DNA from: Desulfobacterales bacterium
Lineage (GTDB): Bacteria > Desulfobacterota > Desulfobacteria > Desulfobacterales > JAFDDL01
Length of the DNA: 64,000 nucleotides
Direction of reading: 5' to 3'
Assembly: GCA_034003325.1 (NCBI GenBank)
Contig: JAVEYW010000005.1
Location: forward strand, 220,508 to 284,507
The notes below the pieces were generated by a model. The model was not told the DNA's origin. It searched no databases and saw nothing but the letters and a program-made list of their open reading frames with translations. A program made the translations under genes and the position numbers. Position 1 is the first letter of the stretch; every line of letters starts with the position of its first letter. Positions 1-64,000 of the stretch are shown here, piece after piece.

Positions 1-337
1 CCAGCGCCAACGGCATTTTCCCTTTTTCCGCCTCGATATGGGTTATTTCCCGAACAGCCTCAAATATTTTGGCGCCCACCGCTTTTCCGGGGGACGGCAA
101 GGTGGCAGTCCGATAACTGGCCGTTACTTCCACTTGACCGTCTTTGGTGAGGTGAATGGATATTTTATCCACGCCTGCATTGATGCCGTGAAGGGCGCTT
201 AGGGCCAACCATTTGAGCGCGGCGGTTTCCGAATCCGATTCATCCTTGATACGCGCCATTTCACTCAGCGGATCGGTTGTTGCGTAACAATCACAAAGTT
301 CCTGTATCTTTAAGTGGTGATTTCGTTTTTCTTTCAT
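1..337 (-). CDS. Conserved hypothetical protein, 3' end cut by window edge
   Basis: The gene reads off the left edge of the window, so only the first 112 codons are visible and no stop is seen. The start is the ATG at 337, preceded by a strong ribosome site GGAGGA at 345-350. The visible protein is soluble and has no signal peptide or membrane segment. It opens with a charged segment (MKEKRNHHLK), followed by an Ala/Leu-rich helix (LKWLALSALHG) and a beta-rich part. I recognise it only as resembling small conserved proteins of sulfate-reducing bacteria and cannot assign a function. It is divergent from map, with 402 bases between them. Confidence 0.7.
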   Translation of the reverse strand, partial: MKEKRNHHLKIQELCDCYATTDPLSEMARIKDESDSETAALKWLALSALHGINAGVDKISIHLTKDGQVEVTASYRTATLPSPGKAVGAKIFEAVREITHIEAEKGKMPLAL

Positions 338-739
338 AGAGGGTTCCTCCTTAACGTTGCGGATGCTCACGTACAATGGGCAAAATGCCCGAATCCTGTC
401 AGCGGGGCGACTGCTACAAACGAATTTGCCGTCAAAATATCGTGTCCTCTCATTGAGCCTACTCTAACCATCGAAGAACCTGTTTTCAAGTTGGCGTGGC
501 AAGGCGCGTTGCCGGGTTGACCGGTTACGCCCGTGCTGCCAAACCGAGATAAAATCCCGAGGCAAATCGTTTCTTTCTTGACATAATTGCCTAATTATTT
601 TTAAAATTCCAGCCAATGCCCGTCCGGTAAGGACGGATCGCTGTGTAACGCACCAATTTATATCAACGGGGAGCTGAAGCTTCGAACGAAACAAGACGGC
701 TGTTTCAGGTGGCACTCGAACGAAAAGACGGAAAAACAA
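338..739. other. Divergent intergenic region, no gene seen
   Basis: This gap separates the left-edge gene from map. It holds the map-side promoter candidate at 578-607 and, just inside the predicted transcript, a small hairpin CCGTCC-GGTAA-GGACGG at 620-636. Another short hairpin, GGGC-AAAAT-GCCC, lies near 378-390. A 23-codon frame at 385-456 encodes a three-cysteine peptide but has no ribosome site, so I do not call it a gene. No known riboswitch could be matched by eye. Confidence 0.5.
578..607 (+). promoter_or_regulatory. Sigma-70 type promoter candidate upstream of map
   Basis: The -35 box TTGACA (578-583) matches consensus exactly and is followed after 18 bases by TAAAAT (602-607), five of six matches to TATAAT. 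The predicted start near 614 gives a leader of about 125 bases before map, which includes the CCGTCC/GGACGG hairpin at 620-636. Confidence 0.5.
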
Positions 740-1627
740 ATGAAAACCCATGTGGAAAAAATCGGTCGAAACGACCTCTGCCCCTGCGGCAGTGGACTCA
801 AATATAAAAAGTGTTGCCTTGGCAAAAAGGAAATTCCTTTGGAAGTCCTGAAGGAAACCTACCGTCACAAGTACCAGATTCATTTTAAGAGTGAAAAGGA
901 TATCATCGGCATTCGTCGGGCCGGAAAACTTGTGGTGGAAACGTTGGCAGCGGTTGAATCGATAATCAGGCCCGGCATTTCAACCGAGGAGATTAACACG
1001 CTGGTGCATGAAATGACCATCAAGAACCATGCGATTCCGGCGCCGCTGAATTACCGGGGATTCCCCAAAAGTGTCTGTGTGTCCGTCAATGAAGTGATCT
1101 GTCACGGGATTCCCGGGCCGCGCGTGTTGAAAGATGGGGATATCGTCAACGTGGATGTCACGCCTATTTTAGACGGCTATTATGCCGATGCCAGCCGAAT
1201 GTTTTTTGTGGGAACCCCGGGGCCGGATGCGCAAAAAATTGTTCGGGTCGCCGGAGAGTCCCTGATTCGCGGCATGGCGATGGTGCGGCCCGGAAACACT
1301 ATTGGGGACATCGGATGGGCGATTCAGCAGTATGCGGAGGGCGAGGGGTGTTCGGTCGTGAGGGAGTTTGTGGGGCATGGGTTGGGCACCGAGTTTCATG
1401 AGCCGCCCCAAATTCCACACTTCGGCCGCAGAGGGCACGGCCTGAAATTGCTTCCCGGGATGGTGTTCACCATCGAGCCGATGATCAACCTGGGGAAAAA
1501 GGAACTGTTTATTGAGCCGGACGGCTGGACGGCCGTTACCAAGGACCGATCCTTGTCCGCTCAATACGAGCAGACGATTTTGGTAACGGAAAGCGGCTAT
1601 GAGAGCCTGACGCCGTTTGAACTGTGA
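740..1627 (+). CDS. map: Methionine aminopeptidase type I with N-terminal SEC-C zinc motif
   Basis: This cytosolic metalloenzyme removes the initiator methionine from nascent proteins. The 295-residue protein opens with a SEC-C motif at about residues 9-27 ([11 protein letters not shown], then KKCC), a zinc-binding extension seen in a subset of bacterial MAPs and thought to help ribosome or partner binding. The pita-bread catalytic domain follows, with all metal ligands in expected context: NVDVT and YADAS (two Asp), GHGLG (His), FTIEPM (Glu) and QYEQT (Glu). The length is normal for the SEC-C subtype. It is followed by the HAD gene after 27 bases and probably shares its transcript. Confidence 0.95.
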
Positions 1628-1654
1628 TGCCTGTTAGCGGATCGGAAGTGACCC

Positions 1655-2125
1655 ATGATAGAAATCGATATTCCCGGATACAAAAAATTGACATTGACCC
1701 ACTTGGTTCTCGATTTCAACGGGACCCTGGCGTGTGACGGCATCATGATTCCGGGTGTGGCGGAGCGGCTAAACGCCTTGTCTGAGAAATTAAAGATCGT
1801 GGTACTCACCGCGGATACCTTCGGGAAGGCGGCCGCCGAGTTGGCGAGTGTGAATTGCAAGCTCACCATTTTGCCCCTGGCCGATCAGGACAAGGGAAAA
1901 CTGGCGGTGGTGCAACAGCTTGGCAGTGAACAAACCGCCTGTATCGGCAATGGCCGAAATGACAACCTGATGCTCAGGGCCGCCGGGTTGGGCATTGCCG
2001 TTATTCTTGAAGAAGGCGTGGCTCAGGTGACGCTTGCTTCGGCTGACGTGGTATGCACCGGCATTCTATCCGCGCTGGATTTGTTAAGCCATCCGCTCCG
2101 GCTGGTTGCCACCTTGCGGTCTTAG
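1655..2125 (+). CDS. HAD-family phosphatase, soluble P-type ATPase-like
   Basis: This is a 156-residue soluble HAD hydrolase of the stand-alone P-domain type (COG4087-like), related to the phosphorylation domain of P-type ATPases but with no membrane segment. Motif I is DFNGTL (residues 20-25), where the first Asp is the expected nucleophile and the usual second Asp is Asn. Motif II is LTAD, the Lys of KGKL serves as motif III, and GNGRND gives the acidic motif IV. The substrate is not known for this group. The gene follows map by 27 bases and converges on moaA, leaving only seven bases between the two stop codons. Confidence 0.8.
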   Translation: MIEIDIPGYKKLTLTHLVLDFNGTLACDGIMIPGVAERLNALSEKLKIVVLTADTFGKAAAELASVNCKLTILPLADQDKGKLAVVQQLGSEQTACIGNGRNDNLMLRAAGLGIAVILEEGVAQVTLASADVVCTGILSALDLLSHPLRLVATLRS

Positions 2126-2132
2126 GGGCTGC

Positions 2133-3146
2133 CTACCCGCCAATCGCAGACATCTGTCCAGCCACATGCTCTGAGCAATCATTTCCCAGCGAGTGATGCA
2201 TGGGCTTCAGGCGAACCGCTTTGAAAAAGAGCCCTCTTAGCGCCTCATCCAAAAGGCCCTGCCGCATGGGAGTCTTAATATCCAATTGCAGGTTGGATAG
2301 CAGGCAAACCCGAAGGTGACCGTGAGCGGTTAGCCGAAGCCGATTGCATGTGCTGCAAAAATGATGGCTGATGGGACGTATCAGACCGATTTCGCCCGGG
2401 GCGTCTTGAAACCGGTATCGAACGGCCGGGCCTTCGAGGTGGTTACTTTCGATCGGTGCCAAGGGGCCAACGGTCTCAAGCTTCCGTTTCATGTCATCCG
2501 CAAGCAGTTGTTGGTCGGCGCGGATGGCGGTGTTGCCGATGGGCATGTATTCGATGAACCGAATGTGAAACGGGTATTTTAGTGATAGTTTCGCAAAGTC
2601 AACGAGTTCATCATCGTTGATGCCTTTAATGACCACCATGTTGAGCTTGATAGGGGAAAAGCCCATTGCATGAGCGGCCATGATGCCGTCCCAGACGTTG
2701 TTGAAAACATCATATCCTGTGATCCGTTTGACTTTATCCCGTTTGAGGCTGTCGAGGCTGATATTGATGCGATGAATGCCGGCGGCCTTTATTTTTTCGA
2801 TATTGTCCTTTAATAGCACCCCGTTGGTGGTGAGCGAGACGTCTTTTAATGCGTCGATGGCGCACAATTGGTGCAAAAAATCATAGACTCCTTTTCGCGC
2901 CAACGGCTCTCCGCCGGTCACCCGGACCTTGGACAGTCCCAGATTCGCGCCGATTCGAACCAGGCGCAGGATTTCCTCATATCGCAGAATATCCTCATGG
3001 TTGAGCTTGGGGGTTCTTGCAAACGGATCACAGTACACGCATTTTAAGTTACACTGATCGGTAATCGAAATGCGAATATAGCTTAAGCACCTGCCATATC
3101 GGTCTATCAATTTTGACTGGGCTGGAATTTCTTCGGTGGAATTCAT
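2133..3146 (-). CDS. moaA: GTP 3',8-cyclase (molybdenum cofactor biosynthesis)
   Basis: This radical SAM enzyme catalyses the first step of molybdopterin synthesis, rearranging GTP to the 3',8-cyclo product. The N-terminal 4Fe-4S site is CNLKCVYC (Cys 32, 36, 39), followed by the SAM-binding VTGGEPL. The C-terminal cluster that binds GTP is CSTC plus a Cys 13 residues later, and the chain ends in Gly-Gly, the conserved tail needed for catalysis. I chose the ATG at 3146 (337 residues, near the family length) because the upstream extension has no family resemblance. No other moa or moe gene lies in the window. Confidence 0.93.
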   Translation of the reverse strand: MNSTEEIPAQSKLIDRYGRCLSYIRISITDQCNLKCVYCDPFARTPKLNHEDILRYEEILRLVRIGANLGLSKVRVTGGEPLARKGVYDFLHQLCAIDALKDVSLTTNGVLLKDNIEKIKAAGIHRINISLDSLKRDKVKRITGYDVFNNVWDGIMAAHAMGFSPIKLNMVVIKGINDDELVDFAKLSLKYPFHIRFIEYMPIGNTAIRADQQLLADDMKRKLETVGPLAPIESNHLEGPAVRYRFQDAPGEIGLIRPISHHFCSTCNRLRLTAHGHLRVCLLSNLQLDIKTPMRQGLLDEALRGLFFKAVRLKPMHHSLGNDCSEHVAGQMSAIGG

Positions 3147-3478
3147 ACGGCCCGTCTTCCGCTGTGTGTGGGCAATTCCCATATGGATTATGCCAATTGG
3201 GATACAAGGCGTTACCTGTATCTTATACATTAATATCATCTCAACGGCAATATGGAAACAGCCATTATTCGCGTGTGGCGTCTATCCGCAGTTGGCGGGT
3301 TGCATTGTCGGTGTTATCTCATTGCATGGGAATGTCCCCGCCATCGCTCCTACCGTTCATTATGCAATATTTTCAAACACCGTTCGAACAATTGCTTGCG
3401 ATCTTCGATGAATCATTTTAAAAAAGGTCGGTAAAGCCGATGGTTTTTTTGCTCCCGGTATTATTATGAGGCGTGTGG
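3147..3478. other. Divergent intergenic region between moaA and the kinase gene
   Basis: No gene is supported here; the open frames are short and lack ribosome sites. A hairpin TCGG-TAAAG-CCGA at about 3428-3440 is followed by GG and seven T residues (3444-3450), so it could be a weak terminator or attenuator just before the kinase gene. I compared the moaA side with the Moco riboswitch and saw no convincing match. Confidence 0.4.
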
Positions 3479-5131
3479 ATGCTCAGACTCTTAAAATTTT
3501 TTCCTCTGGCCGTGTTTCTGCTTTTGGGCGGCATTGCCGTGTTGTTGTGGCAAGAACAAAATGATCATCGCCGCGAGCTTATTTTCAGGCACACGGCGTC
3601 TTCCGCCGAGCAGATTCAAATTCGGATGGAGGGTCTGATGCAAGCACGCATGGCTTCCCTTGAATTGTTGGCTTCCCGATGGGTAGAACGGGTTCCGCCC
3701 GACTTTAGCCGGAATCGTTTTCTGGATTTTGCTGAAAATTTTTACACCTATTATCCCGGTTTCATGGGGATCAACTGGGCCGATTCTGCAGGCGTGATTC
3801 GATGGGTCTACCCCCTGGAAAGCAACCGGGGGGTTATCCTTAAAAATATTCGTGAGCAAATCGATTCTCAACGGCCCGTCACATTTCAAGGTATCCGGGA
3901 AAATTTTAAGTACACCGTTACCCCGTGCGGCGAGCTGTGGCGGGGAGGGATCGGTTTTGATACATTCTGGCCGCTGATTCATAACGGAAAGCTGCAAGGC
4001 TATCTGAACGGCGTATTCGAGGTGAAACGTATTGCGGAAATTTGTTTTGCTCAGAACCTATTGGCTGATTTTTGCGCACGGATTTACGAAGCCGATCGAT
4101 TGATTTTCACCAATGAAGACACTACCGACCGGCATTCGAACAAAAATCCGGTGAATGTATTCCGGGAAATCCGTTTTCCAGGAAAAGTCTGGCGATTGGA
4201 GTTGATTCCAACGGCTGCCATTTATGCACCGGGGGTGATTGAAAATCTTCCGCTGCTGGTGTTCGGTTTTGCGGTTTCTTTCGGAATTTCACTGTTGCTG
4301 CATTTTTTGTTGCTTCGAATGCAACTGTACCGGCAGGCTAGAAATCTGGCGCTTCGTGTGGTTACCGAACGAGAATTGGCCGAAAAAGCATTGCGGGATA
4401 ATGAGAAAAAGTTAGAAGCGCTGCTTGCCGAATTGTCCGCCAAGAACGAAGAGCTTGAGACGTTTGTGTTCACGGTTTCACACGATTTAAAAACGCCGGT
4501 TGTTACCATTGAGGGCTTTATTGGTGCGTTGCGGGAGGATTTTGGAGAGATGATTCCAGCGGACGGCGGGAAATATCTTCAATACATCAGCGATGCATCC
4601 CATAAGATAGGCCTTTTGATCAACGATTTGCTGGAGCTTTCGCGCATCGGGCGGATCTCGGAGGCCAAAACGACGTTCCCTTTCTCGGAGATAGTCGGGG
4701 AAGCCCTCAAGTCACTGCAGTACCAGATTGAGCAACGAGGTATTCGGATAACGATTGAAAAAAATCTTCCCTTGGTTCATGGTGAGAAAAAACGGCTGGT
4801 GCAGGTCTTGGAGAACCTCTTGTCCAATGCGGTGAAGTACATCGGGAACGATAATCCAGCGCCGTGTATCGAGATCGGGGTGACGGCGTGGCAGGGCGGT
4901 CCGGCGTTTTTTGTCCGCGATAACGGCATTGGTATAGATAACATGTTTTTTGATAAAATTTTTGGAATCTTTCAGCGCTTGCCGGAAGCGGTCAATACCG
5001 GCGCCGGCACCGGTGTGGGGCTGACCATCATCAAGCGGATTGTTGAACGTCACGGCGGTAGGGTCTGGCTTGAATCCGAGGTTGGCAAGGGCACCACGTT
5101 TTATTTCACACTGAATCCTAAGGAGACTTGA
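3479..5131 (+). CDS. Membrane sensor histidine kinase with CHASE-like sensor
   Basis: A 550-residue inner-membrane kinase. A first membrane helix (about residues 5-25) precedes an extracytoplasmic domain of roughly 220 residues resembling CHASE-type ligand sensors (YPGFMGINWADSAGVIRWVYP). A second membrane helix (about 255-275) leads into a coiled coil and a HisKA domain with the phosphoacceptor His in FTVSHDLKTP. The HATPase domain has an N box (LENLLSNAVKY) and G boxes (DNGIGI, GTGVGL). The ATG at 3479 has GAGG seven bases upstream, whereas the GTG two codons earlier sits too close to that site. The receiver gene follows after four bases and is the likely partner. Confidence 0.9.
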   Translation: MLRLLKFFPLAVFLLLGGIAVLLWQEQNDHRRELIFRHTASSAEQIQIRMEGLMQARMASLELLASRWVERVPPDFSRNRFLDFAENFYTYYPGFMGINWADSAGVIRWVYPLESNRGVILKNIREQIDSQRPVTFQGIRENFKYTVTPCGELWRGGIGFDTFWPLIHNGKLQGYLNGVFEVKRIAEICFAQNLLADFCARIYEADRLIFTNEDTTDRHSNKNPVNVFREIRFPGKVWRLELIPTAAIYAPGVIENLPLLVFGFAVSFGISLLLHFLLLRMQLYRQARNLALRVVTERELAEKALRDNEKKLEALLAELSAKNEELETFVFTVSHDLKTPVVTIEGFIGALREDFGEMIPADGGKYLQYISDASHKIGLLINDLLELSRIGRISEAKTTFPFSEIVGEALKSLQYQIEQRGIRITIEKNLPLVHGEKKRLVQVLENLLSNAVKYIGNDNPAPCIEIGVTAWQGGPAFFVRDNGIGIDNMFFDKIFGIFQRLPEAVNTGAGTGVGLTIIKRIVERHGGRVWLESEVGKGTTFYFTLNPKET

Positions 5132-5135
5132 CCCG

Positions 5136-5585
5136 ATGAAATACGAACCCGCAAGTATTTTGCTTGTCGAAGATGAACCGGCGCATGCGGAGCTGACCCA
5201 ACGCGCCATCCGAAAGGCAGGAAATGCCAACCGGATCGATGTGGTTTCCCATGGCGAGGAGGCGCTTGATTTTCTATTAAACCGGAATAAATATTCGGAT
5301 AAAGGCGCTTATCCTCTGCCGGGACTTATTTTGCTGGACATCAAGCTTCCCGGCATCGATGGCATCGAGGTGCTGAAAAGAATCAAGAGCGATGCGAACC
5401 TGAAACGAATACCGGTGATCATGCTTACCACTTCGGAGCGAGAGGCGGATGTCGCCCGGTCCTATGACCATTACGCCAACAGCTACCTTACCAAACCGGT
5501 GGGATTTGTGGAGTTTGAGGAAAAAATCCGAAAAATTGATTTTTATTGGATGATTCTGAATAGACCGCCCGTATTGGAAGAATAA
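5136..5585 (+). CDS. Single-domain response regulator, Rcp1-like
   Basis: This 149-residue protein is a lone receiver domain with no output module. The phosphorylation pocket is complete: VEDEP acidic pair, phosphoacceptor Asp in LILLDIKLPG, Thr in MLTTSE and Lys in LTKPVG. The long loop between helix 2 and strand 3 is typical of Rcp1-type receivers, which often pair with phytochrome-like or CHASE kinases. It starts four bases after the kinase stop, with GGAG of the kinase tail as ribosome site. It probably relays phosphate from that kinase to another protein, perhaps the next hybrid. Confidence 0.9.
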   Translation: MKYEPASILLVEDEPAHAELTQRAIRKAGNANRIDVVSHGEEALDFLLNRNKYSDKGAYPLPGLILLDIKLPGIDGIEVLKRIKSDANLKRIPVIMLTTSEREADVARSYDHYANSYLTKPVGFVEFEEKIRKIDFYWMILNRPPVLEE

Positions 5586-5622
5586 TCCCCATTGTCCGCT
5601 TGGCAGGACAAAAGGAGGAATT

Positions 5623-6756
5623 TTGAAGCTAGAATCGTTCACAATCGCTATCATTGAAGACGAAACGCCTCATTTCAACCTTATGCATCGTGCCATTGTC
5701 AGGGAATTCCCACACGCTGTCGTGCATCATTTTCTGGACGGCAACAGTTATCTGAACAGACCCGCCGACTTTATTCCCGATCTGATTATCAGCGATTATC
5801 TGACGCCGGGAATGGACGGCATTGAGCTGTTGTCCGTTTTAAATCAAAACGCGGATAATATTCCGGTGATTATCACCACTGGTCAGGGAAACGAGATGAT
5901 TGCCGTAAAGGCGATGAAATTGGGGGCAAAAGATTACCTGGTCAAGTCTGGGACTTTTTTTAACCTGCTGCCCAGTGTGGTCGCCAAGGTGATACGGGAA
6001 AATAAACTGGCCGAATCGCTGCGCGAATCAGAAAGACGCCGGCGGGAGTTGGCCTCCCAACTCCTGGCGGCTCAGGAAAATGAGCGCCGACGGATTTCAT
6101 TGGAAATTCACGACGAAATTGCCCAGAGCCTTTCCGCGCTCAAGCTTCGTTTCAGCATGCTTGCAAACAGGCTGCGCAAAGATCAGCGGCAACTGCAAGG
6201 CGAGTTTAACGCCACTTTGAACCTCATCGACAAGATCATTGAGGACACGCGCCGGCTTTCGCGGGATTTGAGTCCTTCCATTATTCAGGGCCTGAAGCTT
6301 TCCGGATCGATTCGATGGATGGTTCATGATTTCAATCAACAAACGCAAATTCCCGTTTCGCTGAATATGGTGGACATCGATGAGCTGTTCGGGAAGGAAG
6401 ATCAGATTGTCATTTACCGGATTTTTCAGGAGGCGCTGAGCAATATTCGCAAGCATGCTCAGGCGAACCAGGTATCGGTGACCGTCACGCACGATGACGG
6501 TCATATCGTTATTCGGATAGTGGATGACGGCAGGGGATTTGATGTGGCTGAAACATTGAACCGTCATGTGACCCAACGGGGCTTGGGCCTGGCCGCCCTG
6601 GATGAACGGGCTCGAATGTTGGACGGCTCTCTGACGATAAGCTCACAAAAGGGCAAGGGCACTTGTATTATCGTGACGGTGCCCATTCGGACGGCGGTTC
6701 CCGAATTCCCTCCGTTAAAAGTGGCACCGCCCGCCGCTGCGCAAAAATCAAAATGA
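5623..6756 (+). CDS. Receiver-histidine kinase hybrid, NarX/HisKA_3 type
   Basis: A 377-residue cytosolic protein with an N-terminal receiver (residues 1-125; IEDETP, phosphoacceptor Asp in LIISDYLTPG, Lys in LVKSG) linked by a coiled coil to a HisKA_3 domain with phosphoacceptor His in LEIHDEIAQ and a HATPase domain (IFQEALSNIRKHA, DDGRGF, GLGLAAL). The start is a TTG at 5623; no better codon is available, and an excellent AAAGGAGGAA (5611-5620) fixes it. HisKA_3 kinases usually signal to NarL-type regulators, and one lies nearby on the other strand at 8611. The Ala/Pro-rich tail has no recognisable domain. Confidence 0.88.
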   Translation: MKLESFTIAIIEDETPHFNLMHRAIVREFPHAVVHHFLDGNSYLNRPADFIPDLIISDYLTPGMDGIELLSVLNQNADNIPVIITTGQGNEMIAVKAMKLGAKDYLVKSGTFFNLLPSVVAKVIRENKLAESLRESERRRRELASQLLAAQENERRRISLEIHDEIAQSLSALKLRFSMLANRLRKDQRQLQGEFNATLNLIDKIIEDTRRLSRDLSPSIIQGLKLSGSIRWMVHDFNQQTQIPVSLNMVDIDELFGKEDQIVIYRIFQEALSNIRKHAQANQVSVTVTHDDGHIVIRIVDDGRGFDVAETLNRHVTQRGLGLAALDERARMLDGSLTISSQKGKGTCIIVTVPIRTAVPEFPPLKVAPPAAAQKSK

Positions 6757-6794
6757 CACACCGTTTCTATTCTTGCGGGATTAGACCCTTTTTT

Positions 6795-6917
6795 AGGCCC
6801 TTTCGACCCGTTACCAGAAACATGCACGCTTGTGCGTGTATATTTGCCAAAGGTGAAAGATGGCTTTTATGCATTCCAGCATCCCAGCATCCCAGCATCC
6901 GGCTTTGCCGGATCAGG
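6795..6917 (+). repeat. Dispersed intergenic repeat, copy R1
   Basis: First copy of the element family also found at 28687, 40449 and 49711. In order: left edge TTTAGGCCCTTTCGA, conserved CCAGAAACATGCACG, hairpin CACGC-TTGT-GCGTG, a conserved middle (GATGGCTTTTATG), three 8-bp units of the type CATYCCAG, and a final hairpin ATCCGGC-TTT-GCCGGAT. The element ends exactly where the stop codon of the minus-strand UDP-glucose pyrophosphorylase begins (6918). Open frames through it are by-products of the repeat. Confidence 0.85.
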
Positions 6918-8304
6918 TTATAACCTAATTTCACCTTGCAAAACGCTGCCCGCGTGAATCACCCCCTGATAAGGAGAGTAATTTCTGATGGTCACCTCTC
7001 CCCTGAGTGCCACCATCGGCTCAAACCGAACATCCCCCTCCACCTCCAGGAAGTTGCACGCTTTCAACGAAGGAACAAATGTCAGGCGCTGATCAAAATG
7101 ATCAATTTTGCCGAAAAATCGTTGTGACAGGCGCACCGACGGCGGGCGGGCCACCGCAGGTTCGATAGCAACCCGTTGATCCGGGCTTAGCTTAAAGCAG
7201 TCCGAACGAACAACCATCAGATCGCTGGTTTTTTTGACGGGCACAAAGCGAGACCGGGGTACTTTGACGGCTGTGGCCCCTTCAAAAAGCGAAATGGCCG
7301 CGCCCATGGCGGTTTCCACCTGATAGACTTCAGGGCTGGTGTCATCCCGCGGGTCAAGGGTTTTGGCATTTAAAATCAACGGCAAATCCAGCCTATTCCG
7401 AGTTTTCATTCGCTCTTTGAGAAGCGCCAGGTTGATCCAGATATTGTTGGTGTTAAAAAAGGAATGCCGTTGAATGTCCTTAAAATACTTTAAATCATCC
7501 GTTGGGCACTGCGCGATTTCCCTCAGGACCAGTCGACCATTCAGGTGCCTGGCCAAGTGCCCCCCCCTTCTGATCGCTTGCTGTCCGTTCAGCCACTTCC
7601 ATCATAAAGGGAAACTGTTGCTCGGCAAAATACCCCAGCAAGGCGTGATCAATGGTGGCGCCCAGATTGTCAACATTGGAAATAAAGGCGTGGGTAATTC
7701 CCTTTGCCAGAAGCGTTTCCAATGTACCGGAAGTCACCAGCGCGGTAAACACATCCCCATGGCCGGGAGGGTTCCATTCCATCTCCGGGTTTGACAGGCA
7801 CGAGGCGGGGGAAAGATCTTGCTTTAGAATTTTCGGAAACCTGTGCTGTAAAAACTGATAGGGAAGGGACGATGGCCTCATTCGTTTAAGCATGGCCAGG
7901 GTATCGGCATGGGTGTTGAAACTGTTCATGAGTGTGAGCTGAACGCCTTGAAGGCGCGCCTGATTGACGATGATTTCCAGAAAGGTTAGCCCATTTTTGA
8001 CTTTGATTAATGATTTGGCTTTTTTCAGCCCCATGCTGGTTCCAAGGCCGCCGTTGAGCTTAATCATCACCGTCTTGGGCAACATCTTTTTTCCTGCGGA
8101 CTTAAACGATTCAAGCTCGTCCGCATGAAAAAGTGCTTCACGGGCCACTGGCTGAATTTCGCTTTCCGGAATCATGCCGGTTTCACCCGCCAAAATCTTA
8201 TTGTAAAAGCGGCGGAAATCTTCAATTACCAATTGTGGCAACCCTGCAGACTCCATTTTCGTCACAAAACGGGTTAAATTGTCATGCTGTTTGGAATGCG
8301 GCAT
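6918..8304 (-). pseudogene. UTP-glucose-1-phosphate uridylyltransferase, interrupted by a frameshift
   Basis: UDPGP-family (eukaryotic UGP2-like) enzyme making UDP-glucose from UTP and glucose-1-phosphate. The 5' part (8304 to about 7560) carries the nucleotide-binding LNGGLGTSMG and the ERTASDQKGG segment; the 3' part continues in another frame with HLARHLNGRLVLREIAQ and the C-terminal beta-helix. The join lies in a run of eight G (plus-strand C8, 7560-7567). With seven G the sequence reads straight through KGGHLARHLNGRL, as in the family, giving about 460 residues, a normal length. So this is a one-base insertion: sequencing error, recent mutation, or phase-variable tract. Nothing else is damaged. 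Confidence 0.85.
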
Positions 8305-8610
8305 CGGTTCACTCTCCGTTGTTATTTGCTATAGGAATTGTTTTTCGTCCCCGCCCCTATTCCAAACCGGGGTAGGGCAAGGTGTCATTTTGCAAAACAG
8401 GTAAACATTCAAGTTGTGGTTGTTTGGTGAGCATAAGGACAAGTGGGAATGAGCTCAATTTGCCCGCATGACTATTGTATTTATACAAATGCGGGCCGGT
8501 GAATACAATTGTCACAAGTAGCCATTTTAGGGTAAAACAGATAGGTAATAATATGTAGAGGGTGTTTGTAGAAAAGCGCGAAGGAATTTTCCCCGCAGCT
8601 TTCAGTCAAA
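8305..8610. other. Intergenic region with a long palindrome
   Basis: No gene is visible between the pyrophosphorylase start and the end of the NarL-type regulator gene. The main content is the two-part palindrome at 8462-8496, listed separately. The remainder is AT-rich and contains no recognised RNA. Confidence 0.45.
8462..8496. repeat. 35-bp inverted repeat, possible operator or hairpin
   Basis: The outer arms GCCCGCAT (8462-8469) and ATGCGGGC (8489-8496) match perfectly, and inside them TTGTAT (8475-8480) and ATACAA (8483-8488) pair around TT. Only the five bases GACTA on one side are unpaired. There is no T-run on either side, so an intrinsic terminator is unlikely. It lies upstream of the pyrophosphorylase gene and downstream of the regulator gene. 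Confidence 0.6.
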
Positions 8611-9267
8611 TCAAGCCGTGCTCGTGGTATAGCCCTTGGTGATGGCGTATCGGACCAGATCGGCGGTGCTTTTAAGACTTAGCTTTGTTCGAATATTGAA
8701 ACGATGGCGCTGGGCTGTTCGCAGGCTGATGAACAGCTTTTCACTGATCTGGCGATCGGAGTTTCCTTCAGCGATCAGCTTTAGAATCTGACGTTCCCGA
8801 TGCGTCAGCGGGCTGGGCGCGGCCTTATGGTCGCCGCGGCAGATACCGATTATCTCCGTGGGAAATTCCATGGATAATTTGGGTGACAGATAGGTGCGCC
8901 CGTTCCGGATTTCTTCGATGGCGCGCAAGAGCTCTTTGGCGGTATCATCTTTCAGTAAATACCCCTGAGCGCCGGCCTCAAGGGCCATAAAGAGAAATTC
9001 GCTGCTTTTATGCATACTTAAAAACAAGATTTGGATATCCGGATAGCGGTCCCGAATTTCTTTGGCAGCCTCAAAACCGCGCAGACCGGGCATGCTGATG
9101 TCGAGAACCACCATGTCCGGCGTGGTTTTTTTCAATAGCTTAAGCAGTTCCAGCCCGTCACCGGCTTCTGCGATGACCTTTAACCCCTTGGCGGCGTTGA
9201 TCAGTGTTTTAATGCCTTCTCGCATCATCACATGATCATCTGCGAGCACAATGGCATATTCTTTCAT
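8611..9267 (-). CDS. NarL/FixJ-type response regulator
   Basis: A 218-residue cytosolic transcription factor. The receiver (residues 1-120) has the acidic pair ADDH, phosphoacceptor Asp in VVLDISMPG, Ser in LSMH and Lys in LLKDD. The C-terminal LuxR-type helix-turn-helix (about 150-215) carries LTHREROILKLIAEG-like and AQRHRFNIRTKL segments typical of the DNA-recognition region. GAGGG lies nine bases before the ATG. No kinase is adjacent; the HisKA_3 hybrid at 5623-6756 is a plausible partner by domain type only. Downstream is the palindrome at 8462, and upstream are the direct repeats at 9400, both possible regulatory sites. Confidence 0.9.
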   Translation of the reverse strand: MKEYAIVLADDHVMMREGIKTLINAAKGLKVIAEAGDGLELLKLLKKTTPDMVVLDISMPGLRGFEAAKEIRDRYPDIQILFLSMHKSSEFLFMALEAGAQGYLLKDDTAKELLRAIEEIRNGRTYLSPKLSMEFPTEIIGICRGDHKAAPSPLTHRERQILKLIAEGNSDRQISEKLFISLRTAQRHRFNIRTKLSLKSTADLVRYAITKGYTTSTA

Positions 9268-9399
9268 GGGCCAAGCCCTCTTATTGTCAAGATTCTATAG
9301 TCTGTCCGTATGGCCGAATAGTATTAAAGCCGGTAGAATTTTGCAAGGTCATTGTTTTTCAGGTCATTGTTTGTCGAATAAAGGGCGTTCTCACTTAAA

Positions 9400-9425
9400 G
9401 ATAAGTGGGACAAGATAAGTGGGAC
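9400..9425. repeat. Two 12-bp direct repeats
   Basis: GATAAGTGGGAC occurs at 9400-9411 and again at 9414-9425, separated by AA. It sits between the end of cobA-hemD and the start of the NarL-type regulator gene. A second short duplication, AGGTCATTGTTT, occurs twice just before it. They could be binding sites or slippage products. Confidence 0.5.
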
Positions 9426-9431
9426 TGGCCA

Positions 9432-10952
9432 CTATCTCGGGTGATAATAAGATAAAATCGCATTACAAAGTCCATCAATGGTGTAGGTATCCGCCACGAG
9501 TTGCGCGGGCATGCCCAGGGATGCAGCGGTGTCGGCCGTGATGGGGCCGATGGCGGCAATGGTGACCCCGTCGAGCAGATCGGAAAAACGATCCTCGGGC
9601 AAAAGCGCCTTGAAATTTTTCGCCGTCGAAGAACTGGTAAAGGTGATCATGTCGATCGAGCCTTCTTCCAGACGTGCTACCAGATCGACTGCATTGTCCA
9701 GGTCTTTAAGGGTACGGTATACAGGAACCTCGTCCACCTGCGCGCCCATGCGGGTCAGCTCCACGGGAAGAATGGGCCGCGCCTCCAGCGCTCGGGGAAG
9801 CAATATTTTTTTCCCCTGAATATTCTCTTTGGCAAACGCCTCGATAACGGATTCGGCCCGGTAGCTGGATGGCACGATATCGGCGCGAAGACCGTTATTC
9901 AGAAGGCATTGCGCCGTAGCGGGTCCGATGACCGCCGTGCCGATATTACCCAGGGCGCGTGCATCCCGGCCGGTTTCAAATAACGTTTGAAAAAAGAATT
10001 TAACGCCATTTACGCTGGTAAAAATAAGCCAGTCATAGTCGGCAAGGTGATCCATGGCCTGCAAGAGCGGCGCATTGTCTTCGAGCGGCACGATTTTTAT
10101 GGTCGGGCATTCCAGGCACTCGGCGCCCGAGTCCGAGAGGCGTTCCACCAGATCGCTGGCCTGCTCCCTGGCGCGGGTCACCACGATGGTTTTACCGAAA
10201 AGGGGTCGGTTTTCAAACCAGTTCAGCGTTTCACGCAATCGGACGACCTCACCGATGACGGTAATGGCCGGCGGTTTCAATTTGGCGTTGGCTACCTTTT
10301 CAACAATGGTTTCCAGCGTGCCCACAACCGTGACCTGTCGGGAGGTGGTTCCCCAGCGAATGAGCGCCACCGGCGTATCCGCCGGTTTGCCGTGCGCCAC
10401 GAGCTGGCGAGTGATTTGCGGCAGGTTTTTAACGCCCATGAAAAAGACAATGGTGCCGACCCCCTTGGCAAGGGCCTCCCAGTCGATGCTCGACCCGTTT
10501 TTCCCCGGGTTTTCATGCCCGGTCACAAAGGCCAGTGTGGAGGTGAAGTCCCGATGGGTCAGCGGAATACCCGCATACGCCGCAGCGGCAATGGCCGAGG
10601 TGACTCCCGGAACCACTTCAAAGGCAATTCCCCGCTCAACCAGTACCTGGGCTTCCTCACCGCCCCTGCCGAATATATAAGGGTCTCCCCCTTTTAGCCG
10701 GGCCACCGTTGCGCCGGTCATGGCTTTTTCAACGATGAGCGCATTGATGCTTTCCTGACTTTGGGTGTGATAGCCGCCTTTTTTGCCGACGTAAATTAAT
10801 TCGGCCGCGGCCGGTGCGTGTTTTAAGAGGGCAGGGGAGGCGAGATAATCATAAATAATGACATCCGCCGCTTGAATGCATTTTAGGCCTCTAACCGAAA
10901 TAAGATCCGGATCTCCGGGACCCGCACCCACCAGATAGACTTTACCGCTCAT
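9432..10952 (-). CDS. Fused uroporphyrinogen-III methyltransferase / uroporphyrinogen-III synthase
   Basis: A bifunctional tetrapyrrole enzyme of about 506 residues. The N-terminal half is SUMT (CobA/SirA): it methylates uroporphyrinogen III at C2 and C7 with SAM to give precorrin-2, with VGAGPGDPDL and GGDPYIFGRGGEE visible. The C-terminal half is HemD, which closes and inverts ring D of hydroxymethylbilane. This fusion is known in clostridia and Desulfobacterota and feeds siroheme and cobalamin synthesis. I chose the ATG at 10952, where SUMT homology begins (MSGKVYLVG); a TTG at 11036 would add an unrelated extension overlapping hemC. It lies 67 bases downstream of hemC. Confidence 0.93.
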   Translation of the reverse strand: MSGKVYLVGAGPGDPDLISVRGLKCIQAADVIIYDYLASPALLKHAPAAAELIYVGKKGGYHTQSQESINALIVEKAMTGATVARLKGGDPYIFGRGGEEAQVLVERGIAFEVVPGVTSAIAAAAYAGIPLTHRDFTSTLAFVTGHENPGKNGSSIDWEALAKGVGTIVFFMGVKNLPQITRQLVAHGKPADTPVALIRWGTTSRQVTVVGTLETIVEKVANAKLKPPAITVIGEVVRLRETLNWFENRPLFGKTIVVTRAREQASDLVERLSDSGAECLECPTIKIVPLEDNAPLLQAMDHLADYDWLIFTSVNGVKFFFQTLFETGRDARALGNIGTAVIGPATAQCLLNNGLRADIVPSSYRAESVIEAFAKENIQGKKILLPRALEARPILPVELTRMGAQVDEVPVYRTLKDLDNAVDLVARLEEGSIDMITFTSSSTAKNFKALLPEDRFSDLLDGVTIAAIGPITADTAASLGMPAQLVADTYTIDGLCNAILSYYHPR

Positions 10953-11019
10953 TATATTGACTCGTATCGGTTCTTTTTCATGGGTTATAGATGTTGTAAA
11001 AAGGACGCCGAAAAATATG

Positions 11020-11976
11020 CTATCCTCTTTTGCCAAGCGCCTTAAACTGTTCCGGACTTAAGATATCTTTAAGAATGTCATGGGCGCCTCGTGCCACCAA
11101 TTGCGTGGCAAGGGCGATGCCAAGCGCCTCCGCTTGGTCAATCGGGCCGGATACCTGGTCCCGAAGGATTTTTTTCCCGTCCAATGCGGCCACAAGCCCG
11201 TGCAGCCTCAAGACATCTTTTTCGATGTGGCCATGCGCCGCCAGGGGCACCTGGCAGGTACCGCCCAATTGACCCAGAAAGGCCCGTTCCGCCGTAACAA
11301 CCGCGTGCGTGGGGGCGTGATTCAGAACAGATACCACTGCGGCGCTTGCCGCATCATTTTGTCTGATTTCAAGGCATAAGGCGCCTTGGCCAACCGCCGG
11401 AAGCATCAGAGAGGCGTCCAGGTATTCCGTAATTCGGTGAGTAAAGTTAAGGCGTTTCACGCCGGCGGCCGCTACCACGATCGCATCCAGGTCTTCCGTG
11501 TCGAGTTTGCGAATGCGGGTGTCCAGATTGCCGCGAATGGGAAGAAGACAAATGTCCGGCCTGGCATGCAGCAGTTGCGCGCCCCGGCGAAGGCTGCTCG
11601 TGCCGATTTTTGCGCCCGGCGGCAGTTTGGAAAAGCGTTTTCCGCCTTTGGCAATAAGGACATCCTCTGCCTGTTCACGCTCCGGAATGGCGCCGATGCA
11701 TAACCCTTCGGCCAGTTGGGAGGGCATGTCTTTCATGCTGTGGACGGCCACATCCACGCTGCCGTCTGAAAGGGCGGCCTCGATTTCCTTGACGAAAAGC
11801 GCGCTGCTGCCGATTTGTGCCAGTGGGACATCCTGAATTTTGTCCCCTTTGGTTTTGATGATGGATAATGCCACGCACAGAGAGGGATGTGTTTGGATTA
11901 AGGCATCTTTGACCCAGTTTGCCTGCCACAACGCCAGTTGGCTGCCGCGGGTGCCGATTCGAATAGACGCCCCCAT
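11020..11976 (-). CDS. hemC: Porphobilinogen deaminase (hydroxymethylbilane synthase)
   Basis: Polymerises four porphobilinogen units into hydroxymethylbilane, the substrate of the HemD half encoded just downstream. The 318-residue protein starts at the IRIGTRGSQLALWQ motif; VHSMKDMP, GTSSLRRGAQL and RGNLDTR line the active site, and the dipyrromethane cofactor attaches to the Cys of GGTCQVP. The ATG at 11976 shares its A with the stop of the upstream zinc-ribbon gene (TGATG), which suggests translational coupling and settles the start over the ATG 12 codons earlier. Confidence 0.95.
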   Translation of the reverse strand: MGASIRIGTRGSQLALWQANWVKDALIQTHPSLCVALSIIKTKGDKIQDVPLAQIGSSALFVKEIEAALSDGSVDVAVHSMKDMPSQLAEGLCIGAIPEREQAEDVLIAKGGKRFSKLPPGAKIGTSSLRRGAQLLHARPDICLLPIRGNLDTRIRKLDTEDLDAIVVAAAGVKRLNFTHRITEYLDASLMLPAVGQGALCLEIRQNDAASAAVVSVLNHAPTHAVVTAERAFLGQLGGTCQVPLAAHGHIEKDVLRLHGLVAALDGKKILRDQVSGPIDQAEALGIALATQLVARGAHDILKDILSPEQFKALGKRG

Positions 11977-12206
11977 CAGTGGCCACAACTCCCGCAGTTG
12001 GTGGCGCTGCACCCGCCGCAGGCAGAAGCGCCGGCGGATCGGCTGACGGTTTCTCCGCTTCCCGATTTGCTCATAAAGCCGCAGGCCGACATGAGGCGGT
12101 GAACATCTTCACCCTTGCATTTCGGGCAACAAGGCGTTTCGCCGCTAAACACCAGACATTCAAAATCCCGGTTGCAGGCTTCGCAGTGATATTCGTAAAT
12201 AGGCAT
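11976..12206 (-). CDS. FmdB-family zinc ribbon protein
   Basis: A 76-residue protein opening with MPIYEYHCEAC, the signature of FmdB/CxxC regulatory-type small zinc ribbons. Two Cys pairs (CEAC and CPKC) form the likely zinc knuckle in residues 8-30, followed by a Ser/Gly/Cys-rich tail with further CxxC pairs (CGGC, CGSC). The biochemical role of this family is not settled. It is the first gene of the hemC/cobA-hemD operon and overlaps hemC by one base. Confidence 0.88.
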   Translation of the reverse strand: MPIYEYHCEACNRDFECLVFSGETPCCPKCKGEDVHRLMSACGFMSKSGSGETVSRSAGASACGGCSATNCGSCGH

Positions 12207-12296
12207 TGTTATTTCCTCCCGTCCTAAATTATTTTCGTTTTCTCATGATAATCATCAGGGAATTTAAAGCAACCGTTTACCGGTGGGGAAGGGCTG

Positions 12297-13616
12297 TCAG
12301 CACGCCTGATCCTGTGTAACATCACGGAGGTTATTAATCTCTTCGATATAGCGGGTTGAATCATATCCACGTTCCATTGCGGCCTGAAAGGCTGCCAGCG
12401 CGTCTTCGAGCCGGTTTTGTTTCAAATAAAGTTTTCCCAGCCGATGCCTGAATTTGCCTTCATTGGGGGCGATTTCAATGCTTTTTTCACAAAAAAGAGC
12501 GCCGATTTCGGGGTTTTCCCCCTTATCTTCATAGAGCAGGCCCAGGGCCGACAGGGCGGCTGCATCGTTGGGGTTAAGTTTGACCGCCTGCCGATAGGCG
12601 TTAAACGCGTCCTCGTTTTGGGACAGGACCGAATAATAATCTCCCATCAGCCGAAAGGCAAGGGCTCCCGGTTGAAGCTGAAGCGCTTTTTGTAAATAGG
12701 AAAAAGCCTCCGTCGGGTTGTTGATTTCCAGATAGAGCCGTCCCGTTTGAAGCGCCACCTCGTAAACATCGCCACCGAGCCGGTGGGCTTCCAGGAAGTT
12801 GCGTAGCGCCACCTCACGGTTGTCCGTGAGAAGATGAACCAGCCCCAGGTTATAGTGTGCCATGAATTCATCCGGAGCCAGTGCCAATGCGCGCTGAAAC
12901 ATCTCTTGCGCCCGGTCAAAATTTCCCAGCAGGCTATGGCAAACCCCGAGGCTGTTGCAGACATTGACGTTTGCCGGTGCCAGAAGCAGCGCTTTTTCGA
13001 ATTCCGCCATGGCGCCGGGAATATCCCCTTTTTGGAACAGGTGGTCGCCGCTGATATTCAGGCTCACGTCATCGAATAGGACGAGACTGCCGGGTCCGAA
13101 AAATGCGGCGTGATCCAATGCTTTATAAGCGTTATCGAGAATTTGGTTTCGTGAATAATCAGCTGTCGGAAATGCGCCGATGCCGCCGGAAACGGTTGCA
13201 TTCATCGCTGCGGCAAGGCGGCTGTTTAGCACTTGTCCTGTTTCCAAACACGCTTGATCGTTTTTGTCCGGGAAAAAGCTGACAAAAAGGCTCGAATCGA
13301 TGATACCCCACCAGCCGGTTTCCGCAGCGCATTCGGTATCGATTGCTTCCGCGAGCGCCAGGAGAGCCGTTCCGGCCTTCTCCTCTGCGATCGGATCAAG
13401 ACGCAACACCAGAATACTGAAAACCTCCTGAGCCGCGAGTCTTTTCAACGAAGCAGTGACGAGCGCCTGCCCCGTAATCAGTTCCGGGAAAGCCGGCTTA
13501 AGAGAATCGGGATCGATTCCGGATGGCGCTGTTTTTTCGGGAGCATCCGTGCTGGATAACAAAAACTGACTTTCGGTGCTGATGGGGTGATACATATCAA
13601 GGGGTTTGAAGGTCAT
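12297..13616 (-). CDS. Degenerate GGDEF-like domain fused to TPR repeats
   Basis: A 439-residue soluble protein. The first 200 residues resemble a diguanylate cyclase fold: the strand before SGGIGAFP and the helix NAYKALDHAAFFG fit the C-terminal half of GGDEF domains, but the GGDEF position reads DSSLF, so catalysis is not expected. From about residue 205 there are at least six tetratricopeptide repeats (for example AEFEKALLLAPANV and AYRQAVKLNPNDAA), a protein-binding scaffold. The start overlaps the selA stop as ATGA, so it is translated with selA, although a functional link to selenium is not apparent. Confidence 0.75.
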   Translation of the reverse strand: MTFKPLDMYHPISTESQFLLSSTDAPEKTAPSGIDPDSLKPAFPELITGQALVTASLKRLAAQEVFSILVLRLDPIAEEKAGTALLALAEAIDTECAAETGWWGIIDSSLFVSFFPDKNDQACLETGQVLNSRLAAAMNATVSGGIGAFPTADYSRNQILDNAYKALDHAAFFGPGSLVLFDDVSLNISGDHLFQKGDIPGAMAEFEKALLLAPANVNVCNSLGVCHSLLGNFDRAQEMFQRALALAPDEFMAHYNLGLVHLLTDNREVALRNFLEAHRLGGDVYEVALQTGRLYLEINNPTEAFSYLQKALQLQPGALAFRLMGDYYSVLSQNEDAFNAYRQAVKLNPNDAAALSALGLLYEDKGENPEIGALFCEKSIEIAPNEGKFRHRLGKLYLKQNRLEDALAAFQAAMERGYDSTRYIEEINNLRDVTQDQAC

Positions 13617-15067
13617 GGTCTATTTCCTGCCGGGTGTTTGTCCAGGAGTGCCCTCACAGCCATTTCGATCAGAGGGGCCTCGTCTTCCTGAATGGTCCTG
13701 GGGTCCAGGAGGACTGTGTCCGCTTCAATGCGGCCGATGATAGGCGGGGTGAATTGTCGCATAAAGCGTTCGATCGCCCGGGCCGAGAGCGTATGGACCG
13801 AAATTCCGATGCAAACGGTCGGTAGATTTAACAGCGGCAGGGCGCCGCCGCCTACTTTTGAAAAGAGGTCTAATAATTGTACGGAAAGCCGATCATCCGC
13901 GATGGCGTTCAGCGATTCAGCCAGCGCGTGCGCCCTGGCGGTTATCGTTTCAAGGGATAGGGTCAGCATTCGCAATGTGGGAATACCGGGAACGGCCTTT
14001 TTTTCATCGCGATATAGGCGCAAGGTGCTTTCCAGGGCTGCAAGGGTCAGCTTGTCAATTCGAAGGGCGCGTGTCAGAGAGTTTTGCCGAATGGCCGCTA
14101 TCATCGGTTTTTGACCGAGAATAATGCCGGCCTGCGGGCCGCCCAGCAGTTTGTCTCCGCTGAAGGTGATCACATCGGCGCCGGCGGCGACGGATTCCTG
14201 AACGGTCGGCTCTTTATGAGGAAGACCGTATCTGGAAAAATCAATGAGTGTGCCGCTGCCCAGATCTTCCATGACCGGCATATGGTGCTTTTTTCCAAGG
14301 GCCACAAGGTCTTTCAATGGTACCGATGCGGTAAAGCCGACTACGCAGAAATTGCTGGCGTGAACTTTGAGTAACAATCCGGTTTCCGGTGTGATGGCCG
14401 CCTCATAATCCCGCAGATGGGTCCGGTTGGTTGTGCCGACTTCTTTCAGGATCGCGCCGCTTTTTATCATAACATCCGGAATTCTGAAAGCGCCGCCGAT
14501 TTCTACCAGCTCGCCCCTGGACACGATGGCGTGCTTTCCCCTGGCAAGGGTGTTGAGGCAGAGCAGCACGGCAGCGGCATTGTTGTTCACCACCATGGCG
14601 GCTTCTGCGCCGGTGAGCTCACATAACAGATTCTCCACGGCGCTGTATCGCGAGCCCCGGTTCCCGGTTTCGAGATCAAATTCCAGGTTCGAATACCATT
14701 TCGAAATTTGTGTCAGATTTTCAATGGCGGCTTCGGCCAAGAGGGAGCGGCCCAAATTGGTATGCACCACAACCCCGGTGGCGTTGATCACGCGACGCAG
14801 ATTGGGCGTCATGGCGCGTGCGACCAGCTGTTCAACTTGTTGAAGGATACTCATCTCGAATAATGGCTCGGACCCGTGTGCTTCAGAATTTTCTTTGCCC
14901 ATCAAAATGGCGGATCTGAGGGTTTCAAGGCTTTCGCGAATGGCGCTGGTGATGATGGATTTGGGCGCTCCGGAAAGGGATATCCTTGCCTGAGCCAGCT
15001 CAAGCATGCGATCGACGCCGGGGATGGCTCTTAACGCCTCTTGTTGCGGTTTGCTTAAGTGGGGCAT
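13613..15067 (-). CDS. selA: L-seryl-tRNA(Sec) selenium transferase
   Basis: A PLP enzyme converting seryl-tRNA(Sec) to selenocysteyl-tRNA(Sec) with selenophosphate. The 484-residue protein has the N-terminal helical domain (LRAIPGVDRMLE) and a fold-type-I core with the PLP lysine in FSGDKLLGGPQAG. Its presence means the organism makes selenoproteins, but selB, selC and selD are not in this window. I chose the ATG at 15067 where family homology begins; a TTG at 15088 is possible but would overlap the upstream gene. It overlaps the TPR gene downstream by four bases. Confidence 0.93.
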   Translation of the reverse strand: MPHLSKPQQEALRAIPGVDRMLELAQARISLSGAPKSIITSAIRESLETLRSAILMGKENSEAHGSEPLFEMSILQQVEQLVARAMTPNLRRVINATGVVVHTNLGRSLLAEAAIENLTQISKWYSNLEFDLETGNRGSRYSAVENLLCELTGAEAAMVVNNNAAAVLLCLNTLARGKHAIVSRGELVEIGGAFRIPDVMIKSGAILKEVGTTNRTHLRDYEAAITPETGLLLKVHASNFCVVGFTASVPLKDLVALGKKHHMPVMEDLGSGTLIDFSRYGLPHKEPTVQESVAAGADVITFSGDKLLGGPQAGIILGQKPMIAAIRQNSLTRALRIDKLTLAALESTLRLYRDEKKAVPGIPTLRMLTLSLETITARAHALAESLNAIADDRLSVQLLDLFSKVGGGALPLLNLPTVCIGISVHTLSARAIERFMRQFTPPIIGRIEADTVLLDPRTIQEDEAPLIEMAVRALLDKHPAGNRP

Positions 15068-15071
15068 GCGA

Positions 15072-16421
15072 TTATCCGACACGAGCAAATGTTTCCGATG
15101 TGTTGAGAAAAACGGATGGTGGGATTAAATCCACAATCTCCGGCAGCCGGCTGGCCGAAAGGCCGATTTTTTGCAGCCGTTGGTCCAGGTTGTTGCCGTC
15201 CATACGCTCCATCTCAAGCCCGGGATGAAATTTCGTGATGAGCAAATCCGCCAGATACACCATATGCGCTAAATTCGAATAGGTTTCCTCATTTTCCGGT
15301 GAATGATGATGTTCGATCACATGAATCAGGGAATTCGGGAAAGACCACTTTTCAGCCAGCATGCGTCCGACTTTCGTATGGTCAATTCCGAGTATTTCCT
15401 GCTCGACTTCGATGCTGTTTTTGTTCAGGTCGACCAAATTGCGATAAAAGAGCGGAAAGGCCGATGAGATATACTGATCGAGAACCACCTTTCCGATATC
15501 GTGGAGCAGACCGGCCGTGTAGGCGGAGGCTTTTGTGGCCTTTCCGGCGGTGGCTGCCAGAATGGCCGCGACCTGAGCCGTTCCAATGGCATGATAGAAC
15601 AGTCCTCCCTTGCACAGGGAGTATCCATGCCCCTTAAGATCAAAAAAACCTTTGACCGCCGCTGATACCACTAACTGCACCAAAAGATCCCGGCCCAAAA
15701 GAAGAATGGCATGATCCAGGGTGTCAATGGGTTTGCCTCTGGAAAACAATGCGGAGTTGCACAATTGAAGCGTTTTCGCGCTGATCACCTGATCTTTTTT
15801 AACTTCATCGGCAATGGCGCCCAGATCGTAATTGTCTTCCTCCACCAGACGCAAAATTTTCAGCGCTACTTGGGGGATGGGGAAAATATGATCAAGCGCT
15901 TTGCTGATTTTTTCAGGAGAGGGAACGATCGGTTTTTGATCCGGTTTGTAACGTTCAAGAGCGATGGGCTCGATTTCGGTTTTGAATGTTTGCAGATTCA
16001 GACTGATTCGACAGGTAAAAAACCCGCCGGTTTCGGATTTTATAATGGGGATACCGGCCTGTGAGAGTATGGTCTTGACAATTTCTGCGGTTCTGCCGCC
16101 GATATCCAGCGACAGATCCTGCGCCATTAGCGGACCCACCAGCGCGCCGCCGGCAATCACCCCCTGCATGCTTTCCAGAGAGGCGCCTTCTCGAAGCAAT
16201 GCCTGAATAAAGGCCGGCAACCCGGTCGATGCATATTTTTCCGGAAATCGGGCGCCTTCGGTTGAAATTGGTTCGGGAAGCAATAAATGAATGAGTCCGC
16301 CCACTTGATTTTTCACATCGAACAAGGCAACGCTAACGCACGTTCCCAACGATGCACTCAGCACCAACGGCTTTGATCTGGAAACAAGGCTTGTTCCGGC
16401 TGAGACATGGTATCGATCCAT
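15072..16421 (-). CDS. CheD-HDOD fusion protein
   Basis: A 449-residue cytosolic protein. Residues 1-160 form a CheD-type chemoreceptor deamidase domain with the catalytic Cys 28 (LGTCVSVALFD) and His 45 (GGLIHLLLP). Residues 190-400 form an HDOD domain (FPIPQVALKILRL; LLHDIGKVV; VIEHHHSP), related to HD hydrolases but usually a signalling scaffold. CheD normally deamidates receptor glutamines and talks to CheC/CheY, yet no chemotaxis gene is adjacent. The gene lies five bases upstream of selA. The active-site pair looks intact, so deamidase activity is plausible. Confidence 0.85.
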   Translation of the reverse strand: MDRYHVSAGTSLVSRSKPLVLSASLGTCVSVALFDVKNQVGGLIHLLLPEPISTEGARFPEKYASTGLPAFIQALLREGASLESMQGVIAGGALVGPLMAQDLSLDIGGRTAEIVKTILSQAGIPIIKSETGGFFTCRISLNLQTFKTEIEPIALERYKPDQKPIVPSPEKISKALDHIFPIPQVALKILRLVEEDNYDLGAIADEVKKDQVISAKTLQLCNSALFSRGKPIDTLDHAILLLGRDLLVQLVVSAAVKGFFDLKGHGYSLCKGGLFYHAIGTAQVAAILAATAGKATKASAYTAGLLHDIGKVVLDQYISSAFPLFYRNLVDLNKNSIEVEQEILGIDHTKVGRMLAEKWSFPNSLIHVIEHHHSPENEETYSNLAHMVYLADLLITKFHPGLEMERMDGNNLDQRLQKIGLSASRLPEIVDLIPPSVFLNTSETFARVG

Positions 16422-16593
16422 TCCTGATAAGCTTCCCCTGAAAAATATAAATCATTGAATTGAACCCATAGCACCCTAAACAGGATTGTTTCAATAAGAA
16501 TTTTTTGCTATGAATTTCAAAAAGTTTCGATGATTCAACGATGGGTGCCGGCCGGAATACGGTTGCGCGGCGAAACCAAGAGACGGGGTTAAT

Positions 16594-17667
16594 ATGCAAA
16601 ATCTGTTAGTTACGGGTGGTTGTGGTTTTATCGGGGCGAATTTTATCCGGTATCTGTTATCCGAATCGGATTTTGACGGCCGTATTATCAATGTGGATGC
16701 GCTCACTTACGCCGGCAATGCAGAAAACCTGGCAGGAGTGGAGATGGCTTATCCAAAACGCTATGTTTTCGTCAAAGCCGATATTTGCGATCGGGATGCC
16801 ATGGCCGGGATTTTTGATGAATACCGGATTGACGGGGTGTGTCATTTTGCGGCTGAATCCCATGTGGATCGCTCCATCGATGCGCCAGCCGCCTTTGTTC
16901 AGACCAATATCGTCGGAACGTTTATATTGTTGGAACAGGCCCGAAAGCATTTCCGGCGGCTTTCTCGTTTTCATCATGTCAGCACGGACGAAGTCTACGG
17001 TTCGTTGTCGGCAGAGGGCTTTTTTACGGAAAAAACCGCTTATCGGCCAAACAGCCCCTATTCGGCCTCCAAGGCCGCATCCGATCATCTGGTGCGCGCC
17101 TATGGCCATACCTATGATCTGCCCGTCACGATTTCGAATTGCTCCAATAATTACGGCCCGTACCAATTTCCCGAAAAACTGATTCCCTTGATGATTTTAA
17201 ACGCCCTTTCGGGAAAGCCGCTTCCGGTATATGGGGACGGGCTGAACATTCGCGACTGGCTTTTTGTCGAGGATCATTGCCGCGCGGTCTGGCTGATTAT
17301 GAAAGAAGGGTTGCGGGGAGAAACCTACAATGTGGGGGGCGCGTGTGAAAAGAAAAATATCGACGTGGTGCGGATCATTTGTGATTTGTTGGATGAAATG
17401 GCGCCTCGGTTGAGGTCTGGGCCGCGAAGAAATCTGGTGACGTTCGTCAAAGACCGCCCCGGACACGACCGCCGGTATGCCATTGATTTTTCAAAACTTC
17501 ATAAGTCGTTGGGATGGTCGCCGCTCGCCTCCTTTGAATCGCAGATGCAACGGACCATTCTATGGTATCTGAATCATGCGGACTGGGTCGAACGGGTCCA
17601 AAGCGGAGAGTATGCCCGCTGGGTGGAAATGCATTACGGAGGGGGCCCCTTGGAAAGGAGTGCATGA
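16594..17667 (+). CDS. rfbB: dTDP-glucose 4,6-dehydratase
   Basis: An extended SDR enzyme that converts dTDP-glucose to the 4-keto-6-deoxy sugar in dTDP-rhamnose and related surface-sugar pathways. The NAD site [10 protein letters not shown] is at residues 8-17; STDEVYG carries the Thr-Asp-Glu catalytic triad and PYSASKA the Tyr/Lys pair; [13 protein letters not shown] and RDWLFVEDH are family signatures. The 357-residue length is normal. It is an orphan: rfbA, rfbC and rfbD are not nearby. The stop overlaps the start of pyrF (ATGA), so the two unrelated genes are co-translated. Confidence 0.92.
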
Positions 17668-18383
17668 AGCAGGCAAAAGATTATATTATTTTCCCGCTGG
17701 ATGTGGCGACGGTGGCGGAAGCCCGGCATTATGCGGTTGCGTTGAAGTCCTCAGTGGGCATGTTCAAGGTGGGCCTGGAGCTTTTCATTCGATCCGGACC
17801 GGAAATCATCAACATGATTCGATCCGAAAGTGATGCCGGCATATTTCTGGATCTAAAGCTTCACGATATTCCCGAGACGGTTCGGCGGGCCATGGCGGTT
17901 GTGGCGGATTTAGGTGTGACGATAGCAACGGTTCACTGCGGGGAATCACCGGCCATGCTTGAAGCGGCCGTTGCGGGAAGCGGCGGAAGGGTCGGGGTAT
18001 TGGGCGTGACCGTGCTGACCAGCGTGTCGGCAGCCAATATTCAATCGGCCGGGTTCAAGGAGGAATTCTCGCGGGATCTATCCAGACTCGTTCTGAAGCG
18101 GGCCCTTGCGGCAAAGGCGGCTGGTATGACCGGTATCGTGTGTTCGGGGCTTGAAGTGAAAACCATCAAAGCCATAATTGGCAGGGAGTTTATCTGCGTC
18201 ACGCCGGGCATACGCATGGCCAGGGAGCTTTCCGGTGCGGACGACCAGCACCGGGTCGCTACACCCGCTGAGGCGGTTCGGAACGGATCGGATTATCTGG
18301 TGATTGGGCGCCCCATTCGGGACGCCAAGGATCCGGTGGCTGCGGCCGATCGGATTGCTGAGGAGATCGCCGGCGTTATCTGA
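17664..18383 (+). CDS. pyrF: Orotidine 5'-phosphate decarboxylase
   Basis: Last step of de novo UMP synthesis. The 239-residue TIM barrel shows the catalytic [10 protein letters not shown] at residues 61-70 and the phosphate-binding VTPGIR and VIGRPI near the C-terminus. The ATG at 17664 overlaps the rfbB stop and has GGAAAGGAG (17652-17660) in front of it; the longer upstream frame is a shadow of rfbB. Its TGA (18381-18383) touches the stop of the opposite-strand peptide gene without a single spacer base. Confidence 0.95.
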
Positions 18384-18485
18384 TTAGAAAGCCCTCCAGA
18401 GAATGATGCCGGCAATGGCGGCCGCCAGCAAGATAAGCGCCACCTGTTGTTCGGAATTGAAGTCTTTGAAGGGCATTTCAACCAT
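18384..18485 (-). CDS. 33-residue single-pass membrane peptide
   Basis: A short frame at the end of the lysC operon. It begins with a charged stretch ([14 protein letters not shown]) and continues with one hydrophobic helix (VALILLAAAIAG) ending in WRAF. The ATG shares its A with the lysC stop (TAATG), so ribosomes could re-initiate directly. Its stop abuts the convergent pyrF stop. I know of no family for it. Support is the coupling arrangement and the clean membrane-peptide composition; without conservation data it could still be chance. Confidence 0.5.
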   Translation of the reverse strand: MVEMPFKDFNSEQQVALILLAAAIAGIILWRAF

Positions 18486-19705
18486 TAGTCTTTTTTGTCC
18501 AACTCGAATGCGTTGTGAAGCGTTCGGACGGCCAGTTCCGCATATTTGAGATCGATGACGCACGAGATTCGGATTTCAGACGTACTGATCATTCGAATGT
18601 TGATGTTTTCATCGGCCAGTGCCGAAAACATTTTGGCGGCCACACCGGAATGACTCTTCATTCCCACGCCGGTAATGGAAACCTTTGCGATGTCGTCCGC
18701 TGTCCAGACATCCTCGGCATTTATCTCCGCAGCCACGCTGCGCGCCAGCTTTTCGGCTTGTTTGAAATCAGGTTTGGGCACAGTGAAGGTGACATCGGTC
18801 AAGCCGCCGATTCGGGTGTTTTGAAGAATCATGTCCACCACGATACCGGCATCGGCAAGGAGCGTGAAAATTTTGGCGCAAATTCCCGGTTGATCGGGCA
18901 CCTTCCGAATGGTGATGCGTGCTTCGTTCTTGCTGCAGGTGACGCCGATGACCACCGGGCGTTCCATATTTTGTTCTTCATTAACCAGCATGGTTCCTTC
19001 CTCCTCGGAAAAAGATGATCTGACGTGGACCGGGACATGGTACTTTTTGGCAAACTCAACGGAACGGATTTGCAGTACCTTGGCGCCCAGGCTTGCCATT
19101 TCAAGAATTTCATCATAGCAAATCGTGTCGAGCTTTCTGGCCTTGTCACAGATATTGGGGTCTGTTGTGTAAATGCCGTCAACGTCCGTGTAGATTTCGC
19201 ATACATCCGCTTTAAGCGCTGCGGCGATGGCAACAGCGGAGGTGTCTGATCCACCCCGGCCCAGGGTCGTGATGTTTCCGGCGGCATCGCACCCCTGAAA
19301 ACCGGCTACGACCACGATGCATTTTTCATTGAGCAGCTCTCGAATGCGCGAAGCGCCGATTTCGATGATCCTGGCGCTTCCGAAGGAGCAATCGGTGCTG
19401 ACCTCGGCCTGATGCCCTAAAAGCGATTGCGATCGGTATCCCATGGACAGAAGCGTCATGGCAAGCAAGGCCACGGTTGTCTGTTCTCCGGTGGCCAGCA
19501 ACACATCCAGTTCTCGTTTTTCCGGAAAATCGGAAATTTGATTGGCCATGTTGATTAATTTGTCCGTAATGCCGGCCATGGCGGAAAGCACCACCACCAC
19601 GTCATTGCCTTGATCAAAGGTCTTGGCGACCCGTTGGGCGACATTTTTAATCCGATCCAGATCGGCGACGGATGTCCCGCCGTATTTTTGTACAATCAGT
19701 CCCAT
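18485..19705 (-). CDS. lysC: Aspartate kinase
   Basis: Phosphorylates aspartate, the entry to lysine, threonine and methionine synthesis. The 406-residue protein has the kinase domain (VQKYGGTSV at the N-terminus; [22 protein letters not shown] split over nucleotide and substrate sites) and two ACT domains from about residue 265 that would bind lysine or threonine for feedback control. The start has GAGGAG upstream. It follows tsaE in the long minus-strand operon, after a 77-base gap. Confidence 0.94.
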
Positions 19706-19782
19706 ATCCGCTCTCCTCTATCCTAAGTTCCCCGCCGAAAGATACACGCCCGTTTCGCGACCGACATCAATGCGAAAGGTCA

Positions 19783-20295
19783 TTATTTTTGTTGCGCTGC
19801 GCAGCCGTTCTTGGTGGAAATGTCGAGCCTCCTTATCACACTCTTTGCCTGAAGTCCATAAGCGCAAATGGAAATTTTGCGTGTCGTATCGCTTTGAATT
19901 TCGAAAAAAAGCGAGAGATGATCTTTCGGAAGTTCCGACGCGATCATTTCGGGCCATTCGATCGCAACGAGGTTTTCCGGTTGAATCAGGTCATAAATGC
20001 CGATATCTTCCGCCTCACTGGAATCGTTTATGCGATAAAGATCCATATGAAACAGCGCAAGCCGGCCCGAATATTCATGGATGATCGAATAGGTGGGGCT
20101 GGTGACATAATCCGCGTCGGGAACACCGATTCCTTTGGCGAGGCCCTGAACAAAGGCTGTTTTACCGCTGCCTAGATCCCCGGTCAGTGCGATGACAAGG
20201 CCGCCTGTGATTGCATTGCCGATGCGCCGGCCCAGCGCCCGGGTTTCCGTGACTGATCGGGTGAGCGTCTCCAGTTTCAGACAATCAGTTTCCAT
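19783..20295 (-). CDS. tsaE: tRNA threonylcarbamoyladenosine biosynthesis ATPase TsaE
   Basis: ATPase that works with TsaD and TsaB to make t6A37 in tRNAs reading ANN codons. The 170-residue protein has the P-loop GDLGSGKTAF at residues 39-48, SPTYSIIHEY, and the family signature HMDLYRI followed by AIEWPE. The start overlaps the nnr stop by 11 bases. The C-terminal 25 residues are a little longer than in short homologues. tsaD and tsaB are not in the window. Confidence 0.93.
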   Translation of the reverse strand: METDCLKLETLTRSVTETRALGRRIGNAITGGLVIALTGDLGSGKTAFVQGLAKGIGVPDADYVTSPTYSIIHEYSGRLALFHMDLYRINDSSEAEDIGIYDLIQPENLVAIEWPEMIASELPKDHLSLFFEIQSDTTRKISICAYGLQAKSVIRRLDISTKNGCAAQQK

Positions 20296-21880
20296 GATTC
20301 GGAGCGTTATGGCGGGCAGCTGAGGTTTCGGGTTGAGCCAATGCGGCGATTTGATACGGAAGCTGCGCCATCACCTCGCTCGCCAGAAAACCGAACGGCC
20401 CCGAGGTTTGGGACAATCGATCGGCCGCCGCACCATGCAGATAAACGCCTGCCAGGGCCGCAAATTGCGGTGCCATGCCCTGCACGATAAGGCCCGCGAT
20501 AACACCGGTCAGCACATCCCCCATGCCGCCGGAGGCCATGCCGGCGTTGCCGGTGGGGTTGATAAATACGTGGCCATCGGGAAACGCGATTACGGTGCGT
20601 GCCCCTTTTAATACGACGCATGTGTGATAGCGAACAGCGAAATTTCGGGCGCATGCCACACGGTCTTTCTGAATGGCTGCCGTGCTGAGGCCGGTCAGGC
20701 GTGCCATTTCACCGGGGTGAGGCGTAATGACGGCGGGGACTTTGGTCTTTTGAAGCAGTTGCGGGGTATCAGACAAGCAATTGAGTCCATCCGCATCGAT
20801 CACCAGGGGGACGGCTGCTTCCGGTAGAAGGCCGTGAACCAGCCGACGGGTGTCCTCGGCGGCGCCGAGACCAGGGCCGATGGCCAGGCATTTTTTCCCG
20901 GTCGATAATTCAAGAATCGGCATTAGGGCGGATTCGCCCAGAACGCCGGTTCCGGTTTCGGGCAGCGTGGATGTCATGACTTCCATCAGGTGGGATGACA
21001 CAGAAGCACAGAGACTGGACGCGATGCCGAGGGTCACGAGCCCCGCGCCTGCTCTCATGGCCGACGTGGCGCTCATAACCGCCGCCCCGGTTTTTCCGGG
21101 GCCGCCGGCAATGACCAGCAGATGGCCCGTTGCGCCCTTATGGGCATCGGGGCGACGCTTCGGAATAAGGCCGCCGATAATCTCCCGGGTCAGCAGCTGT
21201 TGTTTCGGCGCCACTCGATCAGTGATGTGGGTCGGAATGCCGATATCGACAATCTCCAGTTCGCCGGTCAATTCAGCGCCGGGATAGAGGAAGTGCCCGA
21301 TCTTGGGATAGGCAAAGGTGGTGGTGAGTTGTGCCTGAACGGCGGCGCCGCAGGGCAGGGCCGTATCACTGCTCAGCCCGGAGGGTATATCCACCGCCAC
21401 GACCGGCTTGCCGCTGGCATTGATAAATTCGATGATCGCTTGGTAAAAAGGGCGCACTTCGGCCGTCAGTCCGGTTCCGAGAATGGCATCCACCCATAGA
21501 TTCGTGTGTCGCATTCGGGGCTGTTGTTCGGCAAATGCGCGCATGTCGGGCACTTCGATGACGGGAACCCCTATCGGATTCAGGAGGTGCAAATTTGCCG
21601 CTGCGTCTCCTTTAACCTTCGAGCTTTCAGTCAGAAGAAAAACGGTGACAGGTGCGCCTTTTCGGGCGAGATAACGCGCCATCACAAATCCATCGCCGCC
21701 GTTGTTGCCGCAGCCCGCCATGATCCCGATGCGCCGGGACGCTAAATCCGGAAACCGGGTGAGCATCGCCCGGACGGCACCGTATCCGGCGTTTTCCATG
21801 AGCAGTCTGCCGGGCAGGCCAAAATCACGGATGGTGAGTGAATCCATTTCCCGCATTTCGGAAGCGGTTACGACATACAT
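20285..21880 (-). CDS. nnr: Bifunctional NAD(P)H-hydrate epimerase / ADP-dependent dehydratase
   Basis: Repairs damaged NAD(P)H hydrates. The N-terminal epimerase half (residues 1-215) has CGNNGGDGFVMARYL; the C-terminal dehydratase half (residues 225-525, ribokinase fold) has TPHPGEMARLTG and GMASGGMGDVLTG. The 531-residue length is right for the fused form. I chose the ATG at 21880 because GAGG lies seven bases upstream; the longer frame to 21892 lacks a site. It starts eight bases after the pdxJ stop. In some relatives acpS lies between pdxJ and nnr, but it is absent here. Confidence 0.92.
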   Translation of the reverse strand: MYVVTASEMREMDSLTIRDFGLPGRLLMENAGYGAVRAMLTRFPDLASRRIGIMAGCGNNGGDGFVMARYLARKGAPVTVFLLTESSKVKGDAAANLHLLNPIGVPVIEVPDMRAFAEQQPRMRHTNLWVDAILGTGLTAEVRPFYQAIIEFINASGKPVVAVDIPSGLSSDTALPCGAAVQAQLTTTFAYPKIGHFLYPGAELTGELEIVDIGIPTHITDRVAPKQQLLTREIIGGLIPKRRPDAHKGATGHLLVIAGGPGKTGAAVMSATSAMRAGAGLVTLGIASSLCASVSSHLMEVMTSTLPETGTGVLGESALMPILELSTGKKCLAIGPGLGAAEDTRRLVHGLLPEAAVPLVIDADGLNCLSDTPQLLQKTKVPAVITPHPGEMARLTGLSTAAIQKDRVACARNFAVRYHTCVVLKGARTVIAFPDGHVFINPTGNAGMASGGMGDVLTGVIAGLIVQGMAPQFAALAGVYLHGAAADRLSQTSGPFGFLASEVMAQLPYQIAALAQPETSAARHNAPNHGN

Positions 21881-21888
21881 GGCGAACC

Positions 21889-22608
21889 TCACAATCCTTT
21901 GACAAGGGCCAGCATCTCCTTAACCGCCTGTTCCATCCCCACGAGCGCGGCCCGGGCGATAATACTGTGGCCGATGCTGAATTCGTCGATTTCCGTTAAC
22001 CCCTTGAATGCGCCGATGGTGTTATAACACAAGCCGTGGCCTGCATTGACACCGAGTTTCAGTCGATGGGCCAGTTTTGCGGCGTCGAGAATTTGGCTAA
22101 AAGCCTCATTTTTTTTCCTGGGATGGATGGCCTCGCAAAAGGCGCCGGTATGAATTTCAATCATGGAGGCGTTGATTTGGTGCGCAATCTTAATCTGTGA
22201 AGGGGCCGGATCGATGAAGATGCTGACGGGAATGCCGGCGTCCTGAAGGATGTCGACGGCTTCTGCGATGGCGGTTTTGTTAACGATCAGGTCCAGCCCC
22301 CCTTCGGTGGTCAGCTCTTCGCGTTTTTCAGGCACCAGGGTGACCAAATCCGGCTTGATACTCATGGCGATGCCGACCATTTCGCTGGTTGCGGCCATTT
22401 CAAGAATCATTTTTGTCTGAATCACTTCCCGCAACAACCGGACATCCCTGTCCTGAATATGACGTCGATCTTCCCTCAGATGAACAACGATGCCTTCGGC
22501 GCCAGCCAGTTCCGCCAGCACGGCGGCGGCAACGGGGTCCGGATAGCGGGTGCCGCGAGCCTGCCTCAGGGTGGCAATATGATCCACATTGACTGCTAAG
22601 TTGGCCAT
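21889..22608 (-). CDS. pdxJ: Pyridoxine 5'-phosphate synthase
   Basis: Condenses 1-deoxyxylulose-5-phosphate with aminoacetone-3-phosphate to give pyridoxine 5'-phosphate in the DXP-dependent vitamin B6 pathway. The 239-residue TIM barrel begins with NVDHIATLRQARGT, a family signature, and carries HLREDRRHI and GVNAGHGLCY, which line the active site. Length is normal. It sits 17 bases after ybeY in the phoH-to-lysC operon. pdxA is not in this window. Confidence 0.95.
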   Translation of the reverse strand: MANLAVNVDHIATLRQARGTRYPDPVAAAVLAELAGAEGIVVHLREDRRHIQDRDVRLLREVIQTKMILEMAATSEMVGIAMSIKPDLVTLVPEKREELTTEGGLDLIVNKTAIAEAVDILQDAGIPVSIFIDPAPSQIKIAHQINASMIEIHTGAFCEAIHPRKKNEAFSQILDAAKLAHRLKLGVNAGHGLCYNTIGAFKGLTEIDEFSIGHSIIARAALVGMEQAVKEMLALVKGL

Positions 22609-22625
22609 GTTTCTTCTTCCTTTTC

Positions 22626-23069
22626 TTATTGGCTTTGTTTGATCAGATGCATCAATTCATCGGCTTTTTCTTCCATGATGGCGGCTTGTGCCGCATCATT
22701 TTCATGATCATACCCGAACAGATGTAACACCCCGTGAATTAACAGCGCCAGAAACCGATCTTCCATGGGAATATCCGCCGCTTCCGCTTCTCGTTGGGCC
22801 GTGTCGGCTGAGATAACCACATCCCCCAAAAGGGTTGGGGTTACCATGGAAAATTCGCCTTCACGCATGGGAAAAGCGATCACATTGGTGGGGCCTGTCC
22901 GATTGAGGTATTGCTGATTTAACGCGGCGATTCCCGAGTCGTCCACAATCAGAAGGGACAGCTCACCGTCAGGACAATCCAAGGCGTTTAAGATGACCGT
23001 CGCTGCCTTGTGAATCATTTCCGGAGATAGGTTTATCCGATTTTGTTGGTTGTCGATCAGTACTGCCAT
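22626..23069 (-). CDS. ybeY: Endoribonuclease YbeY
   Basis: Zinc-dependent RNase involved in 16S rRNA 3' maturation and ribosome quality control. The metal site HGVLHLFGYDHE is present near residue 110. I chose the ATG at 23069 (147 residues, MAVLIDNQQ), which matches the usual family start and has a purine-rich GGGAAAGGGAAAA upstream. With this start the gene overlaps the end of the upstream pgpH-like gene by 101 bases in a different frame, an unusually long overlap for an operon. Confidence 0.9.
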   Translation of the reverse strand: MAVLIDNQQNRINLSPEMIHKAATVILNALDCPDGELSLLIVDDSGIAALNQQYLNRTGPTNVIAFPMREGEFSMVTPTLLGDVVISADTAQREAEAADIPMEDRFLALLIHGVLHLFGYDHENDAAQAAIMEEKADELMHLIKQSQ

Positions 23070-25380
23070 TTTTCCCTTTCCCGTTGCTCGTGGCGGGATT
23101 ATCCGGATATTCAATTCGATGATGATGAATGCCGGTGAGGATTTTATTAAAGCATTTAGCGATTTCATGAAGATCACGCAATGTCAATTCACAATTGCCC
23201 AATTGCCCGTCCGAAAAAATTTTATTGACCAGATTTTGAACCAGTTTCTGAATTCTGGCGGGTGTCGGGTTTTCAAGCGTTCTGGAGGCGGCTTCCACGA
23301 CGTCGGCCAGCATCACAAGTCCGGCTTCCCGGGTTTGGGGCCTGGGGCCGGGATATCTGAAATTTTCGATATTGACGGCATCCTCTCCCTTTTGCTGTTT
23401 GGCTTTATCGTAGAAAAAGGTGATGAGGCTGTTGCCGTGATGCTGGCGGATCACATCCGTAATGTCATGGCCGAGCCGGTTGGCCCTGGCAATTTCAACC
23501 CCCTCTTTGATGTGGGAAATCAAAATGAGCGCACTCATGGAGGGCGCCAGTTTATCATGCCTGTTTTTCCCGCTTCTTTGGTTTTCCACAAAATACAGAG
23601 GCTTGTTTATTTTTCCGATATCATGGTAATAGCCGCAGACCTTGGCCTTGAGCGGATTGGCACCGATTTCCGCGGCTGCTGCCTCCACCATGGAGCCGAC
23701 TACGACACTATGATGGTAAGTGCCAGGGGCCTCAAGCATCAGCCTGCGCAGTATCGGTTGATCCAGGTTGGCCAGTTCAAGCAGGGTGACATCCGTTTTG
23801 TATCCAAAGGTCATCTCTACCAGCGGCGCCATGCCGAGGGAGATAATGCCGGTGTTAACCCCTCCCATAAAAGCAAACCCCCATCCCCATAACAAGTTCA
23901 GAACGGAAAGATCCGCCCGGTAGATGTGGATGGCCGTGACCAACACGATATTGATAATTCCCAGTTTCATGCCGGCCTTGATAAACACCTTTCGTTCCCG
24001 ACACTCCCGAATCCAGTGGGCTGCCAGCGCGCTGCTGAGGAAAAAATAAATAAAAAATTCAAACCGGTTTTGAAAAAGAAGGGTCATGCAGGCTGCGGCC
24101 AGCAAGCTGAAAATGAGGGACGTGTCGAGTCCGATAAACAGGCAAACCACCATTGCACCGGAGGCAATCGGAATACCGTAGTAAACACAATGCTCCGATA
24201 ACGCGAACGCGCCGCTTTGCGTTAAGGTGTTGGCCACAATCAGGGATATTTTGCCGAGTAGAAATAAGCTTAATAAAACGCAGGCCATGAAAACCAGATC
24301 TTTGGTGTGTTTCTTGTCGGATTTGTGGCCGCTTGTCATATATAACTGATAAATGATCACCAGTAGGCACATTACGACCATGGCGGCGCCAACGCCGCTG
24401 GCAACCATTTCTTCCTTTTTCAGGTTGGACTGCATGGCGTTGAACTTCACAAGATGAATCGGCGCCACCCGTTCTCCTTCCCGAATGATCATCTCGCCTG
24501 TCTTGATCTGGTAAAGAATCGGTTTTATCGCCGCCATCGCCTGTTTTCTTCGTTCTTCGGTTTCGCTGCGGTTTAGCGTAATATTGGGACCGATCATTTC
24601 CTGAATGACATCAACGAGGAGGTTGCGCAACTGATAGGGGTAATCCTTTAAAAGGGGATCCCCGACAATTCGGATCATGGCCTTGGCCTGGTCAAGACCA
24701 TATATGCCCCTGAGCGTGGTGACCGTATTTTCGGTTTTGTTTTGGACGCTTCTCAGCACGATTCCCTTATCGATTTCTTTCAGTAGAATCTCTTTATTCG
24801 AAACCACGCCGTTGTCCAGGATTTCCTTGATAACCCGATTGATGATGTTGGGCATGTCCTCGGAAAATTGTTTTTGAATAAGAAGGGCATACCCCGCTTG
24901 ACTGACTTTGATGCCGAGCATTGTTTCAAAATCAGCTTTCATGGCCATGGCCTGGTCTTTCGGGCTGGGCGGCGGCGGAGTCGCCAACGGCTCCGGCAGC
25001 TCGGATATCTCTTCATTCTGGGGGGGCGCGGATTCGGCCGGTGGTTTGACTTCAAATACCGCCCTTAGTTTGGAAAATGCTTGATTAACGCGGTTTGCCA
25101 ACGTGGTAACCATGAGCTTGTCATGGTCGTAGACCGCCAAAACGGCCTCTATCGCCTCGTGCCGTTTGACTTCGGTGGCTTCCTTGTCTTCAATAAAGAA
25201 GTCTTCGGTTGCTTTGATGTTTCTTTCCGCCACATCGCCCAGTTGGTAGACATGACGCTTAATGGCCAGGCTAGGATACAGGATGAGCGTGAAAAGGCCG
25301 GTGAGCAGCATCAGTATGGCGCAACGTATAAATAACTCGCTATTATCCTTAAAAATATTATGCTTTAATGTTATCGCCAT
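22969..25380 (-). CDS. HDIG-domain membrane phosphohydrolase, PgpH/7TMR-HDED type
   Basis: An 803-residue membrane protein. After a first membrane helix (about residues 20-38) comes a large extracytoplasmic 7TMR-HDED sensor domain, then a block of about seven membrane helices (residues 335-510), then a cytosolic HD domain with TYHHSVVVGSMVEAAA, CGYYHDIGKI and IRQHHGNSL. In Listeria the homologue hydrolyses cyclic di-AMP. No c-di-AMP cyclase is in the window, so the ligand here is inferred from family only. The last 30-odd residues are hydrophilic and coincide with the ybeY overlap. Confidence 0.9.
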   Translation of the reverse strand: MAITLKHNIFKDNSELFIRCAILMLLTGLFTLILYPSLAIKRHVYQLGDVAERNIKATEDFFIEDKEATEVKRHEAIEAVLAVYDHDKLMVTTLANRVNQAFSKLRAVFEVKPPAESAPPQNEEISELPEPLATPPPPSPKDQAMAMKADFETMLGIKVSQAGYALLIQKQFSEDMPNIINRVIKEILDNGVVSNKEILLKEIDKGIVLRSVQNKTENTVTTLRGIYGLDQAKAMIRIVGDPLLKDYPYQLRNLLVDVIQEMIGPNITLNRSETEERRKQAMAAIKPILYQIKTGEMIIREGERVAPIHLVKFNAMQSNLKKEEMVASGVGAAMVVMCLLVIIYQLYMTSGHKSDKKHTKDLVFMACVLLSLFLLGKISLIVANTLTQSGAFALSEHCVYYGIPIASGAMVVCLFIGLDTSLIFSLLAAACMTLLFQNRFEFFIYFFLSSALAAHWIRECRERKVFIKAGMKLGIINIVLVTAIHIYRADLSVLNLLWGWGFAFMGGVNTGIISLGMAPLVEMTFGYKTDVTLLELANLDQPILRRLMLEAPGTYHHSVVVGSMVEAAAAEIGANPLKAKVCGYYHDIGKINKPLYFVENQRSGKNRHDKLAPSMSALILISHIKEGVEIARANRLGHDITDVIRQHHGNSLITFFYDKAKQQKGEDAVNIENFRYPGPRPQTREAGLVMLADVVEAASRTLENPTPARIQKLVQNLVNKIFSDGQLGNCELTLRDLHEIAKCFNKILTGIHHHRIEYPDNPATSNGKGKNGSTDRQPTKSDKPISGNDSQGSDGHLKRLGLS

Positions 25381-25412
25381 ATGTGTTTCGAATCATTTAG
25401 CGCACAACGGGG

Positions 25413-26462
25413 TCAGGAATGCGCATGTTCGACCGGATCATTTGACACCGAAGGCAGGCGGTCCACCTGCTTAGCGCGTTGTTTTTCCTCGTCGAGAAGT
25501 TCATACGCCCGAATAATTTCCTGAACCAACTTATGCCGGACCACATCTTTTTTAGAAAAAAAGATGAATTGAATGCCTTGGATTCCCTGTAAAATATTTT
25601 TGGTTTCAACGAGACCGGACGGCTTTCCGGTCGGCAGGTCGATTTGGGTGATATCTCCGGTAATGACGGCCTTGGATCTGAAGCCGATCCGTGTGAGAAA
25701 CATTTTCATTTGCTCAGCGGTTGTATTCTGTGCTTCATCCAAGATGATGAAGGAGTCATTCAGTGTTCTGCCGCGCATAAATGCGATCGGCGCCACTTCG
25801 ATGACCCCCTGTTGCATCAAGTTGGATACCTTTTCAAACCGCATCATATCGTGAAGCGCATCATAGAGAGGTCTTAAATAGGGATCGACCTTGTCGGCCA
25901 GACCCCCCGGTAAAAATCCGAGCGATTCACCGGCTTCCACGGCGGGGCGAGTGAGGATAATGCGGTTGACTGCCCCTTTGCTTAACGCCGCGACCGCCAT
26001 GGCCATGGCCAGATACGTTTTTCCGGTTCCGGCCGGCCCGATGCCGAACACGATGTCATGGCTTCGAATGGCGTCGATATAATTTTTTTGGGCCAGGCTT
26101 TTGGGTGTGATGGCGCTTTTTTTTGAGGTAATAAAAACCGTATCGAGAAAAATGTCCCGAAGCGAAATTCGATCGTTCCCGCTTAAAACAGTAACCGCAT
26201 AATCTATATCCGTAGGATAAAGGAGGTAGCGCTCTTGAAGCAAGCCATAAAGCTGATTCAGCACATTGGCGGCCAAGCGAGCGGGAATCTCATCCCCCTG
26301 AATAAATACCATGGTGCCTCTTGCGGTAATGGAGACTCCCGTTGCCTCCGCTACCCGGCGAAGGTGAGTATTGTGCTCGCCGAAAAGCTGCATCGCCAGT
26401 TCAGGCTCCGGAAAAGCCAACTGAAGCGGTGTTTCGATTTTGGTAGTGGGTGCATTGTTCAT
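25413..26462 (-). CDS. PhoH-family ATPase, YbeZ type
   Basis: A 349-residue cytosolic ATPase of the PhoH/YbeZ group, commonly next to ybeY and thought to act with it in RNA processing. The Walker A is GIGPAGTGKTYLAM (about residue 143), the Walker B is IILDEAQN, and the segment before the ATPase core resembles a KH-like RNA-binding fold. It is the first gene of the long minus-strand operon. The ribosome site is weak (GAG eight bases before the ATG). Confidence 0.92.
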   Translation of the reverse strand: MNNAPTTKIETPLQLAFPEPELAMQLFGEHNTHLRRVAEATGVSITARGTMVFIQGDEIPARLAANVLNQLYGLLQERYLLYPTDIDYAVTVLSGNDRISLRDIFLDTVFITSKKSAITPKSLAQKNYIDAIRSHDIVFGIGPAGTGKTYLAMAMAVAALSKGAVNRIILTRPAVEAGESLGFLPGGLADKVDPYLRPLYDALHDMMRFEKVSNLMQQGVIEVAPIAFMRGRTLNDSFIILDEAQNTTAEQMKMFLTRIGFRSKAVITGDITQIDLPTGKPSGLVETKNILQGIQGIQFIFFSKKDVVRHKLVQEIIRAYELLDEEKQRAKQVDRLPSVSNDPVEHAHS

Positions 26463-26747
26463 TCAGACATTCTCATATTCTCACCTTGAATTTCCCTCAC
26501 CTATCATAAATAACCGTCCATATGCAAACGGCAAATGACATTCCTTGTATGGCAGCGGAACCGCATGGTCTATCTGGCCGATTGCTTGCATCCCTTAAAA
26601 ATACCTTGACTCGGCAGGCGTGCTCTGATAGCGTTCCAAAGTTTTTAACCAGTTGTAATTTCTATTTTTTTTTGGTTTTAAACCGGTAGCGAGTCAGGTC
26701 TTGTTCCGAAGGACGGCACCCGCATATTCCGGGCTGTGGAGGACATA

Positions 26748-27275
26748 GTGAATCTTTTCGATATCATATGTATCGTGATCCTCGGATTTTGTCTTGTAAG
26801 GGGCATTTTTCGTGGATTAATTAAGGAAATAACAGCCATCGTCGGGGTGATCGGCGGATTTTACGGCGCCTATACATTCTATCCGAACGTGGGGATTTAT
26901 TTGAAGCAGTGGATTCCCAATATTGCTTATCTAAACATATTGAGTTTTCTGATTATTTTTTGTGGTGTGCTGATCCTTGTCAATGTGCTGGGGATTATTA
27001 TCAAATACCTGCTCAATGTGGTGTTTTCGGGGTGGCTCGATCGCATCGGCGGCGCCGGATTTGGACTTGCAAAAGGGCTGTTGATCGTTTGTGTCCTTTT
27101 TATTGCCTTGACGACCTTTTTACCGAGGGGAGACTCTCTGATTCAAGATTCCGTTCTTTCCCCTCATGTATCCGCTGCCTCCGAAGTCATGGCTACCGTG
27201 ATATCCAAGGAGATGAAGCAGGCCTTTGCGATTAAAATAGAGGCGCTTAACAAGGCTTGGAGCAAGAGAAAATAG
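26748..27275 (+). CDS. CvpA-family membrane protein
   Basis: A 175-residue inner-membrane protein with four predicted helices, resembling CvpA, a family linked in other bacteria to colicin V export, envelope stress or purine-linked phenotypes; its molecular function is not known. NLFDIICIVILGF and RGIFRGLIKEI are typical of the family start. The GTG at 26748 is chosen because GGAGG (26738-26742) is five bases upstream; a GTG at 26736 overlaps that site. mazG follows two bases after the stop. Confidence 0.85.
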   Translation: MNLFDIICIVILGFCLVRGIFRGLIKEITAIVGVIGGFYGAYTFYPNVGIYLKQWIPNIAYLNILSFLIIFCGVLILVNVLGIIIKYLLNVVFSGWLDRIGGAGFGLAKGLLIVCVLFIALTTFLPRGDSLIQDSVLSPHVSAASEVMATVISKEMKQAFAIKIEALNKAWSKRK

Positions 27276-27277
27276 GT

Positions 27278-28078
27278 ATGGACAAAAAAACCGGTATCGA
27301 CCAACTGGTTTCCCTTGTGGCGGCGCTCAGAGGGGAAAATGGTTGTCCATGGGATCGAAAGCAAACCGTCCAAAGCATGACGGTCTACCTTTTGGAAGAG
27401 ACCTATGAATTGGTGGAAGCGATCAACGCCGGTGATCCCGGGGCGATTTGTGAAGAATTAGGGGATGTTCTGTTTCTGATAGTGTTTGTTGCGCATCTTT
27501 TCCGGGAGCAGGGGAGTTTCGATATTTCGGATGTCGTATCCCATATTCATGAAAAGATGGTGCGAAGGCATCCTCATGTGTTCGGCGAGAACACGCTTGA
27601 AACCGCCGAAGAGGTTAAAAAGCAGTGGAATGAGATTAAAAATAACGAAAAATCGAATTCTTCAAATATGTCTGTACTGGATTCGGTTCCAATCGGCCTA
27701 CCGGCGCTTATGCGCGCTTATCGGATTTCCGAGCGGGCGGCGGCCAACGGGTTTGACTGGAACAGCTTGACCGGCGTGATGGAAAAGGTGCAAGAAGAGT
27801 GGCAGGAGCTGAAAAACGAATTGGCAAAAGAGCCGTTCGCGAATCAAACCGGGAACGCCGTTTCAATGGAATTCGGGGATTTACTGTTTGCATTGGTGAA
27901 TGTGGCGCGTTTTGCCCGCATTCACCCGGAAACCGCCCTGGCTGATGCCATCATGAAGTTCAAAAAGCGTTTCATGCATATGGAAATGGCTATTCGGGCG
28001 GAAGGCAAAACGCTGTCGAATGTACCTCAGCCGGAAAAGGACGCACTCTGGGATAAGGCCAAGGTTTTGATTTTCTAA
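27278..28078 (+). CDS. mazG: Nucleoside triphosphate pyrophosphohydrolase MazG
   Basis: An all-alpha NTP pyrophosphatase that clears nucleotides such as dUTP or oxidised NTPs and can modulate ppGpp responses. The 266-residue protein contains two MazG repeats: GCPWDRKQT, LLEETYEL and EELGDVLF in the first, and a second with EFGDLLFALVN. The ATG at 27278 gives the family length; an in-frame TTG seven codons earlier overlaps cvpA. Its stop (28076-28078) overlaps the stop of the convergent gene (28075-28077) by two bases. Confidence 0.92.
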   Translation: MDKKTGIDQLVSLVAALRGENGCPWDRKQTVQSMTVYLLEETYELVEAINAGDPGAICEELGDVLFLIVFVAHLFREQGSFDISDVVSHIHEKMVRRHPHVFGENTLETAEEVKKQWNEIKNNEKSNSSNMSVLDSVPIGLPALMRAYRISERAAANGFDWNSLTGVMEKVQEEWQELKNELAKEPFANQTGNAVSMEFGDLLFALVNVARFARIHPETALADAIMKFKKRFMHMEMAIRAEGKTLSNVPQPEKDALWDKAKVLIF

Positions 28079-28521
28079 ATATAATCCCCTCGATGAAACT
28101 TGATCGATTCCAACCGGGCGGTCAGGGCGACTTCAGATGCGATTCTTTGTAATGCCTCATTCGGCACCGCCATGTTTTCAGCCTCTTTAAGAAGATTGTT
28201 GGCATTATTGTGAATCGTGTTCAGCAATGGTGCAATGTCTTTTAACGATTTCGACTGGTTGTTGAGATCGTCGGCATAATCCCTCAATAGATCCAACAGT
28301 TGGTTCGTCTGTGTAACGACTTTTTCAATGGGGGACTCAATGCTTAAAAAAGAAGCGGCTTGAATTTCACCCAGTGCGCGCGCGGCGGGATACGTCTCGG
28401 TTGTTGCCTTTTCCCCCAAGGCTTTGTTCAGAGAGTCTTTAAAACAAATATCCGTCGTTTTTTGGACGGTTTTGTGGGGCTGAATGGCCTGGTTTTCAGA
28501 TATCGGGATGATGTTGCTCAT
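28075..28521 (-). CDS. Hypothetical protein, possibly flagellum-associated
   Basis: A 148-residue helical soluble protein without recognised domain. The middle and C-terminal half (TNQLLDLLRDYADDLNN onward) look like a long amphipathic coiled helix bundle reminiscent of flagellar chaperones, but I cannot assign it to FlgN. The ribosome site AAGGAGG nine bases before the ATG is excellent, so it is very probably a real gene. Location downstream of flgM is the only hint of function; a terminator at 28562-28591 separates it from flgM. Confidence 0.7.
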   Translation of the reverse strand: MSNIIPISENQAIQPHKTVQKTTDICFKDSLNKALGEKATTETYPAARALGEIQAASFLSIESPIEKVVTQTNQLLDLLRDYADDLNNQSKSLKDIAPLLNTIHNNANNLLKEAENMAVPNEALQRIASEVALTARLESIKFHRGDYI

Positions 28522-28561
28522 TTGAAATGCCTCCTTAGGTTAATTCATCCCATGATTATGC

Positions 28562-28591
28562 AAAAAAAAGGCCAGCATTAACGCCGGCCTT
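28562..28591 (-). terminator. Intrinsic terminator for the flgM unit
   Basis: On the minus strand the arms AAGGCC and GGCCTT (28568-28573 with 28586-28591) plus two inner pairs form a GC-rich hairpin, followed by eight T (28562-28569 read as A8 on the plus strand). It lies downstream of flgM and repeat R2 and upstream of the next minus-strand gene. Confidence 0.8.
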
Positions 28592-28686
28592 GAACAAGTA
28601 TTTATTATATTGAAATATCAGATAAAATAATATTTAAGGCTTTTTGGAAGTCGGACACACCCGGCAATTTTTTCCGATCCTGTATT

Positions 28687-28820
28687 CCTAATCCGGCAAA
28701 GCCGGATGCTTGAATGCTGGAAAGCTGGGATGCATAAAAGCCATCTTTCACCTTCGGCGAATATACACGCAAAAGCGTGCAAGTTTCTGGTAAAGGGCAT
28801 ATGGTAATCGAAAGGGCCTA
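28687..28820 (-). repeat. Dispersed intergenic repeat, copy R2 (inverted)
   Basis: Minus-strand copy of the element seen at 6795. It has the left edge TTTAGGCCCTTTCGA, CCAGAAACTTGCACG, hairpin CACGC-TTTT-GCGTG, the GATGGCTTTTATG core, three 8-bp units (one altered to CTTTCCAG, one to CATTCAAG), and the final hairpin ATCCGGC-TTT-GCCGGAT. The TAG in its left edge is the stop codon of flgM, so the element and gene share those bases. Confidence 0.85.
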
Positions 28821-29135
28821 AACGATATCACTGATAATGGCGCCGATAATCGAGTCGGCAATTTTATCCGGATCGATAGAATACTGATTCGATGCAATAG
28901 CTTGCTTGAGTTCCGCAACCCTTTCCTCACGGACATTCGGGCTTTTGGCTACGGCGGTTTTTGCCAATTGCATCTCTTTTGAAGCTTGGGACAAGCTGAC
29001 TTTGTCGTCTCGGGATACTCCCGCGTTATTGTCCGTAGCCTGATTTTCGCGGATATCGATCCGGTGTTTGTCCGCAGTCTCACTTAACAGCGTCCGGTGC
29101 CCGTATTTTTGCGTAATGTTGCTGATATTATTCAT
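28818..29135 (-). CDS. flgM: Flagellar anti-sigma-28 factor FlgM
   Basis: A 105-residue protein that holds the flagellar sigma factor FliA inactive until the hook-basal body is complete, then is exported. The N-terminal half is polar and disorder-prone. The C-terminal part (RVAELKQAIASNQYSIDPDKIADSI, in two pieces) is the conserved sigma-28-binding helix pair. GGGAGG lies seven bases before the ATG. The stop codon TAG falls in the left edge of repeat R2. FliA is not in this window. Confidence 0.9.
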   Translation of the reverse strand: MNNISNITQKYGHRTLLSETADKHRIDIRENQATDNNAGVSRDDKVSLSQASKEMQLAKTAVAKSPNVREERVAELKQAIASNQYSIDPDKIADSIIGAIISDIV

Positions 29136-29162
29136 TTTCTTACCTCCCGGAGCGGAGGGCTC

Positions 29163-29585
29163 CTATAATTCCATATTCTTATCCACGGCTTCTTTGGCCA
29201 ATTGTTCCAGCCGCTTGATCAGAAAACCCGCATTCTCGACTTCCAGCGTGTTCGTTGTTTTTTTATTGTTGCCGTCGATGACATTAAAAACGAACTTGTC
29301 ATCCCGTTGACCTTTGAAAGAGACGCTTGTCCCGAGCTCACCTTCCAGCTTGTCCACGATTTCCTTATCGACATCATCCTGCGGGCCGGAGCGGGTGATG
29401 CGATCAACGATATCGGCAGCGACTTTATCGATAATCGATTGGCGCTTCGCTTCAGCCGAAATATGGATTCTATCTGACGGCTGTTGTTGGTCCAGCGCTT
29501 TTTGGCGCTCGATCAGTCGGGTTTGGCTGATCTGTTTGCTATACACTTTCAGTACATTATGTATTTGATGCGCCGGAATTTGCAT
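29163..29585 (-). CDS. FlgM-associated protein, DVU0524-like
   Basis: A 140-residue soluble protein directly upstream of flgM (27-base gap). Its N-terminal MQIPAHQIHNVLKVYSKQ and the RIHISAEAKRQSI segment match what I know as the DVU0524-type FlgM-associated family of sulfate reducers, found next to flgM but without a defined biochemical role. The SISAEAK-like patch also occurs near the start of FlgM proteins. AAGGAAA precedes the ATG at good spacing. I infer a role in flagellar gene control from position only. Confidence 0.75.
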   Translation of the reverse strand: MQIPAHQIHNVLKVYSKQISQTRLIERQKALDQQQPSDRIHISAEAKRQSIIDKVAADIVDRITRSGPQDDVDKEIVDKLEGELGTSVSFKGQRDDKFVFNVIDGNNKKTTNTLEVENAGFLIKRLEQLAKEAVDKNMEL

Positions 29586-29732
29586 ACACCGTTTCCTTCA
29601 AATCAATGCAACCGTTATGACAAGGCCCGTATCAGCCGATTCGTAACAAAGAAAGACGTACTTTTTGAATAGGTTGGCGGCCCGAATGTACTTATGTCTT
29701 AAGGGTGATATCGGTTGGCATGAATAAAACCT

Positions 29733-30263
29733 TTAGAGAAAAATAGCCATTTCTTTAAAAATCTTTGCATGGGCGGCGCAATAGATTCGAATGAAATGCC
29801 GATGCGTTGAAAAAGCGATTTCGGGCAAATTTGAAATCGGGAAAAAACCAACGTCGGAGGCATCATCTCCTGCGACCGGATCCCCCGTATAATTGGTGAC
29901 GAGATAACCGATGAGCAGCACCATGGGATGATGCTCTCCACGACTTGTTGTCACTCCCAGTAACGTATCGATTCGCCCTGTCAGCGATGTTTCCTCCTTA
30001 AGCTCCCTGAGCGCAGCCCCTTCCGATGTTTCGCCCAATTCCATAAACCCGCCGGGCAGGCACCATTTTCCGGCTTGCGGCGCAACGCTGCGTTCCACCA
30101 GGAGGATCCTGTTCTGATTGTCCACGACCACGGTGCAAGCGGCGGGAAGCGGGTTTTCATAAATCGCTTTGATACAGGTATCGCAAAAGAGACGCTCTGT
30201 GCCTTCCCACCACTTTTTAGTGAGGGGGCCGCCGCAATAAGGACAAAACTTTTTTTGAATCAT
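29733..30263 (-). CDS. NUDIX hydrolase with N-terminal zinc ribbon
   Basis: A 176-residue cytosolic hydrolase of nucleoside diphosphate-linked compounds. The N-terminal zinc ribbon is CPYCGG and CDTC (residues 7-31). The Nudix box is complete: GGFMELGETSEGAALRELKE followed by ETSLTG. The layout resembles NudC-like and ADP-ribose type enzymes; substrate cannot be told from sequence alone. It lies 28 bases downstream of the aldolase stop and may share the transcript. Confidence 0.88.
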   Translation of the reverse strand: MIQKKFCPYCGGPLTKKWWEGTERLFCDTCIKAIYENPLPAACTVVVDNQNRILLVERSVAPQAGKWCLPGGFMELGETSEGAALRELKEETSLTGRIDTLLGVTTSRGEHHPMVLLIGYLVTNYTGDPVAGDDASDVGFFPISNLPEIAFSTHRHFIRIYCAAHAKIFKEMAIFL

Positions 30264-30291
30264 GAGCTATTGAATGTCTCCAGCCGGCCGG

Positions 30292-31587
30292 TTAATCATC
30301 GAAATTGCCGGAAGCCCCCTTGTTGCTGTTAATCAGACGTGCCTTTTGCTTTATTTTTTCCACTGTCCATTGGCCGGGATCTTCGATCCGTTCGGCTTTG
30401 GGGCCCGGGTCAAAAGTGCCTGCCCGGCAGATCGCCTCAATGGCGAGCGGTGCGGTGTCTTGCGCATTCAACACATTTACCAGCATGTTATAGACAAACG
30501 ACTCGACCCGCCGGGTTATGCGCTCCCTTATTTCTTTGGGCTGCCTCAGCAGTTTGCCTTCGAACGGAAGGTTCAGATTTTTATAATTGCCGCCCTTGAT
30601 GTTTTTCTCACGGGCATATGCCGTCATTTCTTCCCACACCGCTTCAGTAACTCCTTCGCCCTTAACCTTAATGAAGTTGCCGTCCGCATCCAGTATCGCG
30701 TTGCCGTAATCGTTCACTTCAACCCCCCATGAGATCATCTGAAGGGCGGTGGCCACGTTGGCTTTCGTGGTTTTGGTTTTGGCGGCGATTTCCCGAAGTC
30801 TGTCCGAGCTGTTGCCGGAGGTGCCGTGTTGAGCACCGGACACATTATACGGCGTCAGCGCCTTATGAATTTGCGCGGTCAGTGCTACCTGTATTCCCTG
30901 TGCGCTGGCTTCTATGCCGTGCGTGGTCCCATTGTTCAGGGCGATCCAGTTCGGAAAAATATCATGGGCGTTGAGCCCTTGAATCAGAAAGCAAGCTTCC
31001 TCGACGGTCGACAAACCTTCTTTCCCTTTTATTTCACCAACTTCTGTCTCAAGACCGGCCCATTTCGGAATAGAGGGGTTCAGCTCGATGCTGGCCAGCA
31101 GGTTTTCATCATCGGGCAGGTGTGAGGCGTCAACAGCTATGGAAGTGATGCCGGCATCGAATATGGACGGGATTTCGGTTTTGGCGATTTCGATATCCTT
31201 GGCGCCCTTGATGCCGTAATGATCTGCATGAACGGCAACGGGAATGGTGATGCCCAGTTCATTGCACAAGGCATCCACGGTTCTGGCAATGTTCCAGTAA
31301 TTGATGGCGCAGTAGGCACTTGCGCCCCCCTCGGATTTGGCGATCTCGATAATCATGGCGGCGTTTGCCCGCTGGGCGGCCATCAGTGCGCCCCGGATGA
31401 CAAAATAATTCCTTCCGTTGGCCGCCATGGCGAGCGCGTTGCCCTTTTTCAGCATGGCAAGATCGATGAATTTGCCGCTCACAATGAGGGCCTTTGAATT
31501 GGGAAACAGGGTTTTGACATTGGGCGGACGGCCGACAGTACAGGCCGTATCAAAATCAACGGAAAGAACCGTGTTTGATGTGCTCAT
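30292..31587 (-). CDS. Class II fructose-bisphosphate aldolase family protein
   Basis: A 431-residue zinc-dependent aldolase-like enzyme, longer than the usual 280-340 residues. Metal and phosphate sites are visible: VHADHYG (zinc His), ETEVGEIKGKEG, LNNGTTHG and GAQHGTSGNS. The C-terminal 100 residues extend beyond the barrel. It may be the glycolytic/gluconeogenic fructose-1,6-bisphosphate aldolase of this organism, but related enzymes act on other ketose phosphates. AAGGAGG precedes the ATG. It follows the RelA/SpoT-like gene after 17 bases. Confidence 0.82.
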   Translation of the reverse strand: MSTSNTVLSVDFDTACTVGRPPNVKTLFPNSKALIVSGKFIDLAMLKKGNALAMAANGRNYFVIRGALMAAQRANAAMIIEIAKSEGGASAYCAINYWNIARTVDALCNELGITIPVAVHADHYGIKGAKDIEIAKTEIPSIFDAGITSIAVDASHLPDDENLLASIELNPSIPKWAGLETEVGEIKGKEGLSTVEEACFLIQGLNAHDIFPNWIALNNGTTHGIEASAQGIQVALTAQIHKALTPYNVSGAQHGTSGNSSDRLREIAAKTKTTKANVATALQMISWGVEVNDYGNAILDADGNFIKVKGEGVTEAVWEEMTAYAREKNIKGGNYKNLNLPFEGKLLRQPKEIRERITRRVESFVYNMLVNVLNAQDTAPLAIEAICRAGTFDPGPKAERIEDPGQWTVEKIKQKARLINSNKGASGNFDD

Positions 31588-31604
31588 GATTCATATCCTC
31601 CTTA

Positions 31605-32759
31605 TCAATAATCGACAATTGAATATTCTGGAAGCTCATAGAGTTTTCGAATATTATAACCTAAGGTGTCCGGTAGATAGCGCCCCCAAATTTTAATCGG
31701 TATGTCATCAATCTGTTTGGTCGGGCTCATTCCGACCGCAAGCAGGTATTCAATGATGTATTCGATATTGATGGTGATGTTGCCATAGACATTTTGCTGC
31801 CGGCGTTGTTTGAAAATCCTGGTTTCGTGCATGGATCGACCAATTTCGGATTCCACTAGCTCTTCGATCGTCGTGAAAATAAGATCCACTTGAACGGTGT
31901 TGCTTCCGCTGTATAGAAACCACTCAAAATCCCGCGACAGGTTGTTTGCCGGAAGGCCTCGATAGCGGTACGCATCGCTGGGCGGCCGCGATTTGAACCT
32001 TTTGGACATATAATCGAGATCGACCGTGAGTTCAACCACATAATGAACGGCATTATAACTGCCCGTATGAACTTCTTTCTCAATAATGGTCGCTCCGGGT
32101 AGCCCGGATATAACAGATTCAAGCTGTTCTTCGGAAATACCGTTCTTGATGAGTTTAAGTCCCAGAACATCTTTAATGGTCATGTTGGCGGCCGGAAGAC
32201 TGATCCCGTTTCGTTTAAATTCGAGCAGATGCTCCTTTTCCGCTTGTTCAACCAGCTCTTTGGCGTTTTCATTCCCTTTCCCTATTTGTGTTGCTAATCT
32301 GGCGGCGGTAAGGCGGACCTTGTCGGCAATATGCAGGGCGGCATACCGGCTTGCTTTTTCGGCAATCCGTTTAACCCGTTTGAATCGGCACATGCCGGTC
32401 ATATGGCCTTGGTTATCGTAATAGGCCAATGCGGCAAGAGGGGAGCCGACATAGTAAAACTCCGGCAATTTCATATATTCAGAGATAAGGTGCTGTACGC
32501 GTGAATTATCGATGTCCGTTGCGTTGCAGATAAAGTCTTTGAGTTCATTTTTGGTCGCGATTCTTTTGAACTGTGTCAGGTTCGTCAGAAACGGATTGAG
32601 TTCTTTAATAAAAAGAAGGAGCCGCTCCCAGGCGACAAAACTGTCATAGGTGATGATTCGAGTGATTTGCAGTGGATCTACCGGATCAAGTTCGTTCGAC
32701 AACCAACGGTTTGTGATTTCAAACAACTTATCTTTATGTAGAAATGCCGATATATACAT
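31605..32759 (-). CDS. Unknown protein with possible RelA/SpoT-like fold
   Basis: A 384-residue soluble protein I do not recognise. The first 190 residues are helical. Residues about 205-330 follow the order of a RelA/SpoT nucleotidyltransferase: MTIKDVLGLKLI resembles the Asp-containing D-x-x-G-x-R strand, SYNAVHYVVEL resembles the GYRSLH strand, and NTVQVDLIFTT resembles VEIQIRT with the catalytic Glu replaced by Gln. If homologous, it may be inactive or act on another nucleotide. The resemblance is by eye and weak. It is transcribed with the aldolase (17-base gap). Confidence 0.6.
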   Translation of the reverse strand: MYISAFLHKDKLFEITNRWLSNELDPVDPLQITRIITYDSFVAWERLLLFIKELNPFLTNLTQFKRIATKNELKDFICNATDIDNSRVQHLISEYMKLPEFYYVGSPLAALAYYDNQGHMTGMCRFKRVKRIAEKASRYAALHIADKVRLTAARLATQIGKGNENAKELVEQAEKEHLLEFKRNGISLPAANMTIKDVLGLKLIKNGISEEQLESVISGLPGATIIEKEVHTGSYNAVHYVVELTVDLDYMSKRFKSRPPSDAYRYRGLPANNLSRDFEWFLYSGSNTVQVDLIFTTIEELVESEIGRSMHETRIFKQRRQQNVYGNITINIEYIIEYLLAVGMSPTKQIDDIPIKIWGRYLPDTLGYNIRKLYELPEYSIVDY

Positions 32760-32958
32760 TCAGCTTCAGGTTCCGGGGTGCGGGCGTTAATTATAAATTT
32801 TTCGGCGGCTCGAAACGCACGAAGAGACTTATGGCCAATACAAATGCCATACCGCTCCCTTGCCATCGGCGTCTGCTCTTGATTGAATCGATAAACGTAA
32901 GATCATGATAAAGCGTAAGCGCAAATGGAAATCGTCTATCAGAAAACCGGATGGTTCC

Positions 32959-33219
32959 CTAAACATATAAATTGATCAGGGTGCCGATCATTTGCATCGC
33001 GTTCGGTTCTATTCGTTTTCGGGAATTATATAGTTCTGTTTCCTGTTCGAAATCAAGGACATACCGACCGAAACGACAGCCTTTTGAAAACCGGCTGTTC
33101 TGAAAATATGCGTCTTGGTCTTCGCGATAGCCAAGGGCGTAATCCGGAGTTTCGATAACCACTATCGGGTAACCGCTATCTACGTAAGGGATTATATTTA
33201 AGTTGGATACCATATTCAT
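32959..33219 (-). CDS. Hypothetical protein
   Basis: About 86 residues from the ATG at 33219, which has a G-rich ribosome site (AAAGGGGGGG) upstream; a longer frame reaches 33393 but its first 58 codons look non-coding. The protein is polar, with IVVIETPDYALGYREDQ, FGRYVLDFEQETELYN and a C-terminal MIGTLINLYV. The last motif recurs at the end of several small proteins of sulfate reducers, but I know no function. Confidence 0.6.
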   Translation of the reverse strand: MNMVSNLNIIPYVDSGYPIVVIETPDYALGYREDQDAYFQNSRFSKGCRFGRYVLDFEQETELYNSRKRIEPNAMQMIGTLINLYV

Positions 33220-33503
33220 GTTCCCAACCCCCCCTTTTTCCATCGAGACGGCAGTGGATAACCCAGCATAAAAACGGCTATTTTCCGCCTGTTGATCCTG
33301 ACCGAACCGAAACAACTTAAATTCGGCGCTCAAGCTCGAAAATGTGAATGGTCCGCTTTGATCAAACTGCCGCCGGTTTGTTGCTTGTTTCAATCCGGCT
33401 TATCGAAACGATGTCCCGGATTTTTCTTTATCTTAATTCGAATATTAGTATAACGCTGTTGTGTGTCAAGGAAAAAGGGAAGAAACGGACCGGCAAAAAC
33501 CAC

Positions 33504-33532
33504 TTGACAAAAAATAAATCAAATCCTACTGT
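33504..33532 (+). promoter_or_regulatory. Promoter of the glutamate synthase operon
   Basis: TTGACA (33504-33509) is separated by 17 bases from TACTGT (33527-33532), four of six matches to the -10 consensus. The predicted start near 33539 leaves a leader of about 185 bases containing a terminator. Confidence 0.55.
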
Positions 33533-33554
33533 CACAAAACATGTTTAAGCTGCA

Positions 33555-33633
33555 CAACGGCGTGTGGGTGTGGACATTTGATTGAAGGACAAAGGCGTCA
33601 CTTCCCGATGAGGGGTTGACGCCTTTTTTGTTT
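33555..33633 (+). promoter_or_regulatory. Attenuator-like leader of the glutamate synthase operon
   Basis: The element CAACGGCGT (33555-33563) is repeated as CAAAGGCGT (33590-33598), 35 bases apart. The second copy is the 5' arm of a strong hairpin: AAAGGCGTCA (33591-33600) pairs perfectly over 10 bases with TGACGCCTTT (33617-33626) and is followed by a T-rich tract. The GGCGT of the first copy could pair with the same ACGCC arm, so terminator and alternative pairing may exclude each other. The terminator lies before the first gene, which implies regulated read-through. ANTAR-type antitermination of nitrogen genes is known in Geobacter; that parallel is an inference. Confidence 0.6.
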
Positions 33634-33724
33634 TGCAGAAAAAAATGCCTTTAGGAAGCGCGGACGGCTTTTTGACGGTGTGGGGTTTTGCAGGGCAAAA
33701 GCCTGTAGCGTAAAGGAGAAAGAC

Positions 33725-34855
33725 ATGTGTCGTTTATTTGCCATTACCAGTGATGAGCCATTGTCGCCCATGGTTGCCATCGAATCGATGGAAGTCATGC
33801 GGGAAGGACACGACGGCTCCGGCGTGGGGTTGCTGCTCCGCGATTTGGGCGGTCCCTTTGAGGAGATGAAGGACGCACCGATTCTTTCCGGCATTTTCAG
33901 TGATACCGGGATAAAGCGACTTGATGCCTATATGATGGATTTAGGCTTTATGACCAAGTTCAGGCTGTCCATCAAGGTTCCAAAGACGCCTCCCCCGGGT
34001 ACGCCCAAGCGGGATACCTATCTGGTGCGGGCTTATGAGTATCCGGAAGAATGGGAGGGGCTGACCCGGGAAGTGATATCGGACCGGTTGCTCGGCATTC
34101 GACTCAAATTGCGGGAGATGGGAGAGGAAAAGGACGATATGATCGTCTACTCCTTCTGGCCGGATGTGATCATGATCAAGGAGATCGGTGATCCGATGCA
34201 GGTGGCGCGCTACCTGAATTTTGACCGAAAAGAGCTCAAGGCACGCGTGATTCTGGCGCAAGGCCGTCAAAACACCAATTACGCCATCAACCTCTATGCC
34301 TGTCATCCGTTTTTTATTCAGGGCTTCGGGTCTATGACCAACGGCGAGAACACGGCGTTCATTCCCATTCGGGAGTATTTGAAATCCAGGGGATTTCACG
34401 GTTACTCGGGATACCAGTCCGATTCCGAGGTGTTTACCCATATTCTGCATTTCATGCAAACCAAACTAGATCTCGGCATCGAATTTTATAAGCATGTGAT
34501 CACTCCCTTACAGGATGCGGACATCGCCGTACATGCGAATTCGAGCTTTTTAAGGCATCTCAAATACACCTGTCGGCCGCTGATTATCGACGGGCCCAAT
34601 TGCGTGATCGGCAGCTTGCCGGACAACACCCTTTTCATGGTTCAGGACCGCAAAAAGCTCAGGCCCGGTGTGGTGGGCGGCCGCCCCGGATTGTATGCAT
34701 TTTCATCAGAAATTTGCGGCCTGGACGCCGCGATTCCGAACCGGGATAAGAGCAAAGACTTTCAGCCCATGTATCTGGACACAGCGCTTGTGCGTCCGGA
34801 CCGTAAGGAGGTTACCCTATGTACCCAAAGCGCGCCGTTACCCCTTCCACACTGA
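33725..34855 (+). CDS. Glutamate synthase glutamine amidotransferase subunit (archaeal-type split)
   Basis: A 376-residue class II (Ntn) glutaminase equal to the first domain of large GltB. The catalytic Cys follows the initiator Met (MCRLFAITSDEPLS), and EGHDGSGVGL and HANSSFLRH fit the glutamine site. It would release ammonia from glutamine for the FMN subunit. AAGGAG precedes the ATG at 33725, and Cys 2 must be exposed after Met removal, which settles the start over the longer frame at 33680. The 3' end overlaps the next gene by 37 bases. Confidence 0.9.
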   Translation: MCRLFAITSDEPLSPMVAIESMEVMREGHDGSGVGLLLRDLGGPFEEMKDAPILSGIFSDTGIKRLDAYMMDLGFMTKFRLSIKVPKTPPPGTPKRDTYLVRAYEYPEEWEGLTREVISDRLLGIRLKLREMGEEKDDMIVYSFWPDVIMIKEIGDPMQVARYLNFDRKELKARVILAQGRQNTNYAINLYACHPFFIQGFGSMTNGENTAFIPIREYLKSRGFHGYSGYQSDSEVFTHILHFMQTKLDLGIEFYKHVITPLQDADIAVHANSSFLRHLKYTCRPLIIDGPNCVIGSLPDNTLFMVQDRKKLRPGVVGGRPGLYAFSSEICGLDAAIPNRDKSKDFQPMYLDTALVRPDRKEVTLCTQSAPLPLPH

Positions 34856-36453
34856 GTGTAAAGGATTTGCCCTGGCAGGTTCTCTGGGACAAGGACAAGT
34901 GCACCCTGTGCGGGCAGTGTACGGCTGTTTGTCCTGTAAACGCGATCGAGCTGGGCGTGTTTCGCAAACGGGAAGTCCTTACCGGCCTTAATATTTCAAC
35001 GACGCCGGAAAACACCTTTCAAATCTGGTACGGCATTCGACAGAAGACGGACCCGGCCTATAAATGCGTCGGCTGCGCCATGTGCAACCTGGTTTGCCCC
35101 AACAACGCCATTACCCCGCTTCGTTCCGATGAAACGGATAAGCTGCGGTTTCATATCGACCGGGGCGGACAACCCAGGAGACGCGGCGGGCGACGCAACA
35201 GTGGTGAGAGTTTGTTGGATCGCATCAAATTCATCCGGATTTCCATGCTGACGGACCCGGCGCTGGATGCGGGCCGGCATGAATTTGAGCTGCGGACCCT
35301 GTTGGGCCGCATGCTGCCGCCCGAAGAGAATTTGCAGCACCTGAAGCAAAATGGCTGGATTCCGCCTGTGCGCGAGATCTATCCGCTGATTATCGGCGGA
35401 ATGTCCTTTGGCGCTTTATCTCCAAATATGTGGGAGGGGCTTCAGATGGGGGTCGCCTACTTGAACGAGGAGATGGGCATGCCGGTCCGCATTTCAACCG
35501 GTGAAGGAGGATGCCCGCCCCGATTGCTGCGCTCACGGTTTTTAAAATATGTGATTTTGCAGATCGCCAGCGGGTATTTCGGATGGGATGAGATCATTCA
35601 CGCCATTCCCCACATGAAGGAAGACCCTTGCGCGGTGGAGATTAAATATGGCCAGGGGGCAAAGCCGGGCGATGGCGGGCTTCTCATGTGGTATAAGGTC
35701 AATCAGCTCATCGCCGCCATTCGGGGGGTGCCGGCCGGAGTCAATCTGCCCAGTCCGCCCACGCACCAGACAAAATACTCCATCGAGGAGGCCGTGGCCA
35801 AGATGATTCAGTCCATGAGCATGGCTTGGGGGTTCAGGGTGCCTGTTTATCCTAAAATATCAGCCACCTCAACGACGAATGCCGTGCTCAATAATTTAAG
35901 CCGGAATCCCTATGCGGCGGGTCTTGCCATTGACGGCGAGGACGGCGGCACAGGGGCTGCCTATAATATCTCCATGAACCATATGGGCCACCCCATTGCC
36001 AGCAATATTCGGGATGCCTATTTGAACCTCGTGAAAATCGGTCGTCAGAATGAAATTCCCCTGTTCGCGGGCGGCGGTGTTGGAAAAACCGGCAATCTGG
36101 CGGCCAATGCGGCGGCGCTCATCATGCTGGGCGCTAGCGGAATTCAGACCGGAAAATATATCATGCAGGCAGCTGCGGGATGCCTGGGGTCTGAAAGCGA
36201 CCGGTGCAATATTTGTAATATCGGCTTATGCCCGAAGGGAATTACTTCCCAGGATCCGAGACTTTACCGGCGCCTGGACGCAGAGGATGTGGCCCAGCGC
36301 GTGGTGGACGTATTTTTGAGCTTCGATATGGAGTTGCGGAAAATTTTCGCGCCGCTTGGGCGTTCCACCTCGCTTCCCATCGGAATGTCCGATGCGCTGG
36401 GGATTGATGACGCGGCGGCCGCTGAAAGGCTTTCAATCAAGTATGTCGTGTAA
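34819..36453 (+). CDS. Glutamate synthase FMN subunit with ferredoxin domains
   Basis: A 544-residue subunit. The N-terminus has two 4Fe-4S motifs (CTLCGQCTAVCP and CVGCAMCNLVCP), followed by the FMN-binding TIM barrel equal to the central/synthase domains of GltB (IIGGMSFGALSP, STGEGG, KPGDGG, GEDGGTGAA, AGGGVGKTGN). A 3Fe-4S type cluster site is CNICNIGLC. Electrons reduce 2-oxoglutarate plus ammonia to glutamate. GGAGG lies seven bases before the ATG. Subunit splitting with ferredoxin domains is the archaeal and anaerobe arrangement. Confidence 0.92.
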   Translation: MYPKRAVTPSTLSVKDLPWQVLWDKDKCTLCGQCTAVCPVNAIELGVFRKREVLTGLNISTTPENTFQIWYGIRQKTDPAYKCVGCAMCNLVCPNNAITPLRSDETDKLRFHIDRGGQPRRRGGRRNSGESLLDRIKFIRISMLTDPALDAGRHEFELRTLLGRMLPPEENLQHLKQNGWIPPVREIYPLIIGGMSFGALSPNMWEGLQMGVAYLNEEMGMPVRISTGEGGCPPRLLRSRFLKYVILQIASGYFGWDEIIHAIPHMKEDPCAVEIKYGQGAKPGDGGLLMWYKVNQLIAAIRGVPAGVNLPSPPTHQTKYSIEEAVAKMIQSMSMAWGFRVPVYPKISATSTTNAVLNNLSRNPYAAGLAIDGEDGGTGAAYNISMNHMGHPIASNIRDAYLNLVKIGRQNEIPLFAGGGVGKTGNLAANAAALIMLGASGIQTGKYIMQAAAGCLGSESDRCNICNIGLCPKGITSQDPRLYRRLDAEDVAQRVVDVFLSFDMELRKIFAPLGRSTSLPIGMSDALGIDDAAAAERLSIKYVV

Positions 36454-36500
36454 AACAAGCTGAAAGTTGGACGTCGGGAACTTGCGAGATAGGGAAAAAC

Positions 36501-38834
36501 ATGATGAATGACAAATCATATCACATTATATTGGGCAACGTGAGGGGCAACCGCCTCAGCACCCGGGTTCTTGAAGAGCAGATTCAAATGGCGGTGTCCA
36601 TGGGGTATCGCCAGATTGAGGTGCGGGCCTACGGCCAGCACGGCATCGGCGGACGCCTCTGGAAAGCCGGGGATGAGAAGATTCACATTCGAATCACCGG
36701 GCACTCCGGACAACGGGTGGGCTCCTTTGGGTATGCCAACACCCGCATTGAAGTCATGGGACCTGCCTCTGATGATATCGGGTGGCTCAATGCGGGCGCC
36801 CAAATTGTGGTGCACGGCCATGCTGCCAACGGCACAGCCAATGCTATGGCCCAGGGCAAGGTCTATGTCGCCGGCAATATTGGTTCAAGAGGCATGACCA
36901 TGACCAAGCAAAACCCGCGTTTTGATCCGCCCGAGCTTTGGGTGCTCGGATCTGCGGGCGATTATTTCGGGGAATTCATGGCCGGCGGGATAGCCGTTAT
37001 TTGTGGCTATAACCCGCAGACGCCGAAAAATGTGTTGGGTCATCGTCCCCTGGTGGGTATGGTGGGTGGAAAGGTGTTTTTTCGGGGACCGCATGCCGGT
37101 TTCAGCCGGCAGGACGCCAAACTGGTTCCGATCGATGCGGCCGATTGGGCATGGTTGACGGAAAACCTGAAGGTCTATCTGGAACATATTCACCGAACCG
37201 AGTTATTGGACACCTTATCGGATGCCAAAGAATGGCAATTGCTGGTTGTTAGATCCCCTCAGGAGAAAATCGGCGGCACGCAGCGGGCCATGCATGACTT
37301 CAGAAAAAATGTCTGGGACAAGGAGCTGGGAGAAGGGGGCTTGATCGGAGATTTGACCAAGATTGACCGAAGCCCGGTTCCGCTGATTGTAATGGGTGAG
37401 TTACGACGCTTCGTACCCGTTTGGGAAAACCGGAAATACCTGGCGCCGTGTGAGGCATCGTGCCCTACCGGCATGCCGGTGCATGAACGATGGCGGCTGG
37501 TCCGTGAAGGCCGGGTGGATGAGGCCGTGGATTTGGCGCTGGCGTATACGCCGTTTCCCGCTACGGTGTGCGGCTATTTATGCCCCAACCCCTGCATGAG
37601 CGCCTGCACCCGTTCCAGCAGCTCCATGGCATCGGTAGATGTCACCCAAATCGGAAAGGCCAGCATTCAGGCCAAAACACCGGCATTGCCCGCGCTTAAA
37701 GCCGGACGCATTGCGGTGATCGGCGGCGGCCCGGCCGGTATTTCCGTGGCATGGCAGCTTCGTCAACGCGGGTATGAAGCCGTGGTGTACGATATGACCG
37801 AAAAACTGGGCGGAAAGATCAGCGCGGTCATTCCCGAGAGCCGGATTCCGAAAGAGGTGGTGGCAGCAGAGCTGACCCGTGCAAGGGAAATCATCCCTCA
37901 TGTTCACCTCCAGCAGGCGCTTCAAAAAGAGGATGTGGAGCGGCTTCGGAATGATTTTGACTTCATTGTCGTGGCTGTGGGCGCGCAAAAACCGCGCACG
38001 ATTCCGATCCCGGGCGGTGAAAAAATGATCACGGCGCTGGATTTCCTCGGAAAAGCAAAACAAAATGCGGTAAAACCGGGAAAGCGGGTAATCATTATCG
38101 GCGCCGGTAATGTGGGCTGCGATGTGGCGACCGAGGCCGCGCGTCTCGGGGCCGCCGATATCACGCTGATCGATGTGCAGGAGCCGGCCTCTTTCGGAAA
38201 AGAACGGGATGAGGCCGAGAAAGTCGGTGCAAAATTCAGATGGCCCTGCTTTACCAAGGAAATAACGGATGCCGGCGTGGTCCTAAGAACCGGCGAAGTG
38301 TTGCCGGCCGATACGGTGATTATCTCCATCGGTGATCAGCCCCTGTTGGATTTTCTACCCGAAGCGGTTGCCGTTGAGCGTGGTTTTGTCACGGTAAACG
38401 ATATCTATCGGACAACCGATGAGAAAATTTTCGCTATTGGCGATGCGGTAAAGCCCGGCCTGATCACGGACGCCATCGGCGCGGGCCGCAAAGCCGCGGG
38501 CGCCATCAGTGATCTGCTTTCCGGCAATGAACCCGCTAAAGAAACACGCCGAATGATCGATCGCAAGCGCGTGACACTCGAGTATTTTGATCCAAGGTTT
38601 CGGGAATTTGGCGATGTAACGCAGTGCGGCGCGCATTGCGCTTCCTGTGGCGCGTGCCGGGATTGCGGCATCTGCGTGCAGATTTGTCCGGAAACCGCGA
38701 TTCGCCGAATGGAATTGCTCACGGGCGGGTATGAATATGTGGTTGATGAAACCCGGTGCATCGGATGCGGATTTTGCGCCGGTGCGTGTCCTTGCGGGGT
38801 ATGGGATTTAGCGGAAGGGGCGCCGCTATCATAA
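36501..38834 (+). CDS. Glutamate synthase GXGXG domain fused to GltD-type oxidoreductase and ferredoxin
   Basis: A 777-residue fusion. Residues 1-240 are the GXGXG beta-helix that closes GltB (GQHGIGGRLW, GSFGYANTRI). From about 315 there is a GltD-like part: Cys clusters CEASCP and CGYLCPNPC, an FAD site VIGGGPAGIS (about residue 410), an NAD(P)H site IIGAGNVGCD (about 530), and FAIGDAVKPG. The C-terminus adds two 4Fe-4S motifs (CGACRDCGICVQICP, CIGCGFCAGACP). The protein therefore links pyridine nucleotide and ferredoxin chemistry to the FMN subunit. It follows that subunit after 47 bases. Separate genes are more usual. Confidence 0.9.
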   Translation: MMNDKSYHIILGNVRGNRLSTRVLEEQIQMAVSMGYRQIEVRAYGQHGIGGRLWKAGDEKIHIRITGHSGQRVGSFGYANTRIEVMGPASDDIGWLNAGAQIVVHGHAANGTANAMAQGKVYVAGNIGSRGMTMTKQNPRFDPPELWVLGSAGDYFGEFMAGGIAVICGYNPQTPKNVLGHRPLVGMVGGKVFFRGPHAGFSRQDAKLVPIDAADWAWLTENLKVYLEHIHRTELLDTLSDAKEWQLLVVRSPQEKIGGTQRAMHDFRKNVWDKELGEGGLIGDLTKIDRSPVPLIVMGELRRFVPVWENRKYLAPCEASCPTGMPVHERWRLVREGRVDEAVDLALAYTPFPATVCGYLCPNPCMSACTRSSSSMASVDVTQIGKASIQAKTPALPALKAGRIAVIGGGPAGISVAWQLRQRGYEAVVYDMTEKLGGKISAVIPESRIPKEVVAAELTRAREIIPHVHLQQALQKEDVERLRNDFDFIVVAVGAQKPRTIPIPGGEKMITALDFLGKAKQNAVKPGKRVIIIGAGNVGCDVATEAARLGAADITLIDVQEPASFGKERDEAEKVGAKFRWPCFTKEITDAGVVLRTGEVLPADTVIISIGDQPLLDFLPEAVAVERGFVTVNDIYRTTDEKIFAIGDAVKPGLITDAIGAGRKAAGAISDLLSGNEPAKETRRMIDRKRVTLEYFDPRFREFGDVTQCGAHCASCGACRDCGICVQICPETAIRRMELLTGGYEYVVDETRCIGCGFCAGACPCGVWDLAEGAPLS

Positions 38835-38883
38835 AACAATGTTGCCGGCGCCTGTTTTTTTTGTAGAAAATAAGCGCCGGTTG

Positions 38884-39333
38884 TTATTTCCGCTTGATCG
38901 CGACACGTCCCGCATTCGTCTCGATAAACACGCCTTCGCCCTCATGGAATAACCGCTTGGAAAGCGTTACGAGGCTTTGACTCGTGAATTTGGCAATCTC
39001 ATCGCCTAATTGCACATAGAGGTTGTCTTTCCGAATAAATAACTCTTTCGGGTTCAGAAGAATTTTTTTTTGGGTGTTTAAAACCGCGGTGATGTCGCCG
39101 TCGAGGATGAGATCAAAAACGAATAACGCCGTATCCTCGAAATTGAAATAGACTTTTTCTTCAAATTCGTCCGACTGTTGATAGACGTGGTAGCCGCCCG
39201 CATCTTTTCGAATAGCGGCGTGAAAATACCGGATGACTTTCTTGTGTTCGAACGGGCCGTGCTCGTTATGCCAGCAGCCGTTTTTATCCAGCCAGAATAC
39301 GGCCTTTTCCCTTGGAACCGTTATTTTCTTCAT
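38884..39333 (-). CDS. Conserved hypothetical protein
   Basis: A 149-residue soluble protein starting at the ATG at 39333, with AAGG upstream; the longer frame overlaps the next gene. It has an aromatic N-terminus (FWLDKNGCWHNEHGPF), a beta-rich middle (FNFEDTALFVFDLI) and a basic tail. I believe similar proteins occur in other sulfate reducers, but no domain or function is known to me. It follows the receiver-DHp gene after 31 bases on the same strand and converges on the glutamate synthase operon, with a 7-bp CCGGCGC/GCGCCGG inverted repeat (38845-38880) between them. Confidence 0.65.
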   Translation of the reverse strand: MKKITVPREKAVFWLDKNGCWHNEHGPFEHKKVIRYFHAAIRKDAGGYHVYQQSDEFEEKVYFNFEDTALFVFDLILDGDITAVLNTQKKILLNPKELFIRKDNLYVQLGDEIAKFTSQSLVTLSKRLFHEGEGVFIETNAGRVAIKRK

Positions 39334-39364
39334 ATCGCCTTCTTTGCCGCTGCGGTTAAGGGCT

Positions 39365-40051
39365 TCACCCCCCACTTATTTTCGGACTGGAGGCTTTCTC
39401 AATATCGATAATTCGCACCCCTTCCAGATAATCCCGGCTCTCATATTTTGTGATTTGCATGATTTTTTTGGTGATTGACCCCATTCTCACCGTTTGTCGA
39501 CGGATTTGTTCCAAGGCGTCGCGAATGCCCTTTTCTTTAATTTGGGCGGAATCGATCGCATCCACATAAAGCTGAATCACCTGAAGGGGTTGGTTCAACT
39601 CGTGGCACACCGCGCCGGCCATTTCTAGAACCCCGGCCAGCCGCTCTTTTTCCAGCAGGCTCTGTTTATACTTTTGTCGTGCCAGGACCGATTTAATTCT
39701 GGCCAGCAATTCCACCCGGTTGATGGGTTTTTTGATATAATCCGTGCCGCCACATTCAAAGGCGTCGTTAATCGTCTTGTTATCCGTCAACCCGGTGACG
39801 AAAATGATCGGAATTTCGCTGGAACGGGAGTCCTGTTTCACAATGCGGCAAACCTCCAGGCCGTTCATATCCGGCATGTCGATATCCAGCAAGATGAGGT
39901 TTGGGGTCAATGATTTTAAAATATCAAGGCATTCCAAGCTGTTATCTGTGATAACCGTTCGGTATTCTTCCTTGTCGAGCAGCGCTTGCATAATGCTCAG
40001 ATTGGTCGCATTGTCATCAACAATTAATAATGTGTCTTTATCCGGGTCCAT
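39365..40051 (-). CDS. Receiver domain fused to a HisKA-like DHp domain without ATPase domain
   Basis: A 228-residue protein. The receiver (residues 1-125) is intact: IVDDNATN, phosphoacceptor Asp in LILLDIDMPD, VTGL and Lys in KKPINR. A coiled coil leads to a DHp-type helix with a canonical phosphoacceptor His in AVCHELNQPLQV, but the chain ends soon after the second DHp helix and lacks any HATPase motif. It may serve as a phosphotransfer protein between a kinase and another receiver. The ATG at 40051 lies in a 17-bp tandem duplication, giving a second out-of-frame ATG at 40068. Confidence 0.8.
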   Translation of the reverse strand: MDPDKDTLLIVDDNATNLSIMQALLDKEEYRTVITDNSLECLDILKSLTPNLILLDIDMPDMNGLEVCRIVKQDSRSSEIPIIFVTGLTDNKTINDAFECGGTDYIKKPINRVELLARIKSVLARQKYKQSLLEKERLAGVLEMAGAVCHELNQPLQVIQLYVDAIDSAQIKEKGIRDALEQIRRQTVRMGSITKKIMQITKYESRDYLEGVRIIDIEKASSPKISGG

Positions 40052-40073
40052 TCCGTATCCGGGTCCATTCCGT
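40040..40073. repeat. 17-bp perfect tandem duplication over a translation start
   Basis: ATCCGGGTCCATTCCGT occurs at 40040-40056 and 40057-40073 with no change. Each copy contains a minus-strand ATG (40051 and 40068). Because 17 is not a multiple of three, the outer ATG opens only a 14-codon decoy frame overlapping the true start of the receiver-DHp gene. Confidence 0.85.
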
Positions 40074-40267
40074 TTTAACGCTGCCAAATGCGGTTTAATC
40101 AACAAATTCCGTTCCAAACCATTGCTGAAACCGTGCCTGTTGAAACCGGCTGAAACCAAAAGGTTTCTCTTTGAATCCCTTTATTTGCATACTCCGATAG
40201 TCCGCTAAAAGCAAGGGGCATTCCCCGAAGAACGATATGCGAAATTCCCCATAGTTGCTCTTTCTGC

Positions 40268-40474
40268 TTAAACGATCAGCGCTACCGACGGCAGATAATG
40301 TTTTACACCATCGAGTGCCAGGTGAAACATTTTACTGCCGTAAAGAATGACAACGGCATTGTCCTTATTAACGCAAAGCTCGGCGAATAAGGGGCCGATG
40401 ATGATGGTGGGATCGGTTGTTTCGGGGTGCGCCGTTAGGGCGGCAACCCAGGACCCTTTACCAGAAACATGCAC
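40268..40474 (-). pseudogene. Possible truncated DsrE-like gene running out of repeat R3
   Basis: A 68-codon frame whose start codon lies inside repeat R3. From residue 9 on it looks coding: VAALTAHPETTDPT, PLFAELCVNKDNAVVILYG and MFHLALDGVKHYL follow the first half of DsrE/DsrF-family sulfur-relay proteins (N-terminal strand, helix, strand 2, helix 2). A TAA follows where such proteins would continue for about 60 more residues. I read it as a decayed copy with its upstream region replaced by the repeat. It could instead be a small real protein. Confidence 0.4.
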
Positions 40475-40564
40475 GCCTTTGCGTGTATATTCGCCGAAGG
40501 TGAGAGATGGCTTTTATGCATCCCAGCATTCCAGCATTCCAGCATCCGGCTTTGCCGGATTAGG
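40449..40564 (+). repeat. Dispersed intergenic repeat, copy R3
   Basis: Third full copy of the family. It has CCCTTTACCAGAAACATG, hairpin CACGC-CTTT-GCGTG, the GATGGCTTTTATG core, three units CATCCCAG, CATTCCAG, CATTCCAG, and the terminal hairpin ATCCGGC-TTT-GCCGGAT. The left edge is shorter than in R1 and R2. It overlaps the 5' end of the DsrE-like remnant. Confidence 0.85.
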
Positions 40565-40630
40565 TTTGAAGGCGGTCTTGAAGAATGGAAAAATAATCAA
40601 AGGGGGCGTCAAAAGGCGCTTATACCCCTA

Positions 40631-41647
40631 TTACTTTCTAAGCGTATTTTTTGCCAAAGTGCCCAGAAGAATACCGGAATCATTGGGCGTATCGATTTTA
40701 ACGCGGCGAATGTTGATCACACCGGCGGATGAGAGCATATCGCTTAGCTGCGCCTGTGAATAGGCCCTGCCGGTTTCTGTGGCGCAAAGCATATTCAGAG
40801 AAAAAAGCGCTGGAAAAAGCGGGCCGTCCATGCGATTATTCATCATAAATTCGTGAATCATAATCATGCCGCCCGGTCGAAGAACGGAGACGACCTTTTG
40901 AATGATATTTTGGCAGTCCGCCGGCCCTTCTCCGTGCAAAATGTGCGAGAGCCATGCAGCATCATAGGTGCCGGGAATAGCCTCTTCAAGGAAGTTTCCT
41001 TCTATAAAGTCAATACGATCGGCCAACCCGAAGGATGCGATGGTTTTTTCAGCAAAAGGGCGGGTTGTGGGCAAGTCGACAATCGATGCTTTAAGCCCCT
41101 TGTTTTTTTTGCAAAAATGGATGGCATAGGTGCCCGGCCCACCGCCCAGGTCCAGCAAGTGCGCGCGACTGGACAGATCAATGGCTTCCGTGATTCGAGG
41201 GGCTATATTCATGGCCAGGTTGAACATGCCCATCAGAAAGCTTTCCCGCTTTTCATCCTGCGCGTGCCTGGACTGTATTTGAACCGGACCGCCCGTCAGG
41301 ACGGCTTCGTCGAGCCGCTCCCAGATTTCCATCAGGTGATGGTGGTGCAGAATAATATGCCCGACGTACTGCGGGGATTTGCATGAAAGCCATGTGGCGG
41401 CAGCTTGCGTATTGGCATACCCGCTCGCGGATTTGTGCAGAAGCCCCATGGCGCAGAGGGCGTCCAACAACGTCGCGATGCCCCGCAGATCGCCGGATAT
41501 TTCGCGAGCGACATCCTGCGCCGGCAGGGTGGTATTGTCCAGCACGGTAAACACGTTCAGCTTGACGCCGGTATGCAGGGTGCATATCTGCCAATATGTG
41601 CCGGCGGTTTCCAGAATGCGTCCGATGGCCCAGATGTTCTGACTCAA
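40631..41647 (-). CDS. SAM-dependent O-methyltransferase, acetylserotonin methyltransferase-like
   Basis: A 338-residue cytosolic enzyme. The N-terminal 100 residues form the winged-helix dimerisation domain of the plant-type O-methyltransferase family (KLNVFTVL, LLDALCAMGLL). The C-terminal Rossmann domain has the SAM site LLDLGGGPGTYAIHF (about residue 165), the acidic IVDLP and a general base context AAWLSHILHGEG. The substrate is unknown; relatives act on small hydroxylated aromatics or in cofactor and antibiotic pathways. It starts 14 bases after the RNase gene. Confidence 0.85.
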   Translation of the reverse strand: MSQNIWAIGRILETAGTYWQICTLHTGVKLNVFTVLDNTTLPAQDVAREISGDLRGIATLLDALCAMGLLHKSASGYANTQAAATWLSCKSPQYVGHIILHHHHLMEIWERLDEAVLTGGPVQIQSRHAQDEKRESFLMGMFNLAMNIAPRITEAIDLSSRAHLLDLGGGPGTYAIHFCKKNKGLKASIVDLPTTRPFAEKTIASFGLADRIDFIEGNFLEEAIPGTYDAAWLSHILHGEGPADCQNIIQKVVSVLRPGGMIMIHEFMMNNRMDGPLFPALFSLNMLCATETGRAYSQAQLSDMLSSAGVINIRRVKIDTPNDSGILLGTLAKNTLRK

Positions 41648-41661
41648 CTTCCCCTCTTTTC

Positions 41662-43671
41662 TTACCCTAGAAAAACGGAAATAACATCGTTTCTGGCATT
41701 AATGTTTTGAATGGTGATGCGAATAAGATCCTCGGGCTTAAGATTGATGCCGCCGGACTGGGGCATAAAGCATTCAACCATGTACTCCGTCAACAGAATC
41801 GAATATCCGTCCTTGCGCTTGTTCAACACGATGGCCTCTTCTTTTTGCCCGGTTCTTTTTTCCAGATGCTTTAACAGCCAGTAGCGATTACGCCGGAATT
41901 GTAGCCTGGAGACGGCGCTCATGGGTTGCTCAAGTTTTTGCAACAGCTCTTCGATCTGTTTTTCCGTGTACGGCGCTTCCATGCCGAGGACGGCGCGAAT
42001 CTGGCGTTGCGTGATCAGATCGAAGTACTTGCGGATGGGGCTGGTGGCCGTGACATAGGCGTCCAGCCCTAGCCCCGAATGGTTACCGGGCGAGCGGCCG
42101 AGCATGAACCGGCTTAAATGCTTCCGTTGCATCCAGTTCTGAAACAGCGTGCCCTCGCTTTGCTTGAAAAGCCGCTCCCTGGGCTCGGGCTGCGCCCTGA
42201 AAACCGCCGGCACGCCACGGGAGGAAAGGTATTTGGCCATGAGCCAATTGGCCAGAATCATGATTTCCGCCACCAGCATTCGGCCCGGGCTTTCACGGTT
42301 CACCTTGCTGACGTTGGGCGCGCCTGTCTCGTCTATCCAGATGTTGATTTCCGGCAGAGAAATTTGGACTGCCCCCTGCGAGAGCCTGAATGCTCTGAAT
42401 TTCTGAGCGATACCGTAGAGCAGAGCGATCTCGCCGTCCTTTTCCGCCATATTGGCCGTATCATAATAGGTCAACTGCCGCTTGATGTTGATGACGCTGG
42501 GCACGATGTCATAGTCGAGCACTTTGCCCGAACGGTCCATTCTCACCAACAGGCTGATGGCGGGGCGTAACATACCCGCCATGAGGCTGCATAAATTCTC
42601 GGCCAATTCGGGCGGAACCATGGAAATCTTTTGATCCGGCATATAGATCGAGCTGCCGCGAAGCAGCGCTTCCCGGTCAATCGGGTCATCCTTTTTGACA
42701 AAATAACCCACATCGGCAATATGAACACCCAGCAGAAGGTGGTCTCCCTTATCCTGAATACTCAAGGCATCATCGAAATCGAGGGTAGCCTGTCCATCGA
42801 TGGTCAGAAGCGGCAGATCCGTCAGATCGCGCCGGTTTCCATTCAGAAAAGCTTCGATGGATTGTTGGCCATATTTTCCGTAAAGCGCCACCGCGCTTTC
42901 CGCCACCGGCTCGGGGAATTCATCCGGGACTTTCAGTCGCAGCAGATCGATATTCTCGTTCTTTTTCCAGATGCCGAGCTTGACCAGGGCATGAAAAATG
43001 ATTTCTTCATTTTTGACACCGGCCCGGGCCATCACGGCTTTGGCAAGCACAGGGTCATCGGATTCCTTTTCAAATAAATAATAGGATGTTAACAGCGATA
43101 TGAGCGCTGTTTTATCCTCGGGCACCGGTCCGGGAATGGACTGCCGCTTATCCTCGATAACGCTTTTTAGCCAGTCGCCTCCCGCTTGAATGAGGGTATT
43201 TTTGCGTTCTTCCTCGGCGGCCCTGGCATTCATTTGTTTTACCTGTTCTTCGGTATAGGGGAAAAAACCGTCCTCGTTGAATTTAAAATAGGTTCGGTTC
43301 TGGAAAAAGGCACGCACGACGGCCGACTCCTGATCACTGGTCGGTGTATTGGGAAAACAAAAGGCGGTCATGGTAGATACATCTATCCATTCCTGTTCCG
43401 AGTTGAGCACCTCCCAGAGTTCCTTGATATCGACTCGATTGGTGAGTGCGTTGCGGCGAAGGGCGGTTTCTTTGAGCAGTTGTACCAATTTGGTCCTGCC
43501 CATGGCCGGGTCCAGACGTTGCTCGCACCGGTGCGCCAAACGGCTCGCGGAAAGGTTCACCTCCCGATCGGCCTCGGTGAGTAGCCGAAGCCGCGCGCTT
43601 TTCACCTCCAAAACGACGGCGCATATAATTTTCTGATGATCGATGAACTCGACGATGTTTCCTGATTCCAT
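41662..43671 (-). CDS. RNase II/R-family exoribonuclease
   Basis: A 669-residue 3'-to-5' exoribonuclease. The RNB catalytic domain (about residues 285-580) has TIDGQATLDFDDALS with the metal-binding Asp residues, HIADVGYFV, and ATSPIRKYFDLITQRQ near its end. An S1-like C-terminal domain follows (residues 600-669). The N-terminal part lacks clear cold-shock domains, and in layout the protein resembles chloroplast/cyanobacterial-type RNB enzymes more than E. coli RNase R. It is the first gene of a unit with the methyltransferase. Confidence 0.88.
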   Translation of the reverse strand: MESGNIVEFIDHQKIICAVVLEVKSARLRLLTEADREVNLSASRLAHRCEQRLDPAMGRTKLVQLLKETALRRNALTNRVDIKELWEVLNSEQEWIDVSTMTAFCFPNTPTSDQESAVVRAFFQNRTYFKFNEDGFFPYTEEQVKQMNARAAEEERKNTLIQAGGDWLKSVIEDKRQSIPGPVPEDKTALISLLTSYYLFEKESDDPVLAKAVMARAGVKNEEIIFHALVKLGIWKKNENIDLLRLKVPDEFPEPVAESAVALYGKYGQQSIEAFLNGNRRDLTDLPLLTIDGQATLDFDDALSIQDKGDHLLLGVHIADVGYFVKKDDPIDREALLRGSSIYMPDQKISMVPPELAENLCSLMAGMLRPAISLLVRMDRSGKVLDYDIVPSVINIKRQLTYYDTANMAEKDGEIALLYGIAQKFRAFRLSQGAVQISLPEINIWIDETGAPNVSKVNRESPGRMLVAEIMILANWLMAKYLSSRGVPAVFRAQPEPRERLFKQSEGTLFQNWMQRKHLSRFMLGRSPGNHSGLGLDAYVTATSPIRKYFDLITQRQIRAVLGMEAPYTEKQIEELLQKLEQPMSAVSRLQFRRNRYWLLKHLEKRTGQKEEAIVLNKRKDGYSILLTEYMVECFMPQSGGINLKPEDLIRITIQNINARNDVISVFLG

Positions 43672-43984
43672 AACGGGCTTTCATAACAACCGCCCGGTTG
43701 AAAGTCAACGAAACGACTGCTTTGAAAGGAAAATTGGCGCCGCATAGGTTTGTTTTTCTCACCCCCTTTCCTGACTTCATTCCGTTTTTACAATAGGTTA
43801 TCAATAAATTGGTTGTTTTCCATGTTGACACCTAAGGGGCATTTTTTTATAATTCACAAATTATTGTTTAAAATAGTGATGTTATCAGCTTGTTTGGTGG
43901 TTGTGCGATTGCCGGTCTGAAGTCGGCGGTATTTGATATGGGTAAGGCAAAAGAAATACGAATCCATTTATAGCAGGGGGAAGG
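43672..43984. other. Divergent intergenic region with acnA promoter and leader
   Basis: No gene is seen between the RNase and aconitase starts. The consensus promoter at 43825-43853 drives rightward transcription, leaving an untranslated leader of about 125 bases to acnA. The leader contains a small hairpin around GCCGGTCTGAAGTCGGC (about 43911-43927). No iron-regulatory or other known site was recognised. Confidence 0.5.
43825..43853 (+). promoter_or_regulatory. Perfect-consensus sigma-70 promoter of acnA
   Basis: TTGACA (43825-43830) and TATAAT (43848-43853) are both exact consensus hexamers and are separated by the ideal 17 bases. Transcription should start near 43860, about 125 bases upstream of the acnA ATG. 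Confidence 0.85.
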
Positions 43985-46729
43985 ATGAATAAAGCGGACT
44001 TTACGCGTAAGCTTTCCGTTAACGGGAAGTCGTACACGATATACGATATTAACCGGCTCGGTGAACAGGGAATTGCGGACGTGCGCCGTCTTCCCTATTC
44101 CATTAAGATACTGGTGGAAAATTTGCTTCGAAAGCTCGATGACAAAGTGGTGCTGGTGGAAGATCTGAAACAAATCGCGAATTGGCAAAAAACATATGCA
44201 GCGCCGGTGGAGATTCCCTACCACCCGGCCCGCGTGCTGATGCAGGATTTCACGGGGGTTCCGGCGGTGGTGGATCTTGCCGCCATGCGCGATGCTGTCA
44301 AAGCCCTCGGGGGGGATCCGAAGAAAATTAATCCCCTGGTGCCGGTAGAACTGATTGTGGACCACTCGGTGCAGGTGGATTATTTCGGTACGGCTGACGC
44401 GTTGAAAAAAAATGTGGAACTGGAGTATCAGCGAAATACGGAGCGATATCAGCTTCTCAAGTGGGCACAGAAAAGTTTTGATAATTTCAGGGTCGTTCCT
44501 CCCAATTCCGGCATTTGTCACCAGGTCAATCTGGAGCATTTGGGGCGGGTTATGATGACCGAAAAAGGGGCGGGCGGTGAGGTTGCTTTTCCCGACACGG
44601 TGGTGGGCACCGATTCCCATACTCCCATGATCAACGGTATCGGCGTGATGGGATGGGGGGTAGGCGGCATCGAGGCGGAAGCGGTGATGTTGGGTCAGCC
44701 CTATTACATGTCGATTCCCGAAGTGATCGGGGTGCGCCTGGTGGGCGCGCTTCAGGAAGGCGTGACCGCCACCGATCTGGTACTGACGATTACCGAAATG
44801 CTTCGCACGCATAACGTGGTGGAAAAGTTCGTGGAGTATTTCGGTCCCGGCATGAAGCATTTGACGGTCACCGATCGGGCTACCATCGCCAATATGACCC
44901 CGGAATATGGGGCCACCCTTGGGTTTTTCCCGGTGGATGAAAAAACCATCGCTTATCTGAGAGCCACCAACCGCGCTGAGGCGGCCGCCGTGACGGAGGC
45001 CGCCGCAAAGGCGCTGGGGCTTTTTTACACCGATGCGGTTGAGGCCGACTATTCAGTGGTGCTGGAACTTGACATCAGCACGGTCGCGCCTTCTGTGGCC
45101 GGCCCGGCCCGGCCCCAGGACCGCGTGCTTTTGAAGGATTTGAAATCGAGCGTGAATGATTTACTCGGCTGTTCTTATGAGCGCAATACGGACGTGACGC
45201 AAGCCTCCACCTTTCATGATGAATCCGGAAGCCTGACCACGCGGGCGGCCGAGTGCAGGCCGGCTGTCGGCAAGGCGGTACGCCTTCAGCTTTACGATAA
45301 GGAGGTTGAGATCGGAGACGCCAGCATTGTGATTGCCGCCATTACCTCCTGCACCAACACCTCCAATCCTTTTGTGATGCTGGGGGCGGGGCTGGTTGCC
45401 AAAAAGGCGGTGGCCAGGGGGCTGCGGGTACCCGCCTACGTGAAAACCTCTCTTGCGCCGGGCTCACGGGTGGTGGAGCGCTATCTGAAGGATGCGGGGT
45501 TGATCCCCTATCTGGATGCCCTCGGGTTTCATGTGGCGGGATTCGGGTGCATGACCTGCATCGGCAACAGTGGCCCGTTGCATCCACTCATCGATCAGGC
45601 GATTACGGACCATGGGTTGACCGTGGCGGCGGTGCTTTCCGGAAACCGGAACTTTGAGGCAAGGATTCATCAAAAAATCCGCGGGAATTATCTTGCCTCT
45701 CCGATGCTGGTGGTGGCCTTTGCCATTGCCGGTCGTATTGATGTGGACCTGACCACAGCACCGGTGGGGATTGATCCCAACGGGGAGCCGGTTTATCTGA
45801 AAGATATTTGGCCAAGTTCAACGGAGATCAACGCGCTCATTGCCAGGCATGTAAAGCCTGAGTTTTATGCCGATGAATACGCAGCTGTGTTCGATGGGGA
45901 CGAGTTCTGGCGGACCCTGCCGGTAGCGAAGGGGGTCACCTATGCTTGGGAAGAATCATCCACCTATATTAAAAACCCGCCGTATTTTGAGGGCTTATCC
46001 AAAACCCCGATTCCGCCGACCAATGTGTCCGGCGCACGAGCATTGGCGACACTGGGGGACTCGGTCACCACGGATCATATTTCTCCGGCCGGTGCCATTC
46101 CCGAAAATTACCCCGCGGGCCTGTATCTGAAGGAACGCGGTGTGGCGCCGCCGGATTTTAACTCTTACGGCGCGCGCCGGGGTAATCATGAAGTGATGAT
46201 GCGGGGCACTTTCGGCAACATTCGCATTAAAAACAAAATGGTTGGTGAAAAAGAGGGCAGTTTTACCATTAAATTTCCGGAGGCCGAACAAACCTATATT
46301 TACGATGCGGCCATGGCGTATAAGAAGGATCGTGTTCCGTTGGTTGTGTTGGGCGGAAAAGAATACGGCACCGGATCTTCGCGGGACTGGGCCGCCAAAG
46401 GGACGGATCTTCTCGGCATTCGGGCGGTGATTGCCGAATCCTATGAACGTATTCACCGCAGCAATCTGGTGGGCATGGGGGTTTTGCCGCTCATGTTTCA
46501 GCCGGGCGACAGTTGGCGGTCACTGGGCCTGGATGGTTCGGAAACCATTGATATTCAGGGGATTGACGGCATGATGCCCCGAAAGGTGCTCTCGGTCACG
46601 GCGACCAAGGCGGATGGCAAAGCCGTTTCCTTTGATGTAGTGGCCCGCCTGAACACCGATGTGGATGTGGCCTATTTCGAACACGGCGGTATTTTACCCT
46701 ACGTGCTGAGGAAACTGATGGAAAACTGA
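43985..46729 (+). CDS. acnA: Aconitate hydratase A
   Basis: A 914-residue 4Fe-4S enzyme interconverting citrate and isocitrate in the TCA cycle. Cluster ligands are visible in AITSCTNTSNP and in GFGCMTCIGNSGP. The swivel domain has GDSVTTDHISPAG and YGTGSSRDWAAKG, which bind substrate. The length fits the AcnA/IRP1 type. The ribosome site is a run of G (CAGGGGGAAGG) at 43974-43984. No other TCA gene is in the window. In Desulfobacterota the cycle can serve acetate oxidation; which direction applies here is not visible. Confidence 0.96.
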   Translation: MNKADFTRKLSVNGKSYTIYDINRLGEQGIADVRRLPYSIKILVENLLRKLDDKVVLVEDLKQIANWQKTYAAPVEIPYHPARVLMQDFTGVPAVVDLAAMRDAVKALGGDPKKINPLVPVELIVDHSVQVDYFGTADALKKNVELEYQRNTERYQLLKWAQKSFDNFRVVPPNSGICHQVNLEHLGRVMMTEKGAGGEVAFPDTVVGTDSHTPMINGIGVMGWGVGGIEAEAVMLGQPYYMSIPEVIGVRLVGALQEGVTATDLVLTITEMLRTHNVVEKFVEYFGPGMKHLTVTDRATIANMTPEYGATLGFFPVDEKTIAYLRATNRAEAAAVTEAAAKALGLFYTDAVEADYSVVLELDISTVAPSVAGPARPQDRVLLKDLKSSVNDLLGCSYERNTDVTQASTFHDESGSLTTRAAECRPAVGKAVRLQLYDKEVEIGDASIVIAAITSCTNTSNPFVMLGAGLVAKKAVARGLRVPAYVKTSLAPGSRVVERYLKDAGLIPYLDALGFHVAGFGCMTCIGNSGPLHPLIDQAITDHGLTVAAVLSGNRNFEARIHQKIRGNYLASPMLVVAFAIAGRIDVDLTTAPVGIDPNGEPVYLKDIWPSSTEINALIARHVKPEFYADEYAAVFDGDEFWRTLPVAKGVTYAWEESSTYIKNPPYFEGLSKTPIPPTNVSGARALATLGDSVTTDHISPAGAIPENYPAGLYLKERGVAPPDFNSYGARRGNHEVMMRGTFGNIRIKNKMVGEKEGSFTIKFPEAEQTYIYDAAMAYKKDRVPLVVLGGKEYGTGSSRDWAAKGTDLLGIRAVIAESYERIHRSNLVGMGVLPLMFQPGDSWRSLGLDGSETIDIQGIDGMMPRKVLSVTATKADGKAVSFDVVARLNTDVDVAYFEHGGILPYVLRKLMEN

Positions 46730-46800
46730 AAAGATGAATCGCAACCCGGGGAGAGTGCGTGATCGGACCCAAGGAGGCTATTTTTCTGAGAATATTTTGG

Positions 46801-47385
46801 CTAGTATCTCAAAAATTCTGAGATATAAATTTCCGTTGCCGTTCCTGCGGGTATGATTTCCATCACGCTGGCGATCAGATAGCCTCTCAGGGCGAGGTAA
46901 TCACCTGAATTCAGGAATTCTTCGGCTTCCGGTGTTTGAAGCGCCCACACCACGCGGTTGCGGATTTGGCTGTCGAGGTCAGCGACTTTTTGGCGGTAAC
47001 TTTTTTTGACGCAATTGATATCCAGGGTCATCTTGATGAGATCCCCGGAACGCACCGATGAGATGACCGGGCCGATGCTGATGTAAGTGTCCGGTTTTGA
47101 ATATTTATCCGATTTAAAGGAAGGAAGCGGTATCTTTATTTTTCCTTCCTGAATCCAAAATATCGCCGTCATCACGACCACGAAAACACATGCCCCGGCG
47201 GTGATCCATTGGGTTTTAGAAGAGGCCGTTTTGGTCGCAACGGGTGCATCGGGTTGTGGTGTCGGCCTGGCTTTGTGCGGTTTTTTGGGGGGGGGAGCCG
47301 TCGGCGGCTTGATCAAGCGCGAGACATCAACCTTGTCCAGTTCAAATCCGGAATCCGTGCTGTTGAGATTATTATCCTTATCCAT
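46801..47385 (-). CDS. FliL-like membrane protein
   Basis: About 194 residues from the ATG at 47385; two nearby upstream starts cannot be excluded because no ribosome site is strong. The N-terminal 60 residues are cytosolic and Pro/Lys-rich (IKPPTAPPPKKPHKARP), a single membrane helix spans about residues 60-80 (ITAGACVFVVVMTAIFW), and the rest is periplasmic. The periplasmic part (SIGPVISSVRSGDLIKMTLDI and the C-terminal ATEIYISEFLRY) resembles the stomatin-like domain of FliL, a stator-associated flagellar protein. No motility gene is adjacent, so the call rests on shape and the C-terminal motif. Confidence 0.65.
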   Translation of the reverse strand: MDKDNNLNSTDSGFELDKVDVSRLIKPPTAPPPKKPHKARPTPQPDAPVATKTASSKTQWITAGACVFVVVMTAIFWIQEGKIKIPLPSFKSDKYSKPDTYISIGPVISSVRSGDLIKMTLDINCVKKSYRQKVADLDSQIRNRVVWALQTPEAEEFLNSGDYLALRGYLIASVMEIIPAGTATEIYISEFLRY

Positions 47386-47574
47386 AACCATGTTCTTTTG
47401 GGGTATTTTCAACACGCATAACATGTTTATGCGCTTGTATCAAAAGCAAATTCATTCTTGGTTACCGGCGCCCATGAAACCAGGCGACTTTGGTGGCTGT
47501 TTTAATCAGCGCCATATTCCCACGTTACCCCGATGTTATGATTTTAACATAATGCCATATATGACCCGATCGCC

Positions 47575-49623
47575 ATGAGTAACGCCATTTCCGTGGGCCG
47601 CATGTTACAGCTCAGGACAGCCTTTATTACCTATAATATTTCAAGGCTTCGTGAACTTATCCGGTATTTACCGAAGAAAAAATTTGAACTATTTCAAAAC
47701 ATTCCTTTATGGATTCATGTGAATCTCACAAAAGTTCCCGGTTATGTCGATTCTCCGCAAACCCCTTGTGGCATATACCGATTTCACGGTTCAGGGTTTT
47801 GGCGACAGGCATCTCAACGACACAAGTTGTTTCCCCTGAAAAAAACATTCACTCGTTGTGCGCAGAATGACGTCATCATCGGTCTGTATCTGATGGGGTC
47901 TTCCGGCACCTTGGCGCAGACGGATAAATCGGACTTTGATTATTGGCTGGTGATCGATGACGAAGGTGCAACTGCTGAGCGCATGGCATTGTTTCAGAAA
48001 AAGCTGGACCGCATCAAAATCTGGAGCAAAGAACGATATGACCAGGAGGTGGGGTTCTTCGTGCTCAGCCTTTCGGATATTCGGGACAACAGGTTTGCAG
48101 CTGTGGATGAGGAAAGCTCGGGTTCGGCGCAGCGGACCTTCCTGAAAGAAGAGTTTTACCGGACTTTTATCATGATCGCCGGCAAGATTCCTTACTGGGC
48201 GGTGGTTCCTGCGAATATCAGTGACATCGAATACGATCAATGGATTCAATGCGCGAGGCAATCGCGAAGCCTTAAATTTATGCCGGAAGATTATGCGGAT
48301 CTGGGTAATCTGGAAACCATCAGCCCCGAGGAGTGCCTGGGCGCTTTGCTTTGGCAGATGTTCAAGGCGCGCAAATATCCGGCCAAATCGCTCATAAAGG
48401 CGGCGCTGATTGCGCATAGTTATTTTTTTAGCCGAAAAAACGGACTGCTGTGCGATCGAATCAAAGCCCAGTTTGGCGGCAACGGATGCGGGGATCAAGG
48501 GATCGATCCGTATGCGGTGGTATTTGAAACCGCAATCGATCTTTTTCAAGCATTGGATGATGTGGAAGGGCTCGTGTTGATCAGAGAATGTGTTTTTCTT
48601 AAGCTCTCGGAGCCTTCCCGGTTCGACGGTCGCGAAAAAAATAGTCCGAAACTGCGTTTTCTGGCACAATATCAAGCCGAGTGGGCATGGGATAAGGATC
48701 AGACTGACCGGCTGACTCGCTTTCACGACTGGCCCGAATCAAATCGTCTGGCCTTTGAAGAAAGAGTTTTTAATAAGATCGGGTTTCTGTATAATCTTAT
48801 TTTGCGAGCGCACGACGGAACGACTTCGACGCTTTCCATGGCTCCGTCCGACCTGATTACCCTCAAGAACAGGATTTCGGCTGCAATTACAAAGAAACCC
48901 GGCAAACTGCACCGCTGTTCGGCTTATCTTCAATCTCGTTTGGGAGGCTTAGTGTTCCAGGTGAGCGGGTATCTGAATGATAGGGGGCAAGAGGCCTGGT
49001 CGGTGTATCATCATGTGGGTGAACTGCGTCATGCCCGCCATGTGGTGTTTTCCGCTTCGGAATTACTCCGCGTTATAGGGTGGTTGCTGGCCAACGGATT
49101 CTATTCCCTTATGGGTTGTCTCCTTGAATATCAGACGTATCAACTGCCGATCAGCCCGCAAAGAATCAAACGCTTGGCTGATGACGTCTATCGGTTTTTT
49201 TGCAGCGCACCGGTTTCTCCAGCCGCCATGTTATCCATTCCGCAATGGGAAAAAATCGGCATTTTACTCCATCCATTGGCCGATGGCTCGGAGGGCCGTT
49301 TGTCCGGAGCTGATTTTCTCGCCGTAAACTCCTGGGGGGAGTTTTTTTTCGAATCCATTGCATTGGCACATATCGATGAAGCTGGCGCAATCTGTTATAA
49401 GATATCAGAATTTTTGTGGAATTTTTATAAAGGGACCGAGGGCGGAAAACCTTTCCATCAGGTTTTTCAGATGCGGGGAAATCTTGACATTCGCTTCCTT
49501 CACAGGATTGAATCGGGTTTGGCCGTGTTTAGGGATCGGGATATAGGCTCCTTGCGGCAAGGTACGGCCTTTTCAAAACCGGAAAGCGAAGAGAACGACG
49601 CACCATGGCTTGATTTGCTTTAG
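47575..49623 (+). CDS. Class I adenylate cyclase
   Basis: A 682-residue cytosolic protein. The N-terminal half contains the class I (enterobacterial CyaA-type) nucleotidyltransferase signature: YLMGSSGTLAQ followed by KSDFDYWLVID, with GS and the metal-binding DxD, at about residues 105-130. It would make cAMP from ATP. The long C-terminal half has no domain I can name and is shorter than in E. coli CyaA, which carries a glucose-regulated region. A short inverted repeat TTATG/CATAA lies about 40 bases upstream (47536-47552). No CRP gene is in the window. Confidence 0.85.
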   Translation: MSNAISVGRMLQLRTAFITYNISRLRELIRYLPKKKFELFQNIPLWIHVNLTKVPGYVDSPQTPCGIYRFHGSGFWRQASQRHKLFPLKKTFTRCAQNDVIIGLYLMGSSGTLAQTDKSDFDYWLVIDDEGATAERMALFQKKLDRIKIWSKERYDQEVGFFVLSLSDIRDNRFAAVDEESSGSAQRTFLKEEFYRTFIMIAGKIPYWAVVPANISDIEYDQWIQCARQSRSLKFMPEDYADLGNLETISPEECLGALLWQMFKARKYPAKSLIKAALIAHSYFFSRKNGLLCDRIKAQFGGNGCGDQGIDPYAVVFETAIDLFQALDDVEGLVLIRECVFLKLSEPSRFDGREKNSPKLRFLAQYQAEWAWDKDQTDRLTRFHDWPESNRLAFEERVFNKIGFLYNLILRAHDGTTSTLSMAPSDLITLKNRISAAITKKPGKLHRCSAYLQSRLGGLVFQVSGYLNDRGQEAWSVYHHVGELRHARHVVFSASELLRVIGWLLANGFYSLMGCLLEYQTYQLPISPQRIKRLADDVYRFFCSAPVSPAAMLSIPQWEKIGILLHPLADGSEGRLSGADFLAVNSWGEFFFESIALAHIDEAGAICYKISEFLWNFYKGTEGGKPFHQVFQMRGNLDIRFLHRIESGLAVFRDRDIGSLRQGTAFSKPESEENDAPWLDLL

Positions 49624-49710
49624 CCGGCGGCCTCACCTATACTGCAGACCCGGTCGTAAAACTCTGGCATTCGGTGGGGGATTTGTGATAGGAAGGCAGC
49701 TTCGATATGA

Positions 49711-49807
49711 AGCCCTTTACCAGAAACATGCACGCTTTTGCGTGTATATTCGCCGAAGGTGAAAGATGGCTTTTATGCATCCCAGCATCCGGCTTTGCCG
49801 GATTAGG
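49711..49807 (+). repeat. Dispersed intergenic repeat, copy R4 (shortest array)
   Basis: Fourth well-conserved copy, with GCCCTTTACCAGAAACATG, hairpin CACGC-TTTT-GCGTG, the GATGGCTTTTATG core and the terminal hairpin ATCCGGC-TTT-GCCGGAT. Only one 8-bp unit (CATCCCAG) is present where the other copies have three, so the copies differ by exactly 16 bases there. Confidence 0.88.
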
Positions 49808-49865
49808 GGGGCGTTATAAAAAGAAGCAACGATCGCGAAAGCAATGAAATCCGGATACTGAGGGC

Positions 49866-50879
49866 ATGAAGAAACTCTCTTTTTTACTTGTGGATGATAA
49901 TTCCTGGGCGCTTAAGGAGCTACAGGATGCCTTGAAATACTTTGGGTACCGCACCATTGAAGAGACGAGTCGCGCCGATGAGGCTTGGCGGATGCTTCGA
50001 TTCCGGCGATATGACTGTATCATCGCGGAAATGGAAATGCCCGGCATGAGCGGGCTTGAATTGCTGAAAAAAACTCGGGAAGACGATCGGTTTTACAATA
50101 TTCCCTTTTTCCTCACCAACTCGGCCTTTACCAAGGTGAAAGTCGTCATAGCCGGCCGGGAAGGAGCCACTGGCCTGATCGTCAAACCGTTTGATGTTCA
50201 AAATTTCAGACAAAAAATGGAAATGCTCAAGGTTGAACCGGCGGATGCGCCCGATCTGGTTGAGACTCGTCAAGCGCTGGAAGAAGGGCTCAAGTTGATC
50301 GAGCGGAATGATCATGCGGGTGCCCTGACGGTTTTTGAAAAGATGGTCGAAGCGGGAGAAAGCGCAGAAGTATATTATAATATCGGTTATATCAAAACCT
50401 CTCAGGGACAATACGGGGAGGCCATTGCCGCGTTCCGAAAGGCGACGCAACTGGACCGTCTTTTTGCCAAAGCCTATGAGGCAATGGGGCGAGCCTACCA
50501 GAAACTGGGGCGGAAACAGGATGCTGAAAAGGCGTTGCAAAAGGCGGCCGATATTTATATGACCAAAGAGAAAATGCAGGATGCCGAGGAGATTCTGACG
50601 GAAATTATGGAAATCAATCCGGATACGGTCAATGTTTATAATAGTCTGGGGGTGCTCTATCGAAAGAAGGGAGATTATTTAACCGCACTCAAACATTACC
50701 AGAAAGCATTGAAGATTCACCCCGATACGCCGCACATTTATTATAATATGGGCAGGCTTCATCTTGATTTGAATGATCCCGGAAAAGCAAAACGTTTTTT
50801 TGCCGATGCGGTTAAATTGGACCCCGGGTTTAAAGAGGCAAGGGAAGTGTTGGATGCTATCGAGCTGGGTGAATTTTAA
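49866..50879 (+). CDS. Receiver-like domain with Glu phosphoacceptor fused to TPR repeats
   Basis: A 337-residue cytosolic protein. The receiver (residues 1-122) has the acidic pair VDDN and the conserved Lys in IVKPFD, but the phosphoacceptor position reads IIAEMEMPG, Glu 55 in place of Asp, and the conserved Thr/Ser is Asn (FLTNSAF). Glu at this site often mimics the phosphorylated state. From about residue 140 there are five to six TPR units (AEVYYNIGYIKTSQGQY, VYNSLGVLYRKKGDY, IYYNMGRLHLDLND). It probably acts as a protein-binding adaptor. GAGGGC precedes the ATG; repeat R4 is just upstream. Confidence 0.85.
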   Translation: MKKLSFLLVDDNSWALKELQDALKYFGYRTIEETSRADEAWRMLRFRRYDCIIAEMEMPGMSGLELLKKTREDDRFYNIPFFLTNSAFTKVKVVIAGREGATGLIVKPFDVQNFRQKMEMLKVEPADAPDLVETRQALEEGLKLIERNDHAGALTVFEKMVEAGESAEVYYNIGYIKTSQGQYGEAIAAFRKATQLDRLFAKAYEAMGRAYQKLGRKQDAEKALQKAADIYMTKEKMQDAEEILTEIMEINPDTVNVYNSLGVLYRKKGDYLTALKHYQKALKIHPDTPHIYYNMGRLHLDLNDPGKAKRFFADAVKLDPGFKEAREVLDAIELGEF

Positions 50880-50911
50880 CCCATTGAGCCAGTTCCAGAA
50901 CGCCCCATTAT

Positions 50912-53158
50912 CTATTTGAATGGGGTAAGTCGCATTACCCACTCATTGGCGGCATCCGGGTCCGTGGTCCTGACTTCCTGAATCCGTGCATGATGACAGG
51001 TTTCTTTCAGGCGAAGCTGGGTGTGCAATCCGGTGATGAGTGTGCCGACATGAATCAGACCACTGGCGCTGACCACTGCGATGGCTTTCGTTGTTTTTGA
51101 CAGCTCCCGAATGGATTGCTTTTCGGTTGTCAGTTCATCAATTTCTTCCTGTAATGTTGCCATGTCCGTTTCAAGAGCGGCAATTTGTGCTTCCGTTTTT
51201 TCCTGCTGATCAAATTGTGCGGTGAGCGTCTCCTCGGCCTCTTTCGCTTTTTGCGCAAGCTCTTGAATTTTTTTCTCCATTTCCACAACCGCCTCGGGCT
51301 GTGCCGCCGCTTTAAGTTTTTCCAGATTTGCCTGCATGTCGCGTCGCGCCACCATGGAGCGATCCTGTACCTGGGCCAGTTGGGTGATTTTCTGATGAAG
51401 CGTCTGCTCTTCGATATCCAGTGCAGCCATTTTTGATCTTAACTGCGCATGCCTCTCCTGGCGTCTGGCGATGGCGTTTTGAATTCCTTGAATTTCCTGC
51501 TCTATATGTGCATCCACGCCGGCTGATAGCCGGCAGGGCGTGGAGACATCCGTGCCGATATCCTGGGCGAAAATGCCTTGTTTGGCTGAAATGGTGGAGG
51601 CGAGGATTTTTCCGTTGGCGACACGGCAGGCGCCGCTGGTTTCAATGGTGGAATCCGTGATTTCCTTCAAGACGGAAATATCTCCAAAAGAGGCTATCTG
51701 GGCACTTTTAATGTATTTTGCTTCAATATTCCCCTGACTGTTGATGACGGCGCCGATAATGCCGCCGGTGACTTTGATGTTGCCGGTTGCCTTGATTTCG
51801 GCGCCCATGATTTCCTTGGCGGTGAGGTGGTGTGCATGAACGCGAAAGCCGGCCTGCACACAGCCCGTTACAACGATATTGCCGTCGAAATCGACATGTC
51901 CCGTTTTCAGGTCTACATCTCCGTCTATCCTCAGCTCGGTCAATACGCAGAGACGTCCGCCAAAGGTCATTTTCGGCTGCCCATTCGTCAATGCGATGAG
52001 TTTTAGGCCATCCTCGGATAATTTCGTGCCCGACCCCTGACGCAGCTTTACATCCACCGGTTTTGGTGCGGGGATTGACGCCCCATGGACATTTATCCCC
52101 GGTGCGCCGGGTGTTATGGGGGTTTTTTCGATCAGAAGATCTCCCTTCTTCACCCGAGGAACTTCCCCATGATCCCGATAATCAATTTTGCCGCCGGCTA
52201 TCATTTTGCCGGCGGTTTTCCCGGCTTCAAAATGGTATTTCAGCACGGCATTCGTTCCGGGTGTCGGGGGCGTACCTCGAGCGACGATAAGGGAGTGTCC
52301 CTTGGGAGCATCGGTTTTTAAATACGTTTCAATATCACTATCCGACAGAATGCCGGTGGTTATGTTTCGGGCTTGAAGCAGACGATGGATGTGTTCAAGC
52401 GTGTTGGTCGCCGGTTTTCGACCGAATGGCTGCAAGGTGGCGGTCAGCAAATCCTGCGACACGATCACCTCAAAATCCCCTTTGCCCACCGGCGGTTCCT
52501 TAGTTTCAGGTCTGCCCGCCGGCTCATCCACCGTTGCTTTATCCGCTTTTGCAGCCGAGCCGGGTGTTGCCTCTTCGGTTTCAGTTAATGGTGATGCAGC
52601 GGCCGGGCCGAGTCGCCCTTGCTCCGCCAGCACGGCATCTCGCTGTTCCGCCGTAATTTTCCCGGATTCGATCAATATATCACTGATTTTTCGAATCGTT
52701 CGCATATTGGAAAAGGCGGTGGACTGAGCTTTAAGCGCTTCATCCGCATCTTTCCGCGTGATCAGTTTTCTGGCGACGGCGACAGCGCAATATCCCCTGG
52801 CCAGTTGACTGGCGTGCCAATATTTTTCCGCGAAATGAAGCAACGATAGCTGTTGTTCCGAAAGATACCCCTTTTCCAAGAAAACCGTCTCAAGGCGAAT
52901 CTTGTTTTCATCAGAGGCGTGGGCCGCTTGATAAGCCAGTGCGGCCTCAAGCTGTTCTTGCTGAATAAGGCCGTATTTCAAGGCGAGTTTTCCGATGATC
53001 GGGTAGGTTTTCGGGGATTCTCCGGAAACGGCTTTAAAGTTCTGGCCGCATCGTTTGCACAATACCGCTTTGCTGATAAACCTTTCCGGAAGCTTGTAGA
53101 CAGTACCGCAGTGGGGACATGCGGTCTTGGCCGTTTTGGTATCCGTCATGGTTGCCAT
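50912..53158 (-). CDS. FapA-family (DUF342) protein with N-terminal zinc ribbon
   Basis: A 748-residue protein from the ATG at 53158. It opens with an MJ0042-type zinc ribbon (CPHCG and CKRCG, residues 12-38), followed by two helical segments like those at the N-terminus of type II secretion ATPases (IGKLALKYGLIQQEQLEAAL). The centre (about residues 215-560) is the FapA/DUF342 right-handed beta-helix with repeated GxIxVxG turns. A long coiled coil follows (about 570-700). FapA proteins of Vibrio act in polar flagellar control; related ones occur in many motile anaerobes. Its role here is inferred from family only. Confidence 0.8.
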   Translation of the reverse strand: MATMTDTKTAKTACPHCGTVYKLPERFISKAVLCKRCGQNFKAVSGESPKTYPIIGKLALKYGLIQQEQLEAALAYQAAHASDENKIRLETVFLEKGYLSEQQLSLLHFAEKYWHASQLARGYCAVAVARKLITRKDADEALKAQSTAFSNMRTIRKISDILIESGKITAEQRDAVLAEQGRLGPAAASPLTETEEATPGSAAKADKATVDEPAGRPETKEPPVGKGDFEVIVSQDLLTATLQPFGRKPATNTLEHIHRLLQARNITTGILSDSDIETYLKTDAPKGHSLIVARGTPPTPGTNAVLKYHFEAGKTAGKMIAGGKIDYRDHGEVPRVKKGDLLIEKTPITPGAPGINVHGASIPAPKPVDVKLRQGSGTKLSEDGLKLIALTNGQPKMTFGGRLCVLTELRIDGDVDLKTGHVDFDGNIVVTGCVQAGFRVHAHHLTAKEIMGAEIKATGNIKVTGGIIGAVINSQGNIEAKYIKSAQIASFGDISVLKEITDSTIETSGACRVANGKILASTISAKQGIFAQDIGTDVSTPCRLSAGVDAHIEQEIQGIQNAIARRQERHAQLRSKMAALDIEEQTLHQKITQLAQVQDRSMVARRDMQANLEKLKAAAQPEAVVEMEKKIQELAQKAKEAEETLTAQFDQQEKTEAQIAALETDMATLQEEIDELTTEKQSIRELSKTTKAIAVVSASGLIHVGTLITGLHTQLRLKETCHHARIQEVRTTDPDAANEWVMRLTPFK

Positions 53159-53408
53159 TCTTATTTGCTGAAGATCGTACCATGAGAAATGCCGTGGTGG
53201 TAAGGATGAATTGCCACGGCATGGCAATTGCCGCTCAATTGAATGCATATCCATGTCTTGCTGTTATTTTAGCTGCTTGTACAGGCTTCGGCACGAAAAG
53301 TCAATGTTTTAGGTTTACTATTTCGATGGCAAGCCCACCGGTTTTCCATTAGGGGTTTCATTCATTGCATTCATCAAGTTCTCCTTGATCTGGAATTATG
53401 AGTCCTAT

Positions 53409-53434
53409 AGAGTCAAACACGAGAGTCAAACACG
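53409..53434. repeat. 13-bp perfect tandem repeat upstream of plsY
   Basis: AGAGTCAAACACG occurs at 53409-53421 and 53422-53434 without change, in the divergent region between the FapA-like gene and plsY, about 50 bases before the plsY start. It could be a pair of binding sites. A hairpin ATCAAG-TTCTC-CTTGAT lies just upstream. Confidence 0.6.
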
Positions 53435-53482
53435 GTAATTGAGACACTCGAATTTAAATATGGTTTCTGCCGAGTCGCATAA

Positions 53483-54112
53483 ATGGCATCTTTCATTTTT
53501 TTGTTCACGCTGATGGTGACGGCTTATCTTCTTGGCGCCATCCCCTGGGGGCTGATATTGACCCGCCGGGTAACCGGCCGGGACCTTCGCGACAAGGGAA
53601 GCGGGAATATCGGCGCGACCAATGTGGCCCGAGTGGTGGGCAACACTTTGGGCGCGCTAACCCTTTTTCTGGATATGCTCAAAGGCGGACTGCCGGTTTA
53701 TCTGGCAGGGGTATTATCGCCTTATGTCGATTTACTTCAGGGGGAAATCGTTGTGTCCCTGGTAGGTCTATGCGCTATTCTCGGGCATTTGTATCCGGTC
53801 TATTTGGGATTTAAAACCGGCGGAAAGGGGGTCGCCACCACTGCTGGTTGTTTCCTGATGATTTCACCGGAGGCTTGTGCCGCTGCTTGTCTTGTTTTTT
53901 GCCTTGTTTTTGCGGGATTTCGGCGCGTTTCAGCGGCCTCCCTGGGCGCGACCGCGTCGCTTCCCGTATTTATCGCCATTTGGGGGAATTCGGTTTTTTT
54001 CACCGTAACCGCTGTTCTATCGGCCATCCTTATTTTTATTCGTCACACGGGGAATATCAAACGGCTCCTGAACGGCACGGAACCCGTTTTTGAAAAACGG
54101 CCCAGAAGGTGA
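53483..54112 (+). CDS. plsY: Acyl-phosphate:glycerol-3-phosphate acyltransferase PlsY
   Basis: A 209-residue integral membrane enzyme that transfers an acyl group from acyl-phosphate to glycerol-3-phosphate, the first step of phospholipid synthesis in most bacteria. Five or more membrane helices are visible. The three cytosolic active-site motifs are GSGNIGATNVAR, GHLYPVYLGFKTGGKG (phosphate/glycerol site) and the C-terminal RHTGNIKRL. plsX is not in the window. It converges on ispH-ubiA with only five bases between stop codons. Confidence 0.94.
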   Translation: MASFIFLFTLMVTAYLLGAIPWGLILTRRVTGRDLRDKGSGNIGATNVARVVGNTLGALTLFLDMLKGGLPVYLAGVLSPYVDLLQGEIVVSLVGLCAILGHLYPVYLGFKTGGKGVATTAGCFLMISPEACAAACLVFCLVFAGFRRVSAASLGATASLPVFIAIWGNSVFFTVTAVLSAILIFIRHTGNIKRLLNGTEPVFEKRPRR

Positions 54113-54117
54113 CGGAT

Positions 54118-55851
54118 TCATGCGGATAATGCCAATAAGAACGCGATCAATCCGGCCAGAACAAAATGGCTTTCCACCAAAAATTCAAGCCGGACGCCTG
54201 GCAGCATGCTCCCATTCTGATGCGCTGTTACCACAATGAAGAGAAACACCGGACAGACCGCCAAGGCAAAACCCAACGGCGCCACCAGGTTGAGAGCGGC
54301 TGAAATCTGAAGCATCAGGAATAGCGCGATGAGGAATATTTTCAGCAGACGCCTCGCCCGTTTTTCTCCCATGAGAACGGGAATGGTTTCTTTTCCCACG
54401 ATGCGATCACTTTGCATGTCCAACATGTCAAAAAACGCGCTTCGCACGAACACCATGCCGGCGGCCCAGATAAAAACGAGAATGGCCTGAAGGCGCAACG
54501 CGCCGGTCTCCGCGATGGCGGGGAACAGTGCGACGACTACTCCCCACGCCATTGCGATCAGAACGGTTTTGGAGCCGGGAATATCCCGAATGCTTCGATA
54601 TTTTTTCAGAAAGGGTTTGGGCACGATTCGGGTGTTGTACAAAAGGCCCGTAATGCTCATAGCCAATAGGATCAGAAATGGAAGCCATCCGACACTCTGC
54701 GCCGTTAAGAGCCCCATGGCGCCGGCAGCTGTAGCCAAAATCTCGAGCCGCCGCTTGTGCGTGTTGTAAAATAACGCCCGTTCGGGGTCTTTATACCGGT
54801 CTATTTTTCTGCCGGTCAGGTTATTCAGCAAATGCATCGACAATACATACAGCATGGCAATCAGCACATAGGGAGACTGCTTTTCAATGCCCTGAAGCCG
54901 ATTGCAGGCGTAACAGAGGCAGCCGGCCCCTACGGACACGTAGATCGTCGTCAGCAGCAAGGATCGCTGTAGCATGAACAGCAGATTGCTGAAGACGAGG
55001 CGGTGCTTTCCCGTCCGGGGAAGTGTTTCCAGTGCGCGGAAAACCCCTTTCGTGATCCAGTTCGGGGTGGAAGCGCCTGCCGTAATTGCGATGGATTCAG
55101 CGGAACAAAGCGCTTTTTTGTCCAAATCCGCCGCTGTTTCCACATGATAGGCCGGCCGGCCGGTTTGTCGGGCCAGTTCCAGCAGGCGTTTGGTGTTACC
55201 ACTGTCGCGCCCTCCGACGACCACGATCGCATCGGCGGTTTCGGCCAGGGTGCTGATTTCATCCTGACGCTTTTGCGTGGAGTCGCAGATGGTATCAAAT
55301 ACCTTGTAATGAGGGTGCGTTTCCGCGGCCCATTGTTTTACCGACTGAAACAATGCGGTGCTTTGAGTGGTTTGGGCGACAATGATGGCGGTATCGAAAG
55401 AGGGTAGGGCGCTAAGTGCCGCCATCGTACCGGCGACATACCCCTGTTTCCCGGCATATCCCAACAAACCAACCACTTCCGGATGATCCTGATCCCCGAT
55501 GATAATGGTGGCATACCCCAGATTCGCATATTTCTTGATAATTGCCTGGACCTTAATGACGCGCGGGCAAGTGGCGTTGATGATGTGAAATCCGGCATTC
55601 CGAAGGGCTCTCTTTGCCTCCGGCGGCACACCGTGAGCGCGGACAATCACGGTGCCGGATCCTTTTTCGGGGATGGTGTTAAGAATGCTCACCCCTTTTT
55701 CAGCCAGGAGATCAAGCACCTGCGGGTTATGAATGAGCGGGCCGTACGTGTATATGGGGCCGCTTTGCTTGTTGGCCGCATCCAGGGCGAGATCCACCGC
55801 CCGCCGAACGCCCATGCAAAACCCGGCAGTTTTGGCAATGATAATGTTCAA
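54118..55851 (-). CDS. IspH fused to a UbiA-type prenyltransferase
   Basis: A 577-residue fusion. Residues 1-275 are IspH (LytB), the 4Fe-4S reductase making IPP and DMAPP, with cluster Cys in GFCMGVRRA, NATCPRV and TICDST, and the HG of RAHGVPPEA. Residues about 290-577 are a polytopic UbiA-superfamily prenyltransferase with about eight helices; the acidic diphosphate-binding motifs appear as NNLTGRKIDRYKD and DMLDMQSDRIVGKET. The fusion places a prenyl diphosphate producer and consumer in one membrane protein. It ends the parA operon; the CooT gene is 16 bases upstream. Confidence 0.9.
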   Translation of the reverse strand: MNIIIAKTAGFCMGVRRAVDLALDAANKQSGPIYTYGPLIHNPQVLDLLAEKGVSILNTIPEKGSGTVIVRAHGVPPEAKRALRNAGFHIINATCPRVIKVQAIIKKYANLGYATIIIGDQDHPEVVGLLGYAGKQGYVAGTMAALSALPSFDTAIIVAQTTQSTALFQSVKQWAAETHPHYKVFDTICDSTQKRQDEISTLAETADAIVVVGGRDSGNTKRLLELARQTGRPAYHVETAADLDKKALCSAESIAITAGASTPNWITKGVFRALETLPRTGKHRLVFSNLLFMLQRSLLLTTIYVSVGAGCLCYACNRLQGIEKQSPYVLIAMLYVLSMHLLNNLTGRKIDRYKDPERALFYNTHKRRLEILATAAGAMGLLTAQSVGWLPFLILLAMSITGLLYNTRIVPKPFLKKYRSIRDIPGSKTVLIAMAWGVVVALFPAIAETGALRLQAILVFIWAAGMVFVRSAFFDMLDMQSDRIVGKETIPVLMGEKRARRLLKIFLIALFLMLQISAALNLVAPLGFALAVCPVFLFIVVTAHQNGSMLPGVRLEFLVESHFVLAGLIAFLLALSA

Positions 55852-55867
55852 CCCGCAACGCTCCGGA

Positions 55868-56059
55868 TCAGTTTTCTTTTTCCAGGAAAATCTTATGATC
55901 GATCAGCGACAGGGAATGGATCTTGGCCTTGAGAATTTTCTGGTCTCCGAAAATGCTGGTCAGGCGCAGGCCGTCGGCCTCCGGCATGACCGTATCGACG
56001 GCTTCCATAACCAACTCCTGGTTGGATTCGGTGATAAGATACGCATTGGCTTCACACAT
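55868..56059 (-). CDS. CooT-family nickel-binding protein
   Basis: A 63-residue protein beginning MCEANAYLI, the signature of the CooT family. In Rhodospirillum rubrum CooT binds nickel through Cys 2 at its dimer interface and helps mature CO dehydrogenase. The IFGDQKILKAKI core also fits the family beta-barrel. GAGGTGACC precedes the ATG. No CO dehydrogenase is nearby, and most CooT homologues occur without one, so the client is uncertain. Confidence 0.85.
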   Translation of the reverse strand: MCEANAYLITESNQELVMEAVDTVMPEADGLRLTSIFGDQKILKAKIHSLSLIDHKIFLEKEN

Positions 56060-56086
56060 GAGGTCACCTCTTTTATATTTTTTTTA

Positions 56087-56190
56087 AACCCAAACCGGCA
56101 AAGCCGAAAGCCGGGCGGCTGGGCTGCCTGGCGGCCGACGACCTTCTCCGGTTATCCACGCTTTTTTAAGCATGTTTCTGATAAAGACCC
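56087..56190 (-). repeat. Strongly diverged relative of the dispersed repeat, R6
   Basis: On the minus strand this stretch keeps the element's order: CTTTATCAGAAACATGC, a stem with GCGTG, a GAAGGT core, three 8-bp blocks of the pattern nGCCnnGC (CGCCAGGC, AGCCCAGC, CGCCCGGC) and a final CGGCTTTGCCG hairpin. Spacer sequences differ from R1-R4, so it would be a separate subfamily. It lies between the DUF3842 and cooT genes, inside their probable operon. Confidence 0.6.
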
Positions 56191-56224
56191 CCAGCCGCTT
56201 AGTGACACTGACGACAATACCGGC

Positions 56225-56629
56225 TCAGGGTAAATGTTTTTGTATTAGCGCATCAATCAGGTGCGGCAAGGGCATGGATTGGACCCCCACAACTTCCACG
56301 TTTTCCTGGGTCAGGGGAATCAATATTTTTTTCGCCGGACTTAAGGCCACCGCTTCAGCCATTTTAGGGGTTACCTCTCCCATCATGGCATGGGGGAGTG
56401 CGATTCCGATGGTGCCGATCAGATAATCCGCGTGCCGGGTGGTTTGCTTGATCGCGTTTTCTCCGGAAGCGCCTTTATTGGCGCCGGCCTTGAGCATTTG
56501 TGCTGTGGCGATGGCATTGGTTCCCAGCGCGAGGATTTCCGTACCCTCGCCATAGCGCTCCCTGAGATGTCGAATAATGGCGCTGCCAATGCCGCCGCCC
56601 TGGCCGTCCATGACAATAATACGATTCAT
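56225..56629 (-). CDS. DUF3842 family protein
   Basis: A 134-residue soluble protein with an N-terminal nucleotide-binding-like motif IIVMDGQGGGIGSAII (residues 4-19), characteristic of DUF3842. The C-terminal segment (KKILIPLTQENVEVVGV) is the other conserved block. No activity is known; the Gly-rich loop suggests a Rossmann-like fold binding a small ligand. DUF3842 and CooT genes are neighbours in many anaerobes, as here, which hints at a shared role. It starts six bases after the NYN gene. Confidence 0.82.
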   Translation of the reverse strand: MNRIIVMDGQGGGIGSAIIRHLRERYGEGTEILALGTNAIATAQMLKAGANKGASGENAIKQTTRHADYLIGTIGIALPHAMMGEVTPKMAEAVALSPAKKILIPLTQENVEVVGVQSMPLPHLIDALIQKHLP

Positions 56630-56635
56630 TATATC

Positions 56636-57151
56636 CTATAGTTTCTTTATTTTTTGCAAGTTTTTGCGCTCTTTTTTCGGCAGCCGCCGGCTGGGTCCCT
56701 TTTTCTGTGTGGAGGGTACCCAGCCGACGGACTCTACCCCTTCGGTTGATTCCCCATTAAAAAAAACAGCCTCGGCCATGATCATTTCAAATTCCGGTGA
56801 GCTGATGGTTGCAGCGCCGCTTGCAGCGGCATGATGCACAATTTCCCGATCCGAGCTGACCACTAGAACCTGTTCTTTTTTCATCGCGGCCAATCTGAGA
56901 ATGACCGTATCAGCAGTTTCACCTTGATGGGAATAGGTGATGTGAATACCCTGCACCTTGTCCCGGTGATACGCAAATTCCGGTGCGCCGGTGCCGTCGA
57001 AGACCACAGTGATCCGGTGCGCCGCTTTTTTTTTATAGGCGGATAACATCTCTACCAGCGCTTCGCGCCCCAGTTGAATATCCTGTCGATCATATTTGCC
57101 GAATCGAGAAGATTGCCGAATCAGATTATATCCATCTATGATGATATGCAC
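56636..57151 (-). CDS. NYN-domain (YacP/Rae1-like) ribonuclease
   Basis: A 171-residue PIN/NYN-fold protein. The acidic active-site residues appear in IIIDGYNLI (Asp 6), TVVFDGTG, GETADTVILRL and SSDREIVHHA. In Bacillus the homologue Rae1 (YacP) cuts mRNAs in the ribosomal A site. The last 35 residues are Lys/Arg-rich and could contact RNA. It follows parB after 22 bases and is likely co-transcribed with it. Confidence 0.87.
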   Translation of the reverse strand: MHIIIDGYNLIRQSSRFGKYDRQDIQLGREALVEMLSAYKKKAAHRITVVFDGTGAPEFAYHRDKVQGIHITYSHQGETADTVILRLAAMKKEQVLVVSSDREIVHHAAASGAATISSPEFEMIMAEAVFFNGESTEGVESVGWVPSTQKKGPSRRLPKKERKNLQKIKKL

Positions 57152-57173
57152 GGGTATACTGCTATATTATGAA

Positions 57174-58076
57174 TTAAATCCGCTGCAGAATCTCCAACAA
57201 CCGGGTCAGGTCCTCATCACTGAAAAAATCGATCGCCACCTTCCCCTTTTTCCCTTTTCGCTGAATGGTTACCCGCGTGCCAAATCGGCGGGAAAGTGTT
57301 TCGGCGAGGGCTGCCAGATGAATCTCCGTTGAGGTTTCAGGAAACGCGTCCGGTGGCTTGAGCTCTTTTTTCAGCCGTCGAACCAGGGCTTCTGTCTGTC
57401 TGACCGAAAGCCCCTTGGTTATAACGGTGCGCCATGCCGCCAGTTGCCGGGCCGGTGATTCCGCGCCAAGCAGCGCCCGGGCATGGCCCATGCTGAGTTT
57501 ATTCTCGAGAATGCTTTGCTTAATCTGGTCTGGCAATTGGCGAAGCCGCAAGGAATTGGCAACGGCCGGCCGGCTTTTCCCCACCCGCTTGGCCGCTTCT
57601 TCCTGCGTCAGTCCGAATTCACTCATCAGCAGGTGATAGGCTTCGGCTTCATCCAGGGGATTGAGATCCTCCCGCTGAATGTTTTCGATGATGGATAATT
57701 CCAGAAGCTCTTCATCCGAGATGTCCTTGACGAGAACGGGCACCTGTTTCAGGTTTGCCATTTTAGAGGCCCGCAGTCGGCGCTCGCCGGCGATCAGTTC
57801 GTAGCCGATGCCATCCCGTCTCACCAGCAGGGGCTGCAGAACACCCTGCTCGCGGATCGATTCGCAAAGTTGTGCCAGCTCTGCTTCATCAAACCGGCGG
57901 CGCGGCTGATAGCGGTTAGGACGAATCAGACTGATATCACTCAGTAGATAGGCACCTTCAGTAGCGTTTTCACCCGAAGATGCCAGGGGTATCAGGGACT
58001 CAAGCCCGCGGCCGAGCGCTGGTTTGCGTTTTTTTTTGGCGTCTTCGTCGCGCTGGTTGTCCGTAGTTACGCCCAT
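57174..58076 (-). CDS. parB: Chromosome partitioning protein ParB
   Basis: A 300-residue CTP-dependent DNA clamp that loads at parS sites near the origin. It begins with the KPALGRGLESLIP motif that contacts ParA, has the CTPase box GERRLRA and ENIQREDLNPLDEA, then the helix-turn-helix that reads parS (TQEEAAKRVGKSRPAVANSLRL), and a C-terminal dimer domain. A chromosomal parAB pair often lies within tens of kb of the replication origin, but I could not find a parS palindrome by eye in this window. It follows parA after 46 bases. Confidence 0.95.
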   Translation of the reverse strand: MGVTTDNQRDEDAKKKRKPALGRGLESLIPLASSGENATEGAYLLSDISLIRPNRYQPRRRFDEAELAQLCESIREQGVLQPLLVRRDGIGYELIAGERRLRASKMANLKQVPVLVKDISDEELLELSIIENIQREDLNPLDEAEAYHLLMSEFGLTQEEAAKRVGKSRPAVANSLRLRQLPDQIKQSILENKLSMGHARALLGAESPARQLAAWRTVITKGLSVRQTEALVRRLKKELKPPDAFPETSTEIHLAALAETLSRRFGTRVTIQRKGKKGKVAIDFFSDEDLTRLLEILQRI

Positions 58077-58122
58077 TTAAAAAAACCTTTTATCAGAGGA
58101 ACGTTCAATAATTAGAGGACTG

Positions 58123-58884
58123 TCAGATTCGTTCTAATATTTCCTCGGCCAGGGACTGATAGCTTTTGGCGCCGACAGAAGAGGCGTCATACAGTATAAT
58201 CGGTTTGCCGAAGCTGGGCGCCTCACCCAGTCGGACATTTCTCGGCACCACCGTTTTAAACACCAGGTCCTTGAAATAAGCCTCTGCGTCCTCCGCCACT
58301 TGCTGAGACAGATTGGTGCGCTTATCATACATGGCCAGAAGGATGCCCGAAATCTTCAGGCCCGGATTGAGGCCGCTTTTTAGCCGCTTAACTGTATGGA
58401 GCAGTTGGCTGAGTCCCTCCAGGGCATAAAATTCGCATTGCAGCGGAATCAGCAGGTAATCAGCGGCGGTCATGGCATTAATGGTCAACAAGCTTAAGGA
58501 CGGCGGGCAATCGAGAACAATATAGTCAAAGGTGTCTTGGACCGTTAGCAGAAGCCGTTTCAGCGCTTGTTCCCGATCGGTTTCATCCATCATTTCCACC
58601 TCAAAACCGATCAGCTCCACGCGAGAAGGTATCAGTTTGAGGGTGTCAATTTCCGTATCGACGATGAGTTCCTCGGCACTGGCACGTCCGATCATACCGT
58701 GATACAAGGATTTTTCGATGTTGCCTTTATTAATTCCCAGCCCGGTGGTGGCGTTGGCCTGAGGGTCGCAATCCACCAATAGCGTTCGTTTGTTGGACAG
58801 CGCCAGCGCTGCGGATAGATTGATGGCCGTGGTGGTTTTCCCCACGCCGCCCTTTTGATTTGCGATACAGTATGTTTGCGCCAT
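58123..58884 (-). CDS. parA: Chromosome partitioning ATPase ParA
   Basis: A 253-residue Walker-type ATPase of the Soj/ParA family that binds nucleoid DNA in its ATP form and moves ParB-parS complexes. The deviant Walker A is KGGVGKTTTAINL at residues 10-22, with the signature Lys; VDCDPQANAT and VLDCPPSLSLL are the A' and B motifs. The N-terminus lacks the helix-turn-helix of plasmid type Ia ParAs, so this is the chromosomal type. It is the first gene of the unit running to ispH-ubiA. Confidence 0.95.
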   Translation of the reverse strand: MAQTYCIANQKGGVGKTTTAINLSAALALSNKRTLLVDCDPQANATTGLGINKGNIEKSLYHGMIGRASAEELIVDTEIDTLKLIPSRVELIGFEVEMMDETDREQALKRLLLTVQDTFDYIVLDCPPSLSLLTINAMTAADYLLIPLQCEFYALEGLSQLLHTVKRLKSGLNPGLKISGILLAMYDKRTNLSQQVAEDAEAYFKDLVFKTVVPRNVRLGEAPSFGKPIILYDASSVGAKSYQSLAEEILERI

Positions 58885-59005
58885 AGCCCGGAACTTCTAC
58901 CATAAAAAATGTTGTTTGAAAAGGTTTTAAGATTATGTCAAATATATCAAAAGTGTTGTGGTTGATTGTTTTTTTGTAACGAAACAAGATGCCGGACAAC
59001 GATTT

Positions 59006-59080
59006 AACAAAGGGCGACGAGCCCTTTGTTCGGCACCTTGGCGACAAGCAAGGTGCTTTTCCACTCAGTGGGGTGTTTTT
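59006..59080 (+). promoter_or_regulatory. Structured leader with two matching pentaloop hairpins
   Basis: Stem 1 pairs AACAAAGGGC (59006-59015) with GCCCTTTGTT (59021-59030) around the loop GACGA. Stem 2 pairs GCACCTTG (59033-59040) with CAAGGTGC (59049-59056); with one bulged G its apex also closes as C-GACAA-G. Both apices thus share C-GACRA-G, the loop type of phage P22 boxB. A third small hairpin CCAC-TCA-GTGG (59061-59071) is followed by GGTG and five T, ending at the ATG of the M48 gene. Function is not known. Confidence 0.6.
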
Positions 59081-60601
59081 ATGCTTTTTAATAAAAAAAC
59101 AATAGGTTGTCATTTTGTATGCCTGGCGGTTTTCTTGATGGCGGTCGTTTCTAGTCCATTGGCCATGACAGTTCAAGAGGAGGAGGAGCTGTCAAAAGAA
59201 TTCCTGAAGGTAGTGCAAACGCATTTTGAGGTAATTCAAGACCCCCTCATCGTCAACTATGTGAACCGAATCGGAAATCGGGTGATAGCCGGATTTTTAC
59301 CGCAGCCGTTTCAATATCATTTTAATGTGATAAAACAAGAAGTATATAACGCCTTTGCCGGGCCGGGGGGTTATGTTTACATCAACAGCGGTCTTCTCGC
59401 CGCCATGGACGAAGAGGAAGAGCTCGCCGGAATCCTCGCGCATGAAATATCTCATGTGTCCTGCCGTCATATATCGGAGAAAATCGCACGCTCCGGAAAA
59501 ATACAAATGGCAACCCTGGCCGGTATGGTGGCCGGTATTTTCCTGGGCGCCACGGGCGGCGGCGATGCGGCCAGCGCCTTGACTATCGGGTCGATGGCGG
59601 CCGGACAATCGGTTATTCTTGCCTATAGCCGAGAGGATGAGCGGGAGGCCGATAAAGTGGGGTTGCGAAATCTCTATGCGGCCGGCTACACGGGAGACGG
59701 CTTGCTGACCGTTATGAAGAAAATTCGCGCCAAACAATGGTACACCTCTGATGACGTCCCCTCCTACATCACCACTCACCCCGGCTCTGAAGAGCGGATC
59801 GCGTACATCGGCAATTGGATCGCCTCGAATCCCCCGCCGAATTTCACGGTTTCCCCGGATGATGATTTTGAGTTCAATCGAATCAAGACTCGCCTCATTG
59901 CGTTGTACGATGACAAGCGAGCGGTGATAAATCAGTACGAAAAGGAGGTGAGGGACAAGCCGAACAATTTTTTTGCCCATTACGGGTATGGTCTGGCACT
60001 AATGCGGACGGGACATTATCAGCAATCGGTTGATGAATTAAAAAAAGCCATGGAGCAGCGTGCTTTTGATCCCTATCTGCCGACGGATATGGCGCAGGCT
60101 TATTTTCTGGGTGGCCGGTATGAGGCCGCGCTGAAATTATTGACCGACACCGTGCCCGGAAAGTTAGATACGAGTCGTCTTTTTTATTTGGGTCGGGTTC
60201 AGATGGAAACGGGGCGCTTCGAGGCCGCGAAAAATACGTTTTTGCAACTAAGGGCTATGGACCCGAACTATCCGGCCGCGCTGTATTATCTGGGGGAAAC
60301 CTACGGCAAGATGGAGATTATGGATGAAGCGCATTTTTATCTGGGCATGTATTACAAGGAAAAAGCGGATGTGATGAAGGCCGTGTTTCATTTGGAGCGG
60401 GCACTGACAAAGGCGACTAGTGAGGACCATAAGTCGAAAATCGAAGCCGAGCTCAAATTGCTGTCAAAACGGTATAAAAAGGAAATAGAAGAAAAAGAGA
60501 GAGAAAAAATAGAAAAGGTGGAACGGGAAAGACAGGAGCAGGAAAGAGAGCAACGGGAGCGGGACTGGTATCTGGAACGAGAAAGAAGGCGCCGTGAGTA
60601 G
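59081..60601 (+). CDS. M48-family metalloprotease with TPR repeats, BepA-like
   Basis: A 506-residue exported zinc protease. A signal peptide covers residues 1-30 (hydrophobic CLAVFLMAVVSS, then SPLAM). The catalytic HExxH is LAHEISHVSCRH at about residue 115, and the third ligand Glu is in DEREADKVG. TPR units follow from about residue 290 (FFAHYGYGLALMRTGHY, PAALYYLGETYGKME). The C-terminal 45 residues are a highly charged Glu/Arg/Lys coil. BepA homologues do outer-membrane protein quality control in the periplasm. I chose the ATG at 59081 because the longer frame translates the hairpin leader. Confidence 0.9.
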   Translation: MLFNKKTIGCHFVCLAVFLMAVVSSPLAMTVQEEEELSKEFLKVVQTHFEVIQDPLIVNYVNRIGNRVIAGFLPQPFQYHFNVIKQEVYNAFAGPGGYVYINSGLLAAMDEEEELAGILAHEISHVSCRHISEKIARSGKIQMATLAGMVAGIFLGATGGGDAASALTIGSMAAGQSVILAYSREDEREADKVGLRNLYAAGYTGDGLLTVMKKIRAKQWYTSDDVPSYITTHPGSEERIAYIGNWIASNPPPNFTVSPDDDFEFNRIKTRLIALYDDKRAVINQYEKEVRDKPNNFFAHYGYGLALMRTGHYQQSVDELKKAMEQRAFDPYLPTDMAQAYFLGGRYEAALKLLTDTVPGKLDTSRLFYLGRVQMETGRFEAAKNTFLQLRAMDPNYPAALYYLGETYGKMEIMDEAHFYLGMYYKEKADVMKAVFHLERALTKATSEDHKSKIEAELKLLSKRYKKEIEEKEREKIEKVERERQEQEREQRERDWYLERERRRRE

Positions 60602-60616
60602 GGCGAGTACGGCGCC
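60588..60616. terminator. Hairpin spanning both stop codons of convergent genes
   Basis: GGCGCCGT (60588-60595) pairs perfectly with ACGGCGCC (60609-60616). The M48 stop (60599-60601) lies in the loop and the EF-G stop begins at the 3' end of the hairpin (60616-60618). No T-run follows on either strand, so it may stall rather than end transcription by the classical route. Confidence 0.45.
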
Positions 60617-62649
60617 TATATTCGGTCAAAATGTGAAAACTGCATCGTAAAAGTGCCCCGGCCCTGTGTGGCGGATCGCAGAATGGTGGAATAGCCGAAC
60701 ATTTTGGCAAGCGGCACCACGGCCTTGATGATCTGTACACCCGATTTTGCCGAGATTGATTCGATTTTCCCGCTTCTGGAATTCAGATCGCCGATGACCT
60801 CTCCCATAAACGTCTCCGGAACAAAAACTTCCACCGACATGATCGGATCCAACAGAAACGGCTCGCCGTCGGTTAGTGCCTGCCGGCAGGCCATCGAGGC
60901 GCTGACCCGGTAGGCAAGCTCGGTTGAGATGCCGTCTTTAAAGCTTGCCCCGCTTAAAACCGCTTCGACATCCACGACCGGATAGCCCATGAGCGTGCCG
61001 CTTTCCAGGGATTCCATGACGCCTTTTTCAATCGCCGGCATAAAGATTTCCGGAATAACGCCCGGCGCGATTGTTGATCGAAAACTGTTTCCGGCGCCCC
61101 GTTTTAAGGGGCGAAGCGTAATCGTAACCTCGGCAAAATGTGCCTGCCCCGCGACTTCCTTATTGAAAACGGCCGTGCCGGTGCCTTCCCGCGAAAGGGC
61201 TTCCCGGTAAACCACCTGGGGTTTTCCCACATTGACATGGGTGCTAAATTCCCGCTCCATTCGGCTGACGATGATTTCCAGATGCAGCTCACCCATTCCC
61301 GAGAGAATGGTCTGCCCGGTATCGTCATCGGTTCGCACCCTCAATGTCGGGTCTTCCACCAGAAATTTTTCCAGCACCTCCGCCATTTTTTCCTGATCCG
61401 AATGGGTTTTGGGCTCAATGGCGACCGAGATCACCGGTTCGTAAAAATCCATTCTTTCCAGAACCACGGGATGTGTTGCCTGGCAGAGCGTGTCGCCGGT
61501 AGCGGAGGCCTTAAGCCCCATGACGCCGACAATACTGCCGGGTCCCACTTCCTCAACCCGCTCGCGCTTATTGGCGTGCATCAAGAGTATACGGGAGAGT
61601 TTTTCCTTTTTCTGAAGCAGCGGGTTATAAACATCCTCGCCGGTTTTCAGGGTGCCGCTGTAGATCCGCACAAAGGATAACCTGCGGCCCTCAATCATGG
61701 AAACTTTAAAAATGAGCGCAGCCAGTGGGGCTTTTTCTTTTGGCGGGCATTCCACGCTTTCGCCGGATACCGGATGGGTGCCGACCATCGGCGGCAGGTC
61801 TGCCGGACTGGGTAAATATTGAAGGACGGCATCGAGAAGAGGTTGAATCCCTTTGTTTTTCAATGCACTGCCGCAAAGCACCGGTACCAGCTTCAATTCA
61901 ATCGTGGCTTTTCGAATGGCTGCTTTCAGTGCATCGATGGACAGCGGGGTTTCCGATAGATAGGCTTCCATAATCCCGTCATCGGCCTCTGCCAGTGTTT
62001 CAATCAGTTTTTCCCGGTATTCGGTTGCAATTTCGAGCAGTTCCGGTTCGATATCCACCGACGAATAGGCCGCGCCCAGTGAGTCGTCATCCCAGACGAT
62101 CTGTTTCATCTCCAGCAGATCGATGACTCCCTTGAATTTTTCTTCAGCACCGACCGGCAATTGAAGCATCAGGGGCGTGGCATGCAGGCGCTCCACCATC
62201 ATTGCAACGGTACCAAAAAAATCGGCGCCCACACGGTCCAGCTTGTTGATAAACGCCATTTTCGGAACCAGGTATCGATCCGCCTGACGCCAGACGGTTT
62301 CGGACTGGGGCTCCACGCCCCCCACGGCACAAAAAACACCCACGGCGCCGTCAAGTACCCGCAAAGAGCGCTCCACTTCGATGGTAAAATCCACATGGCC
62401 CGGCGTGTCGATGATTTGAATGTTTTTGTTGCGCCACAGGCAGGTGGTGACAGCAGAGGTAATGGTAATGCCGCGTTCCTGCTCATCCACCATCCAGTCC
62501 ATCACGGCTTCACCGTCATGCACTTCTCCGAGTTTGTGAGAGCGACCCGTATAATAAAGGATTCTCTCGGTAACGGTGGTCTTGCCGGCATCGATATGAG
62601 CGATGATGCCTATATTTCGAATGTCGAAAATTTTAGATTTGGTTTTCAT
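60616..62649 (-). CDS. Elongation factor G paralogue
   Basis: A 677-residue translational GTPase. All G motifs are intact: AHIDAGKTT (G1), RGITITSA (G2), DTPGHVDF (G3), NKLD (G4) and GSALKNKG (G5), followed by EF-G domains II to V ([11 protein letters not shown] in III, the C-terminal domain to the end). It is slightly shorter than canonical EF-G (about 690-700) and is not within a str operon with ribosomal protein genes, so it is probably a second EF-G. Whether it acts in translocation or ribosome recycling cannot be seen. Confidence 0.88.
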
Positions 62650-63056
62650 CGTATAATCAGCATATCCGCGTTAAATGGAAACCGCCGGTCCACATGACCT
62701 GCCAGGGTAAGGGCGTCCCGACCGTCAATGAGTATTTTGACCGCCTGAATCTTCATTCAACTATATTAATCCGGCTGCTTTCAGTTGTTTTTATTCTGAA
62801 TTCTGGATTCTGTCTCCTGGCTACTGAGCAGTTACAAAGATTCTTACTTAAGCCAAACCTTACGGCATGTCAAGGAAGCGATCACGGGATTTCAAGGCAA
62901 TTACGGCCGCACCGACTCAGTTGTGGGCTCGGTTTTGGGCTTGTGTTTTATGCTTTTTTGGCCTTAGAATTAAAAAATGATCCTATACGGTAGCCGCTTC
63001 TTGCGCCAGAAGACGCTCAACGCATGAATGAACCCTGACACGCAGAATAACTAAAA
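62650..63056. other. Intergenic region, no gene supported
   Basis: A frame at 62694-62993 exists, but its composition is non-coding, it lacks a ribosome site and it contains a tandem repeat (62793-62827). CCGA/TCGG around 62915-62935 could form a weak hairpin. I see nothing else. Confidence 0.4.
62793..62827. repeat. Degenerate 7-bp tandem array
   Basis: Five adjoining 7-mers, ATTCTGA, ATTCTGG, ATTCTGT, CTCCTGG and CTACTGA, share the pattern n-T-n-CTG-n. Similar short arrays occur between genes in related bacteria, to my recollection. No function is apparent. Confidence 0.6.
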
Positions 63057-63335
63057 ATGGAAATAAGGCTTGATCTATACAAACATTGCATTCAAACATC
63101 GCTCAAGCGGCTTCAGGAGCAGACGCTTTCCAATTATTTTGCCAACCGGATAGATGAAATCACCCTTGAGCAGACCTTGTCCTTTGTGCAGTGTGCCCTG
63201 AACAATCTCGATTTTCCGAGATTACGCAGTCAATATCCGGATCTTGCCGGGGGTACCCACGCCAAGGTCGTGCTTTCAATGGACGAGGCGGGCCAACTGA
63301 CTCTGACAATTAACGGAAACCCCATTGCGCCATAA
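63057..63335 (+). CDS. Small hypothetical protein
   Basis: A 92-residue soluble protein with a helical N-terminal two-thirds (YKHCIQTSLKRLQEQTLSNYF) and a short beta-like C-terminus (AKVVLSMDEAGQLTLTING). No domain is recognised and the ribosome site is weak. The amino-acid composition and regular hydrophobic pattern look like a real gene. It lies upstream of the SLOG-like gene, separated by a truncated repeat copy and a terminator-like hairpin, so the two are probably not strictly co-expressed. Confidence 0.55.
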   Translation: MEIRLDLYKHCIQTSLKRLQEQTLSNYFANRIDEITLEQTLSFVQCALNNLDFPRLRSQYPDLAGGTHAKVVLSMDEAGQLTLTINGNPIAP

Positions 63336-63384
63336 TGCCTCAGGCTGAAGCGTAATCAATCTGCAGCGAAAAACCCCTTGATCC

Positions 63385-63410
63385 TTAGGCCCTTTCCAGA
63401 AACATGCACG
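63385..63410 (+). repeat. Truncated copy of the dispersed repeat, R5
   Basis: Only the left end of the element remains: TTAGGCCCTTT joined to CCAGAAACATGCACG, after which nine A follow instead of the first hairpin's second arm. Loss of the right part supports a unit boundary at the first hairpin. Confidence 0.7.
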
Positions 63411-63465
63411 AAAAAAAAAGAACAGCCAGGGTTGTCATACGGAAAATCCGCATTATTGTATCTGC

Positions 63466-63500
63466 ACACCCTGATGAATTGCGGCGGGGTGTTTTTTTTT
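63466..63500 (+). terminator. Leader terminator or attenuator of the SLOG-like gene
   Basis: ACACCC (63466-63471) pairs with GGGTGT (63487-63492) around a 15-base loop, and nine T follow (63492-63500). A candidate promoter, TTGTCA (63432-63437) and TATTGT (63454-63459) with a 16-base spacer, would begin transcription at or just before the hairpin. The gene starts 43 bases after the T-run. Confidence 0.55.
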
Positions 63501-63543
63501 GTATTATCGAAGCACGTTTTAAAACTACTCAGGAGACAACAAA

Positions 63544-64000
63544 ATGACAGAGGTTTCAAAAATCACACTATACAGTGGCGGTCACAAAGGGGCGGAAGCG
63601 GAATTCGGCAAACTTGCCGAGGCTTGGCATATGAATGAAGTGAATATCTCATTTGAAGGGCACAGTCCTGAACGCACCCGGGGCATTCGAGTTCTGAGCC
63701 GGGAGGAGCTGCAAAAGGGCGATGTCAGCATGGAAATTGTATCCACACGGATGAAACGCACCTATTCTCAGACGGATAAGATTCGCAAGGTCATTCAGTC
63801 CATTTTTCATATGGTCAATAGCGGCTACCATGTGCTGGCGGTAGGCTGGATACAGGCGGATAACACCGTTAAGGGGGGGACCGGCTGGGGCGTTGAGCTG
63901 GCCAAATTATTTAACCGGCCGCTGAACGTTTATGATCAGGAGCGTAAGGGGTGGTTTTCCTGGGAGGGCAGCCGCTGGATTGAGAGTGAACCGGTGATCA
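63544..64000 (+). CDS. SLOG/Rossmann-like protein, 3' end cut by window edge
   Basis: The first 152 codons are visible. AGGAGA precedes the ATG at good spacing. The opening KITLYSGGHKGAEAEFGK is a strand followed by a Gly-rich loop, as in the SLOG (LOG/DprA-like) nucleotide-sensing superfamily, and GGTGWGVELAKLFNRPLNVYD near residue 125 (in two pieces) resembles the second ligand-binding loop of that fold. FEGHSPERTRG is another conserved-looking patch. Superfamily membership is an inference from this pattern; members include nucleotide-ligand sensors and YspA-like proteins of unknown role. Confidence 0.65.
   Translation, partial: MTEVSKITLYSGGHKGAEAEFGKLAEAWHMNEVNISFEGHSPERTRGIRVLSREELQKGDVSMEIVSTRMKRTYSQTDKIRKVIQSIFHMVNSGYHVLAVGWIQADNTVKGGTGWGVELAKLFNRPLNVYDQERKGWFSWEGSRWIESEPVI

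Follow-up and report, generated by a model that had tools for sequence, protein, structure and literature searches.

In the 64,000-nt stretch of Desulfobacterales DNA analysed here (the window), an intergenic sequence of about 100 bp, with two hairpins and an array of 8-bp units, recurs several times. This raises the question of what kind of element it is and how it came to be dispersed. An earlier note, made from the letters of the window, described four copies (R1 to R4) and offered two readings, a non-autonomous element moved in trans and a structured RNA.

Copies in the window and in the host genome

All four copies were present as described, with loops TTGT, TTTT, CTTT and TTTT and arrays of 3, 3, 3 and 1 units, and they were recovered with E-values of 1e-22 to 1e-23 by a covariance model built from 50 genome copies. 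The set of four had lacked a fifth, diverged copy belonging to a second family (R5). The features of the window are as follows.

6802..6916, + strand: copy R1, family A (covariance-model search, 118.5 bits), with the three-unit array CATTCCAG, CATCCCAG, CATCCCAG
6793, + strand: start of the extended left end of R1, which opens with TTAG (sequence)
6818-6821, + strand: putative guide AAAC of R1, the 4 nt preceding the left hairpin (sequence)
6822..6841, + strand: left hairpin of R1, ATGCACGC-TTGT-GCGTGTAT (sequence)
6872..6895, + strand: array of R1, three 8-bp units (sequence)
6897..6917, + strand: right hairpin of R1, ATCCGGC-TTT-GCCGGAT, with the terminal T(C)AG, then G (sequence)
28688..28820, - strand: copy R2, family A, with extended left end and three-unit array (cmsearch 28688-28802, 114.5 bits; sequence)
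40449..40563, + strand: copy R3, family A, with three-unit array (cmsearch, 118.8 bits)
49708..49806, + strand: copy R4, family A, with one-unit array (cmsearch, 112.7 bits)
56090..56193, - strand: copy R5, degenerate family B, with AAAA-type loop and CAGCCGCC units (cmsearch, 64 bits, E 7e-12; sequence)

R1 and R2 share an extended left end (TTAGGCCCTTTCGA...), and hence R2 reaches to 28820; the TAG within its left TTTAGG is the stop codon of flgM (28818-28820; FlgM by Pfam, and sequence). The neighbours in the window are ordinary genes: those for a sensor kinase and a UTP-glucose-1-phosphate uridylyltransferase lie around R1, the FlgM gene lies beside R2, and an adenylate cyclase gene precedes R4. 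At 6781-6805, R1 has three consecutive left-end starts (TTAGACCC, TTAGGCCC and TTCGACCC), as if left ends had been stacked.

The host genome (G000; 4.62 Mb in 46 contigs, 97.6% complete) was then searched in three ways. Allowing up to 3 mismatches, a core pattern of 52 nt gave 75 copies (reversed-pattern control, 0), far more than chance would give; pattern searches for the ends gave 169 right hairpin ends and 137 left ends (controls, 0), and the covariance model gave at least 150 matches. The case of few or no further copies, which the earlier note named as refuting its suggestion, was thus itself refuted.

The copies fall into two families to which both ends are common. Family A, which includes R1 to R4, has the loop TTTT, the core CGCCGAAGGTGAAAGATGGCTTTTATG and CATYCCAG units; 86 full copies were read, with a mean left-part identity of 0.895. 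Family B (23 copies, mean left-part identity 0.81) has the loop AAAA, the core ATCATTGGAGAAGGTYGTTRGCTGCCAAG and units CATCCCAG/CAGCCGCC, and looks like an older sister of family A.

The copies are intergenic and of mixed orientation to the genes. According to greedy ORF calls, which make both counts approximate, they are fewest between divergent genes (11/69), and the stop codon of a neighbouring gene lies inside TTAG/CTAA in 13 cases. At least 10 copies stand head to tail directly behind the hairpin and TTAG of another copy, often an A behind a B; an automatic count gave 18, among them false positives (e.g. L002 and L014) that were removed by eye. Locus L029 (G000:C9:184094-185195) contains two copies in inverted arrangement, 855 bp from each other, with a common, unusual four-unit array haplotype, which suggests that they underwent gene conversion or were duplicated together. 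A composite transposon was considered at this locus and rejected, the gene between the two copies not being recognisable as a transposase.

Ends, target and array

The element is ~95-130 bp long, with the ends TTAG-RCCCTTTAYCAGAAAC... and ...CCGGCTTTGCCGG-N-TTAG|G. The + strand consensus of family A reads TTAG | RCCCTTTAYCAG AAAC ATGCACGC-TTTT-GCGTGTAT ATTCGCCGAAGGTGAAAGATGGCTTTTATG (CATYCCAG)n C ATCCGGC-TTT-GCCGGAT TAG | G, and in 11 copies the extended left end precedes a second CCCTTT. Alignment and folds place two subterminal hairpins at the two ends, on the same strand. Alignment and end comparison revealed no terminal inverted repeats in the copies of the host genome, and no target duplication beyond TTAG. 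The bases at the left and right ends vary independently of each other, which argues against a normal target duplication.

The two TTAG sequences have also decayed to different extents. In family A, deviations from the consensus affect 14.5% of the positions of the left tetranucleotide, against 5.2% of those of the adjoining arm (p=5e-8) and 3.2% of those of the right TTAG (p=1e-7), a ~4.5-fold difference between the two ends that is partly due to the 11 copies with the extended left end. The left TTAG therefore looks like host target DNA and the right one like a part of the element. Of 121 copies, 104 have a G directly after their right TTAG, whereas about a third of background TTAG sequences are followed by G; this position is roughly as variable as the left TTAG. 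Most simply, a TTAG|G target in the host would have supplied both the left TTAG and the base that follows the right one, with the right TTAG itself being the element's own end. When the joined flanks of full copies (at least 150 bp on both sides) were compared with the collected loci of the host genome, they matched only neighbouring copies, and no empty site was found.

Between core and right hairpin, family A copies carry 1 (8 copies), 2 (17), 3 (40), 4 (9), 5 (3) or 7 (1) units, and one family B copy (L162) has 13 units of the CATCCCAG type. On contig C4, an insertion is duplicated together with its flanks (identical over ~1.3 kb upstream); one version has 3 units and the other 2, and an exact 8-bp gap separates them. 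Arrays do change by whole units, as had been proposed from the window, and length variation exists even within one genome. These arrays, which vary in situ beside a hairpin, lend themselves to studies of how unit arrays originate near secondary structure, and they could be used as strain markers.

Three other roles were considered for parts of the sequence. A G-quadruplex (GGG every 8 nt on the - strand of the array) is not favoured, since many third units are CATTCCAG, which interrupts the GGG run. A coding role, raised by the resemblance of the conserved AAGGTGAAAGATG to a ribosome site and start, was dropped since units of 8 bp interrupt every frame and the ATG is lacking in family B. For attC sites, no GTTRRRY cores were seen.

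Relatives in other genomes

Among 389 genomes of the order, the left module was detected within 3 mismatches only in the host genome (137 hits), G125 (5) and G025 (1). Family A DNA had no match in 57 same-order genomes, and its core had none in a broader collection of genome contigs, where the left module gave one real hit, in Desulfatitalea sp. BRH_c12 (order Desulfobacterales). G125 is identical to this strain over 1560 bp. No match was found in viral contigs.

In G125, the left module belongs to an element of ~200 bp that is bounded by inverted termini of 20 bp (GGTTATGCACTTCGCTCCAGT) and contains an array of the 7-bp units CTTTACA/CTTTAAA (e.g. L264, L272 and L284). The core of this element, AATCGACAGAATNCC, occurs in at least 86 copies (control, 0), many of them in ~200-bp elements. 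The single copy in G025 combines the left module with a different spacer, in which there are short repeats, and with CCGGCTTTTCCGGCTTAAGG. The homology of these modules rests on ~84% identity over some 37 nt, counted by eye, together with the position of the hairpin. As the left module is joined to differing arrays or spacers in the three genomes, the end module appears to recur while the array differs by lineage.

The 7-bp array also varies in place. In the related species G234 and G311, a stand-alone core with the array (CTTTAAA/CTTTACA) is found at orthologous intergenic sites (L330/L324, L331/L301, L333/L290 and L291/L286), and array lengths at orthologous sites differ by 14, 14 and 24 nt between conserved flanks. 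As a separate observation, these two genomes, which otherwise differ by 4-8%, share 3-kb stretches that are 99.97-100% identical (L310/L321 and L306/L317), for which recent exchange and mis-binning are the alternatives.

A broader idea is that the arrays are made by a dedicated unit-adding step, coupled to transposition or hairpin priming, and not by passive slippage, within a modular mobile-element superfamily of Desulfobacterales-type bacteria in which a conserved left end (TAGRCCCTTTAYCAGAAACATRCACG plus hairpin) has been joined, lineage by lineage, to differing 7-8-bp arrays (CATCCCAG here, CTTTACA/CTTTAAA in G125). We regard this as an improbable, speculative extension of the data.

Proposed mobilisation in trans and comparison with known systems

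It seems to us very probable that the element is a non-autonomous mobile DNA of one kind or another. The suggestion of the earlier note that an element is moved in trans is supported by at least 150 dispersed copies, constant ends, TTAG targeting and the lack of a linked transposase. More specifically, we infer, with about even confidence, a high-copy non-autonomous element of the IS200/IS605 kind (PATE- or REP-like) that is mobilised in trans by a Y1-type transposase. A Y1-type (HUH, single-tyrosine) enzyme acting in trans would bind both subterminal hairpins on one strand of the DNA; the element would be excised as single-stranded DNA and would insert 3' of a TTAG|G target, so that it has the host's TTAG on its left and ends on the right in a TTAG of its own. 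The 8-bp array between core and right hairpin may later change in length by replication slippage beside the hairpin.

The comparison with IS608 favours such an enzyme. IS608 inserts 3' of TTAC, retains this TTAC at its left and ends at the right in its own tetranucleotide, reading both tetranucleotides through guides at the foot of the subterminal hairpins (PMC5934647, PMC6006769). For the left end, positions 1 and 2 of the guide are reported to pair with target positions -3 and -4 (PMC5934647); from the pairs AAAG/TTAC and GAAT/TCAA, position 4 would pair with target position -1. For a TTAG target the rule predicts the guide AANC. The AAAC preceding the left hairpin in 107 copies fits this in 3 of 3 pairs, a post hoc agreement that speaks for a Y1 enzyme. 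The CAGC at the foot of the right hairpin fits in only 2 of 3, and this, like the overlap of that hairpin with the first T of TTAG, speaks against one. The G after the right TTAG resembles the +1 preferences of IS608 (TTAC|C) and ISDra2 (TTGAT|G) (PMC5934647). Also in favour of the Y1 reading are the copies inserted directly behind another copy's hairpin and TTAG, the unequal decay of the two TTAG sequences and a G.T wobble of the left hairpin that pairs on the + strand only. If the Y1 reading is true, nature has provided, in the TTAG/AAAC pair, a one-base variant on which the IS608 guide rule can be tested.

Intact Y1 genes are present in the host genome, two of them at C1:142493-142837 and C17:115143-115472. 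The first, an IS200-like gene (L101, G000:C1:142493-142837), is bracketed by inverted hairpins of its own, CCCAGGGTTGCGGC-AAA-GCCGCTACCCTGGG, which differ from those of the element, and gene and hairpins are candidates for a separate mobile unit. A Y1_Tnp search of the host genome and of G125, G025, G225 and G234 found no Y1 gene flanked by the left end, right hairpin, core or terminal inverted repeat, in agreement with the absence of a linked transposase noted for the window; this counts against the Y1 reading, as does the failure to find an empty site. By local GC skew, a weak proxy, no clear lagging-strand bias was seen (66 of 121 copies, t=1.3).

Several rearranged copies were found. At L175 (C10:40487-40546), two left halves form a perfect palindrome about the left loop; at L088 (C3:321588-321762), the right halves of a B and an A copy are joined around the left hairpin loop; and two copies break off inside the right hairpin loop (L023 and L072). 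These fusions and breaks would fit template switching on hairpins in single-stranded DNA.

The main competitor of the Y1 reading is a MITE-like non-autonomous DNA moved by some other transposase or recombinase, unlinked or lost, with TTAG as a target preference or a 4-bp duplication. Dispersal, constant ends and the TTAG at both ends would be expected here too, and the true 20-bp inverted termini of the G125 relative indicate that more than one route of mobilisation is open to the superfamily. However, the classical MITE traits, terminal inverted repeats and target duplications, are absent from the host genome, the inverted-terminus form being confined to G125; the left and right bases lack the co-variation expected of a duplication, and the two TTAG sequences decay unequally. 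We consider this alternative a serious one, though somewhat short of even odds.

A structured RNA (3'-UTR or small RNA) preserved for its fold was the other reading offered for the window. Both hairpins are predicted to be stable, and the + strand folds better than shuffled sequences (z = -3.05 and -2.42, DNA parameters) and better than the - strand. A G.T pair in the left stem of 97 of 121 copies, which would be A.C on the opposite strand, marks the + strand. However, compensatory base-pair changes, which the RNA reading had led one to look for, were absent from 50 aligned copies, and stems decay as fast as core and spacer (Fisher p=0.37). The impression of a fixed stem with a variable loop holds among R1 to R4 but disappears genome-wide, where deviation is 4.0% in the stem, 4.9% in the loop and 4.7% in the core, the apparent decay of the core being lowered by the gathering of copies through pattern search. 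Once the consensus wobble is set aside, wobble-type and opposite-strand changes in the left stem balance (18 to 19, own count). The fold is therefore not maintained after insertion, which speaks for a role in movement and against an RNA product. With orientation to genes being mixed and Rfam covariance models giving no match, the RNA reading seems to us very unlikely.

With this element, a populous family of small mobile DNA becomes known from a bacterial group for which none like it was found in the literature searched. Like REP, REPIN and BIME sequences spread by RAYT (PMC3733652, PMC3116915, PMC6006769), it has a hairpin beside a fixed tetranucleotide, more than 100 intergenic copies, clustering and head-to-head palindromic composites, and two RAYT-like genes (L102 and L103) are present in the host genome. 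Against a canonical family of this kind spread by a RAYT (TnpA_REP), its tag is TTAG/CTAA instead of GTAG or CGTC, each repeated unit spans 100 bp and has two different, unrelated hairpins and an array of 8-bp units, the RAYT-like protein tested scores 68.4 against an NCBIfam cut-off of 80, and the RAYT-like genes are unlinked to the element and have no flanking hairpin; we hold such an assignment to be highly improbable.

Constant parts around an array are also known from the BrickBuilt MITE of Porphyromonas gingivalis, an intergenic element with a leader and a tail (PMC4596501). In contrast to the element described here, BrickBuilt has 23-bp units, IS5-type terminal inverted repeats and 19 copies. 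BOX elements occur in more than 100 copies, and their boxB units are ~45 bp long. In streptococci the number of their internal units varies between ends that stay constant, as here, but their terminal inverted repeats, likened to those of an IS (PMC3049150), have no counterpart in the present element. The heptameric intergenic repeats of Xanthomonas and Nostoc (PMC4692102) are similarly short-unit arrays between genes, whose position is kept while their length varies between species; they are described as simple repeats and not as part of a hairpin-ended mobile element.

Compared with PATEs, non-autonomous derivatives of IS200/IS605 (PMC7290912, PMC5934647), the element differs in its at least 150 copies, its internal 8-bp array, the partial fit of its right guide and the absence of a detected parent IS with these ends. 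It shares with them a short length, ends without terminal inverted repeats or target duplication, subterminal hairpins on the same strand, a fixed tetranucleotide apparently retained at the left with another closing the right, a +1 base preference and, at the left hairpin, a guide-like AAAC.
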